DNA from: Methylacidiphilum infernorum V4 | GTDB taxonomy: Bacteria > Verrucomicrobiota > Verrucomicrobiia > Methylacidiphilales > Methylacidiphilaceae | DNA length: 64,000 bases | Direction of reading: 5' to 3' | Assembly (NCBI RefSeq): GCF_000019665.1 | Contig: NC_010794.1 | Span: forward strand, 868,001-932,000 | Shown here: positions 1 through 64,000 of the stretch, one piece after another | Layout of the letters: every line of letters starts with the position of its first letter | How positions within the stretch are numbered: position 1 is the stretch's first letter | The notes under the pieces: generated by a model | What the model was told of the DNA's origin: nothing | Seen by the model: only the letters and a program-made list of their open reading frames with translations | The model's database searches: none | Translations under genes and position numbers: made by a program

Positions 1-308
1 ATCGTACTTTTCCGATCGAGTTTCATTTCGGCTAGGGCCGTAACGATTGTTTCAAGAGTTTTGAAGCTTTTTGAGCCCTCTCCAGAGGGTATAGCTAAAG
101 CTTGGGGTTCGAAATCATGGGCTTTTAAAGAATCGATCAGTGTCGTGGCGTAAGTTTCAACGGCTTGATCAAACAAAAGAGCTATTTTTTTTTCTAGCTT
201 GAGTTGTCGGGCAAGACTTCCGCCTTCCTGCAATAATCCTTTGCCTATACGTACAAAGTAATTTCTGCTTGGTGTAGAAACTTTTATGTTCATTCTTGCA
301 GCGTTCAT
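1..308 (-). CDS. aroB: 3-dehydroquinate synthase, N-terminal part (cut by window edge)
   Basis: The gene encodes the second enzyme of the shikimate pathway, which cyclises DAHP to 3-dehydroquinate in the cytoplasm. About 102 residues are visible. They contain the family's opening strand (YFVRIGKGLL), a nucleotide-binding strand (KIALLFDQAV) and the motif IPSGEGSKSFKTLE, which matches the IPxGExxKSLxT signature of dehydroquinate synthases, followed by the conserved DRKS. The ATG at 308 overlaps the dnaE stop codon as ATGA, so it is probably translated after dnaE. A second in-frame ATG lies at 293. The catalytic metal-binding residues lie beyond the window. Confidence 0.9.
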   Translation of the reverse strand, partial: MNAARMNIKVSTPSRNYFVRIGKGLLQEGGSLARQLKLEKKIALLFDQAVETYATTLIDSLKAHDFEPQALAIPSGEGSKSFKTLETIVTALAEMKLDRKST

Positions 309-3300
309 GATGAGCGTTCGTTTTTTCTCCTCGAGTAGGAGTTGTATTGTGGTTTCTTTAATTCCAGGTTTATCGATCCGGGGGTAAACAGGGAGAAAAG
401 CTTTTCCATAAAAGGAATGGAAAGCTTGACAAAAAATTCTCTACCCACTTCGATGTTGCAAATGATCCCCTCGTTTTTAACGTAGCGAAAAACGACAGGG
501 ATGTCGCCACGGTTTTCCAGGAAAAGCTCGTAGAGTTTTTTCCATGGATCAGCTCCCCCCTGTCCTTCTTTTACGGTTATAACAAGAGATGTCGGTAAGC
601 TTTGCAGGGCTTCTTCAATGGTGTAAAGATGTTCAGATCGGATCGAAACCGCATTTTCCCTACAGCTGAGTTGTCCATCCACGACAAAGGCTGTTGTTGT
701 CCAGTGATCGATCAAGGAACTCGACAGATTATCCTTAAAAAGGATGACTTCGATGTGACCCGTTTGGTCTTCGAGAATCAGTTTAAAATACGGCTTTTTG
801 GATTTCTGGGATGTTTTCTTTTCAATATGGGTGATCATCCCGGGGACATAAAGCCGGCTATTATCGGCAAGCTCTTTTAAGGAGGAGATAGGCTCGTTTT
901 GAAAAAGCCTTATCCACGACATCCATTCATCCAAGGGATGACTGCTGAGGTAAGTTCCTAAGAGTTCTTTTTCCCAGTGAAGACGGATGTTCAATGGGTA
1001 GTCTTCACCTTTTGCGCTGGACTGCCGATCGGTAGGATCAATGAAATTATGCTCTTCAAAAAGGTTTTGTTGACCGCTTAATCTTTCCTTTGAGGTTATG
1101 CTTCCTGCGGATAAAGCTGCAGGCAAACTCTCTAACAATTCCTTTCGACTTCTCCCGAGGCTGTCACAAGCCCCCGACTTAATTAAACTCTCTAGGATTT
1201 TTTTGTTTAAAGTTCGACCGCTTATCCTTAAGCATAAATCAAAGAGAGAATGGTAGGAGCCCCTTTTTTTCCTCGATTCAACTATGGCCTCAGCGGCTGC
1301 TTCTCCGACATTTTTGATAGCCGATAGTCCCCACCGGATGGAGCCGCCTTCGACCGAAAAACGGACTTCACTTTTGGAAATATCCGGAGGCAATACCCCG
1401 ATGCCCATTCTCCGGCATTCGGATACAAGCAGTTCTATTTTTTCCGTGTCCCCGGATTCATAGGAAAGAAGTGTACACAGGTAAAAAACCGGGTAATTGG
1501 CTTTTAAATAGGCGGTAACATAAGCAAGATAGCCGTAACAGGCGCTATGGGCTTTATTAAAACCGTAGCCAGCAAACTTTTCTAGGGTTTCAAAAATCTG
1601 AATCGCTTTTTCTTCGGGAATATTGTTTTTTTCCTTGCAACCTTTGATAAACTGGTCCCTTTGCTTGCGCATCTCTTCAGGCTTTTTCTTCCCCATAGCT
1701 CTCCTGAGCAGGTCGGATTCTCCCAGGGAATACCCTGCAAGAACGTTGGCTGCTTGCATAACCTGTTCTTGGTAAATCATCACCCCGTACGTATCTTTGA
1801 GAATGGGTTCTAGAAGAGGATGATCATAGGTAATGGGCACTTTTCCTAGTTTCCTATCCGCATAGGCCGGGATGTTTTCCATTGGTCCCGGTCTGTAAAG
1901 GGCTACTAAAGCGATAATGTCTTCAATGTTCCCGGGCTTGAGCTTTTTGACGAGCTCCACCATGCCCGAAGATTCCAGTTGAAATACTCCAATGGTTTGT
2001 CCTCGCCCCAAAAGCTCGTAAGTGTTCTTGTCATCAAGGGGAAATTGTTTGGGATCGAGAAGTATATTTTCTTTTTCTTTTATCAAGGCTAAACATTCAG
2101 AAATAACGGTCAGGGTTTTGAGTCCCAAAAAATCCATTTTGAGTAGCCCTATTTCGGCAATAGGTTCCATGGACCACTGGGTTACGATCTCGTTATGTTC
2201 ACCCCGGGACAGGGGAATGAAATCAAGCAGGTCTCCTTCTGAAATCACGACTCCGGCAGCATGAACTCCGGCTTGTCTTGTTAACCCTTCAAGCTTGGTA
2301 GCTATGGTCAGAACTTCCCTGCTTTGAGGATCGTTTTCCCAAAGTTGATCGAGCTGTGGATTCAGTTCTCTTGCTCTCTCCAAGGTCAATTGAGGATCAG
2401 GAGGGATCATTTTGGCTATCCGATCGGCTTCTTGGTAACTCATCCCAAGAACTCGGGCTACATCCCTGACAGCCATTTTTGCCCCCAGTGTGCCAAAGGT
2501 GATGATTTGGGCCACGGAACGCTCTCCATATTTTTTCCTTACATAATCGATGACCTGCGATCTTCGGTTATAACAAAAGTCAATATCGATATCCGGGGGA
2601 GAAACTCTTTGAGGATTTAAGAATCTTTCGAAAACCAAGCCATATTTGATTGGATCAATATCGGTTATTCCTAGAACATAGGCGGTTAGACTCCCTGCAG
2701 CACTCCCTCTACCTGGACCGACGGGTATGCCTTCTTTTTTTGCATAATGGATGAAATCCCAAACGATGAGGAAATAACTCGAAAAACCCGTTTGCTCGAT
2801 GACAGAAAGCTCGTATTCCAACCTTTCTTTTATCTGCTCACTGATATTGTCGTACCTTTTCTGGAGACCTTCATAACAGAGCGTTCTTAAATATTCTCCG
2901 TGGGTTTTATAAGGAGATGGAAGGGTATAAGAAGGAAAATGGTTTTTGCCCAGTTCTATAGTTACATCACAGAGGCGGGCGATATTCGCGGTATTTTCCA
3001 CAGCTTGAGGAAATTCATTGAACAACTCGGCCATTTGTTGAGGAGTCTTGAAGTAAAACTCGGGGCATGGATACTTTTTTCTCTTGGGATCATGGATTTG
3101 GCTTGCCGTCCCTATGCAGAGTAAAACGTCGTGAAACTGGGCATCCTCTTGTTCTACGTAATGAACGTCGTTGGTGGCCACCAAAGGCAGGCCAAGACTT
3201 TGGGCGAAATCGGCAAGCACCTCTCTTATTTCTTTTTCTTCCTTTAGGCCGTGATTTTGTATTTCAAGATAAAAACAGTTGGGATCAAATAACCGGCTCA

Positions 3301-3784
3301 GTTCTTCGGCCAATTTCTTTGCTCCCTTCAGATCTCCTTCAAGTATTTTTTGGGGAATCTCTCCGTTCATGCATCCGCTTGTGCCGATTAACCCGGCCTT
3401 GTGTTCTTTGAGCAGTTCAAGGTCTATTCTAGGCTTGTAATAAAATCCCTCTAGGTGAGCTTTGGAGATGAGCTTCAAAAGGTTCTTATAACCTTGGTTG
3501 TTTTTGGCGAGCAGGGTCATGTGATAGATGTGGGACCTGCTTCCTTTCCTGTCAAACCGGCTTCCCGATGTGATATAAGCCTCGCATCCGATAATGGGCT
3601 TGATGTTTTGACTCACACAAGCCTTGTAAAAATCAATTGTTCCATAAAGATTGCCGTGATCGGTCAGGGCCACGGCAGGCATGCCCAGCTGTTTGGCTTT
3701 ACTGACAACGTCTTTAATCCGCGCTGATGCGTCAAGAAGACTGTATTCAGAATGGAGATGGAGATGAACAAAGTTGCCGTTCAT
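305..3784 (-). CDS. dnaE: DNA polymerase III alpha subunit
   Basis: This is the replicative DNA polymerase catalytic subunit, 1159 aa, the usual size for a DnaE1 protein. The N-terminal PHP domain starts with HLHLHSEYSLLDA (residues 7-19). The C-family palm has GPGRGSAAGS followed by PDIDIDF near residue 400, carrying two catalytic Asp residues. A helix-hairpin-helix and an OB fold (LYVPGMITHIEKKT onward) lie in the last third. The start overlaps the stop of the helicase gene upstream (ATGA at 3781-3784), and the stop overlaps aroB in the same way, so helicase-dnaE-aroB look co-transcribed and translationally coupled. Identification is secure. Confidence 0.97.
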   Translation of the reverse strand: MNGNFVHLHLHSEYSLLDASARIKDVVSKAKQLGMPAVALTDHGNLYGTIDFYKACVSQNIKPIIGCEAYITSGSRFDRKGSRSHIYHMTLLAKNNQGYKNLLKLISKAHLEGFYYKPRIDLELLKEHKAGLIGTSGCMNGEIPQKILEGDLKGAKKLAEELSRLFDPNCFYLEIQNHGLKEEKEIREVLADFAQSLGLPLVATNDVHYVEQEDAQFHDVLLCIGTASQIHDPKRKKYPCPEFYFKTPQQMAELFNEFPQAVENTANIARLCDVTIELGKNHFPSYTLPSPYKTHGEYLRTLCYEGLQKRYDNISEQIKERLEYELSVIEQTGFSSYFLIVWDFIHYAKKEGIPVGPGRGSAAGSLTAYVLGITDIDPIKYGLVFERFLNPQRVSPPDIDIDFCYNRRSQVIDYVRKKYGERSVAQIITFGTLGAKMAVRDVARVLGMSYQEADRIAKMIPPDPQLTLERARELNPQLDQLWENDPQSREVLTIATKLEGLTRQAGVHAAGVVISEGDLLDFIPLSRGEHNEIVTQWSMEPIAEIGLLKMDFLGLKTLTVISECLALIKEKENILLDPKQFPLDDKNTYELLGRGQTIGVFQLESSGMVELVKKLKPGNIEDIIALVALYRPGPMENIPAYADRKLGKVPITYDHPLLEPILKDTYGVMIYQEQVMQAANVLAGYSLGESDLLRRAMGKKKPEEMRKQRDQFIKGCKEKNNIPEEKAIQIFETLEKFAGYGFNKAHSACYGYLAYVTAYLKANYPVFYLCTLLSYESGDTEKIELLVSECRRMGIGVLPPDISKSEVRFSVEGGSIRWGLSAIKNVGEAAAEAIVESRKKRGSYHSLFDLCLRISGRTLNKKILESLIKSGACDSLGRSRKELLESLPAALSAGSITSKERLSGQQNLFEEHNFIDPTDRQSSAKGEDYPLNIRLHWEKELLGTYLSSHPLDEWMSWIRLFQNEPISSLKELADNSRLYVPGMITHIEKKTSQKSKKPYFKLILEDQTGHIEVILFKDNLSSSLIDHWTTTAFVVDGQLSCRENAVSIRSEHLYTIEEALQSLPTSLVITVKEGQGGADPWKKLYELFLENRGDIPVVFRYVKNEGIICNIEVGREFFVKLSIPFMEKLFSLFTPGSINLELKKPQYNSYSRRKNERSS

Positions 3785-5691
3785 GAGTATCTATCGAATT
3801 TTGTTTTAATGACAAGATGCTTGGGAAGTTCCTCAAGAAAACGGGATGGGAAGTAAGTCGACTGGCGGTTGTTGAAAGACCTCCTTGCAGGGTAGCAAAG
3901 AAAGAGTCGATCTTTTGCCCGGGTAGCGGCAACGTAAAACAATCTTCTTTCTTCTTCGAGCAGGGTGGGATGGTTTAAAGAATAATTGGAAGGGAAGAGC
4001 CCTTCACAGAGCATGATTATAAATACGACTTTCCATTCCAAACCCTTAGCCTGGTGAATGGTACTGAGCCGTACTCCTCCCCGTTGCTCCTGGACCGTAT
4101 CTACGCCTGTAAGTAAAGAAATTTGCGCAAGGAAATCTTCTGTCGAATTATACAAGGAGGCAAAATTGATGAGTTCTTCGATATCTTCGAGCCTCCTTTG
4201 ATAGCATTCGTAAAGCATTTTTAAATGATCGGCATAAACTCCGTGAAGGATTCTTTCAAGTTGCTTGGAAGGTTGATGGGCATATCCTGGAGAAGAAAGT
4301 TCCTTATGGATATCGAGCCAACTCATCCAGGATTTTTCCGCTGCCTTGGGCGGACGAAGCTTTTCTATTGACCCTGAAGAAGCAAGGTATTCAGCCCATA
4401 ATTGGGATAGGGTTTTGGGGCCGATCCCGTTAAACATTTTGACAATTCTCTTGAAGGCAGTTTCATCGTAGGGGTTGATGAAAAAACGCAAGAAAGCACA
4501 GATATCCTTGATATGGGCTTGTTCGAAGAAGCGGATGCCGCTGGTAATTTCGAACGGGATTTTTCTTCGGGTCAGTTCAAGTTGCATTTCTAGGGCATGG
4601 AAATGGGCCCTATAAAGGATAGCCATTTCCTTGGCTTCTATCCCCTGCTTTCTGAAATCTTCGATGAATTCGGCAATAACTTGAGATTGGACGGCAGTTG
4701 AATAGCAGAGGAGGAGCTGGGGTTTGATTTCTTGAAGGCTTTTCCTTGCGGCTCTTAATTCCTTGGGAAACTGAAATTGATTTCCTTCGATTGCTGCATT
4801 AGCTAGAGCTAAAATCTCGGGCGTGCTCCGGTAGTTTGTCTTTATGTTTATGACTACTGTTGAAGGATATCTCTTTGGAAAGTTAAGCATGTTTTCAATT
4901 TCCGCTCCTCTCCATGAATAGATACTTTGGGCATCATCACCCACTACCATGACCCGCTGAGAACTCTGGCCGAGCAGGTCGATAAAATCTGCTTGGATGC
5001 GGCTTGTGTCCTGGTATTCGTCGACGAGAATATATTCGAAATAGCTTTGATAAAACTTAAGGATGTTCTCTTTTTCTTGAAAAAGTTTTACCGTGTAAAA
5101 TAAAAGATCATCATAATCAAAAACCAGTAATTTTTTTTTACGTTCCCTGTAAAAATACTCTAGTTTGGTTATTTCGTCGCTGAAGATGGCAAGATGAGAA
5201 AATGATTCTTCAAGGGTTTTCCAAATGGGCTTTACTTTGTTTACGACGAGAGAAAAGACTTCTAGTAAAGCTTCGGGGGAGGGGAAAAGCTTGTTGCCCC
5301 TTTTAAGATTGAGCTCTTCGATACACCCTGTAAGCAGCTGGATCGAATCCTCTCGATCGATGATTGTAAAATTTTGCTCAAAGCCGATCGTTTTTGCATG
5401 GTTTCTTAAAATTTTATGGCAAAGATGATGAAAAGTCCCTCCCCAAATCTGAGAGGTATCCGTATTGACCAATCGATCTACGCGGTTGAGCATCTCCCGG
5501 GCGGCCTTGTTGGTGAAGGTAGCCAAAAGTATGCGTCCGGGGTTAATGCCTTTTTCAATAAGGTATGCAACGCGGTAGGTCAAAGTGCGCGTTTTACCGC
5601 TACCCGCTCCGGCGATAACAAGGATTGGTCCCAAGGGGGCGGTCACGGCCTTTTTTTGTTCTTCGTTGAGCTCTACTTCGTAACGGTTCAT
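3781..5691 (-). CDS. UvrD/PcrA-type superfamily 1 DNA helicase
   Basis: An ATP-dependent 3'-5' DNA helicase of the UvrD/PcrA/Rep family, acting in repair and replication restart. The Q-motif region (LNEEQKKAV) is followed by Walker A GAGSGKT at residues 28-34, motif II DEYQDTS near residue 226, GDDAQSIYSWRGA (motif III), and late motifs LSTIHQAKGLEW and FYVAATRAKDRL. At 636 aa it is shorter than typical PcrA or UvrD (about 720 aa) because the C-terminal tail after the last helicase motifs is short. It sits directly before dnaE with a 4-base overlap. I cannot tell UvrD, PcrA and Rep apart from sequence alone, so I give no symbol. Confidence 0.93.
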   Translation of the reverse strand: MNRYEVELNEEQKKAVTAPLGPILVIAGAGSGKTRTLTYRVAYLIEKGINPGRILLATFTNKAAREMLNRVDRLVNTDTSQIWGGTFHHLCHKILRNHAKTIGFEQNFTIIDREDSIQLLTGCIEELNLKRGNKLFPSPEALLEVFSLVVNKVKPIWKTLEESFSHLAIFSDEITKLEYFYRERKKKLLVFDYDDLLFYTVKLFQEKENILKFYQSYFEYILVDEYQDTSRIQADFIDLLGQSSQRVMVVGDDAQSIYSWRGAEIENMLNFPKRYPSTVVINIKTNYRSTPEILALANAAIEGNQFQFPKELRAARKSLQEIKPQLLLCYSTAVQSQVIAEFIEDFRKQGIEAKEMAILYRAHFHALEMQLELTRRKIPFEITSGIRFFEQAHIKDICAFLRFFINPYDETAFKRIVKMFNGIGPKTLSQLWAEYLASSGSIEKLRPPKAAEKSWMSWLDIHKELSSPGYAHQPSKQLERILHGVYADHLKMLYECYQRRLEDIEELINFASLYNSTEDFLAQISLLTGVDTVQEQRGGVRLSTIHQAKGLEWKVVFIIMLCEGLFPSNYSLNHPTLLEEERRLFYVAATRAKDRLFLCYPARRSFNNRQSTYFPSRFLEELPKHLVIKTKFDRYS

Positions 5692-5883
5692 TGTCGTTTC
5701 TTTGGGATGGCTGATTTTATAAAATAAAATATTTCCGTGGAATATGCTTGCAGAAAATCTTCAACGTCATTTTTCAAATGCGTCTTTAGCTGTTCAAGCC
5801 AAGTTTTTTAGAGACAAGACAAAACTCTGGATCAATGCGAAGGGGAGTCTTTTTTAAGCTGAACAAAGCTCTTCACAAAGAGC

Positions 5884-6849
5884 TTACATGCTGAATCGAG
5901 GACCTAAGTAAAGCTCCCGGGTTACAGGGTCGTTGATTAAAAATTCGCTTGTACCATGGCTCATGACTTTACCTTCATAAATGAGATAGGCCCGGTCAAC
6001 GATGGAAAGGGTTTCTCTGACGTTATGATCCGTTATGAGCACGCTTACTCCCCTTTCTTTTAAACTCAGAACAAGTTGTTGGAGATCGTAAACGGCCAAA
6101 GGATCGACCCCGCTAAAAGGTTCGTCCAAGAGCAGGATTGATGGAGAAGTGGTTAAAGCCCTTGCGATGGACAGCCTTCTTTTTTCTCCACCGCTTAAAG
6201 ACATGGCCAAGGTTTTTTTTACTTTTTCCAACCCGAAATCATGAATGAGGGTTTCGAGCCGCCGCAATCTTTCTTCTTTAGAAATATCAAGAAATTCGAG
6301 AATAGCCATGAGGTTTTCTTCAACCGTGAGTTTTCTAAACACCGAATCTTCTTGGGGCAGATAGCCAAGTCCTTTCCGGGCCCTTTTATACATAGGCATG
6401 GTTGTCACATCCTCGTTGTCGAGATACACTTTTCCCTTGGTGGGCATAACAAGACCGACGAGCATGTAAAAGGTGGTCGTTTTCCCCGCCCCGTTTGGCC
6501 CTAGGAGTCCAACGATTTCTCCTCTATTCACTACCAGGTCTATACCGTTGACCACTTTTCTTCCTCCATATTCCTTAACCAGTTGGATAGACCTGATGAG
6601 GGCTTCTTTAGTCGGCTCTTTTGGAGGGGGGCCCTTTGAAATGAGTTGTTTTGTAGAAGATGGGGAAGGGAGTTGAAAAGAGGGGGAAGAAGAGGAGGAG
6701 AAAGAACGGGCGGGGAGTTGTGTTTTTTGTTTGAAGTTTTTCAACGCCTCGCTTAGGGAAGAACGAGAAGGACCTGGGTCGGTTTCCCTCCCGTTTTTCC
6801 CCGAGAATTCACTTGAAGAAGAGCCCCCGCCATTAAATTTTGTATTCAT
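5884..6849 (-). CDS. lptB: LPS export ABC transporter ATP-binding protein LptB, with N-terminal extension
   Basis: The ATPase that powers LPS extraction from the inner membrane by LptB2FGC. The ABC domain starts near residue 83. Walker A is GPNGAGKT at residues 117-124, the signature is LSGGEKRRLSIARAL, Walker B is LLDEPFSGVDP, and H-loop ITDHNVRETL follows. The domain matches LptB closely (GYLPQEDSVFRKLTVEENL is typical). The unusual part is an 80-residue front extension rich in Ser, Pro, Gly and Lys. No in-frame Met lies between this tail and the domain, so it appears genuinely translated unless a rare start codon is used. The lptA and lptC-like genes are 38 kb away, at 44716-45775. Confidence 0.92.
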   Translation of the reverse strand: MNTKFNGGGSSSSEFSGKNGRETDPGPSRSSLSEALKNFKQKTQLPARSFSSSSSPSFQLPSPSSTKQLISKGPPPKEPTKEALIRSIQLVKEYGGRKVVNGIDLVVNRGEIVGLLGPNGAGKTTTFYMLVGLVMPTKGKVYLDNEDVTTMPMYKRARKGLGYLPQEDSVFRKLTVEENLMAILEFLDISKEERLRRLETLIHDFGLEKVKKTLAMSLSGGEKRRLSIARALTTSPSILLLDEPFSGVDPLAVYDLQQLVLSLKERGVSVLITDHNVRETLSIVDRAYLIYEGKVMSHGTSEFLINDPVTRELYLGPRFSM

Positions 6850-6984
6850 TTTAGGCTTTATTTACCCGTTGGCACTTATTAAATAATACTTTTTGAAAAC
6901 ATTTTTTGCTCAAAAATAGTCTTTGTTCAATAAAAGTAATACAATTTATCTTTTTTAATCGAAAATATTAAAGGAGTATTTTAA

Positions 6985-7785
6985 ATGGAAATGATAAAGC
7001 CCAAAGAAGGTCTTTTTGTCGTCCATCTTTTTTTTGCTGTTGATCATTGGAAAAGGAAAGACCGATCTGATGACGTCCATTTCAAAAAGGAAGTGAATTT
7101 TCTTGTCGATCATATTAGAAACGAGCCGGGGTTCCAAATCGCTACCTTATGCATGCTTTGTCGTTGCGACATCGGTTTTATGATCTTAGGCCCAGAATTG
7201 CACCAGTTGCAGGGATTTGAAAAGGAGCTGGTAAGAAAATTCAGCAGGGAGGGATGGAACCTTCATTTTTCTTTTTTTTCTATGACCGAGAAATCCGAGT
7301 ACACCACGACAAAGGAGGAATTTGAACAGGAATTGATCTCCGCAGGGATAGGTCCTGAAAGCGTAGAATTTAAAGAAAAGATGAGTTCGTTTGAGAAAAA
7401 CAGGGAATACTACACGACCGTTAGGCTCTACCCGACATTACCCGATTACCCCTTTTTTTCTTTTTATCCTATGAGAAAAAAAAGAGAAAGCGGCCAGAAT
7501 TGGTATGCTCTCGGATTTAAAGAAAGAAAAGAGTTGATGAAAGGGCATGCGGCGGTGGGCAGAAGATATAGTGGAAAAGTTGTCCAGTATATTTCAGGTT
7601 CTACAGGGTTGGATGATTGGGAATGGGCTGTGAGCTTATATGCGAAAGACCCCTATGATATTAAATCAATCGTTTACGAAATGCGGTTTGATCCTGTAAG
7701 TGCTCATTTTGCCGAATTTGGTCCTTTTTATTGCGGGTTGCAGCTTCCTTTGAACAAGGCATTGGAAAGAGTCCTCGGTGCCTAG
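6985..7785 (+). CDS. hemQ: Coproheme decarboxylase / chlorite dismutase family (HemQ-type)
   Basis: A haem-binding protein of the chlorite dismutase superfamily, 266 aa, matching the coproheme decarboxylase branch that converts coproheme III to haem b. The motif FYPMRKKR (residues 160-167) holds the Tyr that acts in decarboxylation. GHAAVGRRY carries the proximal haem ligand His188. VVQYISGSTGLDDWEW carries Gln201 at the position where HemQ has Gln and true chlorite dismutases have the distal Arg. Its ATG follows a clear AAAGGAG ribosome site. It diverges from lptB. No other porphyrin genes are visible. The function is inferred from family motifs. Confidence 0.85.
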   Translation: MEMIKPKEGLFVVHLFFAVDHWKRKDRSDDVHFKKEVNFLVDHIRNEPGFQIATLCMLCRCDIGFMILGPELHQLQGFEKELVRKFSREGWNLHFSFFSMTEKSEYTTTKEEFEQELISAGIGPESVEFKEKMSSFEKNREYYTTVRLYPTLPDYPFFSFYPMRKKRESGQNWYALGFKERKELMKGHAAVGRRYSGKVVQYISGSTGLDDWEWAVSLYAKDPYDIKSIVYEMRFDPVSAHFAEFGPFYCGLQLPLNKALERVLGA

Positions 7786-7820
7786 GGGAAAGATAGCCGC
7801 TAACCAGAAGCAAATAGATC

Positions 7821-8084
7821 TTGGAGCTTGTGAGCGAACAAAAAGTCATTCTCTACGTTAAAGAAGGCTGTCCTTGGTGTGAAGAGGCCGAAGAACTCTT
7901 AAGGCAACTTCACATATCCTATGAACGCATCGACGTATTAAAGGATAGGGCGGCTTACCAAAGAATGAAAAAGATTTCCGGACAATCCCGAGCCCCGACC
8001 ATGGAGTGGGGGAATGAAATTTTAGCGGATTTTGGGGGTAAAGAACTTTTAGAATTTTTAAAGAGAAAAAAACTTCTCCTTTAA
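7821..8084 (+). CDS. Glutaredoxin-family thiol-disulfide protein
   Basis: An 87-residue single-domain thioredoxin-fold protein. The redox motif CPWC is at residues 17-20 after a VILYVKEG strand, and the cis-Pro region RAPTMEW follows, then an ADFGGKELLEFL helix. This matches short glutaredoxins (NrdH or Grx-like). The start is uncertain: no ATG exists in frame, so TTG at 7821 or GTG at 7830 must be used. It lies 35 bases after hemQ on the same strand and may be co-transcribed. The partner substrate is unknown. Confidence 0.82.
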   Translation: MELVSEQKVILYVKEGCPWCEEAEELLRQLHISYERIDVLKDRAAYQRMKKISGQSRAPTMEWGNEILADFGGKELLEFLKRKKLLL

Positions 8085-8432
8085 AAACGATAAGGGAGAT
8101 CGGCTTTAAGGAGTTACAGCTATCACCCGACCCAAACCGTGGTGTGCCGATCTTATTTTTAGCCGGGATGCAACAAGGTTTTTGCCTTGAGTTTTTCTTT
8201 TCCTCGTTAAGGGATCCCCATCTTGGACAACTCGACTTTTTCCGGGGCTACCCAAGATTAATGGACTTTTGTAGAGGCGAGCAAAAAAAGGAGCCTTTAG
8301 AATAGGGTTCATTTGAACAATCGATCGATAAAAGAGAAAATCAAAAAGCTTGCTGTTGTCCAAGGAACTTCACGATAAGGGGAAAAGAGAAATAACCCCC
8401 CTTGAGTTTAGCCCGCCAGGAAAAAGTAAAGG
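8085..8432. other. Intergenic stretch between convergent glutaredoxin and def genes
   Basis: About 350 bases without a gene I recognise. A minus-strand frame at 8106-8363 (85 codons, needing a TTG start) stays open and gives a basic peptide, but it lacks a ribosome site and resembles no family I know. A plus-strand frame is also open over much of the same stretch. That both frames are open suggests composition rather than coding. The run GGGG at 8379-8382 can pair with the C-run at 8396-8401, but no T-run follows, so I do not call a terminator. Confidence 0.35.
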
Positions 8433-9005
8433 CTAATCCGTTTCTTTAACAGAAAGAATGGCTTCTCCTCGCTTGATTTTTTCAAGTTCTTCTTTGATCG
8501 CTTTTTTCTGTTCGGCAGAAAGGTAATCGATGAAAAGCTTTCCTTGCAGATGATCAAATTCATGCTGGATGGCAACGGAAAGAAAACCTCCCGCTTCGAA
8601 ATACCAGGGACGGCCCTCCAAGTCAAAGGTTTTGACCTTTACCCGCTTTGAACGCGGCACATCTATTCTTAGGCCGGGGAAACTTAAACATCCTTCGTTG
8701 CTTATTTCTTTGGATTGAGTATAACTCAAGGTCGGATTGATGAGAAAAAGGGGCATGTGTTCTTCCACCATAGCGGGTTTACCCCCGATAAGCAGGGATG
8801 AGGATAGCTTAGAACCACTCACATCGATTACGGCTAATTGAAGGTTTAGCCCGACTTGTTGGGCGGCTAAACCCACTCCTTTGTAGTAGGCCATTGTTTC
8901 AAGCATGTCTTGGACCAGCCGTTTTAACCGGTCATCGAAAGAATCTATAGGCATCCCTTTTTTTCTGAGGATGGGGTTATCGTAAAGAACCAACTTTAAT
9001 ATCAT
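8433..9005 (-). CDS. def: Peptide deformylase
   Basis: Removes the formyl group from the N-terminal Met of new proteins in the cytoplasm. All three signature motifs are present: GVGLAAQQVG (about residues 43-52), EGCLSFPG with the metal-binding Cys, and QHEFDHLQGKLF with two metal-binding His and the catalytic Glu. The length of 190 aa is normal. It lies 23 bases after exbD on the same strand and is probably the last gene of the tonB-exbB-exbD-def unit. Identification is secure. Confidence 0.96.
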   Translation of the reverse strand: MILKLVLYDNPILRKKGMPIDSFDDRLKRLVQDMLETMAYYKGVGLAAQQVGLNLQLAVIDVSGSKLSSSLLIGGKPAMVEEHMPLFLINPTLSYTQSKEISNEGCLSFPGLRIDVPRSKRVKVKTFDLEGRPWYFEAGGFLSVAIQHEFDHLQGKLFIDYLSAEQKKAIKEELEKIKRGEAILSVKETD

Positions 9006-9028
9006 AAAAGCTAAAGATAGGATTGCGT

Positions 9029-9445
9029 TTAAGGTTTTTTGTCTTCTTCTGCTGTAAATGTAGGTAAGTTTGGTATTCCTGCAAATTTTACCGCATCCAT
9101 AACCTGGATGATGATTTCAAAGGGAGCATTTTTACTCGCCTTTAAAGCAATCTTAGTATCGGGGTTTTCCGATATTGTTTTCTTTAAAATCTCTCCAAGC
9201 TTATCGGGTTCTACCGGGTTGTTGTCTAGGAAGATCTTTTTATCTTCCGTAACGAAAATAATTTTTGGAAGATCCGACCGGATGGGCTTTGAACGGACGG
9301 ACTTGGGGAGCTCTATTTTTACTGCAGGCTCTTCTCTTTGGAACGTGGTGGTGACTACAAAAAAGAGCAAGACTATAGAGAGGATATCAATTAGAGAAAC
9401 AAGATTAATTAAGGGCCTTCGATTGCTTTTAGGCTTAAATTCCAT
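9029..9445 (-). CDS. exbD: ExbD/TolR-family biopolymer transport protein
   Basis: A 138-residue inner-membrane protein with one N-terminal transmembrane segment (about residues 14-35). It contains NLVSLIDILSIVLLFFVV, where the Asp after LI is the conserved proton-path residue of ExbD/TolR. The rest is a periplasmic domain with the family's strands (KIFLDNNPV and ILKKTISENPDTKIALKASKNA). It works with ExbB and TonB to couple the proton gradient to outer-membrane transport. It follows exbB by about 50 bases. ExbD and TolR cannot be separated by motif alone. Confidence 0.9.
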   Translation of the reverse strand: MEFKPKSNRRPLINLVSLIDILSIVLLFFVVTTTFQREEPAVKIELPKSVRSKPIRSDLPKIIFVTEDKKIFLDNNPVEPDKLGEILKKTISENPDTKIALKASKNAPFEIIIQVMDAVKFAGIPNLPTFTAEEDKKP

Positions 9446-9496
9446 AACAGTTGGCTTTCTTCAAGGCTTTAGAAGAGGCAATCTTTTAATCGTGGA

Positions 9497-10180
9497 CTAA
9501 TAGTTAACATCTTCCGGAGCCGGGGCTTCAGTATAAATTTTGGCAAGAAACTCTGAACAGAGAGTTTCCATTTCAACCGCGTAAGCTTCTACCTTTCGCG
9601 TAAAAAGACTATGAGCGATGAGACAGGGGACGGCTATGCCCAGGCCCGCAAAGGTGGTATGAAGGGCTTCGGAGATCCCGTGAGCTATCGCTGCCCCTTG
9701 GGTGGCCATCCCATGAACTCCCACGTTGCCGAAGATGGTAATGAGTCCAGAGAGTGTTCCGAGCAAGCCGAGCAGTGGGCCGATGCCTACAATAATTTCA
9801 AGAATGACTAACCCCTTTTCCAGTTGGGCTATTTCGGCACGTGCCTTTACTTGCAAAGCTTCTGAATTTTCATATTTTGACCAAGACATGTTTTGAAGAC
9901 AGAGATAAACGAGCCGACTCAAGGGAGACTTCTGATCCTGGCAGAGTTTTTCAATAGGTTCAGGATTTTCCCCCCAACCCAATTCTTCAATGGCCTTCAC
10001 CAGTTTTTTGGGGATAATTTTAGACCTTCTTAAAGAAAAGGACCTTTCCAGGATAATGGCCAGGCCCACAATAGAACAAAGAATAACCGGATAGATGAAT
10101 AAACCACTGCCTTCTACAAAGTTCTTTATCGCAAAATATGAAGGAAGCTGGTTCCAGTTGATACTAGCAAGGGTAACCAT
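9497..10180 (-). CDS. exbB: MotA/TolQ/ExbB-family proton channel protein
   Basis: A 227-residue inner-membrane protein with three predicted transmembrane segments: one near residues 29-48 and two in the second half (IVGIGPLLGLLGTLSGLITIF and GLGIAVPCLIAHSLF). The motif GPLLGLLGTLxGLI followed by GISEALHTTFAGLGIAVP is the ExbB/TolQ signature, with conserved Thr residues lining the proton path. It forms the stator with ExbD. It lies between the TonB-like gene and exbD on the same strand. Confidence 0.92.
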   Translation of the reverse strand: MVTLASINWNQLPSYFAIKNFVEGSGLFIYPVILCSIVGLAIILERSFSLRRSKIIPKKLVKAIEELGWGENPEPIEKLCQDQKSPLSRLVYLCLQNMSWSKYENSEALQVKARAEIAQLEKGLVILEIIVGIGPLLGLLGTLSGLITIFGNVGVHGMATQGAAIAHGISEALHTTFAGLGIAVPCLIAHSLFTRKVEAYAVEMETLCSEFLAKIYTEAPAPEDVNY

Positions 10181-10232
10181 AGTGCCTATCCTTATACTGA
10201 CTTAATTTAAAAAAAATACCATTGTTCTTCTA

Positions 10233-11450
10233 TTAGTAAATGGTAAAGGTTATTTCTTCCCAAAACCCGTTTCCAATTTGTCCTTTCATTTCTTCTGAAA
10301 AAGGCCCGAAAGGCGCCGAAAGCCTGATGGAATCAAGAGAAATTGATCGCAACACCTCGGTTATTCCTTCTTCATTTATTACCTGTATGCTGCTCACCGT
10401 CCCATCAGACTGGACGTAGAACCTTATTCTTACGGAGCCAATGGCCAGCAGCCCCATGCTTTGTTCCACCTCTAAATACCACCTTGATCCGATGGCCCGA
10501 TAGAGCCTTGCCTTATATCGGCCGAGTTCGGTTTCTCGGGCTGAGGGAGAAACAGGACCTAGTTCGGCCGTTCTTCCTCCTGCAATTTGCATGCGATGTC
10601 TTTCAAAAGATTCGGGAGAAGGAGGTGGAGCTGGAGGAGGAGAAGGTTGAGATACCGGCTCGAGACGATCCGAGGCAGTTGCAGCGTTGTTTTGGGTAGG
10701 AGATTGAGAAGAACTATTGTTTGTGGCTTCTTTTCCTTCCTTCTGCGACGGTGCCTTGGGCGATTTGTTTTGAAAAGGCATGAGGGGATCTCCATTGGGA
10801 TCTTCTTTTTTCAGGTATTCTTCCGTGGGATTGTTAATCTCTTTTAGGAGTTTTTCTAGCGCCTTTGCAGGGTTTTCTTCCTTGGAATTTTCATCCCTTG
10901 TTGTTTTGGAAGGCTCTTTGACAGTTTCTTTTGGCTGTGGATTTTCTTTTGTTTCCTCTGTTTTACTTTGTTTTTGAACTGCAGTCTTTGGAGTTAGAGT
11001 GGGAGTGGGAGGTTTTTGATTTTCGTTTTCCATCTTTCTTAAAGCAGACTGTCTTTGGGCTGGAGTGGACTTTCCACTGGGCCTTGGGGGAGAGGGCCTT
11101 GAAGAGGGAACATCGATGTAACTCATGGAAGAGCGGGGATCTCCAGAAAGCTGAGGAAGAGGAGAGTTCTCTTTTTGGGGAGTCTCTTGGCTTCTTAAAG
11201 TGGTCGATCTATCCGATTGAAGAAGAGCGTTGGGATCGGGATGATCGGTCTTTTGCCATTCTTCAGTGGGAATAAAGCTTTCAGGTTGGACCATTTCAAG
11301 CATTGTTAAAGTGGGCGGAGGAGGATCATGGGGCGTTGCTGCGGGGAAGAACCGATGCAGGACTCCCGATCCAAGAAAAAGGGTAAAGGCCAAGTGAATG
11401 ACAAAGGATATAAAGAGAAAACCTCTTAAATTCGATTTTTGTTTAGTCAC
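10233..11450 (-). CDS. TonB/TolA-like energy transducer with proline-rich linker
   Basis: Probably the periplasm-spanning partner of ExbB/ExbD. A short cytoplasmic N-terminus is followed by a transmembrane helix (GFLFISFVIHLAFTLFLGSGVL). Then comes a long linker of about 250 residues rich in Pro, Lys, Glu, Ser and Gln, and a C-terminal TonB/TolA-like domain (YKARLYRAIGSRWYLEVEQ then VRIRFYVQSDGTVSSIQVI). The open frame continues upstream to 11510 only through a TTG. I prefer the GTG at 11450, because it puts a short basic segment just before the membrane helix. Cargo receptors are not visible here. Confidence 0.82.
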   Translation of the reverse strand: MTKQKSNLRGFLFISFVIHLAFTLFLGSGVLHRFFPAATPHDPPPPTLTMLEMVQPESFIPTEEWQKTDHPDPNALLQSDRSTTLRSQETPQKENSPLPQLSGDPRSSMSYIDVPSSRPSPPRPSGKSTPAQRQSALRKMENENQKPPTPTLTPKTAVQKQSKTEETKENPQPKETVKEPSKTTRDENSKEENPAKALEKLLKEINNPTEEYLKKEDPNGDPLMPFQNKSPKAPSQKEGKEATNNSSSQSPTQNNAATASDRLEPVSQPSPPPAPPPSPESFERHRMQIAGGRTAELGPVSPSARETELGRYKARLYRAIGSRWYLEVEQSMGLLAIGSVRIRFYVQSDGTVSSIQVINEEGITEVLRSISLDSIRLSAPFGPFSEEMKGQIGNGFWEEITFTIY

Positions 11451-11602
11451 AATGAATAGATTTTTCTTAAAACATAAAAAATATTTTGCACAACCAAACA
11501 GAAAAGGCAAAGTATAAACGGTTTTATTCGATAGATGTTAAACGAGGATTTGACAAATAGGCTTTTCAAAAGTTACTCTAAAACCAGCGAGGAGTTCTAG
11601 CA

Positions 11603-11830
11603 ATGGATGGTGAGCAAAAAAACATTAAGAGTGAAAAGATTACTGTAGAAAGAAAGAACTTCTTCTTTGATCTGAAAGAGAATGGGAGGGGAAGGTTTCT
11701 TCGAATTACCGAAGATGTGAGAGGAAGAAGGGATGCAATTATTATTCCTGCCCCTGGGTTGGAAGAATTCAGAAAGGCGCTCGATGCTATGATCGATGCT
11801 TGTAAAGATTCCTCCAATGCGACGGTTTGA
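11603..11830 (+). CDS. PUR-domain (DUF3276) DNA/RNA-binding protein
   Basis: A 75-residue protein made almost entirely of one PUR repeat. The core ITVERKNFFFDLKENGRGRFLRITE followed by GRRDAIIIPAPGLEEFRKALDAMI matches the bacterial PUR-alpha-like family, which binds single-stranded nucleic acid (Borrelia BpuR is the known example). Bacterial members act as homodimers. It has its own terminator at 11840-11883. The specific target in this organism is unknown. Confidence 0.85.
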   Translation: MDGEQKNIKSEKITVERKNFFFDLKENGRGRFLRITEDVRGRRDAIIIPAPGLEEFRKALDAMIDACKDSSNATV

Positions 11831-11839
11831 TGGATTGAG

Positions 11840-11883
11840 TTGGCAAGGGAAGCTTTAAAATTAGGCTTTCTTGGCCAATTTTG
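11840..11883 (+). terminator. Rho-independent terminator after the PUR gene
   Basis: The arm TTGGCAAGGGAAGC (11840-11853) pairs with GGCTTTCTTGGCCAA (11864-11878) with one bulge and G-U pairs, and TTTT follows. It starts 10 bases after the stop of the PUR-domain gene. Confidence 0.6.
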
Positions 11884-11979
11884 CATGAAAGAGAAATTAT
11901 TTTTTTGGTTTTTCTATCTTTAAGGAGAAAAACCAAGGGAAGAGTTTGCCGAAAAGAGTGTATAATAGAGGATAGCGAA

Positions 11980-13065
11980 ATGGTTATGACCGGAGGAAAG
12001 GATAATGACAGCAAGAATGATGCCAAAATGACGGTACTTAAGAATAGTGAGAAACCGGTTGCTTTGAAACCGGATATTTTTCAAAGCTTAACTAGCCAAC
12101 TTAAAGATTATCTTGCTTGGATAGATAGGGAAATTTTGAACCAAGCGGAGGAATTTGATGCGGGCATTGTGCCTCTTTTCCGTTATGTTCTCGCATCCGA
12201 AGGCAAAAGGATTAGACCTCTTCTTGTGTTGCTTTCTGCAAAGGGAAGCGGAGGCATAGGAGAAAATCATCTTTATCTGGCGGTCGTCGTCGAGATGATC
12301 CACTTGGCTACACTCGTTCACGATGATATCCTTGATGGAGCCTCCATGCGCAGGGGGATTCCTTCTGTGACATCAAGGTGGGGTTCCGAAATTTCAGTTC
12401 TTCTGGGAGATAATTTGTTTGCACAAGCTTTGAAGGTTTGCTGTCGGCTCCATCCTGATATTATTCAAAGTGTGGCCAACGGAGTGTGCGTGGTTTGCAG
12501 TGGAGAAATCCTGCAAACCCGGAGAAGATTTGATTGGAATTTGTTGGAAGAGGAATATTTAAAAATTATCCAGATGAAAACAGGGGAGCTTTTCCGCATT
12601 CCCTGTGAACTTGCTGCAAGACTTAATTCTGCTTCTAGAACCGTATCCGAGGCTCTAGGAAGGTTTGGTCAAGCTTTAGGCTCTTCCTATCAAATCTACG
12701 ATGACTGTTTGGATCTTTTTGGCAGTGAAGAAAATGTAGGGAAGACGCTGGGGACGGATTTGGGAGGGGGAAAACTCACTTTGCCTATCCTTTATCTTTA
12801 TCAACAGGGCTCGGAAGAAATAAAGAGAACATTGGTGGAAATTTTCGAAAATGGCGTATCTGCTGACTGGAAAAAAATACAATTTTGGATTGTTAAAGAA
12901 GGAATTCTTAAAAAAACATTTCAAACCGCGATGAGTTTCTTGGAAAAAGGGGAAAAGGAACTGGCTCTTTTGCCGGAGAGCGACGAAAAAGATTGCTTGC
13001 TCGACGTGGGCAAAATTCTGGCCAACCATCTATTGGAGCTTGTAAAGGAGAATTCGGTTCTATAA
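11980..13065 (+). CDS. Long-chain polyprenyl diphosphate synthase
   Basis: Condenses isopentenyl diphosphate units to make the polyprenyl chain of quinones or related isoprenoids. Both aspartate-rich motifs are present: HDDILDGASMRRG and YDDCLDLFG, with GKTLGTDLGGGKLTLP after the second, as in IspB and HepT. From the ATG at 11980 the protein is 361 aa. The open frame reaches 11881, but the extra 33 residues are unlike the family. AGAGGA precedes the ATG at 11980 by about 7 bases, and TATAAT at 11961 could be a -10. Chain length (C40 or similar) cannot be read with confidence. Confidence 0.9.
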   Translation: MVMTGGKDNDSKNDAKMTVLKNSEKPVALKPDIFQSLTSQLKDYLAWIDREILNQAEEFDAGIVPLFRYVLASEGKRIRPLLVLLSAKGSGGIGENHLYLAVVVEMIHLATLVHDDILDGASMRRGIPSVTSRWGSEISVLLGDNLFAQALKVCCRLHPDIIQSVANGVCVVCSGEILQTRRRFDWNLLEEEYLKIIQMKTGELFRIPCELAARLNSASRTVSEALGRFGQALGSSYQIYDDCLDLFGSEENVGKTLGTDLGGGKLTLPILYLYQQGSEEIKRTLVEIFENGVSADWKKIQFWIVKEGILKKTFQTAMSFLEKGEKELALLPESDEKDCLLDVGKILANHLLELVKENSVL

Positions 13066-13113
13066 AGTCATTCCCTTTCTTTTTAACTTTCTAACCCGGA
13101 CGTGGAGGGTCAA

Positions 13114-13287
13114 ATGAAAAGGACGTTTCAACCTTCGAAAAGGACGAGAAAAAGGCAATATGGTTTTTTAAGCCGTACGCGGACAAGCAATGGACGGCTG
13201 ATATTAAAAAGAAGAAGAAAAAAGGGGAGGTGGCGCTTGGTTCCAAAAAATACCGATAGGAAATTTGATCGTCATACCCCTTCATGA
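13114..13287 (+). CDS. rpmH: 50S ribosomal protein L34
   Basis: A small basic ribosomal protein. It starts [20 protein letters not shown] and continues [17 protein letters not shown], matching L34 along its length. At 57 aa it has about 11 extra C-terminal residues compared with the usual 44-46. The ATG at 13114 follows a strong GGAGGGT site at 13104-13110. It opens the conserved rpmH-rnpA-yidD-yidC block. Confidence 0.96.
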
Positions 13288-13315
13288 TTACAGTACCCTG
13301 ATCTTATCTGATGAA

Positions 13316-13702
13316 ATGGCTTTTAGAAATCCGGCGGTTTTGAACAACAAGTTTTCCCGTAAACTTATTGCTAAAAAGAAAAAGGAAATAGCGCTTTTTT
13401 TCTCCAAGGGAAAAAAGTTTTCCTCCTCTTTTTTTATCCTTTTTCTTTTGTCCACGGAGTATCAATCCTTCCCCAAAGTCTTTTTTGCCGTCTCTAAGAA
13501 AGTGAATAGAGCCTGCCAAAGGAACTTGATCAAGAGGAGAATGAGGGAGATTTTTAGGCAGCATCCTTTTTTTAAACTTTCTCCTTTTGCCTTTGGTTGG
13601 ATCGCCAAGGAAAAAGCCTTGAAAGCCCCTTTTGAGGAATTGAAAACAGATATGATCAAATTGGGTGAGAAAGCGATGCAGGGGGATAAACTTAAAATAT
13701 GA
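13316..13702 (+). CDS. rnpA: Ribonuclease P protein component
   Basis: The protein subunit of RNase P, which matures tRNA 5' ends. The family signature is clear: [22 protein letters not shown] contains the RNR motif, and the front half [19 protein letters not shown] matches the usual RnpA start region. Start choice is uncertain. The frame is open to 13265, inside rpmH, and ATG at 13316 is the first ATG in frame but lacks a strong ribosome site. The stop overlaps the yidD start (ATGA at 13699-13702). Confidence 0.92.
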
Positions 13703-14019
13703 AAAAAGTTGTTTTTTTTCTTTTAGATTTTTATAGGTACGGCTTGAGTTCCTTTCGCCAGACATTGGGGATGTATGGGGTATGCCGGTATTATCCAACC
13801 TGTTCGCAGTATTGCCGGGAAGCGGTTCAAAAACATGGCATCATCCATGGCTTGTATCTTTGCTTGCGGAGGTTGATGAGGTGTCATCCCTGGGGGGCAG
13901 CAGGCTGGGATCCTGTTCCGGAAAAATCGAACTTGGGGATAAAAAGGACAAAAAAAGCGGATCATCCTTTGAAAAAGAAAGTTTCATTGATGAGGGTAAT
14001 GCATTTATTTTTTAAATAG
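13699..14019 (+). CDS. yidD: Membrane protein insertion efficiency factor YidD
   Basis: A small protein of 106 aa that helps YidC-dependent membrane insertion. The motif [19 protein letters not shown] followed by [14 protein letters not shown] is the YidD signature. An N-terminal hydrophobic stretch ([14 protein letters not shown]) fits its membrane association. About 30 residues after the core are basic and poorly conserved. It overlaps rnpA by four bases and precedes yidC by 79 bases. Confidence 0.95.
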
Positions 14020-14098
14020 AAAACTCTTTTCTCAACAATGTCTTGCGAACAAACAAATCTTTGGAGTTTTTAGACGGTAACATTCATATCTAGTGGTT

Positions 14099-15871
14099 AT
14101 GGATAAAAAAGGTTGGATAGGTTTTGGAATTTCCCTCGTTTTACTTTTGGCATGGCAGATTTACGTGGAATATCGCTATGTCAGGCAACAGCCTAGTCCA
14201 GTTGAACAAACACCCTCAGCCCTACCTAACTCCTCCGAGGAAACTGCTTCCGGCCAACAGCCATTAAATAATCAACAAGAGAATCAAACCCTTGGTCCGC
14301 TAGAAAGCTTTGAGAAATCTCCAGATCTTGGTAAAGAAATAGTCCATTACCTCGAAAATGATAAAATTCGTGTAGCCTTCACTTCCTGGGGAGGGGCTAT
14401 TCAAAATATAGAGCTTAAAGAACACTTTTTTCGGGGACCGAAAGGCAAAGAAAATATCCTGCTTAATCGATTTGATGAGGAACCTCTACTTAACCTTTCC
14501 GGTTGGGATTCCAAGTATAACCTCAGCGGCTATCAATCTGAAAGCAAAGAAGGGAAAATTTTCTTTCGAAGGGATCTTCCAGGCGGAGTAACGGTAGAAA
14601 GAATTTTTTCCTTAGGTCAAGACTATCAAGTTATAATGGAACAACGGCTCATTAATAGATCCTCTTTGCCGGTAACCCTTCCCAGCTATAGAGTAAACAT
14701 GGGATTGGCCTCCCCTATTCACATCAAGGAGGCGATTCAAAATCTGGCTGTCAATTGGCTTACATTGAAAGGTTCTCGATTTGGACGCATCGGGCTTCCC
14801 GATTTTAATGCTGCTGGGTTTTTGGGGCTGTTTTACTGGCGAGGGCCTCGGACGGTCATTAGTAGCCCCAATGAACCTTTGCGATGGGTTGCTGTAAAAA
14901 ACCAATATTTTGCCATCGTGGTTTCTCCCCCTTCAACGCTTCCTCCTATTCAAATTGAAGCCGTCCCGGTTGAACTTTCTCAATTTCCTCTCGAACAAAG
15001 TAGCCAAGCTCAAGTCCCTGTAGGCATTAAAGCTTGGGCGTATTTTCCTGAGCTTTCCCTTCAGCCAAATTCTATCCTGAGTGTTCAGTTCAAGACTTAT
15101 GGAGGACCTAAAGAATATGCCCGTCTCAAAAAGCTCGGCGATCACATCGACAGGGTAATGGAATACGGGATGTGGGGATGGGTGGTTAAGCCATTGGTAT
15201 GGTGCATGGTTCATTTCCATTCTTTCATTCCTAATTATGGCCTAGATATCATTTTATTCACCTTGCTTCTTAAGGGGATATTTTGGCCCTTGCAGTCTAA
15301 AGCCAACCGGAATATGAAGGCGATGCAGGCCCTTTCTCCAAAACTCAAGGAACTTCAAGCCCGCTACAAGGATCAACCGGATAAGATGCAAGCAGAAATG
15401 ATGAAACTCTACCGGGAATATGGAGTAAATCCTCTCGGCGGCTGCTTGCCTATGCTCGTTCAAATTCCTATTTTTATCGGCTTTTACACGATGCTTCAAG
15501 GTTCCGTCGAGTTAAGAAATCAATCGTTTTTATGGATTAGGGATTTGACCAAACCTGATACTATTTTCCACATTCCCACTCTCGGTCTCGATATTAATCC
15601 CTTACCCTTGATCATGGTTGGAACACAAATTCTCTTGTCCCGCATGACTCCGCAAGCTTCAGATAATCCTCAACTGAAGGTTTTTCAATGGATGCCCGTT
15701 TTCTTTCTGGTTTTTTTCTATAACTTTGCTTCGGCGCTTTCCCTTTACTGGACGGTTAATAACTTGGTCACTATCGTGCAAACTTATCGAAACTTGAAAA
15801 AACCTCTTCCCGTCTTGCATCGAGTGAAAAAGCAGAAGCCTTCTCATAAAATTTCGATGATAAAACGATGA
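14099..15871 (+). CDS. yidC: Membrane protein insertase YidC
   Basis: Inserts and folds inner-membrane proteins, with or without Sec. The ATG at 14099 gives 590 aa with an N-terminal membrane anchor (FGISLVLLLAWQIYVEY), a linker, a large periplasmic domain of the diderm type, and the conserved 60KD_IMP core with PLQSKANRNMKAMQALSPKLKELQ (first cytoplasmic loop). GVNPLGGCLPMLVQIPIFIGFYTML and a C-terminal NNLVTIVQTYRNLKK follow. A GTG two codons upstream is an alternative start. The diderm-type periplasmic domain agrees with an outer membrane. Confidence 0.97.
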   Translation: MDKKGWIGFGISLVLLLAWQIYVEYRYVRQQPSPVEQTPSALPNSSEETASGQQPLNNQQENQTLGPLESFEKSPDLGKEIVHYLENDKIRVAFTSWGGAIQNIELKEHFFRGPKGKENILLNRFDEEPLLNLSGWDSKYNLSGYQSESKEGKIFFRRDLPGGVTVERIFSLGQDYQVIMEQRLINRSSLPVTLPSYRVNMGLASPIHIKEAIQNLAVNWLTLKGSRFGRIGLPDFNAAGFLGLFYWRGPRTVISSPNEPLRWVAVKNQYFAIVVSPPSTLPPIQIEAVPVELSQFPLEQSSQAQVPVGIKAWAYFPELSLQPNSILSVQFKTYGGPKEYARLKKLGDHIDRVMEYGMWGWVVKPLVWCMVHFHSFIPNYGLDIILFTLLLKGIFWPLQSKANRNMKAMQALSPKLKELQARYKDQPDKMQAEMMKLYREYGVNPLGGCLPMLVQIPIFIGFYTMLQGSVELRNQSFLWIRDLTKPDTIFHIPTLGLDINPLPLIMVGTQILLSRMTPQASDNPQLKVFQWMPVFFLVFFYNFASALSLYWTVNNLVTIVQTYRNLKKPLPVLHRVKKQKPSHKISMIKR

Positions 15872-15908
15872 TGAAATAAAGTTCTTTTTTCGTTGTGAAT
15901 GGGGCCTC

Positions 15909-17489
15909 ATGGAAAAAATAGAAACGGATTATCTGGTCATTGGAGGTGGTATTGCAGGTCTGTTTTTTGCCCTGGAAGCATCTCGATTTGGCCAGGTAGC
16001 TGTTTTGCTTAAGAATACATTCAATACTTCCAGTTCATGGTATGCCCAGGGTGGCATTTCCTGTGTCGGTTCTTCCGAAGATACATTTGAGTCTCATATC
16101 TCTGACACTCTCAAAGCCGGTGATGGTTTGTGTGATGCCCAGGTAGTGAAGTCTTTTGTTGAGGAAGCACCACAGCGGATTAACGACTTAATCCGTTATG
16201 GAGTACCCTTTAGCAAGGATGAAAAGGGAAATTATGACTTAGGGCTAGAAGCCGGTCATTCTCATCGAAGAATATATCATGTCAAAGACCATACGGGGAT
16301 GGCTATCATCGAGACATTAAAGAAAGAAGTGTTACAAAGAAGTCGGATAACCCTATGGGAAAATCACTTGGCTGTCGATCTTATTATTTCCCAAAATGGA
16401 TGTTTTGGAGCCTACGTTTACGACAAAGAAACGAACCGTTTGAAAGCCTTTCTCTCTGCCCATACTCTTTTATCTACAGGTGGGTGTGGCGCCCTTTATC
16501 TCCATACCACAAACCCTTCCAGTGCGACGGGCGATGGAATTGCGATGGCCTATAGGGCAGGGGCCATTCTTAAAAACATGGAAATGATTCAATTTCATCC
16601 CACCTGTTTTTTTCAATTAACTACTCAAAAGTTTTTAATCAGTGAAGCGGTTCGTGGAGAAGGAGCAAAAATTATTAATCCCGATGGAAAAAGTTTTTTA
16701 CAAGCCTTTGATCCTAGGGCGGAACTTGCCCCCCGGGATATTGTAAGCCGGGCCATTTTCATGGAAATGAAAGCTCATCATTATCCTTATGTCTTCCTCG
16801 ATATAAGGGGACGGCAAAGAAAATGGCTTGAAGAAAGATTTCCCTACATTTTTTCCTTTTGTTTAAGCCAGGGAATAGATATGTCAAAAGATCTTGTGCC
16901 TGTCGCTCCCGCCGCTCATTATCAATGTGGCGGAGTGGCGACCGATGCTTGGGGCAGAACTTCTATTCCAGGGCTATGGGCTGCTGGAGAGGTTGCTTGT
17001 ACAGGTTTTCATGGAGCCAATAGGCTGGCGAGTAATTCCTTATTAGAAGCCGTTATTGTTGCGGGAAGGGCGGCTAGGCTTTCAGCTGAGGAAAAACGGA
17101 GTTATTCTTCCAGGGATCTTTTCAATATAAAAGAAAAGGATTTGGTGTTAGAACGGGATTGCAAAAGAGACGCTGAAATTAAAAAAGCAATAGCTAAAAT
17201 AAGGGAGGTTATGTGGGAGAATGTAGGCATAGTGCGGTGTGTTCCCGGTCTTAAGAAAGCGCAAAAAGAAATTGAATTTCTAATCGACTTTTTAAAGAGC
17301 CAAAAAAAAGAAGAAGCGATGTCGCTGCTCCAACTTGAAGCACAAAATATAGCCTTGACGGCTTCAATAGTTGTTGAAAGTGCTTTACGCAGAAAAGAAA
17401 GCAGGGGGGCCCATTGGGTAAGCGACTACCCGCAGAAGCAGGATGTTCCCAAGGACACCCTTATTTCTTTTGCTTCTTCTTCAGTATGA
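15909..17489 (+). CDS. nadB: L-aspartate oxidase
   Basis: A flavoprotein that oxidises L-aspartate to iminoaspartate, the first step of de novo NAD synthesis. The FAD-binding GGGIAGLFFALEA motif is at the N-terminus. NTFNTSSSWYAQGGISCV, AHYQCGGVATDAWGRTSIPGLWA and GEVACTGFHGANRLASNSLLE match NadB. The length of 526 aa is normal. The start is 37 bases after yidC. No nadA or nadC lies nearby. Confidence 0.95.
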   Translation: MEKIETDYLVIGGGIAGLFFALEASRFGQVAVLLKNTFNTSSSWYAQGGISCVGSSEDTFESHISDTLKAGDGLCDAQVVKSFVEEAPQRINDLIRYGVPFSKDEKGNYDLGLEAGHSHRRIYHVKDHTGMAIIETLKKEVLQRSRITLWENHLAVDLIISQNGCFGAYVYDKETNRLKAFLSAHTLLSTGGCGALYLHTTNPSSATGDGIAMAYRAGAILKNMEMIQFHPTCFFQLTTQKFLISEAVRGEGAKIINPDGKSFLQAFDPRAELAPRDIVSRAIFMEMKAHHYPYVFLDIRGRQRKWLEERFPYIFSFCLSQGIDMSKDLVPVAPAAHYQCGGVATDAWGRTSIPGLWAAGEVACTGFHGANRLASNSLLEAVIVAGRAARLSAEEKRSYSSRDLFNIKEKDLVLERDCKRDAEIKKAIAKIREVMWENVGIVRCVPGLKKAQKEIEFLIDFLKSQKKEEAMSLLQLEAQNIALTASIVVESALRRKESRGAHWVSDYPQKQDVPKDTLISFASSSV

Positions 17490-17528
17490 TTCTAAAAAAA
17501 ACAAAGGACAACCAGAATAAGAACCGAT

Positions 17529-17575
17529 TTATTTATGCTGAAAATAAAATACTTATTTATGCTTATAATAAAATA
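17529..17575. promoter_or_regulatory. 23-bp imperfect tandem repeat before the HxlR gene (candidate operator)
   Basis: Two copies of a 23-base unit starting TTATTTATGCT lie at 17529-17551 and 17553-17575. They match at 21 of 23 positions and are one base apart, so equivalent bases are 24 apart. The second copy contains TATAAT. They fill the short gap between nadB and a DNA-binding regulator gene, which suits an autoregulatory site. The regulatory role is inferred. Confidence 0.45.
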
Positions 17576-17595
17576 AGGCGAAGGATTAATCCTCA

Positions 17596-18036
17596 TTGAC
17601 TATTTTAAAGAAGCAATTTAAGATTTTGAATATGGATGGGAAGGTTAAGCGGAAGGTCGTAATCCCTACAAGGAATGCCGAAGCGGCGCGATTGGTCGAA
17701 AAAGTTTTCAAATGCAAGTGGACGGTATCCGTATTGGAATTGATTGGCCAAGGAATCTATAGGCCTGGTCAAATGAAAAAAAACATTCCTGGTATTACTA
17801 CCAAGGTTCTCAGTGATCTTTTAAAAAAGCTCTGCCAGTGGGGCATTATTGAAAGAATTATTTATCCTGTAGTTCCTCCAAAAGTAGAATACCAAATGAC
17901 GTTGTTCGGGAAAAAATTTATGAAAGTTTTAAAAAGCGTGGAGGAACTTCAGCAAGAAATAGATTTTAACCAAGCCCGAGGTGTTGTTGTTGAGGAAGAG
18001 GATTCATTCTGCACTTTTCATAACGGGGCTAAATGA
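17596..18036 (+). CDS. HxlR-family winged-helix transcriptional regulator
   Basis: A 146-residue protein with an HxlR-type DNA-binding domain in its middle: CKWTVSVLELIGQGIYRPGQMKKNIPGITTKVLSDLLKKLCQWGII. Its pattern of KW, then helix, then LxxLxxxGII(x)R is typical of the family. The C-terminus (KSVEELQQEIDFN) is probably a dimerisation helix. The TTG at 17596 has AAGGA about 10 bases upstream; ATG at 17632 is an alternative. It lies downstream of a 23-bp tandem repeat. Ligand and targets cannot be told from sequence. Confidence 0.82.
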   Translation: MTILKKQFKILNMDGKVKRKVVIPTRNAEAARLVEKVFKCKWTVSVLELIGQGIYRPGQMKKNIPGITTKVLSDLLKKLCQWGIIERIIYPVVPPKVEYQMTLFGKKFMKVLKSVEELQQEIDFNQARGVVVEEEDSFCTFHNGAK

Positions 18037-18165
18037 GTTCAATAATTAAATTGATCGAATCTAAAGCCATCTTCCCCTCGCTTTTCCTTTAGGTGGAGCT
18101 CTGGGTTGCTATAGAGGAAAAGATCCTTCTAGGGTTTACAAAACTTTCCCATTTCCTTGTTGGAG
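18037..18165. other. Intergenic stretch after the HxlR gene
   Basis: First part of the 479-base gap between the HxlR gene and nirK. I see no gene, RNA or repeat here. The rest of the gap is the tnpB-derived repeat (18166-18391) and a hairpin cluster (18426-18517). Confidence 0.5.
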
Positions 18166-18391
18166 GGGTTTGAACAGTTGATTCATGATTTGATCTTTTT
18201 CAATCTTTCTTGTACTTTTTAGCTCACATTGGCCGTCTTGAAAGGCCCTGCGGCGAGTTCCGCCGGAAGGCATGCCTGTGGAGAGGAAGGCTCTGGCCTG
18301 ACGCGCACGCGCCGGCCCCGTGCGCCTCAATGAGTAAGTCTGTCAGCTTTGCCCCTGTTTGGGCAGCAGTGAGTAAGCCTGACGGAACGGT
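18166..18391 (+). repeat. IS605-type tnpB C-terminal remnant, copy A of a 226-228 bp repeat
   Basis: This stretch is a homologue of 32200-32427. Both start GGGTTTGAACAGTTGATT and end near GACGGAA. In one plus-strand frame it encodes ACGEEGSGLTRTRRP, and after a frame change SMSKSVSFAPV. Both match the usual C-terminal tail of TnpB proteins from IS200/IS605 elements (ACGEEGSG followed by a KQE-type end). No upstream tnpB is present, and stops and frameshifts break it. Short hairpins (GGCC..GGCC and CTGCGG..CCGC) lie in the 5' half. It is best read as a decayed or internally deleted derivative. Confidence 0.7.
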
Positions 18392-18425
18392 ATTGGGACC
18401 CTGTCCTGGTGAAAAACCTTTTTTT

Positions 18426-18517
18426 AGCCTGCTTGATGAGGGCTTGCTTGATGAATGAGCAGGCATGAGGACTAATCAAGATTAGATCATAGCCAATGCC
18501 TGCTCAAAGCTTTTTTT
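18426..18517 (+). terminator. Hairpin cluster ending in a T-run
   Basis: GAGCAGGCAT (18457-18466) pairs perfectly with ATGCCTGCTC (18496-18505). An inner CTAAT/ATTAG stem lies between the arms, and AAAGCTTTTTTT follows at 18506-18517. A further GCCTGC at 18427 can compete for pairing with GCAGGC, and GCTTGATGA occurs twice in this stretch. It could end plus-strand transcription coming from the HxlR gene or the tnpB remnant. Its T-run overlaps the nirK stop codon. Confidence 0.5.
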
Positions 18518-19445
18518 ACCTGACCAAAATTTGTTCTCCATGACCCATCTTGGGATCCGCATCTTTAGTGAACATGATTATAGCGATAGCTCCGGATAAT
18601 GCTTGTTTCATGGAGTGGGTAACGATCGCATTGGCTCCTTCAACCGGTGAAATCAAATCAAAAATAGCCCCATCCCCGGGCCCCACAGTAAAAGATTGTA
18701 GGCCATACAAAACATTTTTAGGATTGCCTCCTACATAGACCCGATCCCAAATGCCCGCTATGGGATGAAAGGAGGCAAATTCATTGGGACCGGCATTGAC
18801 AAAATAAATGCGCACTCTTTCACCCGGCTTTGCCTGGAGCCATGTCGTCGCCCTCTCATCGTGAACAGGATCGTATTTAAACTTGCAAAAATTGAAAGCA
18901 GCGAATTCCCATTTACCCTCCATCAAGCTTTTTTCGTCATCGGGGTTGGAATAGATTTCTGATTGCACAAGGACGTATTCTCTATCCGCTTTAGGCATCG
19001 CCTTGGAGTCCTTTGGATCTACAATGATCACTCCAAACATTCCCCTTGCTATGTGTTGGACCATCGGATCGGCTCCACAATGATAAAAGAAGACCCCCGG
19101 GTAATTGGCTTTAAAGGTGTAATGCTTGGTCTCCCCGGGTCTTATTTGGCCAAAGTCCTTGGCTGCGTCGAGCTGGGCTGCATGAAAGTCCATGGCATGA
19201 GACTTTTTATTGGTTATTTCATTGACAAGGGTAAAATCGACAACATCTCCTTCTGTCACCCTTACCAGGGGACCTGGAACTTGGCCGTTAAATGTCCATG
19301 CCAGGTATTTTGTCCCCTTGTTGTCGATGACTAACTCGGCTTCTTTGCCATGAAACTCGATTGTAACGGTTTTAGCTGTTCCAACCGAGCTGATACCTAT
19401 CCAGAGCATGGGTATGACCATCAACACTCTCATTTTTATTTTCAT
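18516..19445 (-). CDS. nirK: Copper-containing nitrite reductase
   Basis: Reduces nitrite to nitric oxide in the periplasm. The 309-residue protein has a signal peptide (to about residue 24) and two cupredoxin domains. Type 1 copper ligands are visible: His83, Cys123, His131, Met136. Type 2 ligands are His88, His122 and, in domain 2, His227 (FHPIAG). The catalytic Asp86 (AMDFH) and His195 (DPVHDE) are both kept, so it should be active. The ATG follows AGGAGAGG. It is the last gene of an ncgA-ncgB-ncgC-nirK unit like that of Nitrosomonas europaea, where it helps nitrite tolerance. In a methanotroph it would handle nitrite formed by methane monooxygenase acting on ammonia (inference). Confidence 0.95.
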   Translation of the reverse strand: MKIKMRVLMVIPMLWIGISSVGTAKTVTIEFHGKEAELVIDNKGTKYLAWTFNGQVPGPLVRVTEGDVVDFTLVNEITNKKSHAMDFHAAQLDAAKDFGQIRPGETKHYTFKANYPGVFFYHCGADPMVQHIARGMFGVIIVDPKDSKAMPKADREYVLVQSEIYSNPDDEKSLMEGKWEFAAFNFCKFKYDPVHDERATTWLQAKPGERVRIYFVNAGPNEFASFHPIAGIWDRVYVGGNPKNVLYGLQSFTVGPGDGAIFDLISPVEGANAIVTHSMKQALSGAIAIIMFTKDADPKMGHGEQILVR

Positions 19446-19462
19446 GATTTTCCTCTCCTTTT

Positions 19463-19894
19463 TTATGATTTGTTCTTAGCTTCCATCCCACAATTGCAGA
19501 TGTGGCGAAGATAGTCTTTTAATTCCAAAATTTCCTCTTGAGTGAGCACTTTTCCCCATGCGGGCATCAGTATCGATTTTTGGACGGAAATGCCTCCATT
19601 GGTAATGGCTTTTATTATTTCATCGTCTGGAATTTTTCCCATTTCTTTAGGATCGGTATGATCTCGGGGTTGAACGGTCATGAATTTGGCATTAATGCCG
19701 GTGCCGTTTCTTTGCAATCCATGGCATTGCACGCAATAGGTATTGTAGATCTTCTCAATTTTTGCCCATTTTTGTTCTTCTGCCTGTGCCCAAAGAGGGA
19801 GGAATAGGGCTAAAAGGCATGCAAAGAGGATTGGACCGCTATAAAGCGGTCGTATCCAAGCCAAGCAAGAAAAACTGCAGGATTTCTTTGTCAT
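19463..19894 (-). CDS. ncgC: Monohaem c-type cytochrome (NcgC-like)
   Basis: A periplasmic class I cytochrome c of 143 aa. The signal peptide ends at AQAEE (about residue 39), and the haem motif CVQCH is at residues 54-58. The axial Met is probably in ILMPAWG (Met110). The open frame extends upstream to 19990, but ATG at 19894 has AGGAGGG just before it and overlaps the stop of the upstream cytochrome gene (ATGA), so I use it. Its place between a dihaem cytochrome and nirK matches ncgC of Nitrosomonas, suggesting a role in passing electrons to NirK. Confidence 0.85.
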   Translation of the reverse strand: MTKKSCSFSCLAWIRPLYSGPILFACLLALFLPLWAQAEEQKWAKIEKIYNTYCVQCHGLQRNGTGINAKFMTVQPRDHTDPKEMGKIPDDEIIKAITNGGISVQKSILMPAWGKVLTQEEILELKDYLRHICNCGMEAKNKS

Positions 19895-20586
19895 TTTCCC
19901 TCCTTTTTTTGTGAAGATTCCCGCAGGCTCATTAGATAAGAAGTAAGCCGCTGAAGATCCGCTTCTGCTAAATCCAGCTTGGGCATCCATATGTGGGGTT
20001 CGAATTTTTGGGGATCTTGTATGAAGGAATAAACAAAGTCTGCTTGCAGTCTGTCCCCTGCATTATACAATTGGGGTCCTGACAGCCCTCCTCCTCCTTC
20101 TTTTGTAGCGTGGCAGGACGAACAGCCCCGTAATTTTCCAAAGAACATGGCTCCTATAGTTGGATTAATGGGTTCATTTTTAAACTGACCTGCAGTCACT
20201 AGTCCCTCGGGTTTAAGGCTCATTAAAGTGTTCGCTACAGCTTCCGCTTCTTTTGCGGAGAGCTTTGGATGGGGACTAAGTGTAGCAGGATCGATTTCAT
20301 CGCCTTTAGGAGTGGCTTTAATATGTTTGAAATAAAATTCCCCAGCAGGACGGATAACGGTTGGTTGCTCAAGCCACTTGATGAGCCAATCTTTTTGGAA
20401 TTTGAGCCCCGCATAATAGAGATCAGGTCCTTTTCTATTCCATAGCCTTTCTAAAGAGCTGTCGGCAGGTCGAGTTAATGCATGGCAGCTTGCGCATTGC
20501 CTTTGGAGAATTTCCATGCCCTCGTCTGCAAAAAGCTTGTCAAGGCAAAGCAAAAGCGACAAGATAAATAAGTAAAAGAGTTTCAT
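19891..20586 (-). CDS. ncgB: Dihaem c-type cytochrome (NcgB-like)
   Basis: A periplasmic protein of 231 aa from ATG 20586, with a signal peptide (FYLFILSLLLCLDKLFADEG). It has two class I cytochrome c domains with haem motifs CASCH (residues 31-35) and CSSCH (155-159). Possible Met ligands lie in each half, the second in IWMPKLDL. A GTG at 20610 is an alternative start that would overlap ncgA, but the ATG lies just after the ncgA stop and directly before the signal peptide. The dihaem type and the position after a multicopper oxidase match ncgB. Confidence 0.85.
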   Translation of the reverse strand: MKLFYLFILSLLLCLDKLFADEGMEILQRQCASCHALTRPADSSLERLWNRKGPDLYYAGLKFQKDWLIKWLEQPTVIRPAGEFYFKHIKATPKGDEIDPATLSPHPKLSAKEAEAVANTLMSLKPEGLVTAGQFKNEPINPTIGAMFFGKLRGCSSCHATKEGGGGLSGPQLYNAGDRLQADFVYSFIQDPQKFEPHIWMPKLDLAEADLQRLTSYLMSLRESSQKKEGK

Positions 20587-20590
20587 CTTC

Positions 20591-21652
20591 TTATTGGGGA
20601 GCAGGTTCACCTTTGAACAGGGGATTTATAAAGAGGCCGTAAGGCTTTTTGATCGATTCTTCATAAAAAAAATCGGGGGCATATTTTTTATCTTTCCAGT
20701 CATACCAGGAATCGTTTTTTTCAACTTCCTCATACTCTATAACCGTCATTATTCCTCCCATGGGATTTCCCCCATTGGTCGTATGAACGTCCACGTGATC
20801 ATGAACCATCCATCGACCGGGATTGTCGGCAAGCATAAAGAGATCGTATCTTTCTCCAGGAGAAATCAGTAGAGTATCCGCTTCTATGGGATTGGGTAAG
20901 AAATGACCATCTTTGCATCCAATCAAGAACACATGCCCATGAATGTGAAGGGAATGAACCGTGTCGCTTGTGGCAAAAATCCTCAAGCGTATGAAATCCC
21001 CTTTTTTGACGCGAATGGGTTGGGTTTCCGGATAACTTCTACCGTTAATTGTAAAATAATCTTCTATGTCTCCAGGAATCCCTCCGTATCCGGGTTTTCT
21101 TGCCCACTGTGAGGGCCAACTGCTGAGCATGAGGATGTAATCTTTAGTTACCTTTTTTTCTAAGGGATGGGCTTTAGGAGGATCAACGATTAAAGGTCCC
21201 CACATGCCCCTCATCGATACATGCTCGTTGACATTGACATGACAGTGATACCAGTATGTTCCCGCAGGGACGGCTTTAAAATGATAGGTAAAAGTATCAC
21301 CGGGCTTTATCTCAGGCTGGGTCGTATTGGGTACCCCGTCCATTTGCCAGGTTCCTGTTTGAAGAATCCCATGCCAATGGATAGTATGGGGAAGGGTTGT
21401 GAGATTGGTGACTTTAACCGTTACATCATCGCCATATTTAACATGAATAAGAGGACCGGGGACCTGGCCGTTAAAAGCAAAAGTATGGAATTTTTGATCT
21501 TTAACGAGCGTGATGATTGTATCTTCTATGGTCAGTTCAAAATTTCGGGATTCGCAAAGGAGAGAATTTCTGAATAAAAAAAGGAACCAAAGAGTAAGGA
21601 GAAAAGCCGAAGAAGTTTTAAAAAACCGATTTAACCTTAGCTTCAAATTCAT
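20591..21652 (-). CDS. ncgA: Two-domain multicopper oxidase (NcgA-like)
   Basis: A periplasmic copper oxidase of 353 aa with a signal peptide. Domain 1 has HWHG (His92, His94) and WYHCHVNVNEHVSMRGM, carrying His136, Cys137, His138, His144 and a Met, so it holds type 1 copper and part of the cluster. Domain 2 has HSLHIHGH (residues 233-240) and HDHVDVH (284-290); Asp285 stands where a second type 1 Cys would be, so domain 2 has no type 1 copper. That pattern fits a type B two-domain oxidase, which trimerises. It starts the ncgABC-nirK unit. ATG 21652 is preferred over the TTG one codon earlier. Confidence 0.87.
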   Translation of the reverse strand: MNLKLRLNRFFKTSSAFLLTLWFLFLFRNSLLCESRNFELTIEDTIITLVKDQKFHTFAFNGQVPGPLIHVKYGDDVTVKVTNLTTLPHTIHWHGILQTGTWQMDGVPNTTQPEIKPGDTFTYHFKAVPAGTYWYHCHVNVNEHVSMRGMWGPLIVDPPKAHPLEKKVTKDYILMLSSWPSQWARKPGYGGIPGDIEDYFTINGRSYPETQPIRVKKGDFIRLRIFATSDTVHSLHIHGHVFLIGCKDGHFLPNPIEADTLLISPGERYDLFMLADNPGRWMVHDHVDVHTTNGGNPMGGIMTVIEYEEVEKNDSWYDWKDKKYAPDFFYEESIKKPYGLFINPLFKGEPAPQ

Positions 21653-21731
21653 CAAGAGATAAAAGCCTTATCCCGCCAAAAATAACAAGTAGGCACAATT
21701 GAGAATAAAAGTTACTTTTTGGTTTTATTTG

Positions 21732-21742
21732 TTGATAATCAA
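21732..21742. promoter_or_regulatory. Palindrome TTGATAATCAA upstream of ncgA
   Basis: A perfect 5+1+5 inverted repeat about 80 bases upstream of the ncgA start, in the 290-base AT-rich gap between ncgA and the GT39 gene. Its arms equal the FNR/NnrR half-sites TTGAT and ATCAA, but the spacer is one base instead of four, so it is not a standard FNR box. It might be an operator for the nitrite-responsive unit. No regulator is known from the window. Confidence 0.25.
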
Positions 21743-21945
21743 AGAAATATTTTTTTATTCGAAGAAAAGCTCAAGGCTTCTAACCGAAAGCTAGGGAATA
21801 AAAAAAAATCTATCCGGGTTGGATCACGAAGCCGTTTATCCTGGGGAGTATTGAAAGAGAGATCCATGATCGTGGTCCTTGAAAGGGAATGGGAAAATAA
21901 TTTTTTAGAGAAATAGCGTTACCGGTTTTAGCCTGAAAGCCAGGC

Positions 21946-23718
21946 TTAGTAGTGGTAGGAGAAATCAATTTTTACCCAGGACATTCTCCCCAGGTTAAGT
22001 CCTTCTATGCGTCCTTCTCCTTGGCTTGCTTGAACTGGAAGAGGAGTCCCCAAGGCCGAATCATTTTTATAAGTTGACCGGGGATGGTTTTTCTCATCAA
22101 GAGGCCAGGGCAAGGTTTTGAAAAGAGAAGTTTCTGTTTCTAACCGGAGAGAAAAATAGGGAGGGAGAACCGGGGCTAGGGGGGGATCCCATGTCCATAA
22201 CCTGTTCGAATAAAAGACAAGGCTCGGTTCTGTATAGCCCCAAGCACAGTTTTGGGAAGCAAGGGGCATATTTTTGAAAAGAGGGGCTATTTTGACGGTC
22301 AAGGAAAGACAGCGGAGATCTTTGGCTAGGAAATTCAATACATAGATTAAAGCGATGTAGTTCGTAGCCATCATGAGAAAGGGAGCAGTTCTTGAAGAGA
22401 GGTTATGGCCGTAGAGCATCATAGCCCCTCCAAAAAGGCATAAAAGAAGGATAACGAGACCTATGGAAAGAAGAACGTTCTTGAGGGGATGGTTTAGGAT
22501 GATCCCGTAAAAGGGGTAAAGGGAAACAAGGAACAGGGAAAAGAGAAAAAATACGACAAGAAGCAAAAGGGCAAAGAGAAGGGAAAATTTCGTTTTTTTT
22601 GCCTCGTTTATTCCTTGGCCGGTCACAAGGAAATAAGCAGGAAAGCCGGGCATGATATAATGGGGTAATTCTGTAGCATAGAAAGAGAAAATGATTATGG
22701 GAGCAAGAAACCAGGAAAGGAAAAAGGCGTTCTCCATAGACCATTTTTTCCTCAAGGTTTCAATGAAAAGGCCGAAGAATGCTGAAGAAGGGAAAAGACT
22801 TAAAAAAGGAGAGATGAAATAATAGAAAGGAATAAACGGCCTGTTGTCGAAGGCTTCCATTCCCCTTCGGATGACGTGTTCACCAATCCCTATTTTCCAA
22901 AAAAGCCCTTTTGTTTCGATCAATGCGGGTAGCGCCCACAAGCTTATGATAGATAGGCATAATAAAAGCCCGGGAATAAGATGGAGAGAAGGAATAGCCT
23001 TTTGTTTTCTCCAAAAAACAAATCGGAAAAGAATAAACGTAAAAAGGGGAATGAGCCAACTTATAGGTCCTTTAGCAAGAAAACCCAGGGCCAAGGAAAT
23101 CCAGAAAATCGAGAACCAGAACCACGATTTTTGATTAAGGAGGTTCAAAAAAGCCCATTGGGCAGTTGTAACGAAAAGAGTCATAGCCATATCGGCTGTT
23201 GCCAATCTTCCATGGAGAAGGGTTTGAAGCGAAAAGCAGAAGCTTATGGGGACAATTAAACGCACGGAAGGAGAATAACGATAGGCAATGCAGTAAAGAA
23301 TAACGGCAAGGATTGAGCAAGAGAGGATAGAAGGAAGCCTTGCAGAGAATTCATTTATTCCCAATAATTTATAACTTAAAACCATGAGCCAATATATAAG
23401 AGGGGGTTTGTCCAGCCTAAATTCACCGTTGAAAAAGGGTACAACAAAGTTTTTCCGTTCCATCATTTCCCTTGCAGCCTGTGCAAACCGGGGTTCGTCA
23501 CGATCTATGAGGGGAAGAGAAAAAGAACCTGCTGAGAGGAGAACAAAGGAGAAGAGAAAAACGAAAAGAAGAGGGAAAAAAGGGCTGAACTTCGTGTTGG
23601 TTAGACGGAGAAGGTTCTTGGTCTTGTCAAAATTTTGTGGTTTTTGAGGAAATTTTTTTTTAAAGGGACTGTTGATTGAATCCATCAGAGAAAGAGTTAT
23701 GTTTAAAGAAACAAGCAT
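21946..23718 (-). CDS. GT39-family (ArnT/PMT-like) membrane glycosyltransferase
   Basis: A 590-residue integral membrane protein with about 11-12 hydrophobic segments. The first extracytoplasmic loop, LPLIDRDEPRFAQAAREMMERKNFVVP, has the DRDEPRFA motif found in ArnT-type polyprenyl-phosphate sugar transferases. DKPPLIYWL and SARLPSILS continue the match. Members move sugars from an isoprenoid phosphate to lipid A, proteins or other acceptors; the acceptor here is unknown. Start is ATG 23718 or ATG 23685; the 30 residues between them are unlike the family. Confidence 0.87.
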   Translation of the reverse strand: MLVSLNITLSLMDSINSPFKKKFPQKPQNFDKTKNLLRLTNTKFSPFFPLLFVFLFSFVLLSAGSFSLPLIDRDEPRFAQAAREMMERKNFVVPFFNGEFRLDKPPLIYWLMVLSYKLLGINEFSARLPSILSCSILAVILYCIAYRYSPSVRLIVPISFCFSLQTLLHGRLATADMAMTLFVTTAQWAFLNLLNQKSWFWFSIFWISLALGFLAKGPISWLIPLFTFILFRFVFWRKQKAIPSLHLIPGLLLCLSIISLWALPALIETKGLFWKIGIGEHVIRRGMEAFDNRPFIPFYYFISPFLSLFPSSAFFGLFIETLRKKWSMENAFFLSWFLAPIIIFSFYATELPHYIMPGFPAYFLVTGQGINEAKKTKFSLLFALLLLVVFFLFSLFLVSLYPFYGIILNHPLKNVLLSIGLVILLLCLFGGAMMLYGHNLSSRTAPFLMMATNYIALIYVLNFLAKDLRCLSLTVKIAPLFKNMPLASQNCAWGYTEPSLVFYSNRLWTWDPPLAPVLPPYFSLRLETETSLFKTLPWPLDEKNHPRSTYKNDSALGTPLPVQASQGEGRIEGLNLGRMSWVKIDFSYHY

Positions 23719-23834
23719 ACAAAAGAATGATCTTCTAACAAGGTTTATTGAAGAATTTAAAGTGAAGGTTTGAATAACTTCCCAAGAAAAGTATATTCTT
23801 TGGAAGATGTATTTTCTTTTTTAAAAAAATATTG

Positions 23835-23862
23835 TTGACTTAAAAAAGAGACTGAATAGGAT
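23835..23862 (+). promoter_or_regulatory. rRNA operon promoter
   Basis: TTGACT (23835-23840) and TAGGAT (23857-23862) are 16 bases apart and lie about 155 bases before mature 16S. They fit sigma-70 -35 and -10 boxes at four or more of six positions each. The boxA lies 30 bases downstream, consistent with an rRNA leader. The region 23719-23834 shows no gene. Confidence 0.55.
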
Positions 23863-23892
23863 AAATTCCCTGCGATAAAGCAGATAAAAATT

Positions 23893-23905
23893 TGTTCTTT
23901 GAAAA
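23893..23905 (+). promoter_or_regulatory. boxA antitermination site in the 16S leader
   Basis: TGTTCTTTGAAAA closely matches bacterial boxA, the NusB/NusE-binding antitermination signal. A second copy precedes 23S at 26141-26153. Confidence 0.75.
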
Positions 23906-23908
23906 TTT

Positions 23909-23947
23909 TGGTCGCCGGAAAACAGGATTGAGTTGTGCAGAACCTTA
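23909..23947 (+). other. 16S RNase III stem, 5' arm
   Basis: This arm, starting TGGTCGCC and including TTGTGCAGAA, pairs with 25660-25700 after 16S through about 40 positions with a few mismatches. The long stem brings the two ends of pre-16S together for RNase III cleavage. Confidence 0.75.
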
Positions 23948-24017
23948 TTTAAGGTTATGCAGTAGTTTTGTGGCCCTTGTTCTACTTCTGTAGAACAACG
24001 AGCCAAGAATCTTTCTC

Positions 24018-25868
<1,851 letters not shown>

Positions 25869-25941
25869 GGGGGCATAGCTCAGTTGGTAGAGCGGCAGCT
25901 TTGCAAGCTGTAGGTCAGGGGTTCGAATCCCCTTGCCTCCA
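25869..25941 (+). tRNA. tRNA-Ala (TGC)
   Basis: A 73-base cloverleaf. The acceptor GGGGGCA pairs with TGCCTCC with one G-T pair, the D arm GCTC/GAGC is present, and the anticodon loop has TGC. The T arm holds GGTTCGAATCC. CCA is not encoded. It is the first tRNA of the rRNA spacer, where tRNA-Ile usually comes first. Confidence 0.97.
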
Positions 25942-25974
25942 GGTCATTATGGATTGTAGTGTAGGGAGTTGATT

Positions 25975-26048
25975 GGGCCTGTAGCTCAGTTGGTCAGAGC
26001 ATGCGCTTGATAAGCGCAGGGTCACTGGTTCGAGCCCAGTCAGGCCCA
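25975..26048 (+). tRNA. tRNA-Ile (GAT)
   Basis: A 74-base cloverleaf with acceptor GGGCCTG/CAGGCCC, anticodon GAT in GCTTGATAAGC, and T arm GGTTCGAGCCC. CCA is not encoded. It is the second tRNA of the rRNA spacer. Confidence 0.97.
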
Positions 26049-26141
26049 GGTAGTCCGTATAAATGATTTCCTTTTTCCCTGGTTGAGACAGTTTTGCCCT
26101 CCGTTAAAGGAATGAACGGGAATTGATTTTGAGGGTTGCTT

Positions 26142-26175
26142 GTTCTTTGAAAACTGCAGGTGATTGAGAGTAAAA
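26142..26175 (+). other. 23S RNase III stem, 5' arm (overlaps boxA)
   Basis: GTTCTTTGAAAACTGCAGG and the following bases pair with 29065-29099 after 23S with few mismatches. The same bases include a boxA (TGTTCTTTGAAAA). This long stem is the expected processing site of pre-23S. Confidence 0.8.
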
Positions 26176-26196
26176 TATTTTAGAGTACTTAAAGAG

Positions 26197-29045
<2,849 letters not shown>

Positions 29046-29064
29046 TTCTCTTAGTGCTTGGATC

Positions 29065-29099
29065 TTTTATTCTCAATTTGCCTGCAGTTTTCAAAGAAC
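29065..29099 (+). other. 23S RNase III stem, 3' arm
   Basis: The sequence ending GCAGTTTTCAAAGAAC is the reverse complement of the arm at 26142-26175, apart from a few changes. Confidence 0.8.
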
Positions 29100-29163
29100 G
29101 ATTTTGAGAATTTGTGGTCACTAGACCTGTTGTTTTTTTTCAAAGAAGATATAAAAGCAACAG

Positions 29164-29280
29164 GTCTGGTGACCATAGAGACATGGAACCACCCGTTCCC
29201 ATCCCGAACACGGAAGTGAAACGTGTCTTCGCCGATGGTAGTGTACCGATAGGGTACGTGAGAGTAGGGCGTTGCCAGAA
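29164..29280 (+). rRNA. rrf: 5S ribosomal RNA
   Basis: About 117 bases. The terminal stem CTGGTGAC/GTTGCCAG closes the molecule, and the conserved loop CCCATCCCGAACACGGAAG is present. It follows 23S by about 120 bases. Ends are within a few bases. Confidence 0.95.
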
Positions 29281-29285
29281 TCATA

Positions 29286-29324
29286 CCCCCCCTGTTTGCC
29301 CAAGGGCCAATAGGGGGGGATTTT
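29286..29324. terminator. Strong terminator of the rRNA operon (probably bidirectional)
   Basis: CCCCCCCT (29286-29293) pairs perfectly with AGGGGGGG (29312-29319), with a GCCC/GGGC inner stem. On the plus strand ATTTTAATT follows. It begins a few bases after 5S and ends at the stop of the convergent lipoprotein gene, so it may serve both directions. Confidence 0.8.
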
Positions 29325-29886
29325 AATTATTGTTTGTCGTTTTTTTCTTTTCCTCTGTTTTTGAGATTTTGTCCTCGGGAAGGTATTTGGCTACCCACCA
29401 CCTGGATTTTCCTCCTCCAGAGGATGCCAGGGCTGCTGCAGCCACTGCACCCATAGCTATGGGTCCTGCAGCAGCAGAGCTATATTGAGCGGCAATCCAC
29501 ATCACGTTTCCTGCCGCTCCTCCAATAGCACCTGTAACTCCGCCGGGGGTTAGCCCAAAAGTTTGGTACTCCAAAAGGGCATCTCCACCCATTTTTTTTG
29601 CTATCTTTGCGGCATTTTTTTCTATGCTTCCTTTTCGAAGGCCGCTGCGGCTATCATGAATCACGCCGATAATTTTATAAGGGCGATCAGGATTTCCATC
29701 AGTCCACACCTCAATACCATTGACCTTGTGAATTGCTCCTCCTTTACCCACCGTTTTAGCCCCATCTTCAAAGGGAATATAAGTGGTTTTAGAGCATCCC
29801 AAGAAAGCAAAAAGACCCAGTAAAAAAAGTGGCCAAAGAAAAAGGACTTGGAGGATGAGAAAGTCTATCTTATGCTTGTTACTCAT
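29323..29886 (-). CDS. Putative envelope lipoprotein, paralogue of the next gene (second of a tandem pair)
   Basis: 187 aa, function unknown. A basic N-terminus is followed by a hydrophobic stretch ending LGLFAFLGC, a weak lipobox. The middle has GIEVWTDGNPDRPYKIIGVIHDSRSGL and GGDALLEYQT, then an Ala/Gly-rich hydrophobic stretch (SSAAAGPIAMGAVAAAALASS) and the motif SRWWVAKYLPE. Every block recurs in the upstream neighbour at 29893, so the pair arose by tandem duplication. The IxGVIHD and GADxxxEYQ blocks recall small stress-type lipoproteins such as the YbjQ-like fold, but this is only a resemblance. Its stop abuts the rRNA operon terminator. Confidence 0.72.
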   Translation of the reverse strand: MSNKHKIDFLILQVLFLWPLFLLGLFAFLGCSKTTYIPFEDGAKTVGKGGAIHKVNGIEVWTDGNPDRPYKIIGVIHDSRSGLRKGSIEKNAAKIAKKMGGDALLEYQTFGLTPGGVTGAIGGAAGNVMWIAAQYSSAAAGPIAMGAVAAAALASSGGGKSRWWVAKYLPEDKISKTEEKKKTTNNN

Positions 29887-29892
29887 AAAAAA

Positions 29893-30459
29893 CTACGGCT
29901 TTTTTAACGGTTCTTCTTTGGGTATTCTCACTGTTGAGGACTTTTTTTCTTCGGGTAAATATTTTATAACCCACCAGCGGGATTGCCCGCTTTGGGCTCC
30001 TGCAAGTCCAGCAGAAGCTGGTCCGGTAAAGGCCAACCATGAACTCATGGTTGGCCCAAAAGTCGAAGGCATCTGATCGGCATTAGAGGCAAAGCCGCTT
30101 GCCGAAGCGGCCAAGTTGTTCACAGCGACGGCATAAGCTTGGTATTCAATCACACCATCGGCTCCATGCTGTTTGGCTTTTTTGACCACGCTTTTAAGAA
30201 CACCCGAAGAAAAAAGACCACTGCGGTTGTCATGAATAACTCCAATGACCGTGTATTTTTTTTTGGGTAATCCATCGCTCCATACATCTATCCCATCGAT
30301 AACGCGTTTTGCTGCCCCTTTGCCGGTCTGGGTATTTTTCCCCTGGTAAGGATAAAAATGGGTATGTGTGCAGGAACAGAAAAATAAAAGGAAAGAAAAA
30401 AAGAGGAGATGTCCTTGTAAAATTATTTTAGCCAAGCCATTCCATTTCTTTCTTGTCAT
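29893..30459 (-). CDS. Putative envelope lipoprotein, first of a tandem pair
   Basis: 188 aa, function unknown. Its hydrophobic N-terminal stretch ends SFLLFFCSC, so a lipid-anchored Cys is possible. It shares TGKGAAKRVIDGIDVWSDGLP, YTVIGVIHDNRSGLF, GADGVIEYQAY and SRWWVIKYLPEE with the following gene, in the same order. The less conserved stretch between these blocks differs in length and content. The two genes are separated by 6 bases and are surely co-transcribed. They may be two subunits or divergent paralogues of one envelope component. Confidence 0.72.
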   Translation of the reverse strand: MTRKKWNGLAKIILQGHLLFFSFLLFFCSCTHTHFYPYQGKNTQTGKGAAKRVIDGIDVWSDGLPKKKYTVIGVIHDNRSGLFSSGVLKSVVKKAKQHGADGVIEYQAYAVAVNNLAASASGFASNADQMPSTFGPTMSSWLAFTGPASAGLAGAQSGQSRWWVIKYLPEEKKSSTVRIPKEEPLKKP

Positions 30460-30599
30460 TTTTAGAACAATATTTCATATATTGTAGTTTCCATTAAAAA
30501 AAGAAATAATCTAATTAATTAGTCTTTCTTAAAAAAGGGAAGACAAGGTATAAAAGGAAAATATTTTTTTTTTTCATTTCGTGAAGAAAAAAGGAACCC

Positions 30600-30612
30600 A
30601 TGGATTATCCAT
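30600..30612. promoter_or_regulatory. Palindrome ATGGATTATCCAT before icd
   Basis: A perfect 6+1+6 inverted repeat 24 bases before the icd start codon and just before its AAGGAG. It could be an operator or, less likely, a small hairpin near the ribosome site. Function is inferred only from symmetry and position. Confidence 0.2.
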
Positions 30613-30635
30613 GTAAATAATATAAGGAGTTTCTC

Positions 30636-32084
30636 ATGAAAAAAGTTCCAATAACGGTTGCTTATGGTGATGGTATTGGTCCGGAAATTATGGATGCGAC
30701 CTTAAAAGTCATCCTGGAAGCTGGAGCAGAACTCGAAATCGAAAAGATCGAAATTGGTTTTAAGGTTTATTCAATGGGAAACCCTTCTGGGATAGAGCCT
30801 TCTTCATGGGAAAGTTTAAAGCGGACGAAAGTTTTTTTAAAAGCTCCTATAACAACTCCCCAGGGCGGAGGATTCAAAAGCCTGAACGTAACTGTCCGCA
30901 AAGCCTTGGGGCTTTATGCCAATATAAGACCCTGTATATCCTATGCTCCGTTTATCCATACAAAACATCCAGGGATTGATCTTGTCATTATTCGAGAAAA
31001 TGAAGAAGATCTTTATGGAGGAATAGAACACAGGCAGGGGGTAGATTCTTTCCAAGCCTTAAAAATAATGACCAGGCAGGGGACGGAAAGAATTATCCGT
31101 TACGCCTTTGAATATGCACGCTGTTATGGAAGGAAAAAGGTGAGTTCCTTTACCAAGGATAACATACTCAAAATTACCGATGGGATGTTTCACAAGGTAT
31201 TTGAGGAAGTCGCCAAAGAATACCCTCAAATTGAAAAGGAACATTGGATCATTGATATCGGTTCGGCTAAACTTGCAGACAACCCCCAATCTTTTGATGT
31301 CCTTGTTCTTGCCAATCTTTACGGAGACATTCTTTCTGATGTTGCCGTGCAGATTGCCGGTTCAGTTGGTCTCGGGGCTTCCGCCAATATTGGACATGAG
31401 TATTCCATGTTTGAAGCCATCCATGGTTCGGCCCCTCGGCGGGCGGGTCAGAATGTGGCTAACCCTTCTGGACTCCTATTAGCTGCCGTGCAAATGCTTA
31501 TCCACATAGGACAAAATGCCGTTGCAGATAGAGTCTACAATGCATGGTTAAAAACTATTGAAGAAGGGATCCATACTTATGACATTTTCCGTGAAGGAGT
31601 AAGCAAAGTAAAAGTGGGAACCAGGGAATTCGCCCGGCATGTGATTAAAAACTTGGGAAAAATGCCAGAAATTTTAAAACCCTTTTGTTCATCCCGCTTT
31701 CAAGATAAACCCAGAACCGATTTCCACATTGTCCTTCCTCAAGAACAGAAAGAATTGGTTGGGGTAGATGTATTTATTGATTTTCAGGATTCTCCCCAAG
31801 AATTAGCTCGCCGGCTCCAAGGCTGCGAACATCGTTTCAAGCTTGAGATGATCGCAAACCGGGGCATGGCTGTTTGGCCTTTTTCTCATGGAGAGTCTCT
31901 CCTTGCAGGACCGTTTCAATGCCGTTTTGTTTGCACGGAAAGAGAAAAGGATATAAAAGTTAACCATGGCGATATCGTTCGGCTTTTGGATGTTATTCAA
32001 CAAAGAGGATTAGAGTTCACAAAAACAGAATTATTGTATAGTTTTAATGGGGTGGAGGGATATTCTAAAGGACAGGGAGAATAA
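30636..32084 (+). CDS. icd: Isocitrate dehydrogenase with C-terminal extra domain (Thermus-like type)
   Basis: Oxidises isocitrate to 2-oxoglutarate in the TCA cycle. The core (to about residue 340) has GDGIGPEI, KSLNVTVRKALGLYANIRP, IRENEEDLYGGIEH and NLYGDILSDVAVQIAGSVGLGASANIG, all typical of the isocitrate/isopropylmalate dehydrogenase family. The C-terminal part, about 130 residues (GVDVFIDF, RFKLEMIANRGMAVWP, ending GVEGYSKGQGE), matches the extra domain of Thermus-type enzymes. At 482 aa it is longer than E. coli Icd (416). The AAGGAG site lies 8 bases before ATG. Cofactor (NAD or NADP) cannot be set with certainty. Confidence 0.9.
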   Translation: MKKVPITVAYGDGIGPEIMDATLKVILEAGAELEIEKIEIGFKVYSMGNPSGIEPSSWESLKRTKVFLKAPITTPQGGGFKSLNVTVRKALGLYANIRPCISYAPFIHTKHPGIDLVIIRENEEDLYGGIEHRQGVDSFQALKIMTRQGTERIIRYAFEYARCYGRKKVSSFTKDNILKITDGMFHKVFEEVAKEYPQIEKEHWIIDIGSAKLADNPQSFDVLVLANLYGDILSDVAVQIAGSVGLGASANIGHEYSMFEAIHGSAPRRAGQNVANPSGLLLAAVQMLIHIGQNAVADRVYNAWLKTIEEGIHTYDIFREGVSKVKVGTREFARHVIKNLGKMPEILKPFCSSRFQDKPRTDFHIVLPQEQKELVGVDVFIDFQDSPQELARRLQGCEHRFKLEMIANRGMAVWPFSHGESLLAGPFQCRFVCTEREKDIKVNHGDIVRLLDVIQQRGLEFTKTELLYSFNGVEGYSKGQGE

Positions 32085-32103
32085 AAAGAAAAGAGGAGCG
32101 TAT

Positions 32104-32177
32104 TGCCCGGTGGTGTAATGGTAGCACAGAGGTCTTTGGAGCCTTTAGTCATGGTTCGAATCCATGCCGGGCAGCCA
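32104..32177 (+). tRNA. tRNA-Gln (TTG)
   Basis: A 74-base cloverleaf. The acceptor TGCCCGG pairs with CCGGGCA, the anticodon loop is CTTTGGA (anticodon TTG), and T arm GGTTCGAATCC is present. Here CCA is encoded, unlike the two tRNAs in the rRNA spacer. A tnpB-derived repeat starts 23 bases downstream. Confidence 0.97.
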
Positions 32178-32199
32178 GTAACACCCTTTTTGGAATACA

Positions 32200-32427
32200 G
32201 GGTTTGAACAGTTGATTAATTAGTCGATCTTTTTTGATCTTTCTTTTATATTTTAATACGTATCGGCCGCCCTAAACGGCCCTGCGGCGGGTTCCGCAGG
32301 AAGGCAGGCCTGTGGAGAGGAAGGATATGGCTTGGGTCACACAAGGCCTGGCGGCATCCGCCTCAAGGAAGCAGGAAGTCAGCTTTGTTCCTGTTTGAGC
32401 AGCAGTGAGCAAGTCTGACGGAATGGG
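32200..32427 (+). repeat. IS605-type tnpB C-terminal remnant, copy B of a 226-228 bp repeat
   Basis: Homologue of 18166-18391, same length to within 2 bases. One frame gives ACGEEGYGLGHTRPG, and after a frameshift SASRKQEVSFVPV and a stop, which together make up a TnpB-type C-terminus. Perfect hairpins are still visible: GGCCG/CGGCC at about 32267-32283 and CCTGCGG/CCGCAGG at about 32279-32298. Copy A has the same hairpins with a mismatch or two. The first 55 bases are AT-rich and not coding. Both copies carry the same join between this AT-rich lead and the tnpB tail. Confidence 0.7.
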
Positions 32428-32800
32428 TGATTGACTTGGAAGAGAAAAAGGAGCTAAATTCTGGCATTGAACATCATCCGCATTAAAGCATGATGGTGAT
32501 TGTGGAAAGTGCGATGTGCACAGGCAAGGCGGCGAACGCTCAAGGACAGGGAATGGAAGTGCCTGCAATGCGGGTCGCACCACGGCCGTGACCTGAACTC
32601 TGCGCGTAACCAAAAGCGGCTGGCGACCGCAACCGCCCTACCCGTGGCGCGTCCGTAGCAAGCAACTGTAGCGTTGCCTTCGGAATCGCTCCGGGTATAG
32701 CCGGGAAACTGACACCTGTCAGATGCGAATGGGGTCGGTAAAACCCGTCGGGACAAGAAGAAAATTGTGCGTATATGAACGCACGTTTTTGATAGGAGCA
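32428..32800 (+). mobile_element. Second, different tnpB remnant with end hairpin
   Basis: This is a decayed C-terminus of another TnpB subgroup. One frame has a CDVH half-motif at about 32510. After a frameshift comes LKDREWKCLQCGSHH, then GRDLNSARNQKRLATATALPVARP and a stop at 32656. REWxCxxCGxxHxRDxNxAxN is the TnpB zinc-ribbon and final Asp region. Further on, GKLTPVRCEWGR, a stop, and NPSGQEENCAY match the usual tail of the same subgroup. At 32767-32790 GTGCGT-ATATGA-ACGCAC followed by GTTTTT forms a hairpin typical of IS605 right ends. No intact transposase remains. Confidence 0.75.
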
Positions 32801-32846
32801 TTTTTCCCCTGGCCTTTAAGCAGGCCAGTGTAAATGAAGATAAAAA

Positions 32847-33695
32847 GTGAACCTTGGATTATCGACCAGCCTTTTTTGTGATGTTCCCCTTACCGAGTCT
32901 CTACCCCTCATTGCTAGAGGAGGATTCAAAGCCGTTGAGATCTGGGCTTCTCCTGATTCATCCTGTCGCTATACCCATTTTGATTTCCAAAATACAAACG
33001 AAGTAAAACAGATTAAACGGCAACTTTCTTCCCTGGGATTGAAAGCTGTAAGTTTGCATAGTCCCTTTTATCCCTCTTTCGATCTTTCTCATCCCGACCG
33101 ACTGATCCAGGAAGCATCCCTAAACATCACTTTATCGGCGGCAGCCGCTCTTAAAGAATTAGAAGGAAATATCCTGGTGGTTCATCCTTCAGGCATTGAA
33201 TGCGATCGAGTTCTTGACCTGGAAGAAAGAAAGGAAAGATTGAACCGGATTGAGAAAAGTATCAGTCTTATTTATCAGCACACGGCTAAACTAGGATTGG
33301 TCTTAGCCTTAGAAACACTTTTACCTTCCTTTCTTGGCTCGGATTTAGTCTTCCTTTATCAGCTTGTTTCCCAATATCCACCCAGCGTGGGAATATGTTT
33401 TGATACAGGTCATGTTTATTTACGATACAAGGATAATTTCATCAATCGGTATAGACAGATCGCAAGGAAAGTGGTAGCCCTTCATGTCCAGGACACCCTT
33501 GGAGAACATGATGATCACCTGCCTCCGGCAAAGGGTGTCATTTGCTGGAAAGATTTTGTAAAAGCCTTGAAAGAATCGAATTTTCAATCAACATTCCTAT
33601 TAGAAATAAGCAGCCAATGGATAAAGGGTAACGATCCTTACATTTTCCTAAGGAACCTCTACGATCACTGCTTGGAGATTCTTAGTTCGACATAA
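32847..33695 (+). CDS. Sugar phosphate isomerase/epimerase-like TIM barrel protein
   Basis: A 282-residue protein of the xylose isomerase-like/AP endonuclease 2 barrel superfamily. Blocks that support this are GFKAVEIWA, AVSLHSPF, ILVVHPSG, VLALETLLP with the metal-type Glu, SVGICFDTGHVYL with Asp and His, and ALHVQDTLGEHDDHLPP with HxQDxxGxxDxH. These supply the usual divalent-metal ligands. Substrate cannot be told. It starts with GTG at 32847, with only a weak ribosome site. It lies just after the tnpB graveyard and stands alone. Confidence 0.82.
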   Translation: MNLGLSTSLFCDVPLTESLPLIARGGFKAVEIWASPDSSCRYTHFDFQNTNEVKQIKRQLSSLGLKAVSLHSPFYPSFDLSHPDRLIQEASLNITLSAAAALKELEGNILVVHPSGIECDRVLDLEERKERLNRIEKSISLIYQHTAKLGLVLALETLLPSFLGSDLVFLYQLVSQYPPSVGICFDTGHVYLRYKDNFINRYRQIARKVVALHVQDTLGEHDDHLPPAKGVICWKDFVKALKESNFQSTFLLEISSQWIKGNDPYIFLRNLYDHCLEILSST

Positions 33696-33809
33696 ACTTT
33701 GAGAAAAACAGTACCGGAGAAAAGATTTATCCCTTTATTCACAAGGGTCTATTCCGCAGCCGCTTTTAATGTTGGTTTTCTCGGTTTAGACAAAAAAAGA
33801 AATCAGCAG

Positions 33810-34247
33810 TTAACTGGATCGGCTAACGGCCGAAAGCTGGGTGTCTATGGCTTTAACAAGGATAGGACTGAGGTGCCATTCTTTCCCATGGGTATGAATA
33901 ATGGTCCCATCATAAGCTTGTTGGAAAACCCGGCCGTTTTTAAATTTTACCTGTATGGTTACATGGACTTCAGCTTCTTCTTGAGAAGTCCAAGGATTGA
34001 TTGAAGGCATATCGACGTAATTAACGACGACTTGATGACCGGTAATATTGAGTTTTTTAGTATTTTCGGGATTAAAAAGATCCTGTTCAAAAGCTGTGCG
34101 TGCATTCTTTTTCCCTGGACCTGTAACCGAGCCGTATTGCCACAGATAGACGGCTTGATCACATCCTCCAAGAACCATTATCAAGGGAAGCAATAGCACC
34201 CCTGCAACGAACAAAAAATATCGCTGGTGTGTAAATAGTGGTCTCAT
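33810..34247 (-). CDS. Hypothetical lipoprotein
   Basis: 145 aa, no family recognised. The N-terminus MRPLFTHQRYFLFVAGVLLL leads to a lipobox LGGC near residue 29, so it is very likely lipid-anchored. The rest (VVVNYVDMPSINPW, VHVTIQVKFKNGRVFQQAYDGTIIHTHGKEWHL) looks like a small beta-rich domain. It stands between an isomerase-like gene (convergent) and malQ (same strand, downstream by about 110 bases of non-coding DNA... malQ reads from further up). No role can be assigned. Confidence 0.7.
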   Translation of the reverse strand: MRPLFTHQRYFLFVAGVLLLPLIMVLGGCDQAVYLWQYGSVTGPGKKNARTAFEQDLFNPENTKKLNITGHQVVVNYVDMPSINPWTSQEEAEVHVTIQVKFKNGRVFQQAYDGTIIHTHGKEWHLSPILVKAIDTQLSAVSRSS

Positions 34248-34357
34248 GCTAAAAAGTAATCTTAAGAGTGTTTATTCATGAAATATAACCAAAAAAAAAG
34301 CAAAAAGTTAAAGCTAGGTTTCTCTCTATTCGTCAATAAGAAATCATTTCCTCGATT

Positions 34358-36067
34358 CTAGGCATTTAAGCACGACGATCTTTGAGCTTGTTTAATAAAT
34401 TGCCCTATTTTTTTTAGTTTTGAACCAAATTCGGGTTCTTTAAGATAATCCATTAGGGGCTTGTCTAACCGATCTCTCCAATTATCTTTTGGGTTTGATC
34501 CCGGATGGTTAAATTGAAGTTCTATACCCAAAAGATCATTTATAGAAAAAACCACAAGCCAACAGGGGCTGTTGAGAAGCACTTCAACAAATCTAAGATG
34601 CACCCGTTCATCAAAATAATCAGGGAGTTCAGAAGGGGGAAAGCCGATAAAAAGGGCGATGCGGCCCAGTTCGCGCATCTCTTCGCCATGGGGGTTTTGA
34701 GCTGCCTTTTGAACAAGGAAGTTATATCGACTGGCTAAAGAAGGATGATCGTGTGTGCCGTAAGTAGCAACGGTAAGGAAAGGATAATCCTTGACCGGCC
34801 GGTAAGAAAGATCGGGTTTTCTTTCAAACATGGGAATAGTAAAACCGGGAATGCCCATTGCTTGGAGAACGGGTCTTACGTAGCCGGGAACAAGGCCAAG
34901 ATCCTCGGCAACAACAACTTCATTTTTTGCCGTTTCGAGGATGACTTTTAAGATCTTTTCTCCTTGAATTTTGTTAACGAGAGCCGATTCTTCTGGCTCA
35001 TCCGGCCCGGGAAAGAATCGGGGTGTAAGGCCTCCTGTTTTGGCTTTCACTTCTTCCATATCCAGGTGGAGAAATTCATTATTTTGTTCAGGAAGCCATG
35101 GGAAGGCATAGATTCTGAAAAAGCCTAAAACATGGTCTATGCGAAAGGCATGGAAAATTTTTGTAGTCCATATAATTCTTCGTCTCCACCATCTGAAGGA
35201 TTCCGCTTCATGATTTTCCCAGCGATACAAGGGAAATCCCCAATTTTGTCCCCATCTTTTTACAAATTCATCACCCTGGAAAAAAGTTTCCGGAGGTGCT
35301 CCACAGCTCCATTGGCAATCAAAAAGTTCTTGGTTGGCCCAAACATCGGAACTATACCTGTTAATACCAAAGGGAATATCCCCCATGAGTTTGACCATCT
35401 TCGCTTCCGCGTATCTTCTTACGTTTTTCCACTGTTTGTAAGCTATCCATTGAATAAAAGCATAAAAGCGCCGCTTTTCCAGAATGCGGTTTTTATCCTT
35501 TTGCCTTTTAAACCAACTCAGAGCATTATTGTAATTTTGAATTTCTTCCGGCCAATCGTTCCACCGCGTATTGCCGTCATTGGCTTCTACAAGAAACCTG
35601 AAAAGAGTGTATTTCGAAAGCCAATCTTTGTTATTTTTACAAAAAAGAGCAAAATCCTTTCTTTGAGAGGGAGAAGAAGAAAGTGTGAACCGAGAATAGG
35701 CTTTTTCTAAAAGTTTTTTCTTAATGGATTTAACGAGCCGGTAATCGATCAACCTCTCTTTGAATGCAAGTTTTTCGGATTCCGTAAGCTTGAGATCTTC
35801 TTCTAAAAGCCCAGGAATAGCGTCGGGCTCGAGGGTGAGAAGCATAGGATCGTAAGCGATGGAACTCATGGCATTGTAGGGACTGTTGTCTTCGCTTGTC
35901 TCGTTTATGGGCAGTACTTGGAGATAGTTGATATGGAGGGAGTGGCAAAAATCGATCGTAGAGAGGACGGCTTTGGTATCGCCAATGCCCAAATCGTTTT
36001 TTCTTCTTAAAGCAAAGACAGGAGCCAAAATGCCGGTCTCTTTTTCGTTTTTTATTATCCGATGCAT
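34358..36067 (-). CDS. malQ: 4-alpha-glucanotransferase
   Basis: A GH77 enzyme that transfers glucan segments and works in glycogen or maltodextrin metabolism. SPYNAMSSIAYDP near the N-terminus, FRIDHVLGFFRIY (nucleophile Asp), VVAEDLGLVPGYV (acid/base Glu) and TYGTHDHPSLASRY (third Asp) are the family's catalytic blocks. From ATG 36067 the protein is 569 aa; a TTG at 36085 adds six residues. No other glycogen genes lie close; a GH1 glycosidase is at 41839. Confidence 0.93.
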   Translation of the reverse strand: MHRIIKNEKETGILAPVFALRRKNDLGIGDTKAVLSTIDFCHSLHINYLQVLPINETSEDNSPYNAMSSIAYDPMLLTLEPDAIPGLLEEDLKLTESEKLAFKERLIDYRLVKSIKKKLLEKAYSRFTLSSSPSQRKDFALFCKNNKDWLSKYTLFRFLVEANDGNTRWNDWPEEIQNYNNALSWFKRQKDKNRILEKRRFYAFIQWIAYKQWKNVRRYAEAKMVKLMGDIPFGINRYSSDVWANQELFDCQWSCGAPPETFFQGDEFVKRWGQNWGFPLYRWENHEAESFRWWRRRIIWTTKIFHAFRIDHVLGFFRIYAFPWLPEQNNEFLHLDMEEVKAKTGGLTPRFFPGPDEPEESALVNKIQGEKILKVILETAKNEVVVAEDLGLVPGYVRPVLQAMGIPGFTIPMFERKPDLSYRPVKDYPFLTVATYGTHDHPSLASRYNFLVQKAAQNPHGEEMRELGRIALFIGFPPSELPDYFDERVHLRFVEVLLNSPCWLVVFSINDLLGIELQFNHPGSNPKDNWRDRLDKPLMDYLKEPEFGSKLKKIGQFIKQAQRSSCLNA

Positions 36068-36183
36068 AACAAGGGTTGAGCTCAATAGAGGGATGGAAAA
36101 TAAAAATTAAGGTTTAGTCAAATTTGCTTGATATCTTACTCTTCTTGGCGGCCGTAAACAAAAGAATTTGCAAGGGTAGTATT

Positions 36184-37362
36184 TCATGGTTTTTTTAATC
36201 GGCAAAATTTTAGCCCGGACAATCTTAAGCCAGGGGGAAGATTTTTAGAGAGCAGTAAAAATTTGAAATTTTTTCCCATGAAGAGGGGGTGTGAAAGCAT
36301 AAAAAATTTTCTTATCCAGCTTTCTCTACGAGGATCTTTTAGGAGAAAAAGAGGATCCATGGAGTGCATTTGGTCTAACCATCCCATGAAAAAATGATGC
36401 TGATCCAGCCATCCGATAGCTTCCATTCCACTCTCTTCGGCTGCTTTCACAACAAGGCTGAAGTTCAGATGGGCGGTAATGTCACTGATTCCAGGAAAGA
36501 GTAGGGGATCTGAAAAAACTTTATGGTCCTTGTAACAACGAAGAGTGCCTTTCGAACGCCAGGGAGCAAAATATTCTCCTTCGGACAAGCCATAGTCTAT
36601 GATGAAGAACAAGGAGGAGTCTAGTTTTGTACCGGCTTGAAAAATCCATTTCCATGCCTCGGTATGGATTTCAGTGGTATATCCGTCAATTTCAGGCAGA
36701 GCTATTTTATGAACAAGATCTTCAAGCAGGCTTCCCTTGGTAATAGGCAAATCCACAAAGCAGAGTTTGTTTTCTTTGTTGCTATACAGGTATTGCTCCA
36801 TCCATTGGCCATGACGAAAGGTGATGCGCTTAAAAGGGAGGCTGTCTAGGAATTCATTGGCTATCAGGATAACCGGAGAGGATAAAGTCGGTAGGTCTTC
36901 CCATCCCAAAAACCAATGAAAACGGTGGGTTTTTCCCATGCGTTTTTGAATTTCTTTTCTTTGTTCTTCTTGATTTTCGGCAAAAGGCTCAAGAAAGAGA
37001 TAGGATAAGTTTTTCGATAAACCGGGTTCGTTTTTATCCAGCCAATCAACAATATCACAGGCAAGCTCCCCGCCTCCCGCTCCTGCCTCCAGAATCCATA
37101 GCGAACCGTTCATTTCCAGTTGCTTCCAGACTTCGCAGCATTGCCTAGCAAGACACTCGCCAAAAAGAGAACCTACAGAAACACTCGTGAAAAAATCCCC
37201 ATTTTTGCCTATTTTTTTTTGTGTGCCCCTTGAATAATACCCAAATTGGGGATGGCCTTGATGCATCGACATGTAGGCATCAAAAGGAATAGGTCCTTTT
37301 TGATCGATAAGGTAAAACAGTTCCTTTAAAAGTGGAGATTCTACCCTATTTGCATTGATCAT
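36184..37362 (-). CDS. MidA/NDUFAF7-family SAM-dependent methyltransferase
   Basis: 392 aa. The N-terminal GPIPFDAYMSMHQGHPQFGYYSRG and FFTSVSVGSLFGECLA, then ILEAGAGGGELACDIVDWL (SAM motif I), VILIANEFLDSLPFKRI and FIIDYGLSEGEYF match the DUF185/NDUFAF7 family. In mitochondria that protein methylates an Arg of complex I subunit NDUFS2. Whether the bacterial form has this target is unknown. It is on the same strand as cbpA-cbpM, 46 bases after cbpM. Confidence 0.88.
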   Translation of the reverse strand: MINANRVESPLLKELFYLIDQKGPIPFDAYMSMHQGHPQFGYYSRGTQKKIGKNGDFFTSVSVGSLFGECLARQCCEVWKQLEMNGSLWILEAGAGGGELACDIVDWLDKNEPGLSKNLSYLFLEPFAENQEEQRKEIQKRMGKTHRFHWFLGWEDLPTLSSPVILIANEFLDSLPFKRITFRHGQWMEQYLYSNKENKLCFVDLPITKGSLLEDLVHKIALPEIDGYTTEIHTEAWKWIFQAGTKLDSSLFFIIDYGLSEGEYFAPWRSKGTLRCYKDHKVFSDPLLFPGISDITAHLNFSLVVKAAEESGMEAIGWLDQHHFFMGWLDQMHSMDPLFLLKDPRRESWIRKFFMLSHPLFMGKNFKFLLLSKNLPPGLRLSGLKFCRLKKP

Positions 37363-37408
37363 CGTTATTAGAAAAGAAGGGTTTTCCCCGAGCTCCGAAT
37401 TTTTTCTA

Positions 37409-37702
37409 TTACAGGGCTTTTAATATTCTATAAAATCTCCGGATGGCTTGAAAGCCCATCTTGTATTCCAATCTTAACCTTTCAAACTGTTTGAGAAGGA
37501 ACACGGTATCATCATTGAAAAGGAGATCATTATGGGAATATTCACAAGGCCTTATCAATCCCATCCGTAGGTATATAGCGATAATTTCTGTGTCTATCCC
37601 CGTTTCTCTTGATAAGGTTTCAAGAGAATAAACCCTTATTTTTCCTTCTCCTGCCACAAGGATAGAAAGGGCTTGATTATTTTCTTTTTCTTGGACTTTC
37701 AT
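37409..37702 (-). CDS. CbpM-like chaperone modulator
   Basis: A 97-residue MerR-like helical protein: YSLETLSRETGIDTEIIAIYLRMGLIRP is a winged helix-like start, followed by FNDDTVFLLKQFERLRLEYKMGFQAIRRFYRIL. Size and position directly after cbpA fit CbpM, which binds the J domain of CbpA and restrains it. The two genes are 7 bases apart. Similarity is by pattern, so a plain MerR-type regulator remains possible. Confidence 0.72.
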   Translation of the reverse strand: MKVQEKENNQALSILVAGEGKIRVYSLETLSRETGIDTEIIAIYLRMGLIRPCEYSHNDLLFNDDTVFLLKQFERLRLEYKMGFQAIRRFYRILKAL

Positions 37703-37709
37703 TTTCTCT

Positions 37710-38648
37710 TTATTTCCGTTTCCTTTGGCTTAATTGTTCCCAAAGTTTTTTTTCTTCAGAGCTTACAGCTTGAGGCACGTTTATAGAAACGACAGCATAG
37801 AGATCTCCCCTTGTTTTTCCGTCCCTGTAAGGCAGACCTAGGCCTTTAAGTCTCAATTTGGTTCCCGATTTACACCCAGGGGGTATTTTCAAGTTGACAT
37901 GACCCTCTAAGGTTGGAATCTGGGCTGTTGACCCTAGCGCTGCGTCCCAAGGAGGAATTTCTAAGTCATAATAAAGATCTTTTCCTTCGACTCTGAAAAA
38001 GGGATGCTTGGCATATTTGACTTTTAAAAATAAATCTCCAGCCTTTCCATAAGCTGAAGGCTCTCCTAACCCAGCAAGCCGGATTCTTTGTCCTTCTTCT
38101 ATCCCGATGGGAATCGTTATTTGATAAGTATCTTTGCGATTTCCCCCGTTCGTTGGTCGAGATACGGTGATTTGACGCACTGACCCGTGAAGGACTTCGT
38201 CGAGATTGACCAAAATTTCAGCAGTCAGATCCCTTCCCCTCTGTTTTTTTACAGCATCCTGGCCGTTTTTATGGAAAAGATTGGAGAAGAGCCCACCGTG
38301 CTCTGCAAAAAACATCTCAAAGAAATCGCTAAAGCCTGTTCCTCCAAATTGGGTGGCATAACCTTCCTGTTGTTCCCAACCTTGAGAAGGTGTCCAGAAT
38401 GGAGGAACGAATTCTTCTTGTGTACTATCCCAAGAAGAAAACATCTGGTCATATTTTTGTCTTTTTTCAGGATCGCTAAGGACTTCGTAAGCTTCGTTTA
38501 TATCTTTAAATTTCTCTTCAGCGGCTTTTTTATCTTTAGCCACGTCGGGATGGTAGATGCGGGCAAGGCGCCTAAAAGCTGCACGGATTTCTTCTTGGGT
38601 TGCATTCTTATCCACTCCCAATATTTCGTAATAATTTCTGAACTTCAT
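37710..38648 (-). CDS. cbpA: CbpA-type DnaJ-like co-chaperone
   Basis: 312 aa. A J domain opens it (YYEILGVDKNATQEEIRAAFRRLARIYHPDVAKD, with the HPD that triggers DnaK ATPase). A Phe/Gly-rich linker with WDSTQEEFVPPFW follows, then two C-terminal substrate-binding domains (GRDLTAEILVNLDEVLHGSVRQI and LYYDLEIPPWDAALGSTAQIPTLEG). The CxxCxGxG zinc-finger repeats of DnaJ are missing, so it is the CbpA class. Its start is only 43 bases from the start of the divergent ogg gene. Confidence 0.9.
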   Translation of the reverse strand: MKFRNYYEILGVDKNATQEEIRAAFRRLARIYHPDVAKDKKAAEEKFKDINEAYEVLSDPEKRQKYDQMFSSWDSTQEEFVPPFWTPSQGWEQQEGYATQFGGTGFSDFFEMFFAEHGGLFSNLFHKNGQDAVKKQRGRDLTAEILVNLDEVLHGSVRQITVSRPTNGGNRKDTYQITIPIGIEEGQRIRLAGLGEPSAYGKAGDLFLKVKYAKHPFFRVEGKDLYYDLEIPPWDAALGSTAQIPTLEGHVNLKIPPGCKSGTKLRLKGLGLPYRDGKTRGDLYAVVSINVPQAVSSEEKKLWEQLSQRKRK

Positions 38649-38691
38649 AAATATAAATAAGTTGAAGAGAGCTTTAAGTGTATTTAAAAAT

Positions 38692-39624
38692 ATGCCGGAG
38701 TATTCCCTTGAGCAAGTAGTTCATGATTGGTCTCTAATTGGAGAGTATGGGAAAGATCTCGTTGATGTAGATGCTACACTGGGATCTGGCCAAGCCTTTT
38801 CTTGGCAAAGAATAGCCAAAGGCTCGTGGATAGGACAAGTGGGGGCGGATCCTTATGCCCTGATTCCCGGTGAAAAAAACCTTAATGTTTACAGTCCACG
38901 GGGATCTTTTTGTGCTTTTCAAGAGTATTTCCAAACGGAATTCGATCTTGAAAAAGTATTCCAAAGTTTTCCCCCAGGAGATTTAGTTTTGGAACGGGCT
39001 CGGTGTTCTTGTCCTCGATTAAGGATATTAAAGCAAGACCCCTGGGAAACCCTGGTCTGTTTTCTCTCTTCTTCTGCAAAGCCCATAGTTCAGATCCGTA
39101 AAATCTGTGGGCGGCTACGGGCTTTTTATGGAAAAGAAATCTATCCTCGATTTTTTTCTTTTCCTTCGGCTGAAGACATTATAGTCAAGGGTCCGGAGGG
39201 ATTAAAACAAGCAAGGCTTGGTTTCCGGGCAAATTTTATCTGGAAAGTATCGACAATCCTTTCAAAGTTAAAACCCAATTTATTGCTTGAACTTAAAGAT
39301 GCTCCTACAGGAGATATTAGGCAGATCCTTATGGAATTGCCTGGGGTGGGAAGAAAAATCGCCGATTGCGTCCTGCTTTTCGGATATGGTAGATTAGAGG
39401 TCTTCCCTATAGACAGGTGGATGGAAAGAGTGTTACGGACTTTCTATTCTCCCTTGTTAAAAAGAGCGCAACCCTCTCATAAAGAACTTCTTGAATTTTC
39501 CTCAACCTATTTTGGTCCCTTTGCCGGCTATGCCCAGCAATATCTTTTTTATTGGGCCAGAACGGCCTTCTGGAAAAAAGGGGGACTTTGGGAATACCAT
39601 GAAAGGGATGGGGCTAAAATATGA
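38692..39624 (+). CDS. ogg: OGG1-type 8-oxoguanine DNA glycosylase
   Basis: Removes 8-oxoguanine from DNA and can nick the strand. From ATG 38692 it has 310 aa. The N-terminal domain (TLGSGQAFSWQRI) resembles the eukaryotic OGG1 front domain. The helix-hairpin-helix ELPGVGRKIADCVLLFG carries the catalytic Lys in the GxGRKxADC pattern, and FPIDRWMERV the catalytic Asp. This is the OGG1 arrangement, not that of MutM. The frame is open to TTG 38662, but I prefer the ATG. It diverges from cbpA. Confidence 0.87.
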   Translation: MPEYSLEQVVHDWSLIGEYGKDLVDVDATLGSGQAFSWQRIAKGSWIGQVGADPYALIPGEKNLNVYSPRGSFCAFQEYFQTEFDLEKVFQSFPPGDLVLERARCSCPRLRILKQDPWETLVCFLSSSAKPIVQIRKICGRLRAFYGKEIYPRFFSFPSAEDIIVKGPEGLKQARLGFRANFIWKVSTILSKLKPNLLLELKDAPTGDIRQILMELPGVGRKIADCVLLFGYGRLEVFPIDRWMERVLRTFYSPLLKRAQPSHKELLEFSSTYFGPFAGYAQQYLFYWARTAFWKKGGLWEYHERDGAKI

Positions 39625-39689
39625 GTTTTGGTCCTTGAGCCTCAAGCTTTACAAAGGAACCGGCAGAAGAAAATGAAGCTTTGACTCCA

Positions 39690-41084
39690 TTAATTTTCTG
39701 CTTGGGATTTCATGGCTTTCATGAAATTGGTTCCCAGTGTCCATAAAGGACCCGGGAATTTTTTCAATTCAGCTAGAACCTCGTCTAAAGAAGAGATAAA
39801 ATAGTTGATTTCCTCATCTCCAATGATCAGGGGAGGTAAGCATTTGACTATATCTTGGTTGTTTGCCGCCACCTGGCTCAGTATCCTATGCTTGGCCATG
39901 AGGGCGGAAACGATCAACTGGGGGAAAAGCCCTTTATCCATGGCATGGATGGTCTTCCAAGCCATTTTCCCTGTTATGGATTTTGGTTCTCCAAATTCAA
40001 TGCCGATCATCAGTCCCTTGACCCGGACTTCTTTTATCCATTCGTATTTTTTTTGTAGGCCGATTAAAGCGGTTTCAATTTTTTCACCGCAGTTTTTGGC
40101 ATTTTCAACGAGCTTGTTTTCTTCAAGGATAGATAAGGTTGCTAGGCCACAGGCACAGGCGAGGTTGTTTCGACCAAAAGTCGATGAGTGCACGATGCAC
40201 CGGTCGAGCCGATTGAAGACCTTTTGATAGATTTCTCTTCGGGTGATAATGGCTCCGCAAGGGACGTAGCCCCCGCTCAGCGCTTTAGCCAATGTCACTA
40301 TATCGGGCTCAATATGCCAATGTTCGAATCCAAACCATTTGCCCGTTCTGCCAAGCCCTGTTTGAACTTCATCACAGATAAGCAAAGTGCCGAATTTTCT
40401 GCATAATTTTTGAGCTTCTATAAAATAATCATCTTGAGGAAAATGAACTCCCTTTCCTTGTACGGGCTCGAAAAGGAAAGCGGCTACATCCCCTTTTTTT
40501 AGCTCATGTTCTAGGCCGTTTAAATCGCCCATGGCAACATGCTCGCAACCGGGAAGAAAGGGACCAAAACCCTCGTGAAAATAGGGATTTGCAGAAACGG
40601 ACAGCGAACCCATGCTTAATCCATGAAAAGAATTATCCAAGGAAAGAATGCGGGGGCGCCTTGTGGCTGCCCTTGCAAATTTTATGGCTCCTTCAACGGC
40701 CTCGGTTCCACTATTGCAGATGAAGACGGCGTTAAGATGGGGCTGGCCGCAGTTCAAAAATCTTTTTACAAGGGCCTCCGCAAGGAGTCCGCTTAAAAGA
40801 GCTGAATCCATCTGCACCATATTGGGCAGATCCATATCGAGCACATCTTCGATGACTTTTTTAACCGACTGGTTATTTCTTCCAACGGCAAAGACCCCAA
40901 ACCCTCCAAGAAAGTCCAGGTACTTGTTTCCTTCTTTGTCATAAAGGTAAGCTCCTTTTGCCCTTGTATAGACTTTATCAAAACCTATGATTTTTTGAAC
41001 CTGCACAAGGGTTCTATTCACATATTGGTGGTGGAGAGAATAATTTTCTCCCATTCGTGATTCTATAAGTTTCTTTATATCCAT
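39690..41084 (-). CDS. Class III PLP-dependent aminotransferase
   Basis: 464 aa, of the ornithine/acetylornithine aminotransferase fold. NSGTEAVEGAIKFARAAT binds the phosphate, ICDEVQTGLGRTGKW holds the PLP Asp, and TLAKALSGGYVPCGA the PLP Lys. The long N-terminus (HHQYVNRTLVQVQKIIGFDKVYTRAKG) and the C-terminal length are like hopanoid-associated HpnO and related proteins, but no hopanoid genes are near, so I do not name it. Its own upstream region (41085-41171) is very AT-rich. Substrate remains open. Confidence 0.85.
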   Translation of the reverse strand: MDIKKLIESRMGENYSLHHQYVNRTLVQVQKIIGFDKVYTRAKGAYLYDKEGNKYLDFLGGFGVFAVGRNNQSVKKVIEDVLDMDLPNMVQMDSALLSGLLAEALVKRFLNCGQPHLNAVFICNSGTEAVEGAIKFARAATRRPRILSLDNSFHGLSMGSLSVSANPYFHEGFGPFLPGCEHVAMGDLNGLEHELKKGDVAAFLFEPVQGKGVHFPQDDYFIEAQKLCRKFGTLLICDEVQTGLGRTGKWFGFEHWHIEPDIVTLAKALSGGYVPCGAIITRREIYQKVFNRLDRCIVHSSTFGRNNLACACGLATLSILEENKLVENAKNCGEKIETALIGLQKKYEWIKEVRVKGLMIGIEFGEPKSITGKMAWKTIHAMDKGLFPQLIVSALMAKHRILSQVAANNQDIVKCLPPLIIGDEEINYFISSLDEVLAELKKFPGPLWTLGTNFMKAMKSQAEN

Positions 41085-41171
41085 TATCTTTATTCCCCTA
41101 TCATCGAATTATTATTTTTTATTATCTTAATTAGAAATTAAAAAATAGAGAGATTTTTTATATCCTGTTTC

Positions 41172-41831
41172 TTAAACGAAAAAAGAAGATTTCCCTTCTT
41201 TTTGACTATTGAAGTAAGGATTGGTTTCTTTTTCTTTTAAAATCGTGGTTGAGGGACCGTGTCCGGGATACACCAGGGTTTGATCGGGAAGGGAAAACAG
41301 GTAGTTTTTGATGCCTTCGACAAGAGAGGCGGTGCTGCCCCCGGGCAAATCTGTTCTACCAATAGAACCTGAGAATAGGATATCTCCACAGAATACGGCA
41401 TGCAAACGGGAGACGTAAAAAGCAACACTGCCGGGACTATGTCCGGGGATATGGAAGAGGATAAATTCTATTCCGCTGCATCCCCAATGGATGCTGCTTC
41501 CCGCAAGGACCGGCAGGGGGATAATTTCTTTTGGAGCGGGAATGACGATCTTCAAACCCATGTAAGCAACCCCTCCTGAATTATACAACAGGTTATAATC
41601 AGCGGGGTGAATGTAGACCGGACATTGAAAAGTTTTTTCTATGAGGTGGGCTTCCCATATGTGATCAAAATGCCCATGGGTAAGTAACAGGGCATCAACT
41701 TCGATTTTTCTTTGAACAAGAAAAGAGGTGATTCCTTGAGGAGCATCGATACAAACATAAGATTTTTTTCCGGCTATAAGATAAGCGTTAGTCTGGAGAT
41801 CTCCTCCAGTATAGATTATGGGTTCTCTCAT
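41172..41831 (-). CDS. Metallo-beta-lactamase-fold hydrolase (glyoxalase II-like)
   Basis: 219 aa. The zinc motif is LLTHGHFDHIW (HxHxDH), followed by HIPGHSPGSVAFYV and VFCGDILFSGSIGRTDLPGG with the bridging Asp, and VYPGHGPSTT. This matches small YcbL/GloB-type hydrolases. Typical substrates are glutathione or other thioesters, but the exact one cannot be told. Only 7 bases separate it from the GH1 gene upstream on the same strand. Confidence 0.88.
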   Translation of the reverse strand: MREPIIYTGGDLQTNAYLIAGKKSYVCIDAPQGITSFLVQRKIEVDALLLTHGHFDHIWEAHLIEKTFQCPVYIHPADYNLLYNSGGVAYMGLKIVIPAPKEIIPLPVLAGSSIHWGCSGIEFILFHIPGHSPGSVAFYVSRLHAVFCGDILFSGSIGRTDLPGGSTASLVEGIKNYLFSLPDQTLVYPGHGPSTTILKEKETNPYFNSQKEGKSSFFV

Positions 41832-41838
41832 AATGATT

Positions 41839-43431
41839 TTATCGGTGTGCCATGCTTATTTTGGCGTTGTTTATTTCTTCAGCATAGGTTTTTGCAGGAT
41901 TTTCACCAAAAACATCCACTTCGTTTCGATGAAGTCCATTTTTAAAATCTACAGAATAAAGTCCGAATCTTGGAGAGAAAGATCCCCATTCATAATTGTC
42001 AACCAGGGACCAATAAAGATAGCCAAAAAGGGGGGATCCTTCAGCCCGAAGTTTTTGTACTGTTCGAACATGAGCTCGAATATAATGACTCCTTAAAACG
42101 GAGTCTCTTCTTTTCTCCATTGTTCCCATGGGGGTATAGCGATAAGCTAGGCCATTCTCTGAAATCAAAAGAGCCAATCGATAATGAGCGAGTTGACGGG
42201 TAATGAAAACCAACCCTTCAGGCAACATCTTCCAATCCCACCATTTGCTTGTAAAAGCTTCCAAGAGCCATTCATGAAAGGCTTTGTTGCGTTTTGGCAG
42301 TTCGTCATTCCACCTGGGCCACCTCAGGGCGTGTTCGACAAAGGGATCATAGTAATCGAAAGCGATGAAGTCAAAAGGTCTTTGTTTTGAATGATAAATG
42401 ACCTCGAGCAATTCTTTCCAAGAGCTTTCAAAAGAGCAAGCATAGGCAAGAAAATGCTGGGCTTTTTTAAGGATAATTCCCAGGATTTTGCGAACGGTCG
42501 ATATGGATGAAAACCGACATTGATTAAAGGCCGTGTCTAACTGCCTTGCTCTATCCCAAAGATAAGAAAAAAGTTTTTGTTTTTTGATTCCGAAATGGGA
42601 AGCATGAAGAAGATCTAACCAAGCCAGATCCAACCAGTAAAGGTTACTCGCATAGTTGTTGAAACTGACATAGGGTTTTAATCCATAGGATTTATAGAGG
42701 GAATGAATGAGGAAGTAAGCTTTTGTGTGCGCTTCAAGGAGGTGGATAAGGCAAAGGGTTGCGGCATGGATTCCTCGGTTTGATCCGGAAGGAAAATAAC
42801 CGTAAAGATAGTGGCAGGTTGCGAGCATGTTGGGTTCGTTAACCGTCAAAAAGATTTGAGGAGGCTCGCATTGGAAATCTTTGGGTAAATGTTCAAGAAG
42901 AAATTTTAAACTGTAACCTACATATTGGATGTAATGATCTATAGTAGCGCGATGAAGCCAGGCATCGAGCCCTAGCCATGCAGGATGGGTAAAATGGTGG
43001 AGAGTGATGATCGGTTCCATGCCCAGAGCCCTACAAGAAGCAATAATCTTGCAGTATCTCATCAGCGCTTTCGTGTCGAAAGGGGGAGGACTGGGCAAGG
43101 GCTTCTCTGGATGTGGCAACGTGTAGGTTGGCTGTATTCGACTCCAACACAAACCAAGGCGGAATGCATTAAGACCAAGATTACTTGCTCTTTTTAGGTC
43201 TTCTTCTGCAAGATTCCAAAAATTGCAGCTTTTCCCCGATGGTTCGACCAACTGTTCTTTTTCAGCCCAAGCCCAGTTATTAAGAGGTTCTCCCTCCCCA
43301 TTCAGCCCTCCTTCATGTTGATACGGAGATGTGGCCACTCCCCATAAAAACTCATCGTGAGGGAGTTTCAAAATAGCTTGGTTTTCTTTATCTATAAGGT
43401 TAGGTTTCGAGTTTTTGAATCCCTTGCGCAT
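41839..43431 (-). CDS. Glycoside hydrolase family 1 (beta-glucosidase-like)
   Basis: 530 aa. The start region FLWGVATSPYQHEGG is the GH1 N-terminal signature. LTVNEPN holds the acid/base Glu, and LISENGLAYRY holds the nucleophile Glu. HHFTHPAWL and YLYWSLVDNYEWGSFSPRFGLYSVDF are also typical. There is no signal peptide, so it is cytoplasmic and acts on an imported or internal beta-glycoside. It is longer than most GH1 enzymes (about 450 aa), with a large insert near residues 240-340. Confidence 0.9.
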   Translation of the reverse strand: MRKGFKNSKPNLIDKENQAILKLPHDEFLWGVATSPYQHEGGLNGEGEPLNNWAWAEKEQLVEPSGKSCNFWNLAEEDLKRASNLGLNAFRLGLCWSRIQPTYTLPHPEKPLPSPPPFDTKALMRYCKIIASCRALGMEPIITLHHFTHPAWLGLDAWLHRATIDHYIQYVGYSLKFLLEHLPKDFQCEPPQIFLTVNEPNMLATCHYLYGYFPSGSNRGIHAATLCLIHLLEAHTKAYFLIHSLYKSYGLKPYVSFNNYASNLYWLDLAWLDLLHASHFGIKKQKLFSYLWDRARQLDTAFNQCRFSSISTVRKILGIILKKAQHFLAYACSFESSWKELLEVIYHSKQRPFDFIAFDYYDPFVEHALRWPRWNDELPKRNKAFHEWLLEAFTSKWWDWKMLPEGLVFITRQLAHYRLALLISENGLAYRYTPMGTMEKRRDSVLRSHYIRAHVRTVQKLRAEGSPLFGYLYWSLVDNYEWGSFSPRFGLYSVDFKNGLHRNEVDVFGENPAKTYAEEINNAKISMAHR

Positions 43432-43506
43432 TATAACCTCCGCTTATGGAAAATGCATGTTAGAGCCGTAAAAAGGGACAAAAAGGGTTGTAGATGGAAA
43501 AAAAGA

Positions 43507-44682
43507 TCATGTCCTTTCCTTCTGCTCAGGGTTTAAGCATACAGGCATGGGAGGATTGAGTTCATCATCCAACAGGATTTGAACGATTTTGTAAGCGGCA
43601 TCGGGTTTGCTGTGCTTAAAAGCATTTTTGCGCATTTGTTGTAAAATTTGAGGATGGGTAAGTAGATAATTTACCTTGTAAGCTAAAGTTGTAAATTCAT
43701 TACATTTTATGGCCACTCCTTTTTCCAGCAGAAAATCACTATTAAATTCTTCTTGGCCGGGAATAGGGGCGATAATGATCATGGGCAGCCCCATGGCCAT
43801 GGCTTCCGAAGCGGTAAGTCCTCCGGGTTTGCCTATCAAGATATCTGCAGCATCCATGAGTTTGTGTATTTCGGTGCTGAAGCCGTAAACTCGAATAGCA
43901 TGGTTGGAGAGTTTTGGAATTTGTTTGCGGATTTTTTCTTCCATTTGGACATTTTTCCCACAAACCACAACAATTTGAAGGGAGATTTTTAACGATTCAA
44001 GAGATTCAAGAATAATTTCTGCGGGACTCACCCCAAGAGCGCCCGCTGAAACTAATATAACCGGAACGTCGGGATCAAAACCCATGTTTTTTTTCATTTC
44101 CTTTTTGTTTTTCGACGGCTTGAAGAGGGGATCTATAGGTATGCCGCTGAATACAATTCTTTCTGCCGGAATGCCTAGATTGACAAGATGGATTCGGCTT
44201 TCTTCATTGGCAACAAAATACCTATGAAATACTCGGCAGAGCCACATAGCATGGCAATGGAAATCGGTTACAACAATGGATAACCGGCAATCTATTTTCT
44301 TTTGAGAAATTAAATAAGAAATAATCTCAGCGGGAAGAAAGTGAGTACAAACGGTGACCTGGGGACGGTAGGCGGAAATAAAGTCTATAAGGGGTTGAGT
44401 ATTGAGCCGGTCGAGCATAAGTCTCATTTTGTCCGTTTTCCAGGGCTCGTCCGTCGTCCGATACCACCAGCCGAGAAAAGATGGAGCGGTATCTACAAGC
44501 TGGATATAAAGCTTAGAGTAAAAATCTCTGAATATCTTGTTTGTAAATTTCAGGGCATCGACGCATTCAACCTGTCCTACTCGACTATCTTCCAGAAAGA
44601 CTTTCTCCAACGCTTCAGCCGCACGAATATGTCCGGTGCCAGCACTGGTCGAAAGAATCAATACCCTTATTTTCTCCGGCAT
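43507..44682 (-). CDS. MGDG synthase/UgtP-like glycosyltransferase
   Basis: 391 aa of the GT28 group. The N-terminus VLILSTSAGTGHIRAAEAL is the lipid-acceptor signature of MGDG synthase and UgtP. VVTDFHCHAMW, VSAGALGVSP and the donor-binding GKPGGLTASEAMAMGLPMII complete the match. Members add a sugar from a UDP donor to diacylglycerol or a similar lipid at the inner face of the membrane. It follows lptA by 33 bases with AGGGAAAG before ATG, so it may belong to the LPS/envelope operon. Confidence 0.87.
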   Translation of the reverse strand: MPEKIRVLILSTSAGTGHIRAAEALEKVFLEDSRVGQVECVDALKFTNKIFRDFYSKLYIQLVDTAPSFLGWWYRTTDEPWKTDKMRLMLDRLNTQPLIDFISAYRPQVTVCTHFLPAEIISYLISQKKIDCRLSIVVTDFHCHAMWLCRVFHRYFVANEESRIHLVNLGIPAERIVFSGIPIDPLFKPSKNKKEMKKNMGFDPDVPVILVSAGALGVSPAEIILESLESLKISLQIVVVCGKNVQMEEKIRKQIPKLSNHAIRVYGFSTEIHKLMDAADILIGKPGGLTASEAMAMGLPMIIIAPIPGQEEFNSDFLLEKGVAIKCNEFTTLAYKVNYLLTHPQILQQMRKNAFKHSKPDAAYKIVQILLDDELNPPMPVCLNPEQKERT

Positions 44683-44715
44683 TTTTACTTTCCCTCGAAA
44701 AAATTGACATTGCTC

Positions 44716-45234
44716 TTATTTTTTCTGTTGTTGGTCTTGGGGAGCTTGACTGGTTCTCAATAGAATAACACGGCTATGGCCGTCGACGAACATTTGGTTT
44801 GAGTTGCGAAAAATAGTAATCACATTTCCGGTTACGTGATCTTTGTTTTCTTCGATAACCTCGGGATTTCCCGTTAATATCAATTTATCTTCAGCAACAA
44901 TATATTCCATTTGGGCAGCTTTCGCCGTTCTTTTTTCTTGGACAAGCAGAGCTTCTCCTTTGGCAATGAGCCTCTTTATTTCTGAACCACTTTCATCAAA
45001 AAAAACGGTCATTTCGTTAGATCTCATTTTAAAATTGTTGGCAATGGTTATGACGTTTCCACTAAAGAATCCTTGGTGGATATTTTGATCCAGTTTGAAG
45101 GTATTAGAAGTGACCACGGTAGCATCTGGATTCGTGAGAAGTTCGGGGGGATTTTCTTCCGGAAATTGACCGAATAAATTGAATCCGAAAAGAAGGTAAT
45201 AGGAAATTAAAAATTTTCTTATGACCCTTTTCAT
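44716..45234 (-). CDS. lptA: LptA/OstA-like periplasmic LPS transport protein
   Basis: A 172-residue protein from ATG 45234, with a signal peptide (FLISYYLLFGFNLFGQ) and one OstA domain: FSGNVITIANNFKMRSNEMTVFF, AKGEALLVQEKRTAKAAQMEYIVAEDKLILTGNPEV and VTGNVITIFRNSNQMFVDGHS. These alternating strands form the LptA bridge across the periplasm. The ATG at 45234 is one base after the stop of the LptC-like gene; ATG 45252 is an alternative. Confidence 0.85.
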   Translation of the reverse strand: MKRVIRKFLISYYLLFGFNLFGQFPEENPPELLTNPDATVVTSNTFKLDQNIHQGFFSGNVITIANNFKMRSNEMTVFFDESGSEIKRLIAKGEALLVQEKRTAKAAQMEYIVAEDKLILTGNPEVIEENKDHVTGNVITIFRNSNQMFVDGHSRVILLRTSQAPQDQQQKK

Positions 45235-45235
45235 T

Positions 45236-45775
45236 TTAATGTTGGGTTTCAATGTTGTTGCGCAGGAGAGGAAGTTCCCCTGTGCGGAGAGAAGGAGTAG
45301 AGGGATGAGGGCTTTGCCGCCTCTCTTTATGGGGGGATGATTTCCCCAAGGGAAGGCTGTAAAGGACCATGCGCACGTTTTCTCGAAAAATTCCTTTCCT
45401 GTTGTCTATTTCCCAGTCCATGATCTTCGAGGTAAGCTTTAAGTCTTTTCTTTCGATTTCCGCTCCATTTTTGGTAGAAAGCCTGTTGTCTAGTTTCCAG
45501 AGATCGCACCGAGGAGAGAGAATGGTGGTAGTCGGTTGGTCGTTGTCAAAGAGCTCGATTTTCATCTTTCTGATTTCAATTCTATTTACACTGACTGCAA
45601 CCGCTTCTTCACCCTGTATGGTTGCCTGTAACTTTCCATTGGCATTTCTTTGAGGTAAAACGAAATTTTTCACTACCGCTCCTAACGGCAAGGAAGGAGA
45701 GTCGGCATAAACGCTAAAAGTGAAGAGTAAAGGGAAAATAAAGCAGTACAATAAAAGGCTAGGAAGTAGCTTCAT
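45236..45775 (-). CDS. lptC: LptC-like LPS export protein
   Basis: 179 aa with an N-terminal signal or anchor (LLYCFIFPLLFTFSVYA) and a beta-rich domain (KLQATIQGEEAVAVSVNRIEIRKMKIELFD, then LSTKNGAEIERKDLKLTSKIMDWEIDNRKGIFRENVRM). The pattern and place before lptA fit LptC, which takes LPS from LptFG to LptA. The match is by pattern, so confidence is moderate. It overlaps the end of kdsA by 17 bases. Its tail after residue 145 is basic and Pro/Ser-rich. Confidence 0.65.
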   Translation of the reverse strand: MKLLPSLLLYCFIFPLLFTFSVYADSPSLPLGAVVKNFVLPQRNANGKLQATIQGEEAVAVSVNRIEIRKMKIELFDNDQPTTTILSPRCDLWKLDNRLSTKNGAEIERKDLKLTSKIMDWEIDNRKGIFRENVRMVLYSLPLGKSSPHKERRQSPHPSTPSLRTGELPLLRNNIETQH

Positions 45776-46544
45776 GTATTTTTAAAAGGCATTCCAGCAT
45801 GGGATCGACTTTATCCAAGGGGATCATTGTTGAAGAATCTGAAAGGGCGTTTTCAGGGCAAGGATGAGTTTCAAAAAAAAGCCCGTCTATTCCTACCGCA
45901 ACGGCGGCTCGGGCCAAGGGAAAGGCAAGAGAACTGTCTCCTCCCGTCACTCTTCCCAGTGCTGAGGGTCTCTGAACCGAATGGGTAGCGTCAAAGATTA
46001 CCTTATGTTGTCGAGACCGCATGAGGTAAATCGCCCTCATATCGACAATCAGGTCGTGATATCCAAAACAACTTCCCCGCTCGGTAAAAAAATAATGATG
46101 GCATCCAACCCGCTTGAGCTTTTCAGCGATCAAGTCCACGTCTTCAGGGGCCAAAAATTGTCCTTTTTTGACATTTACAGCCTTGCCGCTTTCTCCGCAA
46201 GCAAGAATAAGGTCTGTCTGTCGGCATAAAAAAGCAGGGATTTGAACAAGGTCAACGACTTGCGCTACGGGTTTTACCTGGTCTGCCGAGTGCACATCAG
46301 TGGTTAAAGCACACCCTGTTTTTTCTTTTATCTTGGTCAATATTCTCAAGCCTTCTTTCAGTCCTGGACCGCGAAAAGAATCGATTGAACTGCGGTTTGC
46401 CTTATCGAAAGAGGATTTGAAATAAAAAGGGATCTGGTGCTTGCTCGTAATTTTTTTAAGTTCTAAAGCAATATCAATGACCAGCTCTAGCGATTCGATT
46501 ACACAGGGACCGGCGATGAGAAAAAAGGGCTTTTTAATGTTCAT
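45759..46544 (-). CDS. kdsA: 3-deoxy-8-phosphooctulonate synthase
   Basis: Condenses arabinose 5-phosphate and PEP to KDO 8-phosphate. The sequence FLIAGPCVIES, FKSSFDKANRSSIDSFRGPG, LTTDVHSADQ, IPAFLCRQTDL and DATHSVQRP are KdsA hallmarks. The length of 261 aa is slightly short of the usual 275-285. It sits between pyrG and the lptC-like gene in the LPS operon. Confidence 0.96.
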   Translation of the reverse strand: MNIKKPFFLIAGPCVIESLELVIDIALELKKITSKHQIPFYFKSSFDKANRSSIDSFRGPGLKEGLRILTKIKEKTGCALTTDVHSADQVKPVAQVVDLVQIPAFLCRQTDLILACGESGKAVNVKKGQFLAPEDVDLIAEKLKRVGCHHYFFTERGSCFGYHDLIVDMRAIYLMRSRQHKVIFDATHSVQRPSALGRVTGGDSSLAFPLARAAVAVGIDGLFFETHPCPENALSDSSTMIPLDKVDPMLECLLKIHEATS

Positions 46545-46565
46545 AAAAATTTTTCCATGCGGCCG

Positions 46566-48904
<2,339 letters not shown>

Positions 48905-48961
48905 GGATAATTAATATCAAATTGATCGGGTTCGTCTATGCTAAAAAAAGCCTTCAAGAGC

Positions 48962-49501
48962 TTATCGGTTTAAGGGGGCAAGGATCGTTTCTATCGCTTC
49001 GAACAAGGAACCGGCTATGAAAGTAGCCAGTCTTCTTGAAATGAAAGCATCAAGGTCTTTCCTTCCCCAATCGATGAAAATAGTTTTACATCCCCCGTTT
49101 CTTCCACACAACACATCGGCCAGCCTGTCCCCGATAAAAAAAGATTTTTTAAGGTCGAGGTTATATTCTTGTGCGGCAGTCCATAGCATTGTCGGTTGAG
49201 GTTTCCTATCCCAATTGATTTCTTGGGAAGGCCCTTCAAAAGAGAGATAGATTTTTTCAAAAAAAGTTCTTCCCAGCTTTTCAAGCAGAATTCTATTGAC
49301 TTTTGCAACATCTGTAGGGGTCAAGAGCCCTCGAGCTACCCCAGATTGGTTGGAAACAATGAAAAGAAGAAAGCCCGCCTTTTTTAGCCTGGACATGTAT
49401 TCTTTTGTTCCCGGGGGGACTTCAATGAGTTCTTCATTTTTTAAATAGGGAATATTTTTGATGAGCGTGTCATCTCGGTCAAAGAAAACTGCCCTATACA
49501 T
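48962..49501 (-). CDS. gmhB: HAD-family heptose-bisphosphate phosphatase (GmhB-like)
   Basis: 179 aa. FFDRDDTLIKN has the two catalytic Asp (DxD), LLFIVSNQSGVARGLLT the Ser/Thr motif II, and FFIGDRLADVLCGRNGG the final acidic motif. The usual start in GmhB is LDRDGTL; here it is FFDRDDTL. It lies 3 bases after the heptose kinase gene, so D-glycero-D-manno-heptose 1,7-bisphosphate is the likely substrate. The zinc-binding Cys cluster typical of GmhB is not evident. Confidence 0.8.
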   Translation of the reverse strand: MYRAVFFDRDDTLIKNIPYLKNEELIEVPPGTKEYMSRLKKAGFLLFIVSNQSGVARGLLTPTDVAKVNRILLEKLGRTFFEKIYLSFEGPSQEINWDRKPQPTMLWTAAQEYNLDLKKSFFIGDRLADVLCGRNGGCKTIFIDWGRKDLDAFISRRLATFIAGSLFEAIETILAPLNR

Positions 49502-49504
49502 AGA

Positions 49505-50512
49505 TTAAGAAAACCATGGATCGCAATAGGATAAAAGGCTTCTTTTAAGTTCTAAAGGGCTACATGTTGCCGTTCCTAGCTTACCGACAACAATGCCTGC
49601 ACCGTGATTGGCAATCAGTGCTGCCTCATATCCGGAGAAACCGCAAGATAGGGCTAAAGAAAAGAGGCTTATGGCTGTGTCTCCAGCACCGGAAACGTCG
49701 AAAACTTCCCTACAGACCGAAGAGATCTTTTTGGTTTTCCCATCTCTTTCGAGCAGAAGCATGCCTTCTTCTCCCAAGGTGACAAGAATATAAGTGCAAT
49801 CCCATTTATCTCGCAACACCATGGCTGCTTCGGTAACCTTTTGCAGATCCTCTTCATGAATATCAGGAAAACCGGCCAGTGCTATGGCTTCTTTTTTATT
49901 GGGTTTAACCAGGGTGACTCCTTTCCAATCGAGCCGATTGTTTGAATGAGGATCGACAGCTACAATTTTACCTTGAGCACGCTTAAGAATAAAGTCGATT
50001 AAGGCTTGATCGAGCAATCCCTTGGCATAATCTTCAATGATTATTAGGTCCTTGGAAGCAATTTCTTTTTCAAGATAAAAAAGAACCTCTTTTTTTATGC
50101 CCTCAGGGATAGGTTCTTTGGTTTCTCTATCCACCCTGACAACCTGTTGTTGCCTGCCAAAGATCCGAGTTTTTTGGGTTGTTGGCCTGTTGGGCACGGT
50201 AAGAATGCCTTGGGTGTTGCATCCAAACTTTTCAAGAATTTCCGACAATTTTCTTCCCGCTTCATCTTTGCCGATAACCCCTAAAATGGATACCTCTTTT
50301 GTAAACTCAAGCAAATTCCTAGCCACATTAGCTGCTCCACCGGGAAAATAGGAATATTTTTGCACTTCGACAACGGGAACGGGAGCTTCAGGGGAAAGCC
50401 TGGTGACTTTTCCCCAGAGGAACTCGTCCAGCATAAGATCGCCTATCACCAATACTTTGAGGTTTTTAAATCGCTCTAAAAAGTGATCTATGTATTCAGA
50501 GGAAAAGATCAT
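49505..50512 (-). CDS. hldA: D-glycero-beta-D-manno-heptose-7-phosphate kinase (HldA / HldE kinase domain)
   Basis: A PfkB-family kinase of 335 aa from ATG 50512. VLVIGDLMLDEFLWGKVTRLSPEAPVPVVEV, PGGAANVARNL, and the catalytic DVSGAGDTAISLFSLAL match the kinase half of HldE. The adenylyltransferase half is absent, so that activity must be encoded elsewhere. The frame goes on to 50554 but without family similarity. It begins the LPS operon that runs to 43507. Confidence 0.92.
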   Translation of the reverse strand: MIFSSEYIDHFLERFKNLKVLVIGDLMLDEFLWGKVTRLSPEAPVPVVEVQKYSYFPGGAANVARNLLEFTKEVSILGVIGKDEAGRKLSEILEKFGCNTQGILTVPNRPTTQKTRIFGRQQQVVRVDRETKEPIPEGIKKEVLFYLEKEIASKDLIIIEDYAKGLLDQALIDFILKRAQGKIVAVDPHSNNRLDWKGVTLVKPNKKEAIALAGFPDIHEEDLQKVTEAAMVLRDKWDCTYILVTLGEEGMLLLERDGKTKKISSVCREVFDVSGAGDTAISLFSLALSCGFSGYEAALIANHGAGIVVGKLGTATCSPLELKRSLLSYCDPWFS

Positions 50513-50619
50513 AACAAGGGAGATCGTAGAAAAGGATATGTTTTGGAAAGCCAAAAGTCATTTTTTATCGTATATTCCTTGGCTGTTCATTGCTGGAACT
50601 TATAAATTTTTATAACTAG

Positions 50620-51480
50620 ATGAATACGGAAGAAAAAGAAAAAAAACTTTTAAAAAAAAGGATAGGCTTTTTAGGTCCGGAAGCTACTTTTTCGCACCTG
50701 GTCGTTAAAAAGAGATTTCCCAAGGACCTCCATCAATCCCTTGATTCGATAGAAGCCATTATCGATTTTGTTAAAGAACATACCGAGGATGAAGAAAGAA
50801 TCGGCTTGATACCCATCGAAAATTCCACTGGGGGGATGATTCTCGAATCAGTGGATCTCCTTTTAGAAGAAGATTTTCATCTCTACATCCAGGAAGAGCT
50901 TTCGTTAAACGTTGAGCTAGCCTTAATTGGGAGAAAAGGGGAAGAGATTAAAGAGATATTTTCCCATCCTACCCCGCTATTCTATTGCAGGAAATGGCTT
51001 AAAGCAAGATATCCCCTGGCTAAAGTCATAAGGACCTCAAGCACTTCGGAGGCAGCCCAAATCGTTTCCCAAACTCCTGATTCAGCAGCGCTGTCGACTC
51101 GCCTTGCTTCAGAAATTTATAAGCTGGACATTTTGGAATTTCCCGTGCTCGAGGGAAGTCTCAATCTCACCCAATTCTTTGTATTGGGGCGGTCCCCCTA
51201 TTTAGGAGATACCGCGGAAACAACCCTTGTTTTTTCTGTAAAAGATGAACCCGGTAGTTTGTGTTCTTTTTTGGAGCCTTTTAGAGATGAGAAGTTGAAT
51301 ATTAAAAGAATCGTTTCTCGCCCCATCCCCGGCAAATTAAACACCTATCTGTTCCTTTTTTCGATACAAGCCGGGAAGGAGTCTTTACGGTTGGAAAACG
51401 CTTTACGGAAAGCACAAAGGTATTCTCTTTGGCTTAAATCTTTGGGTTCCTATCCGGTGAGAGAAACCTTCAATGTATGA
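50620..51480 (+). CDS. pheA: Prephenate dehydratase, with altered TRF motif
   Basis: Makes phenylpyruvate for phenylalanine synthesis. 286 aa: catalytic domain with GFLGPEATFSH, IPIENSTGGMILES, TSSTSEAAQIVSQ and AALSTRLASEIY, then an ACT domain (TTLVFSVKDEPGSLCSFLEPF, NIKRIVSRPI). There is no fused chorismate mutase. The usual catalytic TRF is TQF here (residues 184-186): Arg is replaced by Gln (codon at 51172-51174). The ENSTGG block also departs from the more usual ENSxEG. It diverges from the LPS operon. Confidence 0.88.
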   Translation: MNTEEKEKKLLKKRIGFLGPEATFSHLVVKKRFPKDLHQSLDSIEAIIDFVKEHTEDEERIGLIPIENSTGGMILESVDLLLEEDFHLYIQEELSLNVELALIGRKGEEIKEIFSHPTPLFYCRKWLKARYPLAKVIRTSSTSEAAQIVSQTPDSAALSTRLASEIYKLDILEFPVLEGSLNLTQFFVLGRSPYLGDTAETTLVFSVKDEPGSLCSFLEPFRDEKLNIKRIVSRPIPGKLNTYLFLFSIQAGKESLRLENALRKAQRYSLWLKSLGSYPVRETFNV

Positions 51481-51497
51481 AAGATTTTGAAAGGGGA

Positions 51498-52115
51498 CTA
51501 CCACCATCCTTCTCCCCAGCCCGTCGTCCAGGGCTCGAATCCTACGGGCTCCCACAAGTTTTCCAGGATAGATCGCGTGGGAATTTTTTGTGCATAGGCA
51601 GGAAGAGATTCCTTGGGCCAGAGAAAAAATTCTTCTCCCTCTACAATGAGAAAATGGGAACTGTCCATTTTCATTTTGAAGGGAGAAACGACTTGGCCGC
51701 TGATCGTGATCATTTTGCCCGTGGAGTAAACCTTGGGATCAAGCTTTCCTTTATACCAGAAATAAAATTTACCTTGAGAAGGAGATTTCATGATCGGTTT
51801 GTCTGTTGCCCGGTCTAATGGTTTTTGAATGATGAGCATCAAGCTTTCTCCTTCCTGGGTCATGCACCGTTGGATTATCCCTCCTAAAAGAACGTGTTGC
51901 CCAATAAAGGCACTTGGTCTTGTAGCCAGGAGGGAAAAAGAAGGCTGTTTTTTGGCTTTAAACCGTTGTGAGCTTGTAATGGGACTAATGGAACAACCCA
52001 TTGCAGCATTCAGAAATAGAAACAGAAGCAAGATTTTCTTCGTCATAGAATCCGGCGCCCTCAAATTCAATTTGACAACGATTAACAATTTCCTTGTTTT
52101 GAAAAAAGCTAGCAA
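51498..52115 (-). CDS. Slp-family outer-membrane lipoprotein
   Basis: 205 aa. A signal sequence (ILLLFLFLNAAMGC) has a lipobox ending in Cys. The body contains GQHVLLGGIIQRC, LIIQKPLD, GKFYFWYKGKLDPKVYSTGKMITISGQVV and LIVEGEEFFLWP, matching the Slp pattern. Slp in E. coli is a starvation-induced outer-membrane lipoprotein and is linked to acid stress. The role here is unknown. It converges on pheA with 17 bases between the stops. Confidence 0.77.
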   Translation of the reverse strand: MLAFFKTRKLLIVVKLNLRAPDSMTKKILLLFLFLNAAMGCSISPITSSQRFKAKKQPSFSLLATRPSAFIGQHVLLGGIIQRCMTQEGESLMLIIQKPLDRATDKPIMKSPSQGKFYFWYKGKLDPKVYSTGKMITISGQVVSPFKMKMDSSHFLIVEGEEFFLWPKESLPAYAQKIPTRSILENLWEPVGFEPWTTGWGEGWW

Positions 52116-52145
52116 AATGTTTTAAAAAAGAAAAAAGAATAGGAA

Positions 52146-53015
52146 ATGTTAAAAGTAGCTCTTATTCAAAGTTATGGGGCTTGCGACCCAAAAGAAGGAC
52201 TTAATAAACAGATAGAATTGATCTATAAAGCCAAAGAGCAAGGAGCTCAAATTGTCTGTACCCAGGAACTTTTTAGGACCCGTTATTTTTGTAATCGGAT
52301 CGATCCCCGTTTCTTTGAATGGGCAGAAGAAATTAATGGTCCTACTTTTCAGAGCTTTATAGAAATTGCCCACAAGCTTAACATTGTGTTGATCGGTTCT
52401 ATCTTTGAAAAAAGAACCCCCGGCTTATACCACAACACCGCTATAGTGATCGATGCGGATGGAAAGTACTTGGGTTGTTATAGAAAGGCCCACATTCCTG
52501 ATGACCCGGGGTATTTTGAAAAATATTATTTTACCCCTGGAGAAATGGAATTTCCTGTCTTTCAGACCCGTTTTGCCAAGATTGGGGTCTTGATTTGCTG
52601 GGACCAGTGGTTCCCTGAGCCGGCAAGAATTCTTGCATTAAGGGGAGCACAGATTATTTTTTATCCTACGGCTATAGGATGGCTTTTGGAAGAAAAACAA
52701 TCCTTTGGTCAGGATCAGTTGTCCGCTTGGCAGTCCATACAGCGCTCCCATGCTCTGGCTAATGGAATTTATGTAGCCTCTGTGAACCGTGTTGGTATCG
52801 AAGGAGACGAACGGAGCCGATGCATAGAATTCTGGGGGAGGAGTTTTTTTGCCGATCCTTTTGGAAGAATAATCAAAGAGGCGGGAGAAAAAGAAGAAAT
52901 TCTCCTCGCGGAGATAGATTTTGCTCTTATAGAAAAAACAAGAATAAATTGGCCTTTTTTGCGTGACCGGCGCATTGATCTTTACCGGAAGATAACCGAA
53001 AGGTTCCTTTCTTAG
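52146..53015 (+). CDS. aguB: N-carbamoylputrescine amidase
   Basis: A nitrilase-superfamily enzyme of 289 aa that hydrolyses N-carbamoylputrescine to putrescine. The triad is visible: Glu in TQELF, Lys in YRKAHIPD, Cys in VLICWDQWFPEPAR. The DDPGYFEKYYFTPGE and FGRIIKEAGEKEE blocks are typical of AguB. It starts the aguB-aguA pair, 4 bases before aguA. No speA (arginine decarboxylase) is in view. Confidence 0.95.
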   Translation: MLKVALIQSYGACDPKEGLNKQIELIYKAKEQGAQIVCTQELFRTRYFCNRIDPRFFEWAEEINGPTFQSFIEIAHKLNIVLIGSIFEKRTPGLYHNTAIVIDADGKYLGCYRKAHIPDDPGYFEKYYFTPGEMEFPVFQTRFAKIGVLICWDQWFPEPARILALRGAQIIFYPTAIGWLLEEKQSFGQDQLSAWQSIQRSHALANGIYVASVNRVGIEGDERSRCIEFWGRSFFADPFGRIIKEAGEKEEILLAEIDFALIEKTRINWPFLRDRRIDLYRKITERFLS

Positions 53016-53019
53016 TTCC

Positions 53020-54096
53020 ATGAATAGAATACTGCCTGAGTGTAGAGTAAAAAACGGCTATTCCTACCCCAGCCCAGGATTTCGTCTACCTGCCGAATGG
53101 GAAAGGCATAGGGCAACCTGGCTTACATGGCCAAGAAAAGAAAGTATCAGTTTTCCTGGTATTTATGGAGAAATTGAAGAAACCTGGATAAAACTCGTTC
53201 GGACTATTTCAAGAGATGAACAGGTAAGGATAAACGTGTTTGACCAAAAACAATACGAAGAGGTTGAGCGGTTCATCAAAGAAAGAGGAGGGGAAATAAA
53301 CCAGAAGATTTTTTTGTATGAAAACCCAGCTTATGAGCCTTGGTGCAGGGACCATGGACCTATTTTTATTAAAAATGAAAAAGAAATAGCGATAGTCGAT
53401 TTTGGTTACAATGCATGGGGGGGAAAATATCCTCCCTATGAGCTTGACGACCGTGTCCCTCAACAAATAGGCAGGTATTTGGGGATGCGCGTTTTTTCTC
53501 CTGGAATTATAGTTGAAGGAGGGGCAATTGATTCTAACGGCCAGGGTATTCTTTTAGCTTCTTTAAAGAGCATAGCAAACCCCAATAGGAATCCGGGTAT
53601 TTCTTTGAAAACAATAGAAGAAATATTCCATAAATTTCTCGGGACGGAAAAAGTGATCTGGCTTAAGGCGGAGGTTGCCGGAGATGACACCGACGGGCAC
53701 GTGGACCAGTATAGCAGGTTTTTGAATACGAAAACCATTGCAGCCGCTTTCGAAAGCAACAGATCGGATAGTAATTACAACAGCCTTTGTGAAAATTTAA
53801 AGCAGTTGTCCAAAGCAAAAGATAACCAGGGGAAAGGCTTTGAAATTGTGGAAATTCCTATGCCTGCACCCTTAGTCCGGGAAGGCCTGAGATTGCCCGC
53901 TTCTTATCTTAATTTTTATTTCACGAACCGTTCCCTGTTGGTTCCTGTCTTTAACGATCCTATGGACGAAAAAGCCCTGGAGATATTGCAGAGTTTTTCT
54001 CCGCAAAGAAAAGTTTGTCCAGTCCCAGCTTGTGACCTGGTTTGGGGCCTAGGAGCCGTGCATTGTATAACGCAGCAGGAGCCGGAATGGGATTAG
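53020..54096 (+). CDS. aguA: Agmatine deiminase
   Basis: Converts agmatine to N-carbamoylputrescine. 358 aa. PAEWERHRATWLTWP, WCRDHGPIFI, VEGGAIDSNG, EVAGDDTDGHVDQYSRF and the catalytic Cys in WGLGAVHCITQQEP are the agmatine deiminase motifs. Together with AguB it makes putrescine from agmatine. The genes are 4 bases apart. Confidence 0.96.
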   Translation: MNRILPECRVKNGYSYPSPGFRLPAEWERHRATWLTWPRKESISFPGIYGEIEETWIKLVRTISRDEQVRINVFDQKQYEEVERFIKERGGEINQKIFLYENPAYEPWCRDHGPIFIKNEKEIAIVDFGYNAWGGKYPPYELDDRVPQQIGRYLGMRVFSPGIIVEGGAIDSNGQGILLASLKSIANPNRNPGISLKTIEEIFHKFLGTEKVIWLKAEVAGDDTDGHVDQYSRFLNTKTIAAAFESNRSDSNYNSLCENLKQLSKAKDNQGKGFEIVEIPMPAPLVREGLRLPASYLNFYFTNRSLLVPVFNDPMDEKALEILQSFSPQRKVCPVPACDLVWGLGAVHCITQQEPEWD

Positions 54097-54118
54097 AACT
54101 TAGCCGTGTAACTCTATT

Positions 54119-54670
54119 ATGATTTACCATCTTTCATTAAAAGCGGTTTCATTTGGAACGGGGTTGCTCCATTTATTAGTCGGGGCGGTTGGTTTTTTTT
54201 ATCCCTCTTTTTTTGGAAAATTTCTTAAGGATTTTTCCCGAAATGACTGGCTGGGGAGGGTTATGATGGGCATTGCCGTTTTATGGACGGTCATTTTGTT
54301 GGCCACGATAGACCTGGGAGAATATACCCCCCAGCGGATATGGTTTGTCCTTTTTGCCTTTATTTTCGGCTCCTTGGTTATCCTGGCTATTGAAGATTTT
54401 ATCGCTGTTAGAGCTTTAGCCCTCCTTCTTTTATTGGGTGCCGATGTGATTTTGGATGGTGCTTTTTTAAGCGACAGAAGTTGGCGTATCTTGCTTGTCC
54501 TCCTTGCTTATGGATGGATCGTTATGGGAATGTTTTTCGTAAGCATGCCCTACTTGGCTCGAGACAAGATAGCTTGGGTTTGTACTTCAGATAAGAAGAT
54601 CAAAATGGCTGCTCTTTTTCCCATGATTCTTGGACTTGTCTTATTTACACTCGGGTTGGTCGATTCCTAA
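54119..54670 (+). CDS. Hypothetical multi-spanning membrane protein
   Basis: 183 aa with about six hydrophobic segments (SFGTGLLHLLVGAVGFFYP, VMMGIAVLWTVILLATI, IWFVLFAFIFGSLVILAI, ALALLLLLGADVILDG, ILLVLLAYGWIVMGMFFV and MILGLVLFTLGLV). No family recognised. It follows aguA by 22 bases and precedes a GT9 gene by 11, so it may share a transcript with both. Confidence 0.75.
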   Translation: MIYHLSLKAVSFGTGLLHLLVGAVGFFYPSFFGKFLKDFSRNDWLGRVMMGIAVLWTVILLATIDLGEYTPQRIWFVLFAFIFGSLVILAIEDFIAVRALALLLLLGADVILDGAFLSDRSWRILLVLLAYGWIVMGMFFVSMPYLARDKIAWVCTSDKKIKMAALFPMILGLVLFTLGLVDS

Positions 54671-54681
54671 AAGACTCAAAC

Positions 54682-55647
54682 ATGAAGAGGATCGTGGTCA
54701 TTAGGGGAGGAGGATTGGGAGATTTTATTCATACCCTACCGGCTTTATCGATCTTGAGGAATCATTGCCAATCCGCCAAAATAGATTTTCTTGGAACTCC
54801 TCGTTATGGGATACTGGGAGAAAAAAGATACTATTTTGACAAGGTTTATGATATAGGGAGTTCTCTTTTCACTCCTCTTTTTTCTGAAGAAAGAATTTTC
54901 CGACCAAAACTGGAAAATATTTTTTCCCCTGTTGATTTAGTGCTCTGTTACTCACCCGATAATCATGGTGTATTAAGAAACAATCTCAAATTTTATGGAG
55001 TGAGAAAAATCCTCTATTGTCCTCCTTTTCCTGGCCGGGGAAACGTTTTAGAATGGCTCGCTTTGCCGGTAGTTGAACTAGGAATGATCGATTCCACAGA
55101 GCACATTCCCCCTCCTTTCATATATCTCACTCCACAAGATGAGAAGAACGCATCGGCTTTATTAGATGGCCTGGAAAGCCGCCAACCAATCATCGCTGTT
55201 CATCCGGGAAGTGGTAGTCCAAAAAAGAATTGGCCTGCCGACAGTTGGATCTCCTTGTGTCAAAAATTGAAAGAAAAAGCTTGCCAAGTCGTTTTAATTC
55301 TAGGCCCTGCAGAAATGAACAGGATAGAGTTGAATGGACTAGCTGCTGATCTGAGGATAGTCGATCAAGAACTTCCCACTGTTGCCGCGATACTTAAAAG
55401 AAGTACTGTTTATTGCGGTCATGATAGTGGTATCACGCAGCTGGCCCTAGCGGTGGGATGCCCTTCAATTGCGTTGTTCGGTCCTACCGATCCCCATGTT
55501 TGGCTGTATAGAAAACTAGATAAAAGGAGGTGCTCGGTACTATGGAATGGAGAAGAAAAAGTTACCGTTCCAGTGGATAAAGTTTTATGTTGTATTTCAA
55601 AAATGTTAGAAGAATATAATTTTCATCATGCGGTTGATATACCTTGA
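54682..55647 (+). CDS. GT9-family glycosyltransferase (heptosyltransferase-like)
   Basis: 321 aa. The N-terminus IVVIRGGGLGDFIHTLPALSILR is the GT9 signature. IAVHPGSGSPKKNWPADSWISL, VILGPAEM and VYCGHDSGITQLALAVGCPSIALFGPTDP match ADP-heptose:LPS heptosyltransferases. It would add heptose to the LPS core on the cytoplasmic side, fitting the heptose genes 4-5 kb away. The substrate is inferred. It overlaps the cysteine desulfurase gene by 20 bases. Confidence 0.87.
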   Translation: MKRIVVIRGGGLGDFIHTLPALSILRNHCQSAKIDFLGTPRYGILGEKRYYFDKVYDIGSSLFTPLFSEERIFRPKLENIFSPVDLVLCYSPDNHGVLRNNLKFYGVRKILYCPPFPGRGNVLEWLALPVVELGMIDSTEHIPPPFIYLTPQDEKNASALLDGLESRQPIIAVHPGSGSPKKNWPADSWISLCQKLKEKACQVVLILGPAEMNRIELNGLAADLRIVDQELPTVAAILKRSTVYCGHDSGITQLALAVGCPSIALFGPTDPHVWLYRKLDKRRCSVLWNGEEKVTVPVDKVLCCISKMLEEYNFHHAVDIP

Positions 55648-56776
55648 TAACAATGCGACTACTCCTGTCGATCCTTTGGTGCTTAAGGAAATGGTTCCTT
55701 TTTTTTCAGTTTATTATGGGAATCCCTCCAGTCCTTATCGGCTGGGACAAGAAGCCAAGCAACACCTAAAAAAAGCGAGGATTGCTATTTGTCGGTTTCT
55801 GAATTGCGAAGAGGACGAGATTGTTTTTACAAGTTGTGGCACCGAATCGAACAATGCGGCCATTCTTTCCGCCCTTCGGACCACGGGGAAAAAAAGAATT
55901 GTAACTACGGTTACCGAACATTCGGCTATCCAGGAATTGTGCTTGGACTTGGAAAAGCGAGGATTCGATGTAGATAGGATTCCTGTAGATTCTTTGGGAT
56001 TAATCGATCTTGAGGAAGTAGAAAAGCGTATCAGCGAACAAACGGCCCTTGTTTCAGTGATGTGGGCGAATAACGAGACCGGAGTAATATTTCCCGTCGA
56101 ACAGATAGCCGAAATTTGTAGAAAAAGAGGAGTTTATTTTCATACGGATGCGGTACAGGCGGCGGGGAAAATTCCCATCGACCTTTCTAAAGTACCCGTC
56201 GATTTTCTTTCGTTAACGGGCCATAAATTTTATGCTCCAAAAGGGATTGGAGTTCTGTTTGTCCGCAAGGGAAGACCCTTTGAGCCTTTCATTCGTGGTG
56301 GTTCTCAGGAGATGCGACGGAGAGCGGGGACCGAAAATGTGCCCGCCATCGTGGGTATGGGTAAGGCTATAGAAATTCTTTCGCATCGCATGGACGAAGA
56401 AAACAAAAAGATACGGGCTCTGAGGGATCTTTTGGAAACAAGGATATTAAGTGAAGTCCCCTTGACGAAGCTTAATGGGGATAAGCTCAACAGAATTCCC
56501 AATACAACAAATATCTGTTTTAAAGGGCTTGATGCAGAAACCCTGCTTTTTGACTTGGACCAGAAGGGGATATGCGCTTCAGGCGGATCAGCCTGTACAA
56601 CAGGTTCATTAAAACCTTCCAAGGTCCTTACGGCAATGGGGTTAGATCCCTTGGAGGCGAAATCAAGTGTGCGGTTTTCCTTGGGAAGACATAATACTGA
56701 AGAAGAAATCCAGTTTGCAGCCGATGAAATTGTGAAATCTGTAGAAAAAATCAGGGGAAAAATACCCCGTCACTAA
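55628..56776 (+). CDS. Cysteine desulfurase (IscS/NifS family)
   Basis: Releases sulfur from cysteine for Fe-S clusters or Moco and thio-tRNA. 382 aa. MRLIYLDNNATTPVDP, TVTEHSAIQ, FHTDAVQAAGKIPID, SLTGHKFYAPKG (PLP Lys) and the persulfide loop ASGGSACTTGSLKPS (Cys) are present, so it looks active. It is next to a heptosyltransferase and not to iscU. The mobA-mobB-moeA genes lie 2 kb downstream, so a link to Moco sulfur transfer is possible. Confidence 0.93.
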   Translation: MRLIYLDNNATTPVDPLVLKEMVPFFSVYYGNPSSPYRLGQEAKQHLKKARIAICRFLNCEEDEIVFTSCGTESNNAAILSALRTTGKKRIVTTVTEHSAIQELCLDLEKRGFDVDRIPVDSLGLIDLEEVEKRISEQTALVSVMWANNETGVIFPVEQIAEICRKRGVYFHTDAVQAAGKIPIDLSKVPVDFLSLTGHKFYAPKGIGVLFVRKGRPFEPFIRGGSQEMRRRAGTENVPAIVGMGKAIEILSHRMDEENKKIRALRDLLETRILSEVPLTKLNGDKLNRIPNTTNICFKGLDAETLLFDLDQKGICASGGSACTTGSLKPSKVLTAMGLDPLEAKSSVRFSLGRHNTEEEIQFAADEIVKSVEKIRGKIPRH

Positions 56777-56958
56777 CTTTGAGGCTATACAAAGGGAAGG
56801 GACTTGGCTTATTTTCACCCTTTCCGTAGTCGATATTGTTTTCAAGAAGTCAGCCTGGAGTTCAAGAGGAATAAAGCTCTAGGGAGCAATTTTTCAAAAA
56901 GGAGGAAAGCTCTTCTAGGTTGGGAAAAATGCTGTAAAATATATATAAGTCCATAGTG

Positions 56959-58128
56959 ATGAACTGTTCGCTTGAAGATATCCTTTCCAGGGAAAATATA
57001 AGGAACACTCTTTTCCCGGTGACAAGAAATAGAGTGTTCATGGCGCATGCGGCGGTTTCTCCCTTGCCCGCCCCCTCAGCTGAAAAAATCTCCACTGCGG
57101 CTTTCGAAGCTTCGGATTGGAGTCAAGAAACAGAATCTTTTTTTCAAACTATTGCCCAGGCAAGAGAAACGGCCGCACAATTAATAGGAGCTCAACCTTC
57201 GGAAATCGCCCTTTTGGGTCCAACAGCCCTCGGTCTGAACTTGGTTGCCAATGGGTTACCCTGGAAACCCGGAGACGAAGTTATCTATTATCCCGACGAC
57301 TATCCAACCAATGTTTATCCATGGAAAAACCTTGAAAAATTTGGTGTCAAAGCGGTTCCCTTGTATCCAGAGGAACCCGGAAAAATTACTTTACCCTTGG
57401 TCCTTAAGGCATTGAGTCCAAGAACCAGGCTCGTGGCTTTGGCTAGCTGTCATTATCTTTCTGGCTATCTTCTTGATTACGAGGAAATAGGAGAAGAACT
57501 CCACAGAAGAGGCGTATTATTTAGTTTAGATGGGATTCAATCCCTAGGGGCATCTTCAATGGATTCAAGATATTTTGATTTTCTTAGTGCAGATTCCCAT
57601 AAATGGCTTTTAGGCCCTCTTGGTGCAGGAATATTTTATTGCAAGGAATCCCTGCAGGATTACTTGAGCCCAACTCTTCTAGGAGCATGGAATATAAAGT
57701 CTCCGGACTTTATAGCACAGGAAAAGCTGGAGGTTGAGAAAGGTGCTCGGAGGTATGAAAGTGGAGCTCTCTATGCTTTAGGCATAGTGGGGATGGAAAC
57801 CTCGATGAAACTATTGCTCTCCGTTGGAATCAACAAGATCCGGGAAAGAATTCTTTATCTTCATCAATATCTTTGGGAGAAACTTTGCCGAATGGGATGG
57901 AGGTGTCTCTCAGATAGCTTTCCGCTTGAAAGGCGCTCTGGGATCATTTCTGCTTCAGTTTTGGGAGTCGATCCCCAAGGACTCCTAGCCAAGTTAAAAT
58001 CCCAAGGAGTAGTCGTATCTTTTCGAATGGATAGGAATAAAAATTGGTATTTTCGATTTTCTCCCCATTTTTATAATACCGAAGAGGAGATCGATAAAGT
58101 CATTGAAATATTAGCCCATAAGGACTGA
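56959..58128 (+). CDS. Class V aminotransferase-like PLP enzyme
   Basis: 389 aa from ATG 56959 (GTG one codon earlier). GPTALGLNLVANGLPWKPGDEVIYY, SLDGIQSLGASSMD, SADSHKWLLGPLGAGIFY (PLP Lys) and YESGALYALGIVGM fit the class V fold, in the group of isopenicillin-N epimerase and kynureninase-like enzymes. It has no persulfide Cys loop, unlike its upstream neighbour, so it is not a desulfurase. Substrate is unknown. Confidence 0.85.
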   Translation: MNCSLEDILSRENIRNTLFPVTRNRVFMAHAAVSPLPAPSAEKISTAAFEASDWSQETESFFQTIAQARETAAQLIGAQPSEIALLGPTALGLNLVANGLPWKPGDEVIYYPDDYPTNVYPWKNLEKFGVKAVPLYPEEPGKITLPLVLKALSPRTRLVALASCHYLSGYLLDYEEIGEELHRRGVLFSLDGIQSLGASSMDSRYFDFLSADSHKWLLGPLGAGIFYCKESLQDYLSPTLLGAWNIKSPDFIAQEKLEVEKGARRYESGALYALGIVGMETSMKLLLSVGINKIRERILYLHQYLWEKLCRMGWRCLSDSFPLERRSGIISASVLGVDPQGLLAKLKSQGVVVSFRMDRNKNWYFRFSPHFYNTEEEIDKVIEILAHKD

Positions 58129-58146
58129 TCTATCCCTTATTGATCT

Positions 58147-58938
58147 ATGATTTTCGACTATCATCTTCATACTCCACTTTGTGGCCATGCTGTAGGTCAA
58201 CCCCGGGAATATGTTATGAAAGCCATAGAAAGGGGTTTAATCGAAGTCGGGTTTTCAGATCATAATCCTACGGCTTTTTATTTCGATGACTGGAGAATGC
58301 GACTGGATCAGCTCGATGAATATTTAGAACTCATTGAAGAAACGCGAGCAGAATTCCCACATTTTCCTATCCGGCTTGGCTTGGAGTGCGACTTTCTGCT
58401 CGGTCATGAAGAACATATCAGATACTTAACGACTCTGGCACCTTGGGATTACCTTATTGGCGCTGTTCATTATATTTCCAAGGACTGGGATATAGACAAT
58501 CCTGCAAAGCTGGATAGGTGGAAAGAAAGCGATGTAGAAGAAGTGTGGACTGAGTATTTTTCTTTGTATACAAAAATGGCTTGTTCAGGACTTTTCGATT
58601 TTCTCGCTCATCCCGATTTAGTAAAAAAATTTAACCACAAACCCCATCAAGATCTTTCTTCGTTTTATAAAGAATCCCTGACGGCCATGGCTGACCATAA
58701 GCTTGCTTTTGAAATCAACACGGCCGGGTTAAGGAAACCGGTAAAGGAGATCTACCCAGAGAAACGGTTCCTAGAAATGGCTTTCAAAAAACGCATCCCT
58801 ATTTTAATTAGTTCAGATGCCCATAGCCCTTCTGAAGTGGGGTCTGATTTTGACATTGCCCTGGATCTTATCCGGGAGGTTGGATACAGAGAATTAACCC
58901 TTTTTAGGTCGAGAAAGAAGGTTGTTTTCCCTTTGTAA
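58147..58938 (+). CDS. PHP-domain histidinol-phosphatase-like protein
   Basis: 263 aa. DYHLHTPLCGHAVGQPREYVMKAIERGLIEVGFSDHNP is the PHP-type HisK start with metal-binding His residues. LGLECDFLLGHEE, LIGAVHYIS, DFLAHPDLVKKF and ISSDAHSPSEVG complete the metal site. HisK makes histidinol in histidine synthesis, but other PHP phosphatases look alike. The rest of the his genes are not here. Confidence 0.87.
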   Translation: MIFDYHLHTPLCGHAVGQPREYVMKAIERGLIEVGFSDHNPTAFYFDDWRMRLDQLDEYLELIEETRAEFPHFPIRLGLECDFLLGHEEHIRYLTTLAPWDYLIGAVHYISKDWDIDNPAKLDRWKESDVEEVWTEYFSLYTKMACSGLFDFLAHPDLVKKFNHKPHQDLSSFYKESLTAMADHKLAFEINTAGLRKPVKEIYPEKRFLEMAFKKRIPILISSDAHSPSEVGSDFDIALDLIREVGYRELTLFRSRKKVVFPL

Positions 58939-58943
58939 GTCAA

Positions 58944-59555
58944 ATGGATATGGATATAGATGGGGTAGTTCTCTGTGGTGGAAAAGCAACGCGGATGGGA
59001 GGCATCGAAAAAGGACTTTTATTGTTTAAAGAAAAACCTCTTTTCCTTTATAGTGCAGAAAAACTTTCTCCAAGGGTAAAAACCTTGTGGATAAGCGCTA
59101 ACCGTTTCTTAGAAAAATACCGCTGTTATGGTTGGCCAGTTGTTCCAGATAGTATTAAAGGCTGTGGTCCTTTGGGAGGGATATATACCATCCTTAAGCA
59201 GATGAGCTCTTCTTTATTGTTGTCTGTTCCCTGTGACTGTCCATTTTTCGAAGAAACGATCGATATTAGGCTTAAGGAAAAACTCCTTTCCACGTCTGCT
59301 CCGCTCGTTTATGTTTGGGATGGGAAAAGGGAGCAATATCTTTTTGCCCTTTTTAAAAAGACGATTCTAGCCGAGCTTGAAAAATACTTGATGGCGGGAG
59401 AAAGAAAAGTCGGCTCTTTTTATCGAATCGTACAAGCGGCAAGGGTCGATATGAGTGCATGTCCCGAAAGATTTTACAACATCAACACTGTAGCCGAATT
59501 AGAGGAAGCTGAAGGGAGTGCTCAGGTTTTTGGAAAAGAAAAAGAAGTTTTATGA
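58944..59555 (+). CDS. mobA: Molybdenum cofactor guanylyltransferase
   Basis: Attaches GMP to molybdopterin. 203 aa. VVLCGGKATRMGGIEKGLLLFKEKPLF is the nucleotide-binding loop, VPDSIKGCGPLGGIYTIL and SVPCDCPFF are MobA motifs, and FYNINTVAELEEAE is the usual C-terminal block. It starts the mobA-mobB-moeA run and overlaps mobB by four bases. Confidence 0.92.
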   Translation: MDMDIDGVVLCGGKATRMGGIEKGLLLFKEKPLFLYSAEKLSPRVKTLWISANRFLEKYRCYGWPVVPDSIKGCGPLGGIYTILKQMSSSLLLSVPCDCPFFEETIDIRLKEKLLSTSAPLVYVWDGKREQYLFALFKKTILAELEKYLMAGERKVGSFYRIVQAARVDMSACPERFYNINTVAELEEAEGSAQVFGKEKEVL

Positions 59556-60070
59556 ACGCTTTTGGTTTTGTGGGCAAAAGTGGGTGCGGGAAAACCACTC
59601 TTATCTGTAAGCTTGTAAGGTATTTTTCAACCGAGGGCTTTAAAATAGGGACATTCAAGCATGCCCATAAAGGATTTCAACTCGATTACCCGGGAAAGGA
59701 CAGCTATAGGTTCAAGGACTCGGGAGCTGCGGCTGTCTGTCTTATTTCCCCTACTCAATCGGCGATGATCATCGACAATCAGCTTTCAGAGGAAATGGTT
59801 TTTCAGAAGTTTTTTGAGTTCATGAAACCTTTGGGATATGATTTTATTTTCGTTGAGGGACTTAAGCAATGGGATCTTTTGCCTAAATTCTGTTTTGTGG
59901 AGAGACTGGAAGAAGCCGGTAAAATTTTAGAGGGACTGGTCAATTGTGTGGGAGTGATAACGAAAACCAAGGAGACAAAAGATTTTTGGGAATGCAGGCC
60001 TGTTTTTTTCAGAGATGATGTAGCTGCCTTAGGCTCTTTTATTAGGCATTGGGTCCGACAGTCCCATTAA
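59552..60070 (+). CDS. mobB: Molybdopterin-guanine dinucleotide biosynthesis protein MobB
   Basis: A GTP-binding protein of 172 aa. [20 protein letters not shown] is the P-loop, [33 protein letters not shown] is the MobB signature, and [16 protein letters not shown] follows. It supports MobA but is not essential in E. coli. It overlaps mobA by four bases and precedes moeA by 7. Confidence 0.94.
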
Positions 60071-60077
60071 GAAAAAA

Positions 60078-61307
60078 ATGATTATGAGTTTATCCCCCCT
60101 TGTTTACGTTACCCTTGACCAAGCCCTGGATATTCTCAACCAAAACATAGAAGAAATTAATGGATCGGAGATAGTTCCTTTGGAACAATCTTTAGGCAAA
60201 ATTCTTGCCGAGGATATTTATTCTTTTGCGGAGTTTCCTCCTTTTGATGTTTCTTTGATGGATGGATATGCCTTTTGTTCTGAAGCGATTGACTCTGAAG
60301 GGGAAAAGGAATTTGTGGTTGCCTCTGAAGTCTATGCGGGTGGGGCGGTTGATGAAACTTTTAATAAAAGCCAGTGTGTAAAAGTAGCTACGGGAGCGGC
60401 TGTTCCCAAGCCTTTTGACCTTGTCGTCGTTCAAGAAGAGGTGAGTGTCAAGGAAGGACGGGTTAAAATAAAGGGGAAATATAAAAAAGGGGAAAATATC
60501 AAGAAAGCTGGAGAAGAAATCCAAAGGGGACAGCTTTTATGCCGGAAAGGTCGAAAAGTAGATGCTCGATTGATAAATCTCTTGGCGACCCTGGGCATAC
60601 ATCAGCTTAAAGTTAAACAAACACCCCTCGTTTATTTGTTCAGTACAGGCCAGGAGCTCAAATCCCTGGGAAAAACCCTCAGCTTTGGACAGGTGTACGA
60701 TAGTAACAGGGTCTTTTTGCAAAGTGCCTTGAAGCAGATGGATGTCCTTGTAGCCGGCGGCCACATCGTTGAGGATGATTTCAATGCCCTTGAAAAGGAA
60801 ATGGAGGAGGCTAAAAGAAGCCAAGCCCATCTTATTCTTTCTACCGGAGGCCTATCCGTTGGAGAAAAAGACTACGTAGCCCGGTTTATCGAAAAGAGCT
60901 GTTCGGTATATTTTAAGAAAGTCGCCATTAAACCCGGCCGTCCTTTCTCATTTTCATCTTTTGAAGGGATACCTTTTCTCTCTTTACCCGGGAATCCTGC
61001 AGCCGTTCTTGTTTGTTTTTATGCTTTTGTTAGGAAAGCGTTGGCAAAACGCATGGGATGGTCCACCCATCCTTTCCTTGAATTCATGGCCCATGTGGCA
61101 ATCGATATGATGAAGAAGTCGGGAAGGGTAGAATTTTATTTTGGAAAAGTAAAAGAGGAGCAATCTCGACTCCTCGTTGAGCCCATATCGTTGACCGATC
61201 CTGCGGGAGCTTTCTCTGCTTCAAGAGCCGATGCTCTTTTAAGGTTGCCTGCAGGCTCAACTTCTATTCCCAAAGACATGCTGGTAGACTGCATCTGGTT
61301 GTATTAA
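60078..61307 (+). CDS. moeA: Molybdopterin molybdenumtransferase
   Basis: Inserts molybdate into adenylylated molybdopterin. 409 aa. [57 protein letters not shown] and [13 protein letters not shown] followed by [12 protein letters not shown] are the MoeA motifs. A second Met lies two codons in (60084). Last gene of mobA-mobB-moeA. The client enzyme is not in this window. Confidence 0.95.
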
Positions 61308-61553
61308 CTTTCCCAACCCGCTGAAGCGAAGAAGCCCTGGGACAAGCCGTTAGGGTTGTAGGCTGTTGCCGAGGGGAGGAAATCCGGGATAGATTGGTTG
61401 GCAGCGGTGCTTGATTCTGCGATTTGGACAGCCGGCCAACAATGGGGAGTCGTTTACTCGAGGCTCCAGAAGAGGGGGGAGATTGATCATTTCGATGGGA
61501 AAAAGGAAATGAACGGGAAGGACTGTAGTGGGCTTGAGAATGAACGGTTAAAG

Positions 61554-62462
61554 TTATAGGTCGTACAAAAATTGGGCAATTGTTTTTTTGAAATGGGGAT
61601 CGAAAGTTCTTAGTTCATGATTGGCATTAGGGATAATCCACCAAGATTTTGGACATTTTGCCGCATCGAAGACTTTTCTAACCATTGGAATGGGCATCCT
61701 TACATCCTTTTCAGCGGCGAGGATCAGCAGGGGACAATCGATATTTTCGGCTGCCCGAACGCAGTCTACTTTGAGAGGATCGATTCCAAAGCTTTTTTTA
61801 AGATGCCAGGCGACGATATGAACCATGGGAAAGGGACTGATTTTGAAAAAAACCTGGGCATGTGTAATTAAAGCATTGTAAAGATTATCGAAGGGGGCAT
61901 CTGCTATAATAGCCTTCAGTTTTCCTTTTAGCCGCGATCCGGCAAGAAGCGCGGTCACGGCCCCGAGAGACGTCCCCCAGAGAACGGGATAAGAGTATCC
62001 ATTGTTTATAAGCTCTTCAATCCATCTTTCAAGGTCCATGCTTTCCTTGAGTCCTAAAGTTACCAAAGAAGGACCGCTTTCCCCGTGCCCTCGTAGGTCT
62101 ATGGCTAGAACAGGAAATCCTAATTCGTGTGCAAGTTGGATATAACTCATCATAAATTGCTTGTTTGCTCCCAGTCCGTGGATGACAATGAGTGGGGTTT
62201 TAACCTTTTCGGAACCTGGTTTCGAGTAAACAAGCCATCCGGCCAGTTCTATGTTATCGTAAGAAAGGATCTTTACGGTTTGGTAATCCAAGCCTATAAG
62301 ACTAGGATTGAGATTAGGACTTGCCGAAGGAGGAACGCTTACGGCAAGATTAGACAGAACCTTGCCAAAAAAAAACAGCCCTAAGCCGAGAAGGGTACTC
62401 GGTAAAATAACGACTGCTAAGATAAAAAAGCAAAGCAAAAGCATAAAATTAATGAACCTCAC
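61554..62462 (-). CDS. Alpha/beta hydrolase, membrane-anchored
   Basis: 302 aa. An N-terminal hydrophobic segment (FMLLLCFFILAVVILPSTLLG) anchors it. LIVIHGLGANKQFMM is the oxyanion loop, LWGTSLGAVTALL (GxSxG) the nucleophile Ser, LAAEKDVRMPI the Asp region, and NANHELRTF the His. This is the serine-hydrolase fold of unknown substrate. GTG at 62462 or ATG at 62444 can start it. It converges with moeA; the 246 bases between hold no gene that I can support. Confidence 0.85.
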   Translation of the reverse strand: MRFINFMLLLCFFILAVVILPSTLLGLGLFFFGKVLSNLAVSVPPSASPNLNPSLIGLDYQTVKILSYDNIELAGWLVYSKPGSEKVKTPLIVIHGLGANKQFMMSYIQLAHELGFPVLAIDLRGHGESGPSLVTLGLKESMDLERWIEELINNGYSYPVLWGTSLGAVTALLAGSRLKGKLKAIIADAPFDNLYNALITHAQVFFKISPFPMVHIVAWHLKKSFGIDPLKVDCVRAAENIDCPLLILAAEKDVRMPIPMVRKVFDAAKCPKSWWIIPNANHELRTFDPHFKKTIAQFLYDL

Positions 62463-62628
62463 CGTCTCGAGGATTTTTCATTGTCAAAAGAATGGTAATT
62501 GAACAATTCAATGATTTGCTTTGTTTTGAAAACTCTAAAGGGCTTTGCATGGACTTCCTTTTTTCATGACTACGGACCGTAGCTTTCCCTAGAGTTTAAT
62601 GGAACAAAATCTTCTCATTTTTTTAAAT

Positions 62629-63273
62629 TTATTCTTCCTTGGATAGGACTACTTCTACAGTGATCAGCCCTCTAAAATCACCCTGTTTGTAGCCAGTGGC
62701 TTCGTCAAGGGGATATCTTTTCTTCAAGGCTTCTTTAAGCTCTGGGCTCATTTGGCTGGGTGAACCGTGACAATTAAGACAGAGATTACCGGTAAAAATA
62801 GGTTTATAGTACCTGTATTTTACGGTCCAGTCTTGTTCCACTTTTTGAATATAATTTGCCGGTAAAGGCTCACGGCTGCGCTGGGCTTCCAAGAATATCT
62901 CCAAGGCCTCTTTTTCGGCATAATCGGGTTTGTTGAGTGGATTTCTTACTTTATCCGAAGTTCTTTTGAGAAGAGTTATCTTTTCGCCCTGTTTTTGCTT
63001 AATTTTTTCGGTTAGGGCTAATGCATTGAGGCTACAATATTCCAAGGCTCCAGTAGGTCCAAGCTCTTTAATTTTTGTTTCCAAGATATTTTTAAGCGAT
63101 GCCTGTAGCTCTTGCGCAACGGGTTCAGCAATTTTTTCTATAGACTGACGTTTTTCCAAAGAGGCTATGCTTGTAACGGGTTCCTGCTGAGAACGCGCAG
63201 CAAAAAAGGGAATAAAGACCATGATCAAAAACAAGAAAGCACCTCCATGAATCGTGGCCTGGATCCTTTTCAT
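62629..63273 (-). CDS. Tll0287-like (DUF3365) c-type haem protein
   Basis: 214 aa with a signal peptide (GGAFLFLIMVFIPFFAARSQ). A PAS-like haem domain follows with LGPTGALEYCSLNA, RNPLNKPDYAEKEALEIF and the haem-binding NLCLNCHGSP (CxxCH). ATGYKQGDFRGLITVEV closes it. The pattern fits the Tll0287-like family, sensor-like c-type haem proteins. No partner domain is fused. It overlaps the upstream membrane protein gene by four bases. Confidence 0.82.
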   Translation of the reverse strand: MKRIQATIHGGAFLFLIMVFIPFFAARSQQEPVTSIASLEKRQSIEKIAEPVAQELQASLKNILETKIKELGPTGALEYCSLNALALTEKIKQKQGEKITLLKRTSDKVRNPLNKPDYAEKEALEIFLEAQRSREPLPANYIQKVEQDWTVKYRYYKPIFTGNLCLNCHGSPSQMSPELKEALKKRYPLDEATGYKQGDFRGLITVEVVLSKEE

Positions 63274-63698
63274 ATCATGAATCTTCCTTTCTGTTGAAAA
63301 AAAAGGGCTAAGAGACTACCCATGCCGCTCACAACCAGGTAAGAAGCAATAAGATAAGCAATGGAATCGGGGAAAACGAAGAGCAAAATGGCTATGATTA
63401 CAGGGAAAATGCTAAAAAAGGAAGGGCCTATAGCCATTAGACTTAAGATTCCAAAGAAGATGAAATGGAAGGCGACGAGGTAGGGAATCAGGTTAGGAAA
63501 TAAAAGGATTAAGAGGCCACTTAGGGCTGTCAGGAGGCAAAATATGAGGTTAAAATGAAAAAAAAATCCGAGAATAGAGAAAAAAAGAAGATAAGAGGCG
63601 ATGAGGAAATAAAGAAGATGGGGCTTGATGAAAAGAATCAATCCAAAGAGCAATGAAAAAGCAGCCTGAATAATAATCCTTAGGTTGGCGTCAATCAT
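63270..63698 (-). CDS. DUF3096-like small membrane protein
   Basis: 142 aa from ATG 63698 (TTG two codons earlier). The sequence is nearly all hydrophobic and consists of about three similar units. Each has a pattern like LFxPxLxxYLIAxYLxxxGxLxL (LFIKPHLLYFLIASYLLFFSILG, LLFPNLIPYLVAFHFIFFGILSL and LFVFPDSIAYLIASYLVVSGMGSL). This looks like the DUF3096 repeat. Function unknown. It is coupled to the Tll0287-like gene by overlap. Confidence 0.72.
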   Translation of the reverse strand: MIDANLRIIIQAAFSLLFGLILFIKPHLLYFLIASYLLFFSILGFFFHFNLIFCLLTALSGLLILLFPNLIPYLVAFHFIFFGILSLMAIGPSFFSIFPVIIAILLFVFPDSIAYLIASYLVVSGMGSLLALFFQQKGRFMI

Positions 63699-63761
63699 GA
63701 TCAAAATCTTCCTTTACATAAGGGTATGTTTCTCCGGTTCTTGGTCTGTTGGATAGGATAA

Positions 63762-64000
63762 CTAGGGATTTTGAGGAGTATTCTCTTTGAGTTTTTTCAG
63801 TTCTTCTAACACTTCCTGGACATGATTATCAGGGTTGACTTTCAAATTGCGCCATACGATTTTGCCATCTTTGGCCAAGAAAGACTGTCTTGAAGCATGT
63901 CCATTTCTTTTGGTTACACCGAATTGATCAACGATTTTCCCTTCGGGATCGGCTAGGAGGGGAAAAGGAAGGTGGTATTTTTCTTTGAACCTTTTTTGAG
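63762..64000 (-). CDS. Peroxiredoxin (AhpC/TSA, BCP-like), C-terminal part
   Basis: Cut by the window edge; 78 residues are visible. FPLLADPEGKIVDQFGVTKRNGHASRQSFLAKDGKIVW and NPDNHVQEVLEELKKL match the C-terminal half of thioredoxin-fold peroxiredoxins of the AhpC/TSA type. The peroxidatic Cys lies beyond the window, so subtype is a guess. It is followed by the membrane protein and Tll0287-like genes, so a redox link is possible. Confidence 0.85.
   Translation of the reverse strand, partial: QKRFKEKYHLPFPLLADPEGKIVDQFGVTKRNGHASRQSFLAKDGKIVWRNLKVNPDNHVQEVLEELKKLKENTPQNP

Follow-up and report, generated by a model that had tools for sequence, protein, structure and literature searches.

The closest described counterpart of the locus examined here is the ncgABC-nirK cluster of Nitrosomonas europaea (NE0924 and the genes upstream of it). 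In the account given in PMC5080386, which cites Beaumont 2004 and 2005, N. europaea owes its nitrite tolerance to nirK as well as to ncgABC, and nirK in the absence of ncgABC is harmful; these effects are known for N. europaea alone. N. europaea nirK mutants still produce NO and N2O and NirK is therefore not the sole nitrite reductase of that organism; what precisely NcgABC do is still debated (PMC6967387). For Methylacidiphilum, a 2012 paper stated that SolV is the only one of these strains with nirK (PMC3404531). A 2019 paper then reported the nirK of Methylacidiphilum infernorum V4 and a probable horizontal origin for it (PMC6688271).

We propose, with a probability of about 0.7, that V4 carries an ncgABC-nirK operon of the N. 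europaea type that (i) entered an ancestor of Methylacidiphilum as a single block, from a source nearer to the lineage of two Centralia soil bacteria than to Nitrosomonas, (ii) was later lost in strain Kam1, and (iii) serves in tolerance of nitrite and NO.

The cluster and its proteins

The window that was analysed is a stretch of 64,000 nucleotides, positions 868,001-932,000 of the V4 chromosome. The chromosome is 2,287,145 bp long, in agreement with the size published in PMC6688271 Table 1, and its host is an acid- and heat-loving methanotroph. The cluster lies on the minus strand in the order ncgA-ncgB-ncgC-nirK and is tightly spaced. The features of the region, in window coordinates, are:

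15909..17489, plus strand: nadB, left neighbour and conserved flank of the insertion site
17596..18036, plus strand: HxlR-family regulator gene, convergent with nirK (PF01638, E 8e-21)
18456..18506, minus strand: 11-bp perfect inverted repeat directly after nirK, from a repeat search; possible transcript end
18516..19445, minus strand: nirK, copper nitrite reductase of the N. europaea type, 309 aa, with a signal peptide-like N-terminus
19463..19894, minus strand: ncgC, monohaem cytochrome c (PF13442/PF00034)
19891..20610, minus strand: ncgB, dihaem cytochrome c (PF00034), with a GTG start or an ATG at 20586
20591..21652, minus strand: ncgA, two-domain multicopper oxidase (PF07732 and PF07731), with its ATG at 21652
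21675..21760, minus strand: conserved upstream block, probable promoter/operator, AAAAAATATTTCTTTG..ATCAA..A.TA..AC.AAAAAGTAACT.T....CT.AATTGTGCCTA.TTGTT
21946..23718, minus strand: ArnT/PMT-like glycosyltransferase gene (PF13231), right neighbour and conserved flank of the insertion site

The first-pass annotation had described the four-gene order of N. europaea, with genes that overlap or nearly touch, in the span 18516-21742. All four open reading frames are where it placed them. The ncgA/ncgB overlap is at most 20 nt, depending on the choice of ncgB start, ncgB and ncgC overlap by ATGA, and 17 nt with a AGGAGAGG-type ribosome site separate ncgC from nirK. The span does contain the four genes, but its end at 21742 covers promoter region and not coding sequence. 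A TTG at 21655 stands before the ATG of ncgA. The inverted repeat after nirK was not called in the terminator scan, scans of the region for sigma-70 promoters and terminators gave nothing beyond chance, and Rfam detected no RNA within the cluster.

The best solved structure for NirK is PDB 4kns (E 3e-140, residues 25-309 aligned), with the next structure far behind, and that for NcgA is PDB 3g5w (E 1e-153). We take 4kns to be N. europaea NirK and 3g5w to be the two-domain multicopper oxidase of the same organism; a genome placed in the same order as Thiobacillus (G804) has a gene with 100% identity to 4kns. Against the NCBIfam model TIGR02376, NirK scores 192.4 bits, under the curated cut-off of 296.3 bits. 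This score is a matter of an annotation rule and not a defining feature of the protein, whose full-length best match is the crystallised 4kns; it may explain why the nirK annotation was missed and, possibly, why the 2012 paper credited SolV alone with the gene.

The copper ligands of NirK and its two catalytic residues, which the first reading had called complete, are all present and invariant across 100 relatives. From knowledge of the family we assign H83, C123, H131 and M136 to the T1 copper, H88, H122 and H277 to the T2 copper, and D86 and H227 to catalysis. All three haem sites of the two cytochromes are intact: of 96 relatives, 93 share the NcgB motif CASCH and all 96 the motif CSSCH, and the NcgC motif CVQCH is kept in 98 of 98, with the conserved Met110 of NcgC a likely axial ligand. 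In NcgA, where ligand roles are again our assignment from the family, the T1 copper set is confined to domain 1 (Cys137/His144/Met150) and Asp285 occupies the position of the domain-2 Cys; these four residues are invariant among the relatives that cover the sites.

A NirK search retrieved 80 loci from several phyla, with hosts that include Thiobacillus, Nitrobacter, Cupriavidus, Sphingopyxis, Nitrospirota, Acidobacteriaceae and Zetaproteobacteria. The order ncgA-B-C-nirK is found in 58 of them, nirK-B-C-A in 11, and the other 11 are partial, cut by a contig end or otherwise arranged. The E-values together with the recurrence of the same order in these 58 loci rule out chance. Because the order is so widespread, it marks a broad family and is not a Nitrosomonas trait. 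Within the Nitrosomonas family itself, NirK of the N. europaea type occurs in 9 of 125 genomes, the others having no match or distant matches only. The Nitrosomonas genomes used for comparison were recognised by a NirK 82-100% identical to 4kns and, in 6 of the 9, by an AmoA gene.

Insertion site, loss in Kam1 and regulation

Four of the five sampled Methylacidiphilum species carry the cluster (V4, G072, SolV [G042] and Yel); Kam1 (G152) does not. The glycosyltransferase gene is found at the insertion site in all five species, and nadB in all five as well as in a genome of the same family (G265). In the latter, nadB directly adjoins the glycosyltransferase gene without the cluster, and in the four cluster-positive species the cluster and the HxlR gene lie between the two. 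The Kam1 site holds only the 5' part of ncgA, in which a one-base deletion breaks the frame and which then ends abruptly. Together with its upstream DNA, this remnant aligns with the Yel locus over 632 bp at 92% identity, and it still has the conserved upstream block. Since a broken ncgA persists at the locus, Kam1 has lost the cluster, and the possibility that it was primitively without one was rejected. That Kam1 has no nitrite reductase but does have conserved flanks had been noted in 2019 (PMC6688271). The SolV genome is 2,476,671 bp long and that of Kam1 2,202,032 bp.

The simplest inference from this distribution is that acquisition is older than the split of the five species: an ancestor of Methylacidiphilum would have received the block between nadB and the glycosyltransferase gene, and Kam1 would have lost it by deletion and frameshift. 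Between V4 and G072, NirK is 95% identical whereas the flanking proteins are 70-88% identical, a difference that suggests purifying selection on NirK.

An Rrf2/NsrR-type gene lies at or near the cluster in the Centralia, Nitrosomonas, Thiobacillus, Acidobacteriaceae KBS 96 and many alphaproteobacterial loci; an adjacent nsrR is a common but not universal companion of ncgABC-nirK. No Rrf2/nsrR gene was found at the Methylacidiphilum locus; the sole Rrf2 gene of the V4 genome is about 1.07 Mb from the cluster and encodes a protein 33% identical to the Centralia Rrf2. With the usual nsrR link absent, regulation may differ. In each of the four genomes with the cluster, an HxlR-type gene faces nirK in convergent orientation; neither Kam1 nor two genomes of the same family contain a match to it. 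The upstream block is near-invariant in the five Methylacidiphilum sequences, the Kam1 remnant included, and conservation is poor in the DNA beyond it. HxlR is a candidate for a local regulator of the operon in place of NsrR. A bolder version, in which Methylacidiphilum re-wired a borrowed operon by dropping NsrR control and HxlR, inherited and lost with the operon, took over through the block upstream of ncgA, is one we hold as a tentative idea that may well be wrong. The element AAAAAGTAACTTT was considered as a repeated operator and found no support, since it matches once in the window.

Probable role in nitrite and NO handling

By analogy with N. europaea, the likely role of the cluster is periplasmic detoxification of nitrite and NO. 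The premise of the first-pass annotation that a methanotroph oxidising ammonia must handle nitrite is supported by the physiology of the sister species SolV, which forms nitrite by oxidising ammonia and is also able to reduce it (PMC5623727). Both haoAB and norBC have been reported in V4 (PMC6688271). In the pathway that we envisage from the homologues, the T1 copper of periplasmic NirK would receive one electron from NcgC and/or NcgB or from another c-type cytochrome, the T2 copper would reduce nitrite to NO, and NorBC would then clear the NO as N2O. NcgABC would keep NirK from doing harm, whether they supply it with electrons or take away NO or surplus electrons, and NcgA might hand electrons to O2. 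The net effect would be tolerance of the nitrite and NO formed from ammonia by methane monooxygenase and HaoAB.

There are two other ways to read the function. The first reverses the reaction: the NO released by HaoAB would be oxidised to nitrite by NcgA and/or by NirK working in reverse, which would explain nitrite formation by these methanotrophs. NirK has been proposed as a candidate NO oxidase (PMC6688271), NO consumption in Nitrobacter accompanies nirK/ncgABC expression (PMC5080386), and the NcgA ligand set is that of an oxygen-type multicopper oxidase. However, Kam1 has haoAB and norBC (PMC6688271) and yet lost the cluster, so the cluster is not required with HaoAB, and in N. europaea the phenotype that has been studied best is that added nitrite is tolerated. 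We regard an NO-oxidase role as unlikely. The second is respiratory denitrification, in which nitrite would be the electron acceptor at low oxygen, NcgB and NcgC would supply NirK, and NorBC would act downstream. The rise of SolV nirK transcripts under O2 limitation (PMC3404531) would fit this, but later SolV work (PMC5623727) names Mfumv2_1973, the other nirK, as the SolV nirK. The SolV authors read nirK as handling nitrosative stress, NcgA hints at an O2-exposed setting, and no growth of V4 on nitrite is shown in the cited literature, which together make a respiratory role a poor bet.

With V4, the known range of the complete ncgABC-nirK module reaches the Verrucomicrobiota and an extreme acidophile, a setting in which nitrite is especially toxic. 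Since the locus survives in Kam1 only as a broken remnant, species with and without the poorly understood NcgABC can be compared within one genus. A search of the open-access literature, with most subscription papers outside its reach, found no paper on ncg genes in Methylacidiphilum; in that literature the complete cluster appears unreported, as do the remnant in Kam1 and the exchange of nsrR for HxlR.

Ancestry and comparison with described systems

Trees were built by quick searches from homologues drawn by exact peptide patterns, a sample from which a nearer relative may be missing. All four best trees pair Methylacidiphilum with two Centralia soil proteobacterial metagenome-assembled genomes (MAGs; L005 and L006). 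The pairing has support of 100 for NcgA, 97-98 for NcgC and 99 for the concatenation. For NirK the support is 86, and the pair then joins Acidobacteriaceae KBS 96 (95); for NcgB the pairing is weak (10-57). The trees thus argue for a common history of the four genes, with weak support in the case of NcgB, and not for the separate phylogenies that would have spoken against a shared origin. The nearest sampled relatives also carry the same four-gene cluster and do not fall outside nitrite-handling loci.

Forcing Methylacidiphilum together with Nitrosomonas made the concatenation 63.5 log units worse (AU p = 0.00026). The grouping is rejected for NcgA (p = 0.002) and NcgB (p = 0.023) and marginally for NirK (p = 0.042), and it is not rejected for the short NcgC (p = 0.158). 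The special tie to Nitrosomonas drawn in the first-pass annotation is thus not supported. Direct acquisition from a Nitrosomonas-like ammonia oxidiser, to which the shared gene order, 47-67% protein identity to N. europaea and the published blastn best match of SolV nirK to N. eutropha (PMC6688271) might point, is highly improbable, with both the Centralia bins (56-78% identity) and Thiobacillus nearer to V4 than Nitrosomonas for all four proteins and with these AU rejections on the sampled loci.

Gene transfer as such, raised earlier as a possibility, gains support from distribution. Among 387 Verrucomicrobiota genomes searched, this NirK type is limited to Methylacidiphilum, the next best match having about 40% identity. 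In the order that contains the Centralia bins, the type occurs in just those 2 of 41 genomes, and transfer may have run to or from that lineage. Plasmid records hold no close relative (all below 60% identity). The GC content of the cluster (42-46%) matches that of the window (44%), so the cluster is ameliorated; a recent transfer visible in composition was rejected.

Compared with described systems, the V4 locus is most fully shared with M. fumariolicum SolV. The region of SolV nirK (Mfumv2_1120), which was reported earlier together with its V4 homologue (PMC6688271), holds the same cluster at the same site with 77-93% identity. Unlike V4, SolV also encodes another, distant NirK-like protein (33% identity); the cluster nirK is therefore the only one of V4, which does carry the gene, contrary to the 2012 statement (PMC3404531). 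The two Centralia MAG loci, both from one order, are the nearest sampled relatives outside the genus and have the same gene order, but their host is labelled a proteobacterium and an Rrf2/NsrR-type gene lies directly upstream, unlike in V4. The N. europaea cluster is like that of V4 in its four genes, their order and the active-site residues, with identities of 66% for NirK, 67% for NcgA, 53% for NcgB and 47% for NcgC. It differs in having nsrR beside it where V4 has the HxlR gene instead, and the trees do not place V4 as sister to Nitrosomonas.

RNA genes and a repeat beside the V4 cluster

RNA genes lie close to the ncgABC-nirK cluster, and a dispersed repeat lies within the interval between nirK and hxlR, the convergent gene for an HxlR-family regulator:

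Window 24018-25541: 16S rRNA gene
Window 25869-25941: tRNA
Window 18164-18392: dispersed repeat, GC-rich, roughly 227 bp

About 25 more copies or part-copies of this repeat (68-91% identity) are present on the V4 chromosome, with partial, weaker matches in three related genomes and no match in strain Kam1. A search of the repeat for a strong fold found none.

Additional nirK and ncg genes in other genomes

V4 has no gene for the additional, distantly related NirK-like protein (identity 32-33%, the range for both copies) that two Methylacidiphilum genomes encode:

M. fumariolicum SolV (G042), C1:1919793-1920635
G072, C1:1940956-1941780; gene with an in-frame TAG

At a Zetaproteobacteria bacterium locus (L083), a tandem pair of nirK genes follows ncgB-ncgC, and the opposite strand bears a second ncgA-B-C set.

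A PmoA/AmoA-family protein in the Centralia bin

Centralia_MAG_89, the bin with the nearest ncgABC-nirK relative (L005), also encodes, at L115, a PmoA/AmoA-family protein whose gene adjoins a PmoC-like ORF. This protein is about equally similar to methane and ammonia monooxygenase structures.
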